36,740 bases of DNA from Bacillota bacterium (lineage in GTDB: Bacteria > Bacillota > UBA4882 > UBA8346): the NCBI GenBank assembly GCA_012728785.1, contig JAAYEK010000229.1, positions 1 to 36,740 on the forward strand. Direction: 5' to 3'. Positions 1-36,740 of this stretch are shown here, piece after piece; position 1 is the first letter of the stretch, and every line of letters starts with the position of its first letter. A program made the translations under genes and the position numbers. The notes under the pieces were generated by a model that had not been told where the DNA came from, ran no database searches, and saw nothing but the letters and a program-made list of their open reading frames with translations.

Positions 1-10
1 AAAAGAGCAA

Positions 11-46
11 GAAAAAATAAAAATTTCTTAATAATTTAGTAAGAAA
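11..46 (-). terminator. Rho-independent terminator after the KAP gene
   Basis: On the minus strand a 7-bp stem (TTTCTTA/TAAGAAA, bases 24-46) with a 9-nt loop is followed by a T-rich run, which appears as A-rich sequence at 11-23 on the plus strand. It lies about 25 bases past the stop codon of the KAP NTPase gene. The stem is AT-only and therefore weak, but its position and T-tract fit an intrinsic terminator closing the leftward island. Confidence 0.55.
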
Positions 47-71
47 AAACCTTCTAAATATACTATTCTCA

Positions 72-2660
72 CTATAATTTTAAGTTTTGCACTTCATCAG
101 TAACTACACCTGTTTTTCCCCACTCATCGGTAATACCATCCTTATAATTTTTATAAACATCAAAAACAAATTGCTGATCTCTTGAAATTGGAACAGTTTT
201 TTTCAGTATTTCATCGATTTCCTCTTCAGTAGTGAGACAATCCAAATTCCCTTTTGAAATCGAATATTTAAATTTCGTGCCATAAGAAAATCCAATAATG
301 TCATAAAGCAATCTAAATATACTTTTTTCATTAATAACCTTTTTAATATAGTCTTGGATTTTGACCTGATCATCTTTATAAATCCTACAAAGTCCCCATA
401 CATTCTTGGGAAAATAATATAAGTCATCATAGAGGTTTATTGAATTATTAATTATTGAACTTCCCATTTCTTGATACATGGTTTCCATTTTTTGTTTTCT
501 TCCATCTATGTTCTTACCTTCCCTATCATGTTCAAACCAATATAATATACTACCTATATTCTCCATTTTTCTATAATCTTTGTTTATATTTGTTAAAAAT
601 TCATTGAAATGATCGTCGGTAATTTTCTGAAGCAATTCCCATATAATAACTTCTATTCGTTTACGTGCGTCGAGTGCAAAGAAAGCAGGTGAATCATCAA
701 TTTCATTGATTCTACTAAATAAAATCGAAACCATATTAAATGCAACATTCTCCTGTAAGTCTTCAATATAAAGTTGAAACCTCTCAAATATCTCTTTATG
801 ATATATCGGCTGTACAGATGTTAAGAATTTACTAAATATCAATAGCCCATCCTCTAAATTTATCATTTGGTTTATACTATCAACAAAATTTTGGACTAAC
901 TTCTCTATTAAAAGAAATTCATTTTCTGTATTAGTAAAATATAAATCAAAATATTTAGCACTACATATCCGTCTGTTTTTTGCAATATCAGAATATGTTC
1001 CATCAGAAACATATAACCCATCACATTCTAATTCTTGATTTTCTTTGTATTTTTTTACATATGGAAAAATTTCTTTTAAAATGCTTAAAAAGCTATAATT
1101 AGTTTCATCTGAAAATAAATTTTTAAAATAGTTTTTAGCATTGACATTAAAATCTTTTTTGTTAAATGACATGCGATATATTTCACTATCAACAATCTTA
1201 TCATGAGAAATGAAATAACTCCGGTTTTGATATATTTGTTGATATAAGGTTAGATTATATAACCGTATATATTCAATAACCAATAAATCTCTTTTATTTA
1301 AGTAACTTCCCTCTCTAAATGATATGCTTAAAACAGAATTAATAAACCTCTTGAAATCCCTTACATCGATTGTTTGTTTACACATACAGCTGATAATTGA
1401 ATTATAAAAATCCAAATTATTGTGATTTTCACCATATGCAATAAGCAAATTATGTATACATCTTGTAAATAACCTAGCAAGTAGATTCCTGTCCACTTCT
1501 GGTACACGAATTTGCATTTGAATTACTTTTTTTAAATATTCATAATCTAAACTTAGTTTATCATCAAAGATTTTTTTAACTCGAACATTATCAAACGAGA
1601 GTACATACGTTACTCGTTCAAAATCAAATACATTACCAACAAGTTTAAAAAGCAAAATAATATTCTCATTTTCAGCTCTATCAATATTATCAATGAAGAA
1701 AACAACCTTCTTACCGCATAACTTCAGATAATCATTTATCTTGTTTTTTATAACACTAGTATTATTTGTTTGTTTAAAAAGAAAACTCCCAAATATCATA
1801 CTGGTCTTTCGACTGCCAAAAATATTTTCAGATATTTTATCAACCATTTGTTTAGTTAATAAGGTACTATATTTCAAACCTGATTTTTGTAAAATAATAT
1901 CGAACATATTAAAAAATAAACTTTCTTGATCACAATATGACCATGGATCAAATTCATCAATTATTACTATATTTTGATTTAATTCTGCTAGTTTTCTTTT
2001 TACATTATTAATAATAGTTGTTTTTCCGCATCCCCATTTACCTTCTAGACTAATTACAAATCTTCCATCTGGATTAGATTGCAGAATTGCATAATATAGC
2101 TGATTTATTACTTTTCCCCTTTCAAGTAAATCATAATCTACATCTTTCTCGTTTACTAAAATTGTTTCATCTTTTTTTATTTTTATCATAAAATCGCCTG
2201 TAAAGATTTCTTTCAAATCAACAACATTGGGTTGATATTTCTCAGCATCTGTTATAGACCTTTTAAGGCGAATTCCTCTAACTAGAATAATAACAAAGAA
2301 TAGACTTGATATACCTATGATTACAAACAGTTTATAAATAAATAATTGACTGTATATGGCAGATATACTTCCATACATTATGCAGGAAATAATTATTACG
2401 ATAGATAAACTATCCACGAAATTTATCGAAACCATTTTAAAAGTATCTAAAATATTAAATTCTAATACTGTTAACGACAATATAAGGATTACTGCTCCAA
2501 TACCTATAAAAACTACCGACACATCATAAAGACCCAAATATCTAGATGGTAAATTTAAAATATCAATAATTAGTAAAATGGCAGTCAATGCTACTGCAAA
2601 CTTTAAAAGCTTCATAATTGGATAGTTTATATCTATATATTTAAAATATAATTTAAACAA
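72..2660 (-). CDS. Membrane-anchored KAP-family P-loop NTPase
   Basis: This is an 862-residue protein of the KAP (Kidins220/ARMS-PifA) family of STAND-like P-loop NTPases. The N-terminal third carries about four hydrophobic segments (roughly residues 18-33, 46-68, 80-104, 108-128), so the NTPase sits on the membrane. Walker A is EGKWGCGKTT (about 206-215). The KAP-typical FDPWSY stretch follows, and Walker B is VVFFIDNIDR (about 319-328). The C-terminal 450 residues are helical and of no recognised domain. Bacterial KAP proteins include PifA, which excludes phage T7. I place the start at TTG 2660, because AAGGAGG lies 5 bases upstream; a TTG at 2684 is open but lies upstream of that site. The gene is strongly AT-rich, like its two upstream neighbours. 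The family call is firm; a defence role is inferred from context. Confidence 0.85.
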   Translation of the reverse strand: MFKLYFKYIDINYPIMKLLKFAVALTAILLIIDILNLPSRYLGLYDVSVVFIGIGAVILILSLTVLEFNILDTFKMVSINFVDSLSIVIIISCIMYGSISAIYSQLFIYKLFVIIGISSLFFVIILVRGIRLKRSITDAEKYQPNVVDLKEIFTGDFMIKIKKDETILVNEKDVDYDLLERGKVINQLYYAILQSNPDGRFVISLEGKWGCGKTTIINNVKRKLAELNQNIVIIDEFDPWSYCDQESLFFNMFDIILQKSGLKYSTLLTKQMVDKISENIFGSRKTSMIFGSFLFKQTNNTSVIKNKINDYLKLCGKKVVFFIDNIDRAENENIILLFKLVGNVFDFERVTYVLSFDNVRVKKIFDDKLSLDYEYLKKVIQMQIRVPEVDRNLLARLFTRCIHNLLIAYGENHNNLDFYNSIISCMCKQTIDVRDFKRFINSVLSISFREGSYLNKRDLLVIEYIRLYNLTLYQQIYQNRSYFISHDKIVDSEIYRMSFNKKDFNVNAKNYFKNLFSDETNYSFLSILKEIFPYVKKYKENQELECDGLYVSDGTYSDIAKNRRICSAKYFDLYFTNTENEFLLIEKLVQNFVDSINQMINLEDGLLIFSKFLTSVQPIYHKEIFERFQLYIEDLQENVAFNMVSILFSRINEIDDSPAFFALDARKRIEVIIWELLQKITDDHFNEFLTNINKDYRKMENIGSILYWFEHDREGKNIDGRKQKMETMYQEMGSSIINNSINLYDDLYYFPKNVWGLCRIYKDDQVKIQDYIKKVINEKSIFRLLYDIIGFSYGTKFKYSISKGNLDCLTTEEEIDEILKKTVPISRDQQFVFDVYKNYKDGITDEWGKTGVVTDEVQNLKL

Positions 2661-2750
2661 TAGTTCCTCCTTGACATTATACAACTTGATAAAGCTTTCA
2701 ACTTCGATTCTTTTTTAGTTGTATAGTGTTCAAAAATCGCAGGAAATCGA

Positions 2751-3128
2751 TTATTTTTTATTCTTTCTTGCCCATATTTTTGAGTTTCGACCATTTTCTA
2801 ATGATATTACTTCAATGTCCGCTGAAACCCATTCATTAAATAATAGGTTTACAAACTCCGGTAAACGAATTTCTTTTTTACCATTATTAAATATATCATC
2901 TGGAATGTTCGATGGGCCAAAAGAAATCTCTATTTGTAAAACAAATTCTCCGTCCATAGTCAACTTTTTTTCATGACAAAAAACCAAATTCCTATTATAG
3001 CCCTTACTTTCTAACAAATAAAATAATCTAGCCACAATTTGTTGATGTGCCTTTTCCCTATCATCATGACGTGTCATTTTTATAACATATCTTTCAAATG
3101 GCTCTGTTAATTCGATTATTGCTTCCAT
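2751..3128 (-). CDS. Small protein of unknown function between AIPR and KAP genes
   Basis: This 125-residue protein is not recognised. It starts at ATG 3128 behind a good ribosome site (GGAGGTAATTAATA then ATG). It has no signal peptide or membrane segment. The sequence is mixed alpha/beta: a charged N-terminal helix with RHDDREKAHQQIVARL, then alternating hydrophobic strands including GEFVLQIEISF, and a basic tail ending in WARKNKK. It lies on the same strand as the AIPR gene (168 bp upstream) and the KAP gene (90 bp downstream) and shares their AT-rich codon use. That suggests one transcription unit and a part in the same module, perhaps an adaptor or regulator, but no function can be read from the sequence. 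Confidence 0.65.
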   Translation of the reverse strand: MEAIIELTEPFERYVIKMTRHDDREKAHQQIVARLFYLLESKGYNRNLVFCHEKKLTMDGEFVLQIEISFGPSNIPDDIFNNGKKEIRLPEFVNLLFNEWVSADIEVISLENGRNSKIWARKNKK

Positions 3129-3226
3129 TATTAATTACCTCCGTTCTCAATTATATTTTCTCTTCTTATTCATTAGCTTTATAGAGAGCGACCATATTAC
3201 AAAAATTGAATAGAACAGTTCCTAGT

Positions 3227-3247
3227 CTTTTGATTGGAGATCAAAAG
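3227..3247. repeat. Small hairpin between AIPR gene and the 125-aa gene
   Basis: CTTTTGAT and ATCAAAAG form a perfect 8-bp stem around a 5-nt loop in the 168-bp gap between two minus-strand genes. There is no T-tract on either side, so it is not a standard terminator. It could attenuate, stabilise or process the transcript, or be chance in AT-rich DNA. Confidence 0.3.
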
Positions 3248-3296
3248 CAAAGGACTTCCTTCTGTTAATCTTCTAAATCAAAATATATTTCATAAC

Positions 3297-5144
3297 TTAA
3301 CCTTCTAAAAATTTTTTTACAGAATCAGGACAGTTAAATCTAACAGCAGAATTTATACACCGTTCAATTAAAGCTACCGATACATCTTGTTTAATCATAA
3401 TATTGTAATCAGAGTTTCTTTCTCTACAATATTCTTCCGTATAAAAAGCAGTGAGATTCTTATAAAACTCATAAATTTCATTCATTTGTTTTTCATCTGA
3501 AAACAAATGATCTAATCTATCATTCACTTCTGTAAAACTTTTTCCTTTAAATGAATTTCCAATAAAATCGATCAAATAATATGGTATTGGTGTCCTTTTA
3601 TCCATAGATATTTTTTTATCTTCTTCTGCCTTGCTATATAATAAGTATAGTCTTAACATATTATCAATTGTAAGAAAATTTTCAATTTTAAGCGAAAAAT
3701 CTTTATACATCGGACTATTAGGTTTTAAAACAGTACTTCCTTTAGTAAAAGCTGCAAATCCATCTTTTTCAAAGGCAAGAAGGACCTTAAGCATTTTCTC
3801 AAGAGGAATCATATAATTGCTTAACTTACTGTCATCTAAACCAAATAGTTCTAACAATTTACTGCTTTTTCTGCGCAACTCAGAAAATTTGACCCTATCT
3901 TGATACACACTTGAAAATTTATTTTTATCACTCGGTTTTACTAATAATAGAATTCCCCGGTTTTGAAATTCCTCTTGAATATTTTTAAAGAAGTTACGTT
4001 TAGATGCAAAAGCTTTATCATTAATACCATTTTGACTATTAGTATATTTAACTATATTTTTATCAAGATTTTCCTTTTCTTGTTTTGTTTGTTCATCAAA
4101 TATAAATACCTTAACTAATACAAATACTTTTTCGAATTCACTCCTAATTTTTTCTTCACTATAATACTGTAAAACTTCAGCTATAGAGTTTATAGTCTGG
4201 CAACCATTTACTATTTGAGGATTCTTTAATTCAAAACCGTATTGGTTTTTCGAATGACTCTCTATAGCGGCTTCAGATCCACGCAATGTTTTACATTGTT
4301 CACAAATAATTGTAACCCCATTATTGTAATAGAAGAAATTCTCCCGATCCTTCGGTGATCTTAAAGTTTTAATAATACCATTATTTATACCCTGAGTACC
4401 TAAATACTCTCTCACATTTTCTTCAAATAATTCATAGTTACATTCAAGCGCTTTCTTATACATCGAATATAATTCAGCTACATTTACCATAACATATCGT
4501 AAATCAATCATCCATTCCATTCCATAATCTTTTGGACGGACATCTAATGAAGTTGCGGATACTCTAGTTGGTAATTTTGCTGTAAAAGAGACTTTGTTAG
4601 TAAATCTATCACCAAAATAAATATTTTTTATATCATCAAGTTTATATAATTTTACTCCTACATAAGCCTGTACTCGATCATCTAAAAAATTAAAATTTTC
4701 TATTAAATTATCAATATCATTATGAAATAAATTGTTAGTAACATAAAAATGAAGCCATATTTTATATTCACTATCACCATGAACTCTATTAAATATTTTT
4801 TGCAATTCATTTGATCTTTTGTATTCACCTTTGGCTAGAATTTTTAATGGAGTTGTTAAAAAATCTGAAACATTTTCTCTGTTTAAAGGTGTATTTTCAT
4901 CATAATTCTTATTCTGTATAATATATAATTCTTTCATATCTTCATAATGGACAAAACAATCAATGTTTTTATCATTTATATCTGTTACATATGAAGGGAT
5001 AATTTCTTCATCCATATTATACAATCTGCTCAACACCCAATAATTAAAGGCATATTCATCCTCTTGGATCTTTTCATCGATATATCCAAAATCACGTTTA
5101 ATTAATAAAATATCATCCTTAATCTGCCGCATAAACTCACTCAT
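3297..5144 (-). CDS. AIPR (abortive-infection phage-resistance) family protein with nuclease-like N-terminus
   Basis: This 615-residue protein belongs to the AIPR family. The diagnostic block is FYYNNGVTIIC (about 271-281) followed by NPQIVNGCQT (about 308-317). The first 90 residues contain D62 ... Q77-N-K79 (NDKNIDCF then YIIQNKN), the spacing expected of a PD-(D/E)XK or Mrr-type nuclease core with a QxK variant; this is my reading of the motif, not a database hit. I start it at ATG 5144, preceded by GAGGAG; a GTG at 5153 overlaps the ribosome site. AIPR proteins take their name from lactococcal abortive infection and often occur in restriction-like cassettes. The downstream small gene and KAP NTPase on the same strand suggest a joint defence locus. 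No methyltransferase is visible in the window. Confidence 0.85.
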   Translation of the reverse strand: MSEFMRQIKDDILLIKRDFGYIDEKIQEDEYAFNYWVLSRLYNMDEEIIPSYVTDINDKNIDCFVHYEDMKELYIIQNKNYDENTPLNRENVSDFLTTPLKILAKGEYKRSNELQKIFNRVHGDSEYKIWLHFYVTNNLFHNDIDNLIENFNFLDDRVQAYVGVKLYKLDDIKNIYFGDRFTNKVSFTAKLPTRVSATSLDVRPKDYGMEWMIDLRYVMVNVAELYSMYKKALECNYELFEENVREYLGTQGINNGIIKTLRSPKDRENFFYYNNGVTIICEQCKTLRGSEAAIESHSKNQYGFELKNPQIVNGCQTINSIAEVLQYYSEEKIRSEFEKVFVLVKVFIFDEQTKQEKENLDKNIVKYTNSQNGINDKAFASKRNFFKNIQEEFQNRGILLLVKPSDKNKFSSVYQDRVKFSELRRKSSKLLELFGLDDSKLSNYMIPLEKMLKVLLAFEKDGFAAFTKGSTVLKPNSPMYKDFSLKIENFLTIDNMLRLYLLYSKAEEDKKISMDKRTPIPYYLIDFIGNSFKGKSFTEVNDRLDHLFSDEKQMNEIYEFYKNLTAFYTEEYCRERNSDYNIMIKQDVSVALIERCINSAVRFNCPDSVKKFLEG

Positions 5145-5292
5145 TATTACCACTCCTCATATATAATCTGATTTTAACCACACCAGGACGTGGACTTCGT
5201 GACCAATTATATGAACTTTTTTTCGTATTAATTTCGCCTACTCAACTACCGGCCTTCTACCTTAAGATCCAAATCCATTGGATTTTTTTAAA

Positions 5293-5321
5293 AGTATAAC
5301 TTATTGACCCAAAGTATGCAA
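5293..5321 (-). promoter_or_regulatory. Possible sigma-A promoter for the AIPR gene
   Basis: On the minus strand TTGCAT and TATACT are separated by exactly 17 bases, about 150 bases upstream of the AIPR start. The -10 is a 5/6 match, the -35 only 3/6. The palindrome AAATCCATTGGATTT (5271-5285) lies right at the expected start site and could be an operator. The call is tentative. Confidence 0.3.
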
Positions 5322-5433
5322 AAAAACTGGATTAAATAAACTGTGGACACCGGCAAAAAATAAATAACAAATTACTTTACTCCTTATTTCTCCCCACATC
5401 CAATCTTTTCCTCCAAAACTCCCCAAAGTTTAT

Positions 5434-5460
5434 CCCCCCAAACCCCACCCCCACCAGCCC
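5434..5460 (-). other. G-quadruplex-forming run
   Basis: Read on the minus strand this stretch has four G-tracts of 3, 5, 4 and 6 separated by loops of 5, 1 and 3 bases, which satisfies the usual G3+N1-7 quadruplex rule. Another CCCC lies just upstream at 5421-5424. The run stands out because its surroundings are AT-rich. Function is unknown; it may act in transcript control or mark a recombination boundary. Confidence 0.6.
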
Positions 5461-5603
5461 AAATGTAAGATCCTTAAAAGATTACAGAAAATTACTAAAT
5501 TGAGAAGGATATTTCTATCGTTTACCGAATTATACCAATTATCCGGATATTCCCTGCCCCGCCGTTGCAATACCGGTAATATTGTTACGGCGGTTGGAAA
5601 TAA

Positions 5604-5625
5604 GTTACATGGTACCGCATGTAAC
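5604..5625. promoter_or_regulatory. Operator-like palindrome upstream of the 156-aa gene
   Basis: GTTACATG and CATGTAAC form a perfect 8-bp inverted repeat around the 6-base spacer GTACCG. It ends 56 bases before the start codon of the downstream plus-strand gene. Size and spacing suit a dimeric repressor site, or an RNA hairpin in the leader. Confidence 0.4.
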
Positions 5626-5681
5626 GTCCGAATTTCCAGAGGCAAAAAGCGACAATAATTAAACCAAAGGAGGTGCCGACT

Positions 5682-6152
5682 ATGTCAGCACAAAACCTGG
5701 TCTCCGCTAGCCTTGCGCCGGAGACGAAAACCGAAATCATCCAAAAACTTACCGAAGTAAAAACAGCATTGAATTTTCTCTTAACATTGCAACCCGATGA
5801 GGTCCGGAGTTTATTCAAAGCCGCCAACGGCTTCGCTCCATTGATTGACAAAGCTTATCACACCGTCATCGACCATCCCGAAATCATGCCCGGAGTCTTC
5901 GATATGGAGGAGTTCAAAAGAGATTATACTCTGTCGAAAGACCTGGCTCCCATTGTAAACCAGATCAAAGAACTGGCCGAAGGCCTCGAAAAGACCCAGA
6001 TCGCCATTAACAGCGACGCCCTGACAAGCACTATGGACATCTACGCCGCAGTCAAACAAAACCGCGACAAAGTCCCCGGCCTAAACGTAGTCGCCGAGGA
6101 GATGGCCGAGTTCTTCCCCAGGCGTATCAAAAAGGCAGCCACCCCCGCCTAA
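5682..6152 (+). CDS. Conserved-looking small soluble protein, function unknown
   Basis: This 156-residue protein is not recognised. It starts at ATG 5682, with AAAGGAGG ending 8 bases upstream; the GTG at 5673 lies within that ribosome site. The sequence is almost entirely predicted helix with many Lys/Glu/Ala residues and no signal peptide or membrane segment. Internal stretches such as LTEVKTALNFLLTL and IKELAEGLEKTQIAI suggest a helical bundle or coiled coil. The basic tail ends in PRRIKKAATPA. It stands alone on the plus strand, is richer in GC than the neighbouring island, and is followed by a strong palindrome at 6188-6218. The strong ribosome site and regular codon use support a real, well-translated gene. 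Confidence 0.7.
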   Translation: MSAQNLVSASLAPETKTEIIQKLTEVKTALNFLLTLQPDEVRSLFKAANGFAPLIDKAYHTVIDHPEIMPGVFDMEEFKRDYTLSKDLAPIVNQIKELAEGLEKTQIAINSDALTSTMDIYAAVKQNRDKVPGLNVVAEEMAEFFPRRIKKAATPA

Positions 6153-6187
6153 TTAATAACCACCGGATAATCAAACAGATCCATCGG

Positions 6188-6218
6188 ATTTCGGAGCGCT
6201 CGCCGAGCGCTCCGAAAT
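6188..6218. terminator. Perfect 15-bp palindrome after the 156-aa gene
   Basis: ATTTCGGAGCGCTCG and its exact complement flank a single C. The structure begins about 35 bases after the stop codon. The stem is strong, but the one-base centre forces an open loop and no T-run follows, so it is an imperfect intrinsic terminator. It could also be an REP-like element or a protein site. Confidence 0.4.
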
Positions 6219-6232
6219 ATCTTCAGGACCTC

Positions 6233-6527
6233 CATTTTAATGACCGAAACATTCCCTTTAGTGATTGGGACTTAACCTTTAATAACAATAACCAATCATT
6301 TGATAACCGGAACCTATCGTTTAATGATCTTCACCAAACGTTTGGTGATTTTTATCAATCATATAATAATTGAGACCAATCATTTAGTAAATTTCACCTA
6401 TCCTTTGGTAAAAATCACTTACCGTTTAGTAATTCTTACTTATCGTTTAGTTATTTTCATTTATCCTTTGATGATTGGGGCTAAATGATTGATGATTTTT
6501 ACTTAACGTTTAGTGTTCGGGACTTAA
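6233..6527. repeat. 21-bp degenerate tandem repeat array, about 14 units
   Basis: Thirteen exact 21-base periods run from 6255 to 6527, preceded by one unit with a one-base insertion (6233-6254). A rough consensus is CNTTTRRTRATTNNNACYWAT (N variable). Units start at 6255, 6276, 6297 and so on, with no length change across the array although the bases diverge strongly. Many junctions between units form dyads of the form ACY-N8-RRT, the best being CACCAAACGTTTGGTG at 6331-6346. Because 21 is a multiple of 3, the plus strand stays open as a 7-residue peptide repeat, which I treat as spurious. The array is not CRISPR: there are no conserved repeat blocks with unique spacers. Confidence 0.85.
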
Positions 6528-6767
6528 TCCCTCGCCAGGATCACTGATTAACGGATTAAAGGATTAAAGGATTATGCGGAAAAATCTAAATCATCCAATA
6601 TCCCCCGTGGTTCAACGATCACCCTCCCGCCTTCAAGGATGAAGGCGGGCGACGCTTCTTTGACCACTTATGGCGCTGATTTTACCGATTACACTGATTC
6701 ATTATTAATGCCTATAGAAAAATCCTTATGTATGTTTTTCGTTCTTGACTCCAGGGATGTAAAATAG
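6528..6767. other. Non-coding stretch with short direct repeats and a hairpin
   Basis: After the 21-bp array come three to four copies of GGATTAAA-like words (about 6546-6575). Next is a hairpin with stem CCCGCCTTC/GAAGGCGGG (6626-6634 and 6641-6649) and a 6-base loop. The rest resembles ordinary intergenic filler. No T-tract follows the hairpin. I see no supported gene here. Confidence 0.45.
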
Positions 6768-6935
6768 ATGCCGAAGGCCCGAGAAAACATGGATGGATTG
6801 CTTGATGAGCACCATGCATATTATCACGGCACTAAAGCCGCTTTTGACCTTTACCCTTATTACCGGGATAAGATGACAGAAAATCCAAAAAAATGGCATA
6901 ACTATTTATCACCAATTGATTTTAAAAAAGCATAA
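6768..6935 (+). pseudogene. 55-codon fragment, possibly a transposase C-terminus
   Basis: An ATG directly after a TAG stop opens a 55-codon frame ending in KKWHNYLSPIDFKKA. This tail resembles the C-terminus of IS3/IS481-type DDE transposases, which often end in a Y-LSP-(I/V)-(E/D)-F pattern. No ribosome site precedes it and no other transposase domain, terminal repeat or target duplication is visible. If the reading is right it is a remnant. It overlaps a minus-strand relic by 34 bases, so at most one of the two is likely to be coding at that point. Confidence 0.3.
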
Positions 6936-7310
6936 TCATCAAACTCATCCATCAAATCATCATCAATAACCGTTTTAATGGAAAAAATCATCTCGAATAA
7001 CTTGGGGTTTTCATTATTCCTCACAAATTGGTCACTATTAGCGTATAAATAGAGAAAGTTCTTTAGCATTGAAATAAATATTTTTTACGTCCAATTTCTC
7101 TTTAAAACCAAGCAGTCAGTCTTTTGTTCACCTATGGTAAATATAAATTTATCCAAAATAACATTAACATAAATTGAACTTATTCCGATATATAACATAA
7201 AAATATACCATCTACCTGCACAAAAGAATTCATGTCTAATATTCCATGATCTGGAATTATAATTGAATTATCTTTACCATTAAATCATTATCTATTACAA
7301 TAACAACCAC
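6902..7310 (-). pseudogene. Decayed minus-strand gene, several frame breaks, unknown family
   Basis: The minus strand shows protein-like sequence in successive frames. The distal piece (7069-6902) reads from ATG through NENPKLFEMIFSIKTVI to DDYAFLKSIGDK and a TAG stop. In the same frame, across a TAA at 7087-7085, lies YVNVILDKFIFTIGEQKTDC then LVLKRNW (about 7180-7090). Further upstream another frame reads NGKDNSIIIPDHGILDMNSF (about 7285-7225), and a third reads VVIVIDNDL. The pieces are AT-rich, with the acidic and aromatic composition of real proteins. No frame is intact, so this looks like a gene broken by frameshifts and a stop. I do not recognise the family. It is too fragmentary to appear as one ORF. 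Confidence 0.4.
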
Positions 7311-7330
7311 TACTGGAAGGAGCCAATATA

Positions 7331-10300
7331 ATGATTCGTAAAGACATGCCTTCATTTAACTCCTTAAAAAAATTTGCCCAAAATCTAGCCGAACAACACA
7401 AAACTTTTAAAATCACCAAAGGTAATACCCTCATTAAACGCCATTTTAAAAAAAATGTTCAATGCTTAAATGAAATATGTTTGAAATACCGTATCTCCGT
7501 TCAAGCAAAAGCCAATATCCCCTCAGCCGGAGAATGGTTAATCGATAATCTCTACTTAATCAACGAACAAGCCCAATTTATGTTTCGCAACCTCCCCGGA
7601 ACTTATTGCCGGAGACTTCCTGTGTTTGGAAACGGACCGTTAAAAGGTATGCCTAGAATCTATGCGGTAATTTTGGGGCTATTAGAACATACCGACGGAA
7701 AAAGTGACGCCAATTTACTGGAAGATTATCTATGGGAGTATCAAACGATTGTACCCTTAACCATGGGAGAACTCTGGGCGGTTCCATTAGTCCTCCGAAT
7801 CGCTATCATTCATAATTTGAAACTTCTTTTCGAGGAGATCAACCGTTATTTCATCCCTAAGAGACAAGCAAACTTACTGTTGAAAAAAATTATGCCGGTT
7901 TTATCCGATGTCTCCAAAGCCGTACAATCGATTATTGTAGCGGTTGAAAAACATCTGGATTTGACCAATCCTACCGTTTTAGTCCATTTGGCCCGACAGT
8001 TCCGGGATTATATTGAGTCTACGCCATTATTACGATGGCTGGAAGCCCGAACCGCGGTCCATAGTTTATCATTGACCGAACTCCTTGAAGAGGAACAAAC
8101 TCGCCAGACTAAACACCGGGTTGCAGTCGGCCAATTAATTACAAGTATCCGTGAAATATCCCATACGGTATGGGAATTTCATTTTGAAGCGATCAGCCTG
8201 GTTGAGCAGACTTTCCGCCGCGATCCGGCCAGAATTTATCCTGATATGGATTTTAACAGCCGCGATATGATGCGTCACACCCTGGAAGACTTGTCGAAAC
8301 GTTTGAAAATACCCGAACAAGAACTGGCCGAGCATATTCTTAATCTGTCAATTAAGGCCAAGGCCGAATTTCCCGACAATAGGCTAGAACAACATATCGG
8401 CTATTATCTGTATGACTCCGGACGCGCTGATTTATTACGTTCGTTGGATATTGGCAGCCGCCGTTTATGGCGCCATCCCCGGGAAATATTAAGTAGGTAT
8501 CCCAATACGGTTTATTTCGGCGCCCTATTTTCATTGATTGGTCTTTTCACTTATGGGTTCTGGGATCTCTTAAATTCATGGAAAGCATTTACAAGTTGGC
8601 AAATATTTTTACTCCTATTGATTATTTTAACGTCGGCTGGAGAATGGGCGATTCGTCAAGTACATTGGATTATCACGATCATATTTCCGCCGCAACACCT
8701 TCCCAAATTGGAATACCGTGGAGGAGTTCCCAAAGAAGCCACTACGATGGTTGTCATACCAACAATTATCAACAGCGTAGAAACCGTGGCCGAATTGGTC
8801 CACCGGCTGGAAATTTATCATCTCTCAAATCATGATCCTAATATTTACTTTGCTTTATTAACGGATTGGCCGGACGCATCTCAAGAGCATTTGCCAAATG
8901 ATATTAATTTGCTTAATGCCGTCCAAACCGGAATTGCCAAATTAAACAATCGTTATCCACATCCCAAAGGTTCTACCTTTTTCCATTTATTCCACCGCCA
9001 CCGTCTCTGGAACTCCCAAGAGGGCAAATGGATGGGCTGGGAACGGAAACGGGGAAAATTGGTTGAGTTTAACGCGTTACTATGTGGTGAAAAGGAAACC
9101 AGCTTTTCAACTTATGAAGGAGATCGCGCAATTCTTCCTACAATCCGTTACGTTATTACTTTGGACTCCGATACTCAACTGCCCCGGGATGCGGCAACTC
9201 GTCTTATCGGGACCATCTCTCATCCCTTGAACACTCCGAAATTGGATGTTGATAAAAAACAAATCGTCAAGGGTTATGGTTTGCTACAACCCCGTATCTC
9301 GGTAAGCAATTCCAGTATCAATCGCTCCCGCTTCGCTTTTCTTTTCGGCGGCAAAGCCGGAATCGACGCCTATAGCGGCGCCGTCTCCGATCCTTATCAG
9401 GATTTGTTTCAATACGGTATCTTTACCGGAAAGGGTATTTATGATGTTCGTATCTTTCATGAATTATTGGCAAAACGTATTCCCGAAAACATGGTGCTTA
9501 GCCATGATTTGTTGGAAGGCGGTTTTCTACATGCCGGTTTAATAACCGATGTTGAACTGATAGATGATTACCCTGCTTCATATTTAAGCAGCTTATCACG
9601 GATGAGCCGCTGGGTCCGGGGGGATTGGCAATTACTGCCTTGGCTGAGCCGTTTTGTCCCGGATGTTAAAGGTTGTAAACAGCCGGTTAATTTACCCTTA
9701 ATAACCCGGTGGCAAATAATCGACAATCTTCGGCGCAGTCTGTTGGGACCCACCATCTGGACTCTTATTTGGCTTGGACTCATTGTTTTGCCTAACCCCG
9801 CCTCATTCTTACGGATCCCATTATTAACCGTTGCCGGAATCTCTCTTATCAACCACTTGTTGAATTTATTTCAACAAATCAGGCAAGGCGCTTCTTTTTC
9901 CCAAAACATGGCCCGGACAGCCTTTAATTTCCTAGTGCTGCCTTACCGTTCATTAACCATGATTAAGGCCATTATTAAAACAATCTACCGGTTATATGTT
10001 TCACACCGTAATTTACTAGAATGGGTCCCCGCCGCTGATGAAGGAAAACAAACCCCTACCAAACCGCTGGCTATCTGGGGCCGAATGTGGCCGGGACAAG
10101 TATTGGTAATCGGGTCCCTAACAATAACAGCTCTTCTAGAACCGGCCGGTCTTATCTGGTCCATACCATTAGCCGTTTTTTGGCTAACTGCTCCCTTCTG
10201 GGTTTTTTATATTGATAGGCCAATCAAAGAACGAACATATCATCTTCAACCTTCCGACTATAAATTTTTACGAGATATTGCCCTTCGTACCTGGCGCTTT

Positions 10301-11038
10301 TTTGAATACACTGTAGGCCCGGAAAATAACTGGTTGCCTCCGGATAATTTACAAATAGAACCCGCCAACGGATTGGCCCGTCGAACCTCGCCGACAAATA
10401 TCGGTTTAATGTTGGCTTCCACCATTGCCGCCCGTGATTTTGGTTATATTACCACCTCGGTTATGCTAAAACGAATCGGGCATACCCTTAATACCTTAAA
10501 ATCATTGCCCCGTTGGAACGGCCACTTCTATAACTGGTATGACACTGTAACTCTTGAACCGTTACAACCGGTATACATCTCAACAGTAGACAGCGGCAAC
10601 GTGGTCGCCTATTTGCTAACCGTCAAACAGTCTCTAAAAGACATTACAAACCATCTTCATTTAAATTCGGATTCGGTTCAAGGTCTAATTGATATTGCCC
10701 GTTGGGAGTCGGAAACCAATTTCTTAATCCAACCGGTTTTAATAAATAAGCTGGAGTCCTTACAAGTCGAACTTCCGATTTCGATATTTGAATGGTTTCG
10801 CATCCTAAAAGATTTGGTTAAGGATACTCCGGCCGAAAGTTACTTAGTAAAGGTCTTGCAAAACCGGCTAAACGAGTTAAACAACCTCTTCCCTTGGCTA
10901 AAAACAATCGAGGCGATTGAGCCAATCGAAATTAATAATCCCGGGTGTCATGAAGAAATTGCCGCGATAACGACCTTACCCGCAATATCCGGAATTTGGC
11001 AAAAACTAATGGCAATCAATGATATTCCTACTTTTTAG
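7331..11038 (+). CDS. ndvB: Cyclic beta-1,2-glucan synthase, N-terminal part (GT84)
   Basis: This is the first 1235 codons of a giant NdvB/ChvB-type enzyme that polymerises UDP-glucose into beta-1,2-glucan and cyclises it at the membrane. It starts at ATG 7331 with AAGGAG 8 bases upstream. Membrane segments lie near residues 395-460, followed by a GT84 glycosyltransferase domain. That domain has the DSD motif (D612-D614, in ITLDSDTQLPRDA), LSHDLLEG (about 720), and RWVRGDWQ at 760-767. Further membrane segments lie near 800-850 and 915-960. After these a glycoamylase-like domain begins (LPPDNLQ, RTSPTNIGLMLA) and is cut off by TAG 11036-11038. The reading continues in the -1 frame (next entry). 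Homologues are a single chain of about 2800 residues, so this is the 5' part of one gene. The symbol reflects family, not a tested function. Confidence 0.85.
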   Translation: MIRKDMPSFNSLKKFAQNLAEQHKTFKITKGNTLIKRHFKKNVQCLNEICLKYRISVQAKANIPSAGEWLIDNLYLINEQAQFMFRNLPGTYCRRLPVFGNGPLKGMPRIYAVILGLLEHTDGKSDANLLEDYLWEYQTIVPLTMGELWAVPLVLRIAIIHNLKLLFEEINRYFIPKRQANLLLKKIMPVLSDVSKAVQSIIVAVEKHLDLTNPTVLVHLARQFRDYIESTPLLRWLEARTAVHSLSLTELLEEEQTRQTKHRVAVGQLITSIREISHTVWEFHFEAISLVEQTFRRDPARIYPDMDFNSRDMMRHTLEDLSKRLKIPEQELAEHILNLSIKAKAEFPDNRLEQHIGYYLYDSGRADLLRSLDIGSRRLWRHPREILSRYPNTVYFGALFSLIGLFTYGFWDLLNSWKAFTSWQIFLLLLIILTSAGEWAIRQVHWIITIIFPPQHLPKLEYRGGVPKEATTMVVIPTIINSVETVAELVHRLEIYHLSNHDPNIYFALLTDWPDASQEHLPNDINLLNAVQTGIAKLNNRYPHPKGSTFFHLFHRHRLWNSQEGKWMGWERKRGKLVEFNALLCGEKETSFSTYEGDRAILPTIRYVITLDSDTQLPRDAATRLIGTISHPLNTPKLDVDKKQIVKGYGLLQPRISVSNSSINRSRFAFLFGGKAGIDAYSGAVSDPYQDLFQYGIFTGKGIYDVRIFHELLAKRIPENMVLSHDLLEGGFLHAGLITDVELIDDYPASYLSSLSRMSRWVRGDWQLLPWLSRFVPDVKGCKQPVNLPLITRWQIIDNLRRSLLGPTIWTLIWLGLIVLPNPASFLRIPLLTVAGISLINHLLNLFQQIRQGASFSQNMARTAFNFLVLPYRSLTMIKAIIKTIYRLYVSHRNLLEWVPAADEGKQTPTKPLAIWGRMWPGQVLVIGSLTITALLEPAGLIWSIPLAVFWLTAPFWVFYIDRPIKERTYHLQPSDYKFLRDIALRTWRFFEYTVGPENNWLPPDNLQIEPANGLARRTSPTNIGLMLASTIAARDFGYITTSVMLKRIGHTLNTLKSLPRWNGHFYNWYDTVTLEPLQPVYISTVDSGNVVAYLLTVKQSLKDITNHLHLNSDSVQGLIDIARWESETNFLIQPVLINKLESLQVELPISIFEWFRILKDLVKDTPAESYLVKVLQNRLNELNNLFPWLKTIEAIEPIEINNPGCHEEIAAITTLPAISGIWQKLMAINDIPTF

Positions 11039-14000
11039 CTTATGCCGTTTCTCTTAAAGAGCTGTTCAAAGAGGGCGACGCGGACAACCCTGAAACCCCT
11101 TTAATCAAAGCCGTAATTCTCTCCGCAAAACGGATTAACAACTTGCTACATAAAGGTAAAATCTTAAAGGACCGATTGAATTCCTTGGCCATCGCCCATG
11201 ATTTTACCCAACTTTACAATGCAAAACAACGCTTATTTGCAATTGGTTATAACATTTCTTCCAAACAGCTCGATGACTCCTACTATGATCTGTTGGCTTC
11301 CGAAGCCAGGCAAGCAAGTTTTATATCAATCGCGTTGGAACAAATTCCGGTCAACCACTGGTTCAAATTAAACCGCACCATGGCTACGATCCAAGAAGGA
11401 CCAGTGCTTGTTTCTTGGAGCGGCACCATGTTTGAGTATTTGATGCCTTTACTTTTAATGCCCGGCTATCGGCATACCTTATGGGAGACAACTTATCGTT
11501 CAGTTGTTAAACACCAAATAAGATATGCCGCCAAAAAATTGGGATTACCATGGGGAATCTCCGAATCGGGTTTTAACATCAAAGACTTAAATCAAAATTA
11601 TCAGTATCAAGCTTTTGGAGTCCCCGGATTGGGGTTAAAGCAAGGATTGGAAAAAGATCGCGTAATCACACCTTATGCTACATTTTTAGCCGCCCCGGTT
11701 GCTCCAGAAGCGGCCATCAACAATTTGCGCCATTTAGATAAACTCCGGGCCCTTGGGGAGTTTGGCTTTTACGAAGCGCTTGATTTTACACCTAATCGTT
11801 TACCGGAACACACCCACTATGTTTTAATTAAAAGTTATATGGTTCACCATCAGGGAATGATCATGATTTCCCTGGCCAATCTACTTCTTCGAAATTCTTT
11901 CCAAAAGCGATTTTTATCCGAACCAAGAATAAAGGCGACTGAATTGTTATTGTGCGAACGCGTTCCGAACCGGGCAATAACCATCAGCAAAAAACCTTTG
12001 GAGTTAACGCCGATTTCAAATCTCCGCGAAAGCGGCGCCGAACTGCGCTCTTTTTACGGTATTGATACTCCGCTTCCCGAAGCCAGATTTTTATCAAACG
12101 GTAAGTATTTAGTAATGATCACTAATAGCGGGGCCGGTTTTAGCCGCTGGAAAAACATCCTGGTCAACCGTTGGTCTGAAGATTTAACAAGAGATGTCCA
12201 CGGAACTCATTTTTATATCCGAAATATGACTGATAACTCGTTGTGGTCACCAACCTATCAACCTTGTCGGATCAAGGCCGACGACTCCGTAATGAAATTT
12301 TCCCTGGAAAAAATCTGCTATACACGGACTGATGGAGATATTCACACAAACATGGAACTTTGCGTTTCTCCGGAAACGGACGCCGAAATTAGGCAAATAA
12401 CCCTTAGAAATGACGGCAATTCACCCCAGGTCCTTGAGATAACAAGTTATTTAGAATTGGCGCTGGCATCGATGGATGAATATAACGCCCACCCAGTTTT
12501 CAGCAAACTTTATGTTGAGACCGAAATTGAACCCAATCTAGAAACCCTATTGGCGCATCGCCGTTCCGAAAAATCAAACGATGACAACCCTTGGTTTTTA
12601 CATATGGTGGTAGTCGATGGACAAATATTCGGCGCACTGGAATATGAAACCGACCGGACCCGCTTCATTGGACGCGGGCGTTCGGTCAGCCTGCCTCAGG
12701 TTATTAACACTAAACATAGCTTATCCGGTACCGTAGGCTCGGTATTGGATCCTGTTTTTAGCTTAAGGCGTTGTGTAAATATTCAACCGGGAAAAGCGGC
12801 GCGATTTACATTTATTACTGGAGTCGCGCCCACCCGAAATGCTGCGCTGGAAATTGCTTATAAACTACGATCCCCGTACCAATTGGTTCGAACTTTCGAT
12901 CTTGCCTGGTCTAAAAACCGACTCGAAATTCGCGAGCTGAATTTAACGCCCCAACAAGTTAATCTCTTTCAATGGATGGCTGCGTATATTTTCTACTTCA
13001 ATCCCTATCGCCAGTCAAGAATCGAATCAACGATGCAAAACAACAAGGGTCAGTCGGGTTTATGGGCTTATGGCATATCCGGGGATTTACCGATTGTTTT
13101 AGTCCGGCTAGCCGACCTCTCAGAAATCGATCTGGCTGAGATGTTGATCAAAGCCTATAAATACTGGCGTCTTAAAGGATTAAGGGTCGATTTAGTGATT
13201 ATAAACGACTCTATTGGCAGCTATCAACAAGAACTACAAAATTCTTTACAACACTTAATAGAAACTTGCTCCCAAATGTACTACAATTCCGATCCGGCCG
13301 GTAAAAACGGACAAGTCTTTTTAATTGCCGGAAATCAACCATCTCCTGAGGATCTGCTTTTATTTGAAACTGTTGCCCGTTTATCGTTACGGAGTGATTG
13401 CGGCAACCTATTATCTCAAATGATGCAATTAAATTTGAAAACTTCACTTTTCCCGCCCCAAAGAGATATCCAACTACCCGAAGACCTTTCACAAGATACT
13501 TACGATGAACCGAAAAATTTGCTTTTCTTTAACGGTTTTGGCGGGTTTACGACTTGTGGCAGGGAATATCAAATTTGTTTAAAAACCAAAGAGCTCCTTC
13601 CTGCACCCTGGATTAATGTAATCGCCAATTCGAGTTTTGGCTTTCAAATATCCGAATCAGGTGGCGGTTATACCTGGGCTGAAAACAGCCGTGAGTTTAA
13701 AATATCTCCTTGGTCCAATGATCCTGTTTTGGATAGCCTAGGTGAGATCTGTTATTTGAGAGATGAAAAATCCGGTATAATATGGTCTTTAACTTCTTTG
13801 CCAATCCGGGACAATAATCCATATCTGGTTAACCATGGACAAGGATATACCACTCTTACCCAATTCAGTCAAGGAATTGAGCAAACTGCTACAGTTTTTG
13901 CGGCTCTCGACGATCCGGTAAAAATAATCCGGCTTAAGTTAAATAACACCAATAACGAAGTCCGCCACCTTTCGATCACCTATTATATCGAATGGGTTTT

Positions 14001-15936
14001 AGGCGTCTTGCGGGCTAAATCGGCTCCTTATATCGTTACCGAAACCGACTCCGTTAGCGGTGCTTTACTAGCCCGAAATATTTACCAGGAAGACTTCCCG
14101 AATTTTTATGGATTTCTCCAAGTCTGGACCGACGAACCGGATTTGGAACGAAGTTGGACCGGCGATCGGGTGGAGTTCATCGGTAGGAACGGAAGTTTGC
14201 GCTGTCCGGCGGCCTTGGAAAGATTATCTTTATCAAATAAAACCGGGGCCGGTTTCGATCCTTGCGGGGCATTACAAGTTAAAATTGCAATTCCAGCCGA
14301 AGCTGAAACCTCAATAACAATTTTAGTCGGCGCGGCCAAATCCCTGGATAAGGCTCGTGAATATGTAATGAAATTCAAAGATCCGACAAATATTAACGAC
14401 GCATACCAGGAAATAATTTCTTTTTGGGATCGGTTCTTGGGCCAAACCCAAGTTGACACTCCGGACCCGGGTTTTAATCTTATGATGAACCGATGGTTAC
14501 TTTATCAAACACTTTCTTGCAGGATTTGGTCCCGTTCCGCCTTCTATCAGGCAGGGGGCGCCTTTGGTTTTCGCGATCAATTACAAGATGTGCTTGCTCT
14601 GCTTCACACAAGCCCATCATTGGTACGGGACCAAATTTTATATCATGCGGCCCATCAATTTATCGAAGGAGATGTTCAACACTGGTGGCACGAGGAAACC
14701 CATCATGGTATCAGAACGAAATTCTCAGACGATCTATTATGGCTTCCTTACGCAGCTACCCGCTATACCGAACATACCGGAGATTATAATATCTGGGATG
14801 AGCTGATTCCGTTTCTGGAAAGCGCTCCTCTTGAAGAAAATGAATTTGAGAGATATGACTTTACTCAAATTTCCGAAAAGACCGGAACTTTATATGAACA
14901 CTGTATTCTTGCCATCGAGCGGGCGCTGCGTTTCGGTGAACACGGTTTACCTCTAATGGGCGCAGGCGATTGGAATGACGCGATGAATCGGGTAGGCCGT
15001 AATCAATTAGGTGAAAGTATTTGGCTGGGCTGGTTTTTATATTCCGTCCTTCAAAGCTTTATTCCGATATCTAATTATTTTAATGACTCCGGTCAAACCA
15101 AAAAGTATCAACAAATCGCCGCGCAATTAGCGGAATCTCTTAATCAAAACGGCTGGGATGGAAACTGGTATCGTCGCGCTTATAACGATCTGGGCGAACC
15201 TTTGGGTTCGATCCAAAACACCGAATGTCAGATAGACTGTATTGCCCAAGCTTGGGCTGTAATCTCCGGAGCGGCCGACCCAGATAAAGCAGTCTCAGCC
15301 ATGCAAGCTCTTGATCAAAAATTAGTTTCTCGGGAGGATTCCCTTGTTTGTTTACTGACCCCTCCTTTTTCCAAAACCAATCCAAGCCCCGGCTATATTC
15401 AGGCCTATCCCCCAGGAGTCCGGGAAAATGGAGGCCAATACACCCATGCGGCAGTCTGGGCTATAATTGCCTGGGCTAAGCTAGGGGAAGGAAACCAAGC
15501 TTATTCATTATTCCGTCTTTTAAATCCAATTAACCACTCTCGAACCGATAGCGAAATTCAGCGTTATCGAGTAGAGCCTTATGTAATGGCAGCCGACATT
15601 TACTCCATTCCGCCATATACCGGAAGAGGCGGCTGGACTTGGTATACCGGCGCCGCCGGATGGATGTATCAGGCTGGTTTGGAATGGGTGTTGGGGATTA
15701 AGAAAAGAGGTTCCCGTTTATATATAGAGCCTTGTATTCCCGAGGAGTGGTCTGAATTTTCGGTATCCTATAAGTACCAAGACACTTTATATGAGATTAA
15801 AGTCAAAAACCCATTGCATAAGCAAACCGGAGGAACAGCCCTAAAGTTAGACGGTAAAACCGTCAATCCGAAAAAAGGAATTTTGCTAAAGGATGATAAA
15901 AAAGCGCATCTAGTAGAGCTAACAATTTACTCCTGA
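11023..15936 (+). CDS. ndvB: Cyclic beta-1,2-glucan synthase, C-terminal part (glycoamylase-like and GH94), frameshifted
   Basis: This frame is open from 11023 (after TGA 11020-11022) to TGA 15936 and continues the preceding entry in the -1 frame. It has no start codon with a ribosome site at its head; the first candidate (TTG 11143) lies inside a domain. It completes the glycoamylase-like domain (GPVLVSWSGTMFEYLMPLL; VHHQGMIMISLANLLL). Two GH94-associated beta-sandwich regions follow (GYDLP-like SFYGIDTPLPEARFLSNGKY; NGFGGFTTCGREYQI), then the GH94 (beta/alpha) catalytic domain with FGFRDQLQD and GAGDWNDAMNRVG. Counting from TTG 11143, the Asp of GDWND is residue 1276; in GH94 the corresponding Asp is the general acid. 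In NdvB this half trims chain length by phosphorolysis. If T5 at 11032-11036 were T6, both parts would read as one protein of about 2870 residues. Confidence 0.85.
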   Translation, partial: YSYFLAYAVSLKELFKEGDADNPETPLIKAVILSAKRINNLLHKGKILKDRLNSLAIAHDFTQLYNAKQRLFAIGYNISSKQLDDSYYDLLASEARQASFISIALEQIPVNHWFKLNRTMATIQEGPVLVSWSGTMFEYLMPLLLMPGYRHTLWETTYRSVVKHQIRYAAKKLGLPWGISESGFNIKDLNQNYQYQAFGVPGLGLKQGLEKDRVITPYATFLAAPVAPEAAINNLRHLDKLRALGEFGFYEALDFTPNRLPEHTHYVLIKSYMVHHQGMIMISLANLLLRNSFQKRFLSEPRIKATELLLCERVPNRAITISKKPLELTPISNLRESGAELRSFYGIDTPLPEARFLSNGKYLVMITNSGAGFSRWKNILVNRWSEDLTRDVHGTHFYIRNMTDNSLWSPTYQPCRIKADDSVMKFSLEKICYTRTDGDIHTNMELCVSPETDAEIRQITLRNDGNSPQVLEITSYLELALASMDEYNAHPVFSKLYVETEIEPNLETLLAHRRSEKSNDDNPWFLHMVVVDGQIFGALEYETDRTRFIGRGRSVSLPQVINTKHSLSGTVGSVLDPVFSLRRCVNIQPGKAARFTFITGVAPTRNAALEIAYKLRSPYQLVRTFDLAWSKNRLEIRELNLTPQQVNLFQWMAAYIFYFNPYRQSRIESTMQNNKGQSGLWAYGISGDLPIVLVRLADLSEIDLAEMLIKAYKYWRLKGLRVDLVIINDSIGSYQQELQNSLQHLIETCSQMYYNSDPAGKNGQVFLIAGNQPSPEDLLLFETVARLSLRSDCGNLLSQMMQLNLKTSLFPPQRDIQLPEDLSQDTYDEPKNLLFFNGFGGFTTCGREYQICLKTKELLPAPWINVIANSSFGFQISESGGGYTWAENSREFKISPWSNDPVLDSLGEICYLRDEKSGIIWSLTSLPIRDNNPYLVNHGQGYTTLTQFSQGIEQTATVFAALDDPVKIIRLKLNNTNNEVRHLSITYYIEWVLGVLRAKSAPYIVTETDSVSGALLARNIYQEDFPNFYGFLQVWTDEPDLERSWTGDRVEFIGRNGSLRCPAALERLSLSNKTGAGFDPCGALQVKIAIPAEAETSITILVGAAKSLDKAREYVMKFKDPTNINDAYQEIISFWDRFLGQTQVDTPDPGFNLMMNRWLLYQTLSCRIWSRSAFYQAGGAFGFRDQLQDVLALLHTSPSLVRDQILYHAAHQFIEGDVQHWWHEETHHGIRTKFSDDLLWLPYAATRYTEHTGDYNIWDELIPFLESAPLEENEFERYDFTQISEKTGTLYEHCILAIERALRFGEHGLPLMGAGDWNDAMNRVGRNQLGESIWLGWFLYSVLQSFIPISNYFNDSGQTKKYQQIAAQLAESLNQNGWDGNWYRRAYNDLGEPLGSIQNTECQIDCIAQAWAVISGAADPDKAVSAMQALDQKLVSREDSLVCLLTPPFSKTNPSPGYIQAYPPGVRENGGQYTHAAVWAIIAWAKLGEGNQAYSLFRLLNPINHSRTDSEIQRYRVEPYVMAADIYSIPPYTGRGGWTWYTGAAGWMYQAGLEWVLGIKKRGSRLYIEPCIPEEWSEFSVSYKYQDTLYEIKVKNPLHKQTGGTALKLDGKTVNPKKGILLKDDKKAHLVELTIYS

Positions 15937-15975
15937 AAGACGGTCAGTTTGTTCCCATTCCAGTTGATTCATAAT

Positions 15976-16018
15976 CCTATCCCACAGAACTTGAACCACA
16001 CCGGTTCTATGGGATAGG
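15976..16018. terminator. Bidirectional hairpin between convergent ndvB and ger genes
   Basis: CCTATCCCACAGAAC and GTTCTATGGGATAGG pair over 15 positions with one C-A mismatch around a 13-base loop. It begins 40 bases after the glucan synthase stop, and the convergent ger operon ends 88 bases to its right. There is no clear T-run on either side. Position between two convergent units supports termination or transcript protection. Confidence 0.45.
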
Positions 16019-16105
16019 GTGTCCACAAGACGAGGTACCATCGATGGATAAGGCCGAGTCCAGCCCATTTTGGTGGCTTTTGTGGAGTCAAAAGTCACTT
16101 TTTTC

Positions 16106-16321
16106 TCAAGGCTTTTTGAAAAAAACCCTTTCGATAAAATTCCCGATTTCAGTGGTGACAGCCGGAAGCTGTACATTCAGCAACATCAGTACGCTCAAGA
16201 CTAAGGCTACCAGCATCAAGCCCGAATATACCGCCAACTCCCGCCAGTATTTTTTACGGATTAACCCCGGCAGGTCGAACAAAGCGAGGGTTATAAAGAC
16301 TAACAAAATAATGATTAGCAT
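16106..16321 (-). CDS. Small two-helix membrane protein in the ger operon
   Basis: This 71-residue protein has two hydrophobic segments (about 2-18 and 29-50), a short linker with RKKYWRE between them, and a basic tail ending in ERVFFKKP. It overlaps the end of the gerB-like gene by 7 bases, so the two are probably translationally coupled. Small two-helix proteins of this sort (for example GerD-independent GerXD types) occur with ger operons in some spore formers and can modulate the receptor. I place it as an accessory ger subunit by context. The sequence itself is not diagnostic. Confidence 0.7.
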   Translation of the reverse strand: MLIIILLVFITLALFDLPGLIRKKYWRELAVYSGLMLVALVLSVLMLLNVQLPAVTTEIGNFIERVFFKKP

Positions 16322-17415
16322 CCCCGTTCCCTCCGGGGTAATCTGCGGAACATCGCCACAATTAAAGTTATTAGCGGGATTACCAGTTGAAAGAATGTGG
16401 AGTAGATTAAATTACTCGTCGTGTTAAACTCAAAATTCTCGGTAATTCCGGAAAAATTGATGATTGAAAGGATAATCATCAAAATCCCAATTGGGATGAT
16501 TAACGGGCGCAGCGAACGCAAGTGAAATATCTGTCCCAGGCCCAGGACCGTAACGTAATACAGGACCGCCAGCTTTAAAAAACCCATCGTCAAAAAATTA
16601 ATGACCACGATAATCTCAAAACGCGTATTGATAAAGGGTAAATTGAACATTTTTACCACCTCATAGGCTGGATAGGTAAAAAGGGCGCGGGTAGGCCCCA
16701 ATACTCCAATCCCCCCCCAAGCGATGATATTTATCAATAAAGCCCCTAACAAAACCCCGATCACCGTTTTTCGCCGGCATTCCTTAGTCCGGTTAAGAAA
16801 CGGGAAAACCATTAAAAAGAAGACCGTCTCCCCAAAAGGGAAAACAGCGGCTGAGTGAGATATTTTTAGCAGTTGCCATACCGGGATCTCGAATACCGGC
16901 AAGAAGTTTGTCCACTCCACCTGACTCAGTTGCGCCAAAAATGTGACTAATAAAAATAAAACGGTTAGCGGTACCAGTACTAAACTACAGCGCGTGATTA
17001 CTTCCAGGCCGTTACCGACCGCCAAGGCCGCCACGATGGTCAGTAATACGGCAAAGACTATGTTTGGCGTTTCAATCATGACAGTCGTGGTGAAAAAGTC
17101 GGTAAAATTACGGATTACAAATGAACCATCATGAAATGCGTACCACACAAAAATAACCGCGATTAGTTTACCAAGATAAGGGCTGAAAACCGTCTCTAAA
17201 ATCTCCACCATCGTCTTTCCCGGGAAACGCCGGGCTAAAGTAGTGAAGATTAACGCAAAAATCCCGCCCTCAACCGCCCCGATGATAATGGCGATCCAGG
17301 CGTCTTGGCGGGCTGCCTGACCCGGAAAAATAACTACCGAAGATCCCAAGAGAAAACCCACCATTAAAATTACCAACTGTGAACCGGATATTTTTCCCTG
17401 CTCCAAATAGCTCAA
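16315..17415 (-). CDS. gerB: Spore germination receptor permease subunit (GerAB/GerB family)
   Basis: This is the integral membrane B subunit of a nutrient germinant receptor, related to amino-acid/polyamine/organocation transporters. It starts KISGSQLVILMVGFLLGSSV, the usual first helix of GerAB proteins, and has about ten membrane segments. I choose TTG 17415 as start, giving 366 residues, the usual family length. It is preceded by a G-rich run (GGGGGGTGGTG) that can serve as ribosome site. The alternative ATG 17439 adds MRLGGWCC, untypical for the family, but AGGGG lies 10 bases before it. The gene follows the gerC-like gene by 46-70 bases and overlaps the small membrane gene. In Bacillus, GerAB-type subunits contribute to germinant recognition in the spore inner membrane. 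Confidence 0.9.
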   Translation of the reverse strand: MSYLEQGKISGSQLVILMVGFLLGSSVVIFPGQAARQDAWIAIIIGAVEGGIFALIFTTLARRFPGKTMVEILETVFSPYLGKLIAVIFVWYAFHDGSFVIRNFTDFFTTTVMIETPNIVFAVLLTIVAALAVGNGLEVITRCSLVLVPLTVLFLLVTFLAQLSQVEWTNFLPVFEIPVWQLLKISHSAAVFPFGETVFFLMVFPFLNRTKECRRKTVIGVLLGALLINIIAWGGIGVLGPTRALFTYPAYEVVKMFNLPFINTRFEIIVVINFLTMGFLKLAVLYYVTVLGLGQIFHLRSLRPLIIPIGILMIILSIINFSGITENFEFNTTSNLIYSTFFQLVIPLITLIVAMFRRLPRRERGC

Positions 17416-17485
17416 ACAACACCACCCCCCGAGCCGCATAAGTTAAATTTCCCCTTTTTTTGGCCCCATTTCTCGCGGCTTTAAT

Positions 17486-18661
17486 TTATTTCTGACTAAT
17501 CGGTTTATTAATCAATCCATTAAGGCTAATATTGGTTTTCACGATTAATTTAACTTTAAGTTTGGGAAAGATTTCATCCCATCGAGGTTCAAGCTTTTTC
17601 CAGGCTTTGAAGTCGGCCCGGTGGACCGCCTCTCCAAAACCAAAGATATCAGCATTCAATTCCTGGGCCTTCTTAAAAGCGGCGTTGATCTCGTTTCTGA
17701 TCACCGTTGCTTCCCGCCTGGCCAAGCTTTTGATAACCTCCGGTTTACTGGTGTCCAGATCACCCGTCTGTTCACCCAGGCCGGACTGGACATTTACCTT
17801 AACTGTAATTTTAACGGAATCGTTTTTTGTTTCCGCTTGGATTTTGCCGGCGGCGTGGATTATTCCCAAACTAACCTTGCCTTTGTTAGCGGGAGCTTTG
17901 ACAATCACAACCCCGCTTTTGATCTTGCCGATAACCCAGAGCAGACCCCGGGTCTCCTTTTTACCGATAAAACCAACCAGTTTCTCCCCTTTGAAAATGG
18001 CGGTTCCGGCCAGTTCCACCTCGCCCTCCTTGTTCAACCGGATTTGGGTCGCTAACGGAGCGGTGGTCTTACTCATTAAGCGTTCAATGAAATCATAGAA
18101 CGTAAAACTTCCAATTTCTGAAGTGGCAGATTGGGCTTGGAGCATATCCTTTATTTCCATCGCCGGGATCTGTCCCATTTCCCCGGGGGCCCGAATCAAA
18201 TCCCCGGCTTTTCCCGGAGAGATCATTATCCAGGCCGTAGGACGCAGTTCTGTTTGCCTGATTCCAAAATTCAGGTAGTTTTTTACTCCGTTTTCAGCTG
18301 CCTCCTTCCCAACTATCAATATCTGATTATGAGGCCAGTATAACCTCCGGCTAAATTTGGAGACTGCGTTTCTTACCGCCTCAAAGGCCGTAGCGCCGTT
18401 ACTTTCGACAATCGCTACCGGCTGTGGTCGGCTGCCCTGTCCTTGACCGTCCCCCAAAGAACCGTTCCCGCCCCCTTTACCTTTGCTCGCTTTAATTACC
18501 TGGACCGTCAATAAGACTTGTTCCGGATCTTTACCCAGATCAAAACCTGCCCCGGAGACGATCCCCAACGTTTCCAATTCACGGTAGCTCCAACACCCGC
18601 TGCCAATTAAGGTCATCGCAATTATTAATATACTAAAAGTCAATCTATTTTGTAGTTTCAT
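17486..18661 (-). CDS. gerC: Spore germination lipoprotein (Ger(x)C family)
   Basis: This 391-residue protein is the lipoprotein subunit of the germinant receptor. It begins with a basic and then hydrophobic signal ending in LIGSGC, with Cys23 as the likely lipidated residue. The canonical -3 Leu/Val/Ile is replaced by Gly, so the lipobox is slightly off consensus. Right after it comes WSYRELETLGIVSGAGFD, the family hallmark. A glycine-rich low-complexity loop with GKGGGNGSLGDGQGQG lies near residues 61-76. The Ger(x)C core follows, including the GETRG-like KKETRGLLWVIG segment. The start codon overlaps the stop of gerA by 4 bases (ATGA), which indicates coupled translation. Gene order here is A-C-B. 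Confidence 0.93.
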   Translation of the reverse strand: MKLQNRLTFSILIIAMTLIGSGCWSYRELETLGIVSGAGFDLGKDPEQVLLTVQVIKASKGKGGGNGSLGDGQGQGSRPQPVAIVESNGATAFEAVRNAVSKFSRRLYWPHNQILIVGKEAAENGVKNYLNFGIRQTELRPTAWIMISPGKAGDLIRAPGEMGQIPAMEIKDMLQAQSATSEIGSFTFYDFIERLMSKTTAPLATQIRLNKEGEVELAGTAIFKGEKLVGFIGKKETRGLLWVIGKIKSGVVIVKAPANKGKVSLGIIHAAGKIQAETKNDSVKITVKVNVQSGLGEQTGDLDTSKPEVIKSLARREATVIRNEINAAFKKAQELNADIFGFGEAVHRADFKAWKKLEPRWDEIFPKLKVKLIVKTNISLNGLINKPISQK

Positions 18662-20277
18662 CGGTTTTCTTCGGATTCACCTTCTTCCGGCGGTCCCGGC
18701 CGGGAATAGAATTTTTGGCGCGTACGGTTTTGGTCGGCAATAGCTTTCGGCCTGGTAAACATCATCCACCATGGTGCCCGAATTAGCACATCCTGGGTTA
18801 AGCTTCTGAGGTGCATTGGGGCCATTGGGGATAACAAAGGGACCCCGAAAGAACGCAGCGAGGCTAGGTGAATTAAAATAGCCAAGAGCCCGATCGTAAT
18901 TCCGAAAGCGCCTAAAAAACCCGCTAAGATCGTAATACCTAACCTAATAATCTTACTTTCCTGGACTATTGAGGGAGTTACGAAAGAAGAAATAGCGGTG
19001 AGGGCAACGACTATCACCACAGGCGCTCCCACTAACCCGGCGGTTACTGTCGCTTCACCGATTACCAAAGCCCCCACGATGCTGACCGTCTGGCCTATCG
19101 GTCTGGGAATCCTGATTCCGGCCTCACGGATTATTTCAAAGATCACTCCCAATCCCAACACTTCGACCACTCCCGGAAAAGGAACGCCCTCAGTCGCGGC
19201 GGCCATGGTGATCAACAATTGGGTCGGGAGCAGCTCCTGATGAAAGGCGGTTAACGCCACATAGATAGCAGGAAGCAGAATACTAATCCCGAATGCGGTA
19301 TACCGGAACCATCGAATCATACTTCCGTAATAGGTTTTATAGGTATAATCATCCGGACTTTGAAAATTTTCAATAAATAAAAACGGCGCCGTTAAAACCA
19401 CCGGAGTACCGTCCACGAAGATGGCCGCCCTGCCTTCCAATAACTTGGCAGAGACCACATCCGGCCTTTCGGTGTAACCCATAGTCGCAAAGAATGAAAG
19501 AGGAGCATCTTCAATGAGTTCTTCCACGGTCTCGGCGGATAAGATCCCATCGGTGTTTATTCTGTTTATTCTCTGTTTAATCTCTTTGATTAACTTTGGA
19601 TCAGCTATATCTTTCAGGTAAGCGATACAAACCTCGGTTTTAGTCCTGGTTCCCACTTGCAACGCTTCCAAAGTCAAGCCCGGATCGCCCAGCTTCCGCC
19701 GGAGCAAGGCCGTATTAGTCCGGAGCGTTTCAATAAACCCCTCTCTGGGGCCTTTGACGATCACTTCCGAATCGGGCTGATTCACACTCCGTTTTTCCCA
19801 TCCCGGCGTGGCGATGGCTAACGCTTCTCCGGAACCGTCAATGAGTAACGCGGTTTTTCCGGAAAGAACCGCCGCAATAATCCGATTAAATTGGTGCTCC
19901 CGACTGATCTCACCGACTGTAATCAAACTGAGCTCAATATATTCCAGCCGGTCTTCGCCTTCCGGCTTATCGGAGATCGGCGCCTCCTTTAACATTAAAG
20001 GGCGGAGGATACTCCACTCAACTTCTTTCTTATCCACCAACCCATCAATGAAGACAACCGCCCCTTGATCCTGCCGAGAACCTCCTAAGCCAAAACGCCT
20101 GATGATCAAGTCGGAGCTATTATTGAGTTCACTTTGGATCGAATCCAAATTTGCCGTAAGATTTAAGGCCAAGTCTTTACCTTTAGTAATGAATTCTTCT
20201 TTAGCAAACTCCATTTTTACCTTGGCGATCTCCCGTTTCATCCGCCAAAGTAGCCTCTTCCGTGGTTTCCGAAACAT
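18658..20277 (-). CDS. gerA: Spore germination receptor subunit A (GerAA/SpoVAF family)
   Basis: This 539-residue A subunit has a hydrophilic N-terminal domain of about 300 residues and a membrane C-terminus with about five segments. Family landmarks are the early LNLTANLDSIQSELNNSSDL stretch, a TRTKTEVCIAYLKDIAD motif, EELIEDAPLSFF, and RPIGQTVSIVGALVIGEA in the membrane part. A GTG at 20289 is in frame, but ATG 20277 has GTGAGG 6 bases upstream, so I start there. It is the first gene of the receptor operon, with a sigma-G-like promoter 35-60 bases before it. GerA-type A subunits oligomerise into ligand-gated ion channels in the spore inner membrane. The germinant cannot be predicted. Confidence 0.93.
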   Translation of the reverse strand: MFRKPRKRLLWRMKREIAKVKMEFAKEEFITKGKDLALNLTANLDSIQSELNNSSDLIIRRFGLGGSRQDQGAVVFIDGLVDKKEVEWSILRPLMLKEAPISDKPEGEDRLEYIELSLITVGEISREHQFNRIIAAVLSGKTALLIDGSGEALAIATPGWEKRSVNQPDSEVIVKGPREGFIETLRTNTALLRRKLGDPGLTLEALQVGTRTKTEVCIAYLKDIADPKLIKEIKQRINRINTDGILSAETVEELIEDAPLSFFATMGYTERPDVVSAKLLEGRAAIFVDGTPVVLTAPFLFIENFQSPDDYTYKTYYGSMIRWFRYTAFGISILLPAIYVALTAFHQELLPTQLLITMAAATEGVPFPGVVEVLGLGVIFEIIREAGIRIPRPIGQTVSIVGALVIGEATVTAGLVGAPVVIVVALTAISSFVTPSIVQESKIIRLGITILAGFLGAFGITIGLLAILIHLASLRSFGVPLLSPMAPMHLRSLTQDVLIRAPWWMMFTRPKAIADQNRTRQKFYSRPGPPEEGESEENR

Positions 20278-20311
20278 CTTTTTCCTCACTTGCCAAATTT
20301 AGCTTTCCTTT

Positions 20312-20340
20312 TAGTATGGCAAAAAAAAGAAAAAATATGC
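20312..20340 (-). promoter_or_regulatory. Sigma-G-type promoter of the ger operon
   Basis: On the minus strand GCATA (20340-20336) and CATACTA (20318-20312) are separated by 17 bases of nearly pure T. Bacillus sigma-G promoters have a GMATR -35 and a CATNMTA -10 about 17-18 bases apart, so both boxes match perfectly. It sits 35 bases before the gerA start, as expected for forespore expression of a germinant receptor. Confidence 0.75.
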
Positions 20341-20453
20341 GTAACAGAACAAACAAAAAGCCGGGATAATCCTGGATTCCCCATATTTCCACAACGCTTT
20401 ATACCTTCGCCCACACACTTAATTGACATCCATGAACCAACCACCCACTCCTG

Positions 20454-20488
20454 CCTTCTGTCTTCTGTCTTCTGTCTTCTGTCTTCTT
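20454..20488. repeat. 7-bp tandem repeat (TCTTCTG), five units
   Basis: TCTTCTG is repeated with one imperfect unit at each end, in the gap between the ger promoter and the YitT-type gene. The same 7-mer on the other strand (CAGAAGA) is a familiar low-complexity repeat in bacterial genomes and yields a spurious Arg/Glu/Gln/Lys-rich peptide. It has no recognised function and is prone to copy-number change. Confidence 0.8.
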
Positions 20489-20509
20489 CCTCCCGTCTTC
20501 TCAATCTTC

Positions 20510-21379
20510 CTACTCCTTAAACCCCTCTCCCAGCACCTCATGAACGTCAGTTATGATCACAAAAGCTCGGGGGTCGATCGTACGGACGATCTCCTTCAAC
20601 CTAATCTCCTCCGCCCTTGAAATTACGCATAAAATCACTTCTTTGTGAGCGGTGGAATATAATCCTTTCCCTGTAAGAGCAGTGGCGCCCCGTTGCAAAT
20701 CGGTTAAGATCTTTTCGCCTATTGCAGCTGAATGTTTCGAAATGATCAATGCCGCCTTGGCATAGTCAAGCCCTTCAAGGACAGTATCCAGTATTTTTCC
20801 GGTTACAAACATCGTAATAGTTGCATATAAAGCCAGTTCGGTACTGCTAAAAGCAATCCCGGCCAGGGCAATCACTCCACTGTCAAAGATTAGCAAAGAA
20901 TGCCCTACTGAAATACCGGAAACCCGGTTCAATAATTGGGCCGCCAGATCCGTCCCTCCGGTGCTCCCCCGAAACCGAAAGGCAATTCCCATGCCGATCC
21001 CGGCGATTAATCCTCCATAAAGAGAAGCCAATAAAGGATCCTTAGTCAACGGTGTTATCTTGATGACTGAATCCCAAAATTCAATCATAATCGAGATAAA
21101 TGCCGCCCCAAATAAGGTCTTGGCGCCGAAACGGGGGCCAAATGTCCGAAAACTAGCTAGGAAAAGAGGAATATTAATCAAAATCATGGTTAACGAAACC
21201 GGCCAGCCCCAAAGATGATAGGTGATAACCGCCAAACCGCCGACTCCTCCGGCCGCGATTTTATTGGGTATTTGGAGCCAAACCAAGGATAGAGCGGTAA
21301 TGGTGACCCCTACCAAAATCCCAAGATAGTCCCGAATTTCTTTTTTAATTTCATGCCGTTTTAGTGATAATACTTTGAT
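20510..21379 (-). CDS. YitT-family (DUF161/DUF2179) membrane protein, start codon uncertain
   Basis: This YitT-type protein has about five membrane helices (for example LVGVTITALSLVWLQIP, the first) and a C-terminal DUF2179 cytoplasmic domain. That domain has GATALTGKGLYS and KEVILCVISRAEEIRLKEIV. The family landmark IPNKIAAGGVGGLAVI is present. The function of the family is unresolved. The start is odd. A perfect AGGAGGTGA lies at 21393-21385, but the codon at the right distance is ATC (21379), just after an in-frame TAA. From there the frame reads KVLSLKRHEIKKEIRDYLG into the first helix, giving about 289 residues, normal for the family. The only standard in-frame start is TTG 21316, without ribosome site and at the edge of helix 1. 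Either ATG has mutated to ATC, or AUC is used, or there is a base error. Confidence 0.85.
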   Translation of the reverse strand: MKVLSLKRHEIKKEIRDYLGILVGVTITALSLVWLQIPNKIAAGGVGGLAVITYHLWGWPVSLTMILINIPLFLASFRTFGPRFGAKTLFGAAFISIMIEFWDSVIKITPLTKDPLLASLYGGLIAGIGMGIAFRFRGSTGGTDLAAQLLNRVSGISVGHSLLIFDSGVIALAGIAFSSTELALYATITMFVTGKILDTVLEGLDYAKAALIISKHSAAIGEKILTDLQRGATALTGKGLYSTAHKEVILCVISRAEEIRLKEIVRTIDPRAFVIITDVHEVLGEGFKE

Positions 21380-21384
21380 TTAAA

Positions 21385-21393
21385 TCACCTCCT
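21385..21393 (-). promoter_or_regulatory. Perfect ribosome site facing an ATC codon
   Basis: AGGAGGTGA is the full anti-16S match. It is separated from the ATC codon at 21379 by the usual spacing (8 bases after AGGAGG). No ATG, GTG or TTG lies in the window it would serve. It shows where translation of the YitT-type gene was meant to begin. Confidence 0.8.
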
Positions 21394-21401
21394 AAAATAT
21401 C

Positions 21402-21509
21402 AGTCAAAAGTCAAAAGTCTAAAGGTCATAAGTCATACAGTCACAAATCTTGAGTCAAAGGTCACAAGTCATAAAGTCAAAAGTTTTGAGTCAAAGGGTG
21501 ACAGAGAAA
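21402..21509. repeat. Degenerate AGTCAAAA-type tandem repeat
   Basis: About a dozen words related to AGTCAAAA, GGTCATAA and AGTCATAA occur at 7-10 base spacing between the tagA-like gene and the YitT-type gene. A longer word, TTGAGTCAAAGG, recurs at about 21450 and 21486. On the minus strand these are TTTTGACT units, each similar to a -35 box. The array is irregular and has no protein-coding sense. Confidence 0.65.
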
Positions 21510-21572
21510 ACCGTAAAAAAAGTTAAACCTTAAACCACAACTTTCGAACTTATCGACTTCCAACTTTCTGAC

Positions 21573-22265
21573 TTACCTTAAAAACCCATACCAAAACTTG
21601 ATTAATTCCGGTAGATACTTTATTTTTTGTGGTTCATGGAACATCCGATAACACCATTCCCAGCCGTGGTTACTAAAGGTTGCCGGGGCCCGGGGTTTTA
21701 GGCCGGAGAAAATCTCGAATGCTCCCCCAACACCGATCCCAACGGTAGCTTTTAACTCTGGAAGAAGCTTGGCTAAAAATAGCTCCTGGCGTGGCGATCC
21801 CAATCCGGTTAATAACAGTGCCGGTTGTAACGTTAATATTTCTTCCCGAATCAGAAACTCTTTTTCTCCAAAACCATCCCTAAATAAAACTAATTCCTGA
21901 TCGTACTTATACTTAAGTCTCCGGACACTTTCCTTACTTCCTCCATAACAATAAACAGGCAACTGTTTTTGAACGCAATAACTAAGAAGTCGATCCGCCA
22001 ATTCAACTCCGGGAAACCGTTCGCTCCAATACCCGTTCTTTTTTAAGACCAGCAATATACCATAACCATCGACAGTTACCAAATCCGCCCTTTGAATTAT
22101 CTCCATTAGTCGGTGATTTTTCAAGGCTTCAATTAAGATCACCGCATTAAGAGTAATCACTTGACGGGGCTTTTCGGCTTTATTCAACCAGTTGACCACA
22201 GTCTCCCAAATTACCGACCTCGGACCGGTGTCAACCGGGACTTCATTTATATAATAACGTTGCAT
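21573..22265 (-). CDS. WecG/TagA/CpsF-family glycosyltransferase (GT26)
   Basis: This 230-residue enzyme belongs to GT26, whose members transfer N-acetylmannosamine or a related sugar from a UDP donor to an undecaprenyl-linked acceptor. Motifs in order are TLNAVILIEA (about 39-48), VTVDGYGILLVLKK (catalytic-type Asp in DG), the LPVYCYGGSKESV nucleotide-fold segment, and LLLTGLGSPRQELFLAKLLP. The last is GVGGAFEIFSGLKPRAP, followed by EWCYRMFHEP near the C-terminus. The start ATG overlaps the csaB stop by one base (TAATG), so the pair is coupled. With the O-antigen-type polymerase and CsaB upstream, it likely acts early in building a secondary wall polymer. The exact sugar cannot be read from sequence. 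Confidence 0.9.
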   Translation of the reverse strand: MQRYYINEVPVDTGPRSVIWETVVNWLNKAEKPRQVITLNAVILIEALKNHRLMEIIQRADLVTVDGYGILLVLKKNGYWSERFPGVELADRLLSYCVQKQLPVYCYGGSKESVRRLKYKYDQELVLFRDGFGEKEFLIREEILTLQPALLLTGLGSPRQELFLAKLLPELKATVGIGVGGAFEIFSGLKPRAPATFSNHGWEWCYRMFHEPQKIKYLPELIKFWYGFLR

Positions 22266-23341
22266 TATATTTTGGCGAGGAATTGCTTTAAAATGACCCG
22301 GTTTTCCAAAGCCCTAGCTTTCCAAAAAGAAAGTTTCGACCGATAGGCCAAGGCTTCTTCATCAGAATGAACAAAATAGTAGGAAATTTTATTATAAAGG
22401 GCCGTCGATTCCGTTTCAAAGTTCAATAAGGTAAAGGGGATCCCTAACTGCAAACAGAACCCTTCAACTTTTGGATCCGCCGCCAATCCATAACAGGGTA
22501 TTCCTTGCAAAACCCCGGCGACCAAACCATGTAACCGTGAACTCACCAGTAAATCCAAACCGCCGACGTTTTGTTGAAGCTGATTCCAACCGGAGTCCGA
22601 CGGCAAAATCGTTAAACCGTAATTTGTGGACAACTCCTGTAAATAACCACGGTCCTTTGGTTGAACCGGAACTAGATAAACCCCGGTATTTGTTTCCCAG
22701 CCTAAATAATCAAGCAATTGGTCCCAAAATTCTTTTTTAATAAAAGTATAGTCTCGAATAACCAATCCTATTTTTTTTTGATGACCGGCATCAAGTTCCG
22801 CCCAATAATTCCTGGCCGCATGCTCCTCAAGACCTTTTAAGGCCAATAACGGTTCAGCTGTAAAGTGAATCTCCGGTTTACACACATTCAATTCCGATGT
22901 TGCTACTATCGAAAGCCGGTCCCGTACGGTAATCACGTTAACCATTGACAAGGCCTGTCCGGCTAAAAATTTTCCAATCCTTGATTTTATCGGCCCAATC
23001 CCTTGACCGTATAAAAAGATTTTTACCTTTAATAATTTGGCAATGATAATTAGAGCTGAATAATAAAACAAACTCCTTTTACTAGTAATCTCCTGAAAAT
23101 GGCTCCCGCCATTGCCAATTAGAAGATCGGCTTCAGCTAATGCCCGAATGATTCCAAAAACATCAAATTTACCAACACCAGTAACTTGATGTTCTTGAGC
23201 GGTTAATTCCGGAACGGCAGAGATAACGGTTATTTTTACCTCCAAGACCAAATCTCGTAGTACTTTAATTAATTCCTGCAGATTAGTTTCGTCCCCAAGG
23301 TTTCCTTGGCCAAAATAACCGAAGATTACAATGTTTTTCAC
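22265..23341 (-). CDS. csaB: Polysaccharide pyruvyl transferase CsaB
   Basis: This 358-residue protein matches CsaB, which adds a pyruvate ketal to wall polysaccharide so that SLH-domain proteins can bind. Landmarks are FGQGNLGDETNLQELI at the N-terminus, LIGNGGSHFQEI, LYGQGIGPI, a VTVRDRLS-type RDRLS segment, and SSRLHGLVAGVLQGIP followed by DPKVEGFCLQLGIP near the C-terminus. It begins with GTG, which overlaps the stop of the upstream polymerase gene by one base (TAGTG), and overlaps the tagA-like gene in the same way. This tight packing makes wzy-like, csaB and tagA-like genes one translational block. No SLH-domain or S-layer gene lies in the window. The family call is strong. Confidence 0.92.
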   Translation of the reverse strand: MKNIVIFGYFGQGNLGDETNLQELIKVLRDLVLEVKITVISAVPELTAQEHQVTGVGKFDVFGIIRALAEADLLIGNGGSHFQEITSKRSLFYYSALIIIAKLLKVKIFLYGQGIGPIKSRIGKFLAGQALSMVNVITVRDRLSIVATSELNVCKPEIHFTAEPLLALKGLEEHAARNYWAELDAGHQKKIGLVIRDYTFIKKEFWDQLLDYLGWETNTGVYLVPVQPKDRGYLQELSTNYGLTILPSDSGWNQLQQNVGGLDLLVSSRLHGLVAGVLQGIPCYGLAADPKVEGFCLQLGIPFTLLNFETESTALYNKISYYFVHSDEEALAYRSKLSFWKARALENRVILKQFLAKI

Positions 23342-24675
23342 TAATCAGTCCGTCCTGTTCTTAACGATTGTAGCAAGCCGATCAATAACCAAAAATAACC
23401 ACCGCTGAATTCATGGACCCACCAAGTTTCTAAAAATCCGAATATCAAAAAAACCAAGATAACCAAGGCGACAGCCCTGGCAGTATTTGAAAAACTAATC
23501 AAACCGGCTATATTCTTAACTATAACCCGTATAAATGCCAGTAGACTAAAAATACCACTTTCCAACCACAATTGAAGAAATATTTGATGTCCATGACCGG
23601 TTAATCCGGTTGGCGATAGATAACTTTGATAGACTTCGGTAAAACTCCCCGGTCCGGAACCCCATAACCAAAAATCAGTTAATATCTTCAGCATGTTTTG
23701 CCATATCCGGACCCGTAACCAAAATGTACCCTCAAAAAAACCGGCCGGATTGAAAAACCTAGTTTTAAATCCGGATAAACACCATAAACCTAAACCAACA
23801 ATCCAACCATATAAAAACTTATCGGAAAAGATCCTCTTGCTAAACCAAATACTTACCCCTACCAAACCTAAGATCCACGCTGTTCGGGAATATGTATAGT
23901 ATAGGGAGATTACCGCTAAAATTAGGATTAACCCTAGGAAGAAACGTTCCTCCAATTCCTCTCCAGCTAATTCCGAAAGGGCAAAAATGATAATTGATAA
24001 CAAGTAGAGTCCATAAATATTAGGATTTCCAAAAACCGAAAAACTACGGACGGTTATTAACAAATTTTGTCCTTGTTCCAACCAGCCGTAAGGGGTTGAT
24101 ACTCCTGCCTCTTGTTGGCCTAGACCGATCAATATCCAGATTAAACCACTTACCAACAACCATCTGATGATTTTCCGGCTAAAATTTACCGTAAAAGCAC
24201 CCCCGGCCAAATACGCCGTTAAGAGCCAAACTGTGACCATAACCAGTCGACGGGTTCCTCCGACCCCTAAAGACATGACTGCGCTGATCATTAAAGCTAG
24301 CCAAAAGAAGAATAATCCGATATCCGGGAGTTTTCTTTCCGGAAGCCGGATGATCTTCAATATCAAAACCAAAAAAAGCAGCACCCCCCAAGAGTTTAAG
24401 ACCGGCATCAAGGCAATTGTCAGAATAATTCCGGCCTCAACTATCTTCCCCCAGCGCCGGTCCAATGCTTCCCAAAAACCGGACTGGCCTCGGCGAAGCG
24501 CTGCCAAACGGCTCCTTATATTATTTACACCCTGATAAATACGGGATGTTTCCCAAATCAGAGCCAGTAACTTTTGGGTTTTCTTAACAAAAGACCGGCC
24601 GGCTTTTTCCAGACAGACCAATCTGATAAATAATTCAGAAGTAGAGATTGTGTTTCCCCATCTTCCAATTCTCAT
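23341..24675 (-). CDS. O-antigen ligase/polymerase-like membrane protein (Wzy/WaaL family)
   Basis: This 444-residue protein has about ten membrane helices after a basic N-terminal region of 80 residues containing RSRLAALRRGQ. The family signature lies in the last third: GSGPGSFTEVYQSYL, then GHGHQIFLQLWLESGIFSLL, the His-containing loop typical of the Wzy_C domain. YTYSRTAWILGLVG is the usual SR(G/T)A helix. Such proteins polymerise or ligate undecaprenyl-linked oligosaccharides. It lies 34 bases after the DUF4330 gene and is coupled to csaB. No strong ribosome site is visible before ATG 24675; GGATT is the nearest. Polymerase versus ligase activity cannot be told from sequence. Confidence 0.85.
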   Translation of the reverse strand: MRIGRWGNTISTSELFIRLVCLEKAGRSFVKKTQKLLALIWETSRIYQGVNNIRSRLAALRRGQSGFWEALDRRWGKIVEAGIILTIALMPVLNSWGVLLFLVLILKIIRLPERKLPDIGLFFFWLALMISAVMSLGVGGTRRLVMVTVWLLTAYLAGGAFTVNFSRKIIRWLLVSGLIWILIGLGQQEAGVSTPYGWLEQGQNLLITVRSFSVFGNPNIYGLYLLSIIIFALSELAGEELEERFFLGLILILAVISLYYTYSRTAWILGLVGVSIWFSKRIFSDKFLYGWIVGLGLWCLSGFKTRFFNPAGFFEGTFWLRVRIWQNMLKILTDFWLWGSGPGSFTEVYQSYLSPTGLTGHGHQIFLQLWLESGIFSLLAFIRVIVKNIAGLISFSNTARAVALVILVFLIFGFLETWWVHEFSGGYFWLLIGLLQSLRTGRTD

Positions 24676-24709
24676 GGGTTTAAATCCATAATATTATAAG
24701 CCATCACCC

Positions 24710-25258
24710 TTAACGTTTAACCCGGAGATATTCGATCTCTCCATGAATTGAAGAATACATAGTATATGCCTTTAACCGATCTCCAACCCTCACCGCCAAT
24801 TTTCCAAAATAGACTCCAATTCGGGAAGGACCGGCAATGACCCGCCCCTTATGTCTTACCTCCAGCCGTAAATCAAAATTCCGAGGCGAAGTGGCCACAA
24901 TCGCCCGTTCTCCAACTTCAATTATTAACTCAGCAGGCTGTACTTTTTTTGCACTGATCTTGCCCAAGTAGACATGATAATCCTCCAAAAATAGGTCTTG
25001 CCCTACCGCAATACTTTCCACCAAATAAGGCGGCGCATCTCTCAACAAGAGCCCGTAGGTTACCGGATTTTGTTTCAATTGCAAAGGTTCGGGACGGTAA
25101 TCGGAGATTATTTTGATTCCCAAGATCAACAAAATCAATAATACCCCTAAATCTAGGGGATTGATCAAACCAAACAGCTTTCCTTGTTCATCGAGAAACT
25201 TAATCAGATCAATCCCTCTCCTTCGCCAATTGTCAACTTGGTAATCGCCTTTTAACAC
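24710..25258 (-). CDS. DUF4330 domain protein
   Basis: This 182-residue protein begins with GTG 25258 and overlaps the gatB stop by 7 bases. After a short charged region comes GLINPLDLGVLLILLILGIK (about 36-55), a single membrane anchor and the DUF4330 landmark. A beta-rich extracytoplasmic domain follows with RDAPPYLVESIAVGQDLFLE, ending in EYLRVKR. The family has no known function; by context it belongs with the envelope polysaccharide genes that follow. Its coupling to gatB suggests that the housekeeping and envelope genes share a transcript. Confidence 0.8.
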   Translation of the reverse strand: MLKGDYQVDNWRRRGIDLIKFLDEQGKLFGLINPLDLGVLLILLILGIKIISDYRPEPLQLKQNPVTYGLLLRDAPPYLVESIAVGQDLFLEDYHVYLGKISAKKVQPAELIIEVGERAIVATSPRNFDLRLEVRHKGRVIAGPSRIGVYFGKLAVRVGDRLKAYTMYSSIHGEIEYLRVKR

Positions 25259-26763
25259 TTGGCTTTTTTCTCCCGATGGTCAGCGCTTGACTCCTGATTA
25301 CTCGACCGCCGCTTCGCTAGTTCTTGCTTGAGCAATTGGTTTACTATTTCCGGATTGGCCTTACCTTTAGTCCCCTTCATCACTTGACCAACGAGGAACC
25401 TAACCGCCTGTTCCTTACCTTCCAAATAGTCGCCAACGGTTTTGGCATTAGCATTCAACACTTCAGTGACTATTGTTTTCAATTGACCGGAATCGCTAAT
25501 CTGAGTCAGACCTCTTTCTGCAACAATAGCCTCCGGATCCATACCAGTCTTAAACATCGTCTCCAAGACGGTTTTGCCGATTTTACCGTTGATGATCCCG
25601 GCATCAATCATTTTAAGCATCTGCGCCAATTGTTCCGGTGTAAATTTTAGTTCGGCCAATTCGGCCTGTTCTTGGTAGACCAAGCGGAGTAGTTCACCTA
25701 ATAACCAATTACTGACTGTCTTGGCCTCATCATATAAATCGACTGTGGCTTCGAAAAACTCCGCCAAAGGCCGTGAACAGCTGATCAAACCAGCGTCATG
25801 CTGAGGTAGCCCCCAGAACTCGATATACCTTTTTAGCCGGGAATCGGGGAGTTCCGGTAAAGTCTGTCTAAGCTTTTTTACCCGGTCGCTATCAATAACC
25901 ACCGGCGCCAAATCGGGGTCGGGAAAAAATTGGTAATCACCAGCCCCTTCTTTGGCACGCATGAAGAAGGTAATTCCCTTATTCTCATCCCAAGCCCTGG
26001 TCTGTTTGACTATTTTCCCTCCGCTATCCAATAGTTTCGCCTGACGCTCCGCTTCATATTCCAAAGCAGCTTGGACCGATCGGAAGGAATTCATATTTTT
26101 GATCTCCGTCAAAACCCCATATTCTTTCCCTTCCCAAGGTCGAAGTGAAATATTAGCATCGCAACGTAAGGAACCTTCTTCCATTTTACAGTCGGAGACC
26201 CGCGTATACTCCAGTAAGGTCTTTAACTTTTCCAAGTACAGCTTGGCTTCTTTGGGCGAACGAATAGCGGACGCGCTTACAATTTCGATCAAGGGAATCC
26301 CCGAGCGGTTATAATCTTCCAACGAATATTCCGACCCTAAGATTCCAGACCCGGAATGTACCGACTTACCGGCTTCTTCCTCCAAATGAGCCCGAATAAT
26401 TCCGATTCTTTTACTAGTCCCGTCTTCCAACAAAATCTCTACCCAGCCATTTTCACAAAAAGGCTGATCATATTGGGAGATTTGATAAGCTTTAGGTAAG
26501 TCCGGGTAAAAATATTGTTTCCGATCAAACCTACTAACCTCAGCAATTTCACAGTTTAATGCCAATCCGGTGATGATTGTATAATCCAACGCCTGCTCGT
26601 TTAAGACCGGAAGGGCCCCGGGCAACCCTAAACAAACCGGGCAAACTTGGCTGTTCGGCGCCGCGCCGAAGTTGGTGGCGCAAGCGCAAAATAGCTTGGA
26701 CTCAGTTTTAAGTTCAACATGAACTTCCAGACCGATTACGATCTCATAATCGGAAAGCGGCAA
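25252..26763 (-). CDS. gatB: Asp-tRNA(Asn)/Glu-tRNA(Gln) amidotransferase subunit B
   Basis: GatB activates the misacylated Glu-tRNA(Gln) or Asp-tRNA(Asn) with ATP and transfers ammonia delivered by GatA. The 503-residue product carries YEIVIGLEVHVEL at the N-terminus, zinc-type cysteines in LFCACA and VCPVCLGLPG, KMEEGSLRCDANIS in the kinase-like core, and a GatB/YqeY tail (VMKGTKGKANPEIVNQLL). I start it at TTG 26763, with AAGAGGTGA upstream; the frame is open to 26814, but that adds residues absent from the family. It lies 221 bases after gatA, across an imperfect long hairpin, and overlaps the DUF4330 gene. Confidence 0.96.
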   Translation of the reverse strand: MPLSDYEIVIGLEVHVELKTESKLFCACATNFGAAPNSQVCPVCLGLPGALPVLNEQALDYTIITGLALNCEIAEVSRFDRKQYFYPDLPKAYQISQYDQPFCENGWVEILLEDGTSKRIGIIRAHLEEEAGKSVHSGSGILGSEYSLEDYNRSGIPLIEIVSASAIRSPKEAKLYLEKLKTLLEYTRVSDCKMEEGSLRCDANISLRPWEGKEYGVLTEIKNMNSFRSVQAALEYEAERQAKLLDSGGKIVKQTRAWDENKGITFFMRAKEGAGDYQFFPDPDLAPVVIDSDRVKKLRQTLPELPDSRLKRYIEFWGLPQHDAGLISCSRPLAEFFEATVDLYDEAKTVSNWLLGELLRLVYQEQAELAELKFTPEQLAQMLKMIDAGIINGKIGKTVLETMFKTGMDPEAIVAERGLTQISDSGQLKTIVTEVLNANAKTVGDYLEGKEQAVRFLVGQVMKGTKGKANPEIVNQLLKQELAKRRSSNQESSADHREKKAKC

Positions 26764-26846
26764 GACGCTCACCTCTTTCTTAATATTTATTAGCAGTCGC
26801 CCACCCCGGTACATCGGGGCACATTAAAGGATGAAAATGAGATATT

Positions 26847-26916
26847 CACCACGAAGACCACGAAGGGGAACGGAAGAATAGATTTTCTTCCCCCCGTCTT
26901 CGTGCTCTTCGTGGTG
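26847..26916. repeat. Long imperfect inverted repeat (CACCACGAAG type) between gatA and gatB
   Basis: The arm at 26847-26865 (CACCACGAAGACCACGAAG) and the arm at 26898-26916 pair over 19 positions with one mismatch, extended by GGG/CCC toward a loop of about 26 bases. CACGAAG-type words are a widespread intergenic repeat in many bacterial genomes. Here they form a hairpin in the middle of the gatCAB operon. It could lower gatB expression or protect the gatCA message. The open frame through it is spurious. Confidence 0.7.
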
Positions 26917-26984
26917 GTAATGTTTTTAAAGTATTCAACGTAATTCTTATGGTTTGAAGTATTTTCTAGATAGAGCATTATCAT

Positions 26985-28496
26985 TCAAATTAGCCGCCGC
27001 TCCCGGCTCCTATCTCCTGTATTTTTATGTTCCACTCCTAAATCAGGTCTTAGTTTATGATACCCCGTCGCTTGTTCAAACCCATAAGCGGCCCGTAATA
27101 AAACTCCCTCCTGAAACGCCGGGCCGATTAGTTGGATTCCAATGGGCATACCCTGATCAAAACCGCCCGGAATCGATATCGCCGGAATTCCCGCCAGATT
27201 AGCGGTGATCGTACAAATATCCGCCCGATACATTTGGAGCGGATCATTTATTTTGGTCCCGATTTTAAAAGCGGTTGTCGGAGCGGTTGGAGTCAAAATT
27301 AAGTCACATTTTTGAAAAGCTTTCTTCAATTCCTCCCTAATCATCGCTCTTACCTGTTGAGCGCGGCGATAGTAAGCGTCACACTTACCGGAACTTAAAA
27401 TATAGGTCCCGATCATAATCCTCCGTTTAACTTCTGTTCCAAAACCTTCACTCCGGGTCTTCATAAACAACTCCCGGGCATCGGAGACCGCTTCTATAGT
27501 TCGATAACCATAGCGGACCCCATCATAACGAGCCAAGTTGGAGCCGGCTTCAACCGAGGCAATCAGGTAATAGGCAGCCAAAGCATATTCAGAATAAGGC
27601 AATGATAATTCTACCACCTCGGCCCCTAGTTCCTTAAAAACCTTAACAGCATCATTGACAGCCCCTAAGACCGGTTTAGCGATGTCATCGTTTAAATATT
27701 CCCGGGCCAAACCGATTTTTAAACCTTTAACCCCTTTTTGGATCAGCCTAAGATAATTTGGGACCGGATCATCCACTGAAGTCGAATCTCTGGTATCATG
27801 CCCGGCAATCTCTTGCAATAATAAGGCGCAGTCGGTTACATCCTTTGTCATCGGGCCGATCTGGTCCAATGACGATGCATAGGCTATCAAGCCGTAACGA
27901 GATACTCGGCCATAAGTAGGTTTCAAGCCTACAATTCCGCAATATCCTGCCGGTAGCCGAATCGAACCGCCGGTGTCCGACCCTAACGCCAAAATAGTCT
28001 CCCCGGCGCTAACCGCCGCAGCCGACCCTCCGCTGGAACCTCCGGCTACCGCCTGGGTATCCCAGGGATTATGAGTTAAAAAAAGGCCCGAATTCTCGGT
28101 GGATGAACCCATGGCAAACTCATCCATACTGGTTTTACCGATCACAATCATTCGTCCTTTTTTAATCCTTTCCATCGCAAAAGCGTCAAAAGGCGGTATA
28201 TAATCCCCTAACATCTTCGCAGCACAGGTTGTCCGAATGCCGGCGGTTGAAAGATTATCCTTAAGCGCAATCGGGATTCCAGCCAAAGGTGGTAAAGTTT
28301 CACCCTTAGCCAGCATACTGTCAACCCGTTCCGCACCTTCCATCCCTTGTTCTTCAGTCAGGGTCAAGTAAGCCTGAATCTGGGGCTCAACTTCCCTAAT
28401 TCTTTGAAAGACCGAGGTTACAATCTCAGTGGCGGTTACTTCTTTAGCAATTAATAAATCCCTTAATTCATGAGCGGTTTTGTCATATAAAGCCAA
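26985..28496 (-). CDS. gatA: Asp-tRNA(Asn)/Glu-tRNA(Gln) amidotransferase subunit A
   Basis: GatA is the glutaminase of the GatCAB complex, an amidase-signature enzyme. The 503-residue product has the full catalytic triad at the expected positions: Lys79 in GIPIALKDN, Ser154 in AGGSSGGSAAA, and nucleophile Ser178 in GSDTGGSIRLPAG. It starts with TTG 28496, with CGGAGG 8 bases upstream. It follows gatC by 96 bases that contain a hairpin (28535-28564). In organisms lacking GlnRS this complex makes Gln-tRNA(Gln). The sequence is full length and intact. Confidence 0.97.
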   Translation of the reverse strand: MALYDKTAHELRDLLIAKEVTATEIVTSVFQRIREVEPQIQAYLTLTEEQGMEGAERVDSMLAKGETLPPLAGIPIALKDNLSTAGIRTTCAAKMLGDYIPPFDAFAMERIKKGRMIVIGKTSMDEFAMGSSTENSGLFLTHNPWDTQAVAGGSSGGSAAAVSAGETILALGSDTGGSIRLPAGYCGIVGLKPTYGRVSRYGLIAYASSLDQIGPMTKDVTDCALLLQEIAGHDTRDSTSVDDPVPNYLRLIQKGVKGLKIGLAREYLNDDIAKPVLGAVNDAVKVFKELGAEVVELSLPYSEYALAAYYLIASVEAGSNLARYDGVRYGYRTIEAVSDARELFMKTRSEGFGTEVKRRIMIGTYILSSGKCDAYYRRAQQVRAMIREELKKAFQKCDLILTPTAPTTAFKIGTKINDPLQMYRADICTITANLAGIPAISIPGGFDQGMPIGIQLIGPAFQEGVLLRAAYGFEQATGYHKLRPDLGVEHKNTGDRSRERRLI

Positions 28497-28534
28497 TCAA
28501 AAGACCTCCGGTTTGAATTCCTAACGCGTTACCC

Positions 28535-28564
28535 GTTCAATGTTCCATGGAAGAACCTTTGAAC
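28535..28564. repeat. Hairpin between gatC and gatA
   Basis: GTTCAA pairs with TTGAAC, and inside it GTTC pairs with GAAC, around a 7-base loop and a small internal bulge. It lies in the 96-base gap of the gatC-gatA junction and has no T-tract. An RNA-processing or stability role is possible. Confidence 0.4.
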
Positions 28565-28592
28565 CGATTTAAAATGACTCGAAACCCGGAAC

Positions 28593-28877
28593 CTATAAAA
28601 TCTTCGGTACTTTAAAGAAATCGCCCATCCGATCCGGCGCATTTGCCAACACTTGTTCCGGTCCCAAAGAAGGTTCAATCAGATCACCCCGGAATACATT
28701 ATGGAGTGGCGCTGCATACTCCATAGGTTCCACACCGGTGGTATCCAATTGTTTTAGCTTCTCCATAAACCCAATAATCCCATTAAGCTCCCGGGTAAAC
28801 TCTTCTATTTCAAACCCAGTCAGTTCCAACCGGGCTAACTCCGCTACGCGCCGGATATCATCCTTGGTTAAGGCCAA
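28593..28877 (-). CDS. gatC: Asp-tRNA(Asn)/Glu-tRNA(Gln) amidotransferase subunit C
   Basis: GatC is the small subunit that wraps around GatA and GatB. The 94-residue product has the family pattern: TKDDIRRVAELARLELT at the N-terminus, LNGIIGFMEKLKQLDTTGVE in the middle, the conserved N-VFRGD in HNVFRGDL, and a C-terminal APDRMGDFFKVPKIL. It starts at ATG 28877 behind AAAGGAGG. It lies 20 bases after ligA on the same strand and heads the gatCAB set. Confidence 0.96.
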   Translation of the reverse strand: MALTKDDIRRVAELARLELTGFEIEEFTRELNGIIGFMEKLKQLDTTGVEPMEYAAPLHNVFRGDLIEPSLGPEQVLANAPDRMGDFFKVPKIL

Positions 28878-28897
28878 TGGTATCCTCCTTTGTTGCT

Positions 28898-30934
<2,037 letters not shown>

Positions 30935-31048
30935 TTATTTTTTATGCCATATTTCCAGATTATTTATCCATCTTGCTTAAAAATCCTGCCTTTCGCAGAA
31001 ATCTCATTTAACAGAGGGCTGTTGCCAAAAAGAATATCAATGCTTAAT

Positions 31049-31083
31049 GGGGCTGGGTTAACCTTCGAAGTTAACCCAGCCCC
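31049..31083 (-). terminator. Strong hairpin after the GNAT gene
   Basis: GGGGCTGGGTTAAC and GTTAACCCAGCCCC form a perfect 14-bp stem around a 7-base loop. It starts 40 bases past the GNAT stop and 142 bases before ligA. The T-run on the minus side is poor (ATTAAGCATT), so termination may be incomplete or Rho-assisted. Confidence 0.55.
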
Positions 31084-31122
31084 TGTTCCTGGCCAACCGG
31101 TTATGTTTTCGAGTTTCCATGG

Positions 31123-31569
31123 TCAATTGGCCAGCATGAAGGGGTTGCTGATAAATCCACATTTCTCGTAGAACGATTTGGTCCCGCTCTGCCACATATC
31201 AGTGGCGATTTCCAAACCATGACAATGTTTCTCTCTCGTCTTTTCCTTAACAAATTCAACTAGAGCCTTACCGACACCGCGACCCCGAAACTCTTCGGTT
31301 ACTACCAGTTCTTGAATGATGGCCGCTTTACCGAAATAATGAAAGGCTTCAAAATAGTATACCGTGACAAAACCAATCACTCTATTAATTACTGTTGCGA
31401 CAAAAGCTTCCCGTTCTTCGGAATTAAAAAACTTTTTATAGATCCGGGTGAATTCAAATTCATCATAACAAGCTCCGTCCCAATTCATTTGCTTAGATAA
31501 ACGATATACGTCCCGGTAATCGTCATTGGTCATCAGTCGAATTTGTAGTCCAACAGGTGATAGTTTCAT
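31123..31569 (-). CDS. GNAT-family N-acetyltransferase
   Basis: This 148-residue protein is a GNAT acetyltransferase that moves acetyl from acetyl-CoA to an amine. The acetyl-CoA site is FRGRGVGKALVEF (R/Q-x-x-G-x-G/A pattern), preceded by the strand AIIQELVVTEE and followed by HGLEIATDMW and the C-terminal SFYEKCGF. The start ATG 31569 has AAGGAGGTGG 6 bases upstream; the frame is open to 31608, but without such a site. It is a single gene with its own promoter about 140 bases upstream and a hairpin after it. The substrate cannot be inferred. Confidence 0.9.
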   Translation of the reverse strand: MKLSPVGLQIRLMTNDDYRDVYRLSKQMNWDGACYDEFEFTRIYKKFFNSEEREAFVATVINRVIGFVTVYYFEAFHYFGKAAIIQELVVTEEFRGRGVGKALVEFVKEKTREKHCHGLEIATDMWQSGTKSFYEKCGFISNPFMLAN

Positions 31570-31608
31570 CCAACTCCACCTCCTTATCATCGATTTGTAA
31601 TACCCCAA

Positions 31609-31910
31609 CCTAAACGGGGTCTCACATTGTGACTCAGGTCACCTTTATCTTTATACTAAGATCGTCACCTAACATATTTTTCCACTATTAACTTAAATGA
31701 TACCTAATTATTTTTTGCTTATAACGAAATATCAAATATTCGCTAAGACAACCCGTGTATTATGTTTATGTCATAATCCCTAATTTATCACAATTTGTCA
31801 CTGTAATCTTAGAGAATTTGTTATAAAACAAATAACAAAAAAGTCCCTGCTATACCAGAAAATTTTCTTGTTTTAGACTTTAACTATATTAATCCGAAAG
31901 CCCTTCGGTT
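31609..31910. other. AT-rich intergenic leader region upstream of the GNAT gene
   Basis: This 300-base stretch separates the GNAT gene from the terminator of the biosynthetic operon. It contains a sigma-A-like promoter (31707-31735), the dyad GTGACTCAGGTCAC (31629-31642) in the leader, and a small hairpin ATTTGTT/AACAAAT at 31816-31833. No conserved riboswitch or T-box is recognisable, and I see no gene. Confidence 0.45.
31707..31735 (-). promoter_or_regulatory. Sigma-A promoter for the GNAT gene
   Basis: On the minus strand TTGATA (31735-31730) and AATAAT (31712-31707) are separated by exactly 17 bases; both are 5/6 matches. The implied leader is about 130 bases long and contains the GTGAC/GTCAC dyad. 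Confidence 0.5.
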
Positions 31911-31952
31911 AAAAAAACCGGACCGGCGCTTATCTTACGTCCGATCCGGTTT
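31911..31952 (-). terminator. Rho-independent terminator of the biosynthetic operon
   Basis: On the minus strand AACCGGATCGG pairs with CCGGTCCGGTT (11 positions, one T-T mismatch) around a 14-base loop, followed by seven T. It begins about 8 bases past the stop of the C45 hydrolase gene. This is the clearest intrinsic terminator in the window. Confidence 0.85.
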
Positions 31953-31959
31953 TTAGATT

Positions 31960-33732
31960 CTATTGTTGATATTCTTCATATTTGATTCGAAACTTTTCAT
32001 CCGGGACTGATACTTTAGACATCTTATCATATAAAGCACAATACTGTTCAATATAATAATCCGCTTTTGTTACATTTTTTAGTTGTTGATGTATCCGGAC
32101 GAGATTGAGTAAAACTTCCAACTGTTCGCTTTCATAGTTAATTCGGCTATTATAAGCCTTCTCCAGAGTTAGCGCCGCTTTTTCATATTCTCCTATTTGA
32201 ATTAATATTTCGCCCTTCACCTTATATAAAAAACCAAAGTCGGGATACTCTTTAAGAAGCCGGTCGGCAAGGCGAATGAGTTTTACGCCTCGATCCCTTT
32301 GAGGTTCTTTTTGGTAGCTATTATAGAGATAATATAATTGCCGTAGTGTTAAGTCGGCATTAAAATCAGTTATTGCAAATATTTTTTCATAATCCCTTTG
32401 AAAGGAGAGCATTTGATACTTATCGACCCACTCAAGTAAATCTTTGATCGGTTTAGTTTTTCTTTGCGGTAATTCTTCACGATATACCTTAATGCTCATG
32501 TCGCTGATCTTTATCTGATAGATCGTGCCCCAAGCGCTAAACCCGCCCTCAGAACCATAGTAAACAGTATCATTATAAAGGTCCATTACCATTGTATTTA
32601 AGGTCTTCTCATAGTTAACCGCAATACTCCCAGTTCCGTTCGGAATTTGTCTCCCCCAAAACTCAACTGAAGTAAACAAATTCAACATATCATCAATACT
32701 ACGAATACCTTTTCCCGCCAATCTCTTATCCATAACCATACTTCTAGTTACATTGGATTGATTAGCATAAACACTCATTTTTAAATATTTCCGGGCTTCT
32801 TTATTTTGGCCGTATCGATACGGTGAAAAAATCCGGTTAACCGCATATAAGTTTTGCTCATTCATCATGGGGCGCTCTTTGATAATGTTATCAAAGACGT
32901 CAAATATGGCAGCCTTTTTCTCCTTGGCGCTGGCCATACCAACTATCCATCCGGATTCATCAGTTTCGTAGCTTCGCAAAATATGCTCAGCCTCTGCAAA
33001 ATCTGTGGAATGGGCAAGCATCTCTCTGATCTTCAAGCCCATCGGAAGCCCTTTACAATCTTTTCGGAAGGCGCCCATACCATAGTTAAGGGTAATCGAA
33101 ATACCGTCCTTATTCACTCCATTAAAGAAACCGGGATAAGCCACCACTCCAAAATTAACATAGCTATGTTCATCATCAGGATTATATTCGGTAATGACCG
33201 GATATTCTCCCAAGAAAAGCAGATCAAAGTCGAAATTACGTCCATGGATTATTCGGTCTTCTAAATCGGCAAAAACCAACGTACACCCTGGTTCCAGACT
33301 TCCGGCACCAAAGGTAAAGAAGACTAAAGTACTATAAGCTACACCGCTCCCATCGGCGATACCCCGTAACTCATCCTTATATTTTTGGGGCAGTCTCTTT
33401 TCCAATTGACCGATATGTAAATTAAGCAAGATACCGGTGAATGGTTTTAAATACCAAGGGATTCTTGCTTTTACGGAGTTAATTAACACATCAAATTTCC
33501 GGGCGATTTCGGTGACTTCACTTTTTAGTAGAACTCCGTATTGAAGACCCATTTCATAATAATCGCCCTCTAATTTTAAAACCGGAATCCGGTAACTACG
33601 ATTTACTTCCCCTTTATGGAAAATATGTATTTGACCATTGACTTTAATTTGTCCTTGATAATCGTTAGCCCCATAAATATTACAACCGAATAAAACTAGC
33701 AATAACAATAGTACTAAAATTCTTTCTTTCAT
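31960..33732 (-). CDS. C45-type (acyl-CoA:6-APA acyltransferase-like) Ntn hydrolase lipoprotein with TPR tail
   Basis: This 590-residue protein begins with a lipoprotein signal ending in VLFGC (Cys17), so it is probably anchored outside the cytoplasmic membrane. The middle is a peptidase C45/choloylglycine-hydrolase-like Ntn domain. The presumed autocatalytic nucleophile is Cys150 (LEPGCTLVFAD), then HGRNFDFD (163-170), and NKDGISITLNYG further on. The last 150 residues are helical with TPR character (YKVKGEILIQIGEYEKAALT). Family members cleave or form amide bonds, as in penicillin side-chain exchange. The start ATG 33732 has GGAGGG 10 bases upstream. It is the last gene of the NRPS-like/PP-loop group, 80 bases after the PP-loop gene. 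Processing of the operon's product, or self-resistance, are natural guesses. Confidence 0.82.
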   Translation of the reverse strand: MKERILVLLLLLVLFGCNIYGANDYQGQIKVNGQIHIFHKGEVNRSYRIPVLKLEGDYYEMGLQYGVLLKSEVTEIARKFDVLINSVKARIPWYLKPFTGILLNLHIGQLEKRLPQKYKDELRGIADGSGVAYSTLVFFTFGAGSLEPGCTLVFADLEDRIIHGRNFDFDLLFLGEYPVITEYNPDDEHSYVNFGVVAYPGFFNGVNKDGISITLNYGMGAFRKDCKGLPMGLKIREMLAHSTDFAEAEHILRSYETDESGWIVGMASAKEKKAAIFDVFDNIIKERPMMNEQNLYAVNRIFSPYRYGQNKEARKYLKMSVYANQSNVTRSMVMDKRLAGKGIRSIDDMLNLFTSVEFWGRQIPNGTGSIAVNYEKTLNTMVMDLYNDTVYYGSEGGFSAWGTIYQIKISDMSIKVYREELPQRKTKPIKDLLEWVDKYQMLSFQRDYEKIFAITDFNADLTLRQLYYLYNSYQKEPQRDRGVKLIRLADRLLKEYPDFGFLYKVKGEILIQIGEYEKAALTLEKAYNSRINYESEQLEVLLNLVRIHQQLKNVTKADYYIEQYCALYDKMSKVSVPDEKFRIKYEEYQQ

Positions 33733-33812
33733 GTCATCTAATCCCTCCAACATAAAACTATTGCTTCCATGTGCTGAAATGATATGTGTTGATATCTTAT
33801 TATAAAGGTTGA

Positions 33813-35039
33813 TCAGGGAATCCCGCGGTTATAGGCGAGACTCAAAAATTTCGATAATTGTTCCTGATTGATATTAACCGTTAATTTTTTTACCAACTCC
33901 CAATTAATTGGCGGTGGATTCGGACTGGCAAAAGGCTTTCCTACCAGTACCTGTTCTACTTCCTCCCTTGTCATTTTTGCAACCTTACAAAAAAGTTCCA
34001 TCTCGGGAGGTTCAGCCTGATTATAGTGAATCGTGGGTAAAACTTCCTCAAATAATTCTTTGGATATTCTGCCCCAACGCCTTTCGGCGGCAATTTCCAA
34101 ATAGTCTAAGTTTAGCATATTTTGTTTATAAGCCAAATACCCTTTTAAATGCTCCATAATACAACTGGTATGACCGGCGGAATGAGTATTGTTAGGTTTT
34201 TTCCATCCATATTGGGAAAGCACTTCCCCAATGATTTTGTGGTCAAAATTATAGATTAAGGAAAGGATATTGATATATCGTTCTTCCTGCATCATCTGCT
34301 GAAAATGTTTAAAACAATTCTGTAATAACTCTTCCATAGCTGGTGAATAATTTCCACAGGCAACATCCAAGAGTGCTCCAATCAAAAATCCCGGATCCTG
34401 CATCTGATATATACCCATTCCTCTCTCTTTCAATAGGGGCAGCATCAATTGCCTTTCATTTATATTAAACTCAAATAATAAACGGTTTTGAAACAAAGAA
34501 AGCTGTTGTCCAAAAGAGACTCCCATAATAATAAGGGGGGCTTCAGATGCAGCGATTTCCGGCGCGCAGAAAAGAAGCGCCGGTTGGGTACAAGCGCAAA
34601 ACCGGCCTAATTTCTTCAACCGGTTGCTATAAAATTCGGCTAAGTTATTTTCCCCAATTGAAATGAATTTATGGTCCAATCCTAGATTTTGCACCAGTTC
34701 TCGTAAATTTTGCTCATGTTGCTTACTAAAGAATCCGTTATCCCAAGTAACTGCCAACACTTTCAAACCAAGCTTTTTGGTTAGATAATAGGCCGCATAC
34801 CCACTGTCTTTACCCCCAGTGTACATAATCACCGCGTCATATTTTTGTTTCCCCTTAATCTGGTTGCATAGGGCTAAGAATTTTTCCTCATTTGCTTTAA
34901 AATTAACTTCATATAATTTTTGATTAGCTTCATAATCATTGCAAAAAACACAACACCCTTTATCATCAATAGGTAATGGTTCCCTGCCGTAAGTTATTTT
35001 GAAATCAGGCAATCCGCATTGAACACAATGTTTACTCAA
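33813..35039 (-). CDS. PP-loop (alpha-ANH, N-type ATP pyrophosphatase) enzyme with N-terminal zinc knuckle
   Basis: This 408-residue protein has an N-terminal zinc-binding pattern (C5-x2-C8 ... C30-x2-C33) and then YDAVIMYTGGKDSGYAAYYL, with TGGKDS (74-79) as the PP-loop that binds ATP and releases pyrophosphate. The layout resembles WbpG-type amidotransferases and other adenylating enzymes that make amides, thioamides or thiolated products. A second Cys pair occurs in RFCACTQPALLFC. The C-terminal 200 residues are unassigned. It starts at TTG 35039 with GGAGGGG 6 bases upstream. The gene lies directly after the NRPS-like gene, so its substrate is likely carrier-bound or derived from it. Chemistry (N, S or C transfer) is not decided by sequence. 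Confidence 0.75.
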   Translation of the reverse strand: MSKHCVQCGLPDFKITYGREPLPIDDKGCCVFCNDYEANQKLYEVNFKANEEKFLALCNQIKGKQKYDAVIMYTGGKDSGYAAYYLTKKLGLKVLAVTWDNGFFSKQHEQNLRELVQNLGLDHKFISIGENNLAEFYSNRLKKLGRFCACTQPALLFCAPEIAASEAPLIIMGVSFGQQLSLFQNRLLFEFNINERQLMLPLLKERGMGIYQMQDPGFLIGALLDVACGNYSPAMEELLQNCFKHFQQMMQEERYINILSLIYNFDHKIIGEVLSQYGWKKPNNTHSAGHTSCIMEHLKGYLAYKQNMLNLDYLEIAAERRWGRISKELFEEVLPTIHYNQAEPPEMELFCKVAKMTREEVEQVLVGKPFASPNPPPINWELVKKLTVNINQEQLSKFLSLAYNRGIP

Positions 35040-35064
35040 TCTTTACCCCTCCATGTATTTATAC

Positions 35065-35241
35065 TTAACCTTCATAGAACCATCTTTCGCCAATCTCTTT
35101 AGGATTTTCTTTCCATTGCCCTACTCATACAAATTCAATTTGCATATCAGACACTATTTGATCATTATTTACCTTGATGGAACAATGGCCGGTGAAATAA
35201 TTGACCCTCGTTCCTACTGACCCTAAATGATAAGCTCTATC
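35065..35241 (-). pseudogene. Broken C-terminal extension of the NRPS-like gene
   Basis: Directly past the annotated stop (TGA 35242-35240), the +1 frame reads protein-like sequence: DRAYHLGSVGTRVNYFTGHC, then SIKVNNDQIVSDMQIEFV, an in-frame TGA (35127-35125), then VGQWKENPKEIGERWFYEG and TAA at 35067-35065. That TAA is 25 bases before the next start and just before its ribosome site, normal operon spacing. The frame joins the upstream gene if the five-T run (A5 at 35242-35246 on the plus strand) had four T. So the original gene probably ended at 35065 and has one frameshift plus one stop. The piece matches no family I know. Confidence 0.5.
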
Positions 35242-36740
35242 AAAAATTAATACTACCTAATTTTTCAAATAACAATTGCTCCATTTTTTTTATTTTGTCA
35301 AAACTAGCAATATAATCTTTTCCAAATAAGTATTGCTTTTGTTCAAATTTTTCAAATATAACTCCTAATAAGCCCCGCCATGCTTCCACTGTAGTATCAA
35401 TCATCTGTATTGTTCCATTTTTTGAGATATTAGCATATTCATTTTGATAATTAATCAGTATATCTTTCAATTGTACCCTTCGCGAAATAATATTCCATAC
35501 TTTCCAATCTAAAACCATTTTCAGATCGTAACCTTTAAAACAAGGGCTCGCTTGATTCAGGTAAAGGGTTTCTTGATTACAAATAGTCATCAGTTCATCC
35601 AATGCCTCAAAACCATGTAATATTTTATCTCCTTTATCGTATTGAGCTGGTTGTGAATTATTTTTAATCATTAATGAAACTTTTTCCTTAAGATTAAATT
35701 CCTTAATCAAATTTTCAGTTTTAATATCAATGGTGGTATAGTATAAATCAACATTAAAAGCATGTTGTAAGTCATCTTTTTTAACAACTCCCACTGATTT
35801 GTTTTTAGCATAGGGGATAAAATTGCTGTTAAGAGTATAGGGCATTTCTACATAATACAGCATTTGCGAGTCATAGGCCACTGCCATAAAAGTATGTAGG
35901 TCTTTGGCCATATCTTCCGGCGTTTCGGTTACTTCGAAATCGAAATCAATAAAATTTTTATGAAAGGGAAGTTTCTTGTTGTATGTTTTAATAATAGGCA
36001 ACTTACCCTGATCTAATAGTTTTTCGATTGCGCCGAGGCTTTGAAATCCTTCCCCTTTGATAATTTCGGCATGATACACATCGTTTAAATCCGGAAAATT
36101 ATTTACATCAATATTGTAGATTTCTCCACTAGAATTTATTATCAAACTGAACGAGATATCGTTAAGAAACATATGTGAGTAATCTTTAAAGTTTGAGATA
36201 TTACGTTTCATAGTATAATAAAGCATCAATACATTACAATTCATGTTCTGAGCAAGCGGATCGATATCACCATCTCTCGTGAAAAAATAGTCGATTTCCA
36301 AATTTTTTTCAAAATGTGATGGTAATTTTTCCGGTTCGACGTAAGACCGTCGTTTTGATGCAAGTTCAGCCAGATCTGAAATCGTCGGATGTTTGATCAA
36401 ATCTTCAAGTGTTAACCCATAATCCTTTAATTTAGCGATAATCTGTACTGCTTTTAGCGAATCGCCGCCTAGATCATAAAATCTATCAAATCTACTGATC
36501 TGTAATATCCCTAGAACATCCCGCCACACTTGCCTAATCACTGTTTCAGTACTGTCTTTCACATCATCAAAGTTCGTATTGTCTCCAGTTTCCCTTCTTT
36601 TCTCATTCAAACTCTCGCCACCGGCGGCCTTTAACAACCGACGGTCCACTTTTCCGGTAAAGGTCAACGGTAAAGCGGTAAGCTTAATGAAGGAACCGGG
36701 CATCATATAATCGGGCAACCGTTCCCGGAGATGCTCCAAT
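35240..36740 (-). CDS. NRPS-like protein, 3' part: A-domain end, carrier domain, C39/BtrH-like Cys-His domain (partial)
   Basis: The gene runs off the right edge. Visible residues begin in the adenylation-domain C-terminus (LRERLPDYMMPGSF, then the A10 motif TGKVDRRLL). A peptidyl-carrier domain follows with FYDLGGDSLKAVQII, Ser94 being the phosphopantetheine site. From about residue 145 comes a 350-residue domain that I read as papain-like of the C39/BtrH type: MNCNVLMLYYT with Cys168, a linker rich in aromatic strands, then LHTFMAVAYDSQMLYYVE with His282 and Asp290. Its helical tail is WRGLLGVIFEKF. BtrH transfers an acyl group from a carrier protein to an amine, so off-loading or trans-acylation is a reasonable role. 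No thioesterase is present. Coding signal continues past TGA 35240 (see the broken extension). Confidence 0.78.
   Translation of the reverse strand, partial: LEHLRERLPDYMMPGSFIKLTALPLTFTGKVDRRLLKAAGGESLNEKRRETGDNTNFDDVKDSTETVIRQVWRDVLGILQISRFDRFYDLGGDSLKAVQIIAKLKDYGLTLEDLIKHPTISDLAELASKRRSYVEPEKLPSHFEKNLEIDYFFTRDGDIDPLAQNMNCNVLMLYYTMKRNISNFKDYSHMFLNDISFSLIINSSGEIYNIDVNNFPDLNDVYHAEIIKGEGFQSLGAIEKLLDQGKLPIIKTYNKKLPFHKNFIDFDFEVTETPEDMAKDLHTFMAVAYDSQMLYYVEMPYTLNSNFIPYAKNKSVGVVKKDDLQHAFNVDLYYTTIDIKTENLIKEFNLKEKVSLMIKNNSQPAQYDKGDKILHGFEALDELMTICNQETLYLNQASPCFKGYDLKMVLDWKVWNIISRRVQLKDILINYQNEYANISKNGTIQMIDTTVEAWRGLLGVIFEKFEQKQYLFGKDYIASFDKIKKMEQLLFEKLGSINF

Follow-up and report, generated by a model that had tools for sequence, protein, structure and literature searches.

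How does an NRPS release its product when its last carrier is followed by a Cys-His domain in place of a thioesterase, and what do the PP-loop enzyme and the Ntn hydrolase encoded beside it contribute? The question is raised by the right end of the window, the whole stretch of DNA that was analysed, a contig of 36,740 nt. As the sequence-only reading had described, three ORFs lie there on the minus strand. The first spans 36739-35240, is open where the contig stops and encodes 499 aa; the second (35039-33813) encodes 408 aa and the third (33753-31960) 597 aa. The features of this region are:

36620..36739, minus strand: end of an NRPS adenylation domain with the A10 motif TGKVDRRLL, cut by the contig end (translation; NCBIfam NRPS models over residues 2-133)
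36362..36541, minus strand: peptidyl carrier protein (PCP) domain with the phosphopantetheine site LGGDSL (PF00550, scan of its own genome)
35243..36325, minus strand: C-terminal domain (residues 139-499 of P0001) with a predicted papain fold like that of CcbD/CtaG, made up of a papain-like core and a C-terminal helical domain (15 homologues; fold match via a homologue model)
36236..36238, minus strand: codon of Cys168, predicted nucleophile (invariant, 16/16)
35894..35896, minus strand: codon of His282, predicted catalytic His (invariant, 16/16)
35846..35848, minus strand: codon of Glu298, predicted to complete the catalytic triad (every homologue has Glu or Asp here)
35040..35239, minus strand: gap between the NRPS and PP-loop genes, holding a short decayed-looking frame with one internal TGA
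33813..35039, minus strand: divergent WbuX-family enzyme of the PP-loop type (adenine nucleotide alpha-hydrolase superfamily), with a zinc knuckle and C148/C150/C293 (TIGR03573, cysteine pattern)
31960..33732, minus strand: C45-family Ntn hydrolase with a lipoprotein-type signal and a TPR-like C-terminus (NF040521; AAT PF03417; Cys157)
31913..31954, minus strand: intrinsic terminator followed by a run of T (hairpin -26 kcal/mol, z -4.7)

The right end is the 3′ tail of an NRPS whose 5′ part is lost at the contig end. The final ~40 residues of the adenylation domain remain, followed by the PCP (residues 67-126 of the NRPS-like protein; PF00550, E 1.4e-11, above the cut-off) and a C-terminal domain of ~360 residues. 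None of the other contigs of the assembly shares its end sequence with the 36740 end and none of the contigs identified ends in a matching open adenylation domain, though other NRPS contigs of the assembly do overlap each other, by 127 or 24 bases. A thioesterase (PF00975-type) after the last PCP is absent, and Pfam and NCBIfam name no family in residues 139-499, which together with the carrier match bears out the proposed fusion of a carrier to a Cys-His domain where a thioesterase would be expected.

Sequence searches of Pfam, NCBIfam and the PDB gave no name for this Cys domain, whose coding region has a GC of ~0.31. Profiles of the domain returned coiled-coil or chance matches only from the PDB, the CcbD and CtaG chains did not match it by phmmer or hmmsearch, in keeping with deep divergence, and viral contigs scanned with the domain as single query gave no match. 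We found 15 relatives in Paenibacillus-type genomes, and the conservation counts listed above come from the alignment of the window domain with these homologues. Most of the relatives in Bacilli are standalone proteins, and no biosynthetic cluster can be recognised around several of them. The 16 relatives were too diverged for an alignment-based pattern search; a search built on four found one genome, Paenibacillus athensensis.

A papain-like fold around C168/H282 had been predicted, and modelling of a homologue supports it. The AlphaFold model of the window domain itself, made from a four-row alignment, is of low confidence (pLDDT 44) and not usable alone; its matches at E<=1e-3 were limited to AziU3 and CtaG. 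When a P. athensensis protein was the query of the identical alignment, the model reached a pLDDT of 71 and a pTM of 0.72. Using Foldseek against the PDB, this model had matches at E<=1e-3 only to AziU3, CcbD and CtaG, the best being AziU3 (8gs1, 7wuw; E 1.8e-8), and VIA-align gave a Z of 18.7 over 295 residues for CcbD, 16.1 for AziU3 and ~14 for CtaG. Generic peptidases (cathepsins, C39) scored far more poorly in the homologue-model search. The Cys-His distance of the homologue (C26-H138, 112 residues) equals that between C19 (PDB title) and H131 of CcbD (PMC12945683), and the His-acid spacing of 16 is common to the window domain (H282/E298), the homologue and CtaG (H128/D144, from PDB entry titles). 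For the homologue, then, the predicted fold class is the CcbD/CtaG-type papain fold.

Two parallels drawn from the sequence, with closthioamide and with BtrH of butirosin, fared differently. The closthioamide parallel is stronger than first stated, because the structure search returns CtaG itself. As for BtrH, a papain-like Cys-His fold does appear to lie beside a carrier, but CcbD, AziU3 and CtaG are the closest experimentally characterised folds and PF14399 (BtrH_N) does not match the window domain at E 1. CcbD and CtaG are therefore the better parallel, as the homologue model matches CcbD, AziU3 and CtaG, and CcbD is a carrier-dependent amide former. PF14399 does match paralogues on three other contigs of the same genome (C5, C43 and C141). 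A second PCP-fused, BtrH-like domain is encoded on C5, and in four Bacilli genomes relatives of this domain have relatives of the window Cys domain as gene neighbours. Comparing the window-type and BtrH-like partner alignments, hhalign gave E 0.018 with a probability of 3%, and rank tests on non-independent rows gave p 4e-5 and 0.04; these weak values only hint that the two families may be related. It is possible that the window locus and contig C5 are parts of one cluster.

The fold, the predicted triad and the fusion to a PCP make it most likely that the Cys domain releases the chain from the PCP by forming an amide. The domain could instead be a papain-fold substitute for a thioesterase that releases the chain by hydrolysis or macrocyclisation, without an external amine acceptor, as it occupies the exact place of a thioesterase, carries a Cys-His-acid triad capable of thioester hydrolysis and belongs to a type of fold found mostly in hydrolases (PMC10318531). 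However, CcbD and CtaG, the close fold relatives with published chemistry, move acyl groups from carriers to amines, and the far worse scores of cathepsins and C39 also speak against simple release, which we regard as unlikely. AziU3 is named for another reaction, aziridine formation, and since it is the best Foldseek match the fold likeness leaves the reaction unfixed. Ring formation of this kind, or another carrier-independent reaction, nevertheless seems very improbable to us: VIA-align places CcbD above AziU3, no other aziridine-pathway genes are seen in the window, and the Cys domain is fused directly to a PCP, which points to a substrate bound to the carrier.

The second gene encodes a zinc-knuckle PP-loop enzyme, as had been read from its TGGKDS motif and CxxC...CxxC knuckle (C5, C8, C30, C33). 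Its match to TIGR03573 (WbuX N-acetyl sugar amidotransferase) extends over 361 aa at 118 bits, below the cut-off of 203. The sequence-only reading had named CtaJ among the comparators for this protein, but the thioamide-forming PP-loop enzyme of closthioamide is CtaC, and PMC6772006 describes CtaJ as a transglutaminase. CtaC requires C154/C157/C284, and CtaC homologues near NRPS genes have been reported in anaerobes (PMC6772006). Thioamide synthetases of the CtaC type combine a PP-loop with three cysteines for a [4Fe-4S] cluster. The extra cysteines of the window protein, C148, C150 and C293, are near the places expected from CtaC, with CxC instead of CxxC. A second NRPS with an adjoining PP-loop gene is found on contig C38 of the same genome (TIGR03573, 108 bits; cysteines C155, C158 and C291). 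Across nine PP-loop relatives the three-cysteine signature is nearly all-or-none, and those in sugar clusters score 340-386 bits with TIGR03573.

The last gene was correctly recognised as a lipoprotein C45 Ntn hydrolase: the NF040521 score of 124 bits (residues 62-396) exceeds the cut-off of 85, AAT PF03417 matches above its cut-off, Cys157 occupies the position of the nucleophile and the sequence LFGC resembles a lipobox. Its ORF opens at 33753, though the second ATG, near 33732 and with GGAGGG ahead of it, is the likelier start. On contigs C144 and C190 of the same genome, NRPS/PKS genes have neighbours that encode membrane-anchored penicillin-amidase-type Ntn hydrolases, and no C45 relatives linked to NRPS genes were found in the other genomes examined. 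From the layout we infer that the NRPS tail, the PP-loop gene and the C45 gene may form one operon: the common strand and the strong terminator after the last gene (31954-31913) agree with it, but a 200-nt gap splits the first two genes, and the decayed-looking frame in it matched no known family. The co-occurrence that the sequence-only reading had proposed to look for did not appear, the Cys domain, PP-loop and C45 families being together in no other genome examined, so a conserved three-gene locus is unsupported.

This lack of linkage and the gap would both fit a locus in which the PP-loop and C45 genes are bystanders with no role in the NRPS product. We find that doubtful, given that the genes share a strand and a terminator with no minus-strand terminator detected between them by the terminator scan, that a PP-loop gene adjoins an NRPS again on C38 and that Ntn hydrolases lie beside other NRPS/PKS genes in the genome. 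Whether the PP-loop enzyme makes a thioamide is a closer matter. With ammonia it could make an amidine or primary amide, like the annotated WbuX/WbpG sugar amidotransferases, and TIGR03573 is indeed its best named family, with three-cysteine relatives (G159, G171) that exceed the WbuX cut-off and sit in clusters with sugar-type genes. The window protein itself stays below that curated cut-off in an NRPS and not a sugar context, a HisH/HisF-like ammonia supplier is absent among the adjoining genes, and the nearest outside relative (G342) adjoins a B12 radical SAM protein and a ThiF/E1 homologue. We lean a little away from amidine or amide formation while treating it as a serious contender.

The best explanation, which we hold to be somewhat more likely than not, is that a CcbD/CtaG-type amide synthase follows the carrier of the last NRPS module in the same polypeptide, with amide release, S/N exchange by the PP-loop enzyme and an acyl step by the C45 protein. 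Building on the observed domain order, conserved triad, PP-loop family with its cysteines and C45 family, we propose that the chain on the PCP would be passed as a thioester to Cys168, and that an amine acceptor activated by His282/Glu298 (possibly an amino sugar, a polyamine, an amino acid or the amino group of another unit attached to a carrier) would attack this thioester, so that the chain would leave as an amide and not as an acid. The PP-loop enzyme would activate one of the chain's amide carbonyls by adenylation, probably before the chain leaves the carrier, and swap O for S (thioamide, CtaC-like) or N (amidine, WbuX-like), the three cysteines favouring the thioamide. PvdQ removes the acyl cap in the pyoverdine pathway, and after export the membrane-anchored C45 hydrolase may similarly remove or exchange an acyl cap. 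The product is probably an unusual amide-capped, possibly sulfur-containing peptide, as a domain resembling carrier-dependent amide formers is combined with an enzyme of the thioamide/amidine superfamily and a membrane-anchored acyl-cutting enzyme. A bolder proposal, which we offer as speculative, is a new class of NRPS termination, in which a cis-fused CcbD/CtaG-type amide synthase, evolved alongside a BtrH-like partner that is carrier-fused too in this genome, would work together with a PP-loop enzyme of WbuX ancestry; the thioamidated or amidinated peptides so released would then be unmasked extracellularly by a C45 lipoprotein acylase.

To our knowledge, only a few enzymes with a papain fold form amides in the manner of the lincomycin and closthioamide pathways, and these are free-standing. 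If our reading is true, an enzyme of this type fused to the last carrier of an NRPS would act as a naturally occurring release module that makes C-terminal amides from amines of choice and could be put to use in engineering, and NRPS-linked PP-loop genes would widen thioamide or amidine chemistry beyond closthioamide. The Cys-domain family, with 15 relatives and unnamed in the Pfam and NCBIfam searches, and its partner family are handles for mining such clusters.

Among known systems, PvdQ-type periplasmic acylases are likewise secreted or membrane-anchored Ntn hydrolases, and a similar post-export trimming of an acyl cap is proposed here, although PvdQ is of an Ntn family other than C45 and C45-NRPS linkage was not seen elsewhere. 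BtrH-family proteins (PF14399) are papain-like acyltransferases acting on a carrier, and PF14399-like paralogues adjoin window-type domains in Bacilli. CtaC (Ccel_3258; AANH superfamily), compared by its published cysteine positions, shares with the window enzyme a PP-loop, three extra cysteines and a thiotemplate context; however, the second cysteine sits one residue away from its expected place (C150, not C151) and the profile library puts the window protein in WbuX. CtaG (closthioamide peptidyl transferase; PDB 9quz to 9qvs) matches the Cys domain in predicted fold and His-acid spacing at ~10-14% identity in structural alignments, and its pathway also has a PP-loop thioamide synthetase, but CtaG is standalone and couples the units borne by two free carriers, with no canonical NRPS modules involved. 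By VIA-align the closest parallel is with CcbD/LmbD (celesticetin and lincomycin condensing enzymes; PDB 7yn1, 7yn2, 9dkr): sequence similarity to the window domain is undetectable, but the whole-length fold is common with the modelled homologue, the triad is of the Cys-His-Glu type and the Cys-His spacing is near-identical. CcbD makes an amide by a carrier-dependent Cys-His-Glu ping-pong mechanism (PMC12945683). Its substrate is a carrier-bound acyl group, and whereas CcbD is free-standing, with the carrier in the separate protein CcbZ, the window Cys domain has its carrier fused in front, at the end of the NRPS.

The window is the complete contig C225 of a draft genome of 3.70 Mb in 296 contigs. 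At its right end, a sequence-only reading had described a three-gene locus with a carrier-fused Cys-His domain in place of a thioesterase, and our analysis confirmed this layout:

36739-35240, minus strand, NRPS-tail protein, cut by the contig end
35039-33813, minus strand, PP-loop protein of 408 aa
33753-31960, minus strand, C45 protein, a 597-aa ORF

A hairpin terminator (-26 kcal/mol, z -4.7) follows the C45 ORF. The NRPS-tail protein runs from the last ~40 residues of an adenylation domain through a PCP (PF00550, E 1.4e-11) into a C-terminal domain of ~360 residues; Pfam and NCBIfam gave no match of its own for this domain, and no thioesterase after the PCP. The region encoding it is AT-rich (GC ~0.31 versus 0.35-0.45 nearby). 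Between the NRPS and PP-loop genes (35040-35239) lies a short reading frame that looks protein-like, is interrupted by one stop codon and has no Pfam match, perhaps a decayed gene. Elsewhere, a 1597-aa GH94-type glycosyl hydrolase with a cyclic beta-glucan synthase-like tail (11143-15936) adjoins a 1235-aa protein with no Pfam match whatever.

Our best reading is that the locus encodes an NRPS whose cis-fused CcbD/CtaG-like amide synthase would release the chain or hand it on, a PP-loop enzyme that would edit its backbone, and a trimming step that would be extracytoplasmic, with the chemistry of every step extrapolated from relatives. The earlier interpretation, an amidated or thioamidated peptide-like product released by the Cys domain and then trimmed, transferred or inactivated outside the membrane, is partly supported and is sharpened to this reading.

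The C-terminal domain is a genuine, rare family. When 61 relatives and ~400 genomes spread over the phylum were surveyed, only the source genome and genome G049 proved to have it. In the order of G049, 298 genomes were scanned with a profile and 13 of them contained it (15 proteins). Cys30 and His144 of the domain, the C168 and H282 singled out previously, are invariant in the alignment, and all 16 sequences have Glu or Asp at position 160 (E298). The relatives are free-standing, with PCP fusion observed in the source genome alone. Paenibacillus athensensis carries three in tandem, each a free-standing protein (L135:8577-12480).

Because PDB sequence searches found no similarity for the domain, its relation to CcbD and CtaG rests on fold and triad. 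Its own model, from a four-row alignment, was poor (pLDDT 44) and matched only CtaG and AziU3 at E<=1e-3. With the same alignment rows, a P. athensensis relative reached pLDDT 71 and pTM 0.72, and its only PDB matches at that threshold were AziU3 (best E 1.8e-8), CcbD (1.7e-5) and CtaG (2.1e-5). VIA-align gave Z 18.7 over 295 residues for CcbD, 16 for AziU3 and 14 for CtaG; the next unrelated structure scored Z 10, confined to the helical part. As AziU3 shows, the reaction cannot be deduced from the fold alone.

In four other genomes (G049, G464, G527 and G591) a second papain-like gene, of a type whose members weakly match BtrH_N, is adjacent to the window-type gene or close to it. A profile comparison of the two types gave a weak match (E 0.018), which suggests distant relatives. 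The second type, too, has a PCP fused to it in the source genome (contig C5), thus both members of the recurring pair are carrier fusions there. A KS-containing assembly line ends in this fusion (L040:2-1336): C5 continues the KS-containing protein of C274 with an in-frame overlap of 24 bases, and C274 in turn shares a 127-base overlap with C107, giving the chain C107, C274, C5. BtrH_N proteins also sit beside SPASM-type radical SAM proteins on contigs C43 (L140:4929-7282, after a PKS) and C141 (L149:874-3237, adjoining a C39-type transporter peptidase). In G464 (L130), the window-type protein clusters with several radical SAM-like proteins, an AMP ligase, a HAD protein and three BtrH-like proteins.

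The C45 protein matches NF040521 (124 bits, cut-off 85) and has Cys157 and a lipobox-like signal; its relatives in the other genomes examined showed no linkage to NRPS genes. In the source genome, membrane-anchored penicillin-amidase proteins lie beside NRPS/PKS genes on contigs C144 and C190, which overlap by 127 bases, and periplasmic Ntn acylases trim NRPS products elsewhere, namely PvdQ (PMC6206403) and GdnD (PMC10587159). It is therefore plausible that the C45 protein trims the product. A carrier transacylase role was earlier proposed for BtrH-like and Ntn-type proteins in such neighbourhoods (PMC2922099). The C144 genes form one run of penicillin amidase, NRPS and, by eye, sulfate-activation-like genes (CysD/CysN/APS-kinase; L136:850-9841), which suggests a sulfated peptide.

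The PP-loop protein matches WbuX (TIGR03573) over its full length, but its 118 bits fall short of the 203-bit cut-off, while sugar-cluster members score 340-386 bits. A second copy (108 bits; contig C38, L077:12702-13970) directly follows an NRPS (C-A-PCP plus a further condensation-type domain, C/E type), both belonging to a hybrid PKS/NRPS cluster. The nearest outside relative of these NRPS-linked enzymes (G342, L180:7722-12158) lies with B12 radical SAM and ThiF/E1-like proteins, not sugar genes. Three cysteines are nearly all-or-none among nine PP-loop relatives (present in five, absent in four). Closthioamide CtaC needs three cysteines (C154, C157, C284) and works on chains bound to a carrier, and its homologues have been reported near NRPS genes, mostly in anaerobes (PMC6772006). 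CtaJ, previously taken for the PP-loop enzyme, is described there as a transglutaminase. For the window enzyme thioamidation is slightly favoured, with amidination as the main rival.

Compared with CtaC, the C38 copy has the same spacing from PP-loop to CxxC (77), whereas the window copy has a spacing of 70 and CxC in place of CxxC. CcbD and LmbD form the lincosamide amide in a carrier-dependent, ping-pong mechanism with a Cys-His-Glu triad (PMC12945683). The Cys-His spacing is 112 both in CcbD (Cys19, from PDB titles, to His131) and in the modelled P. athensensis relative (C26-H138), and 114 in the window domain, while the His-acid spacing of 16 in CtaG (H128A and D144N, PDB-title variants alongside C11A) is likewise 16 in the window domain.
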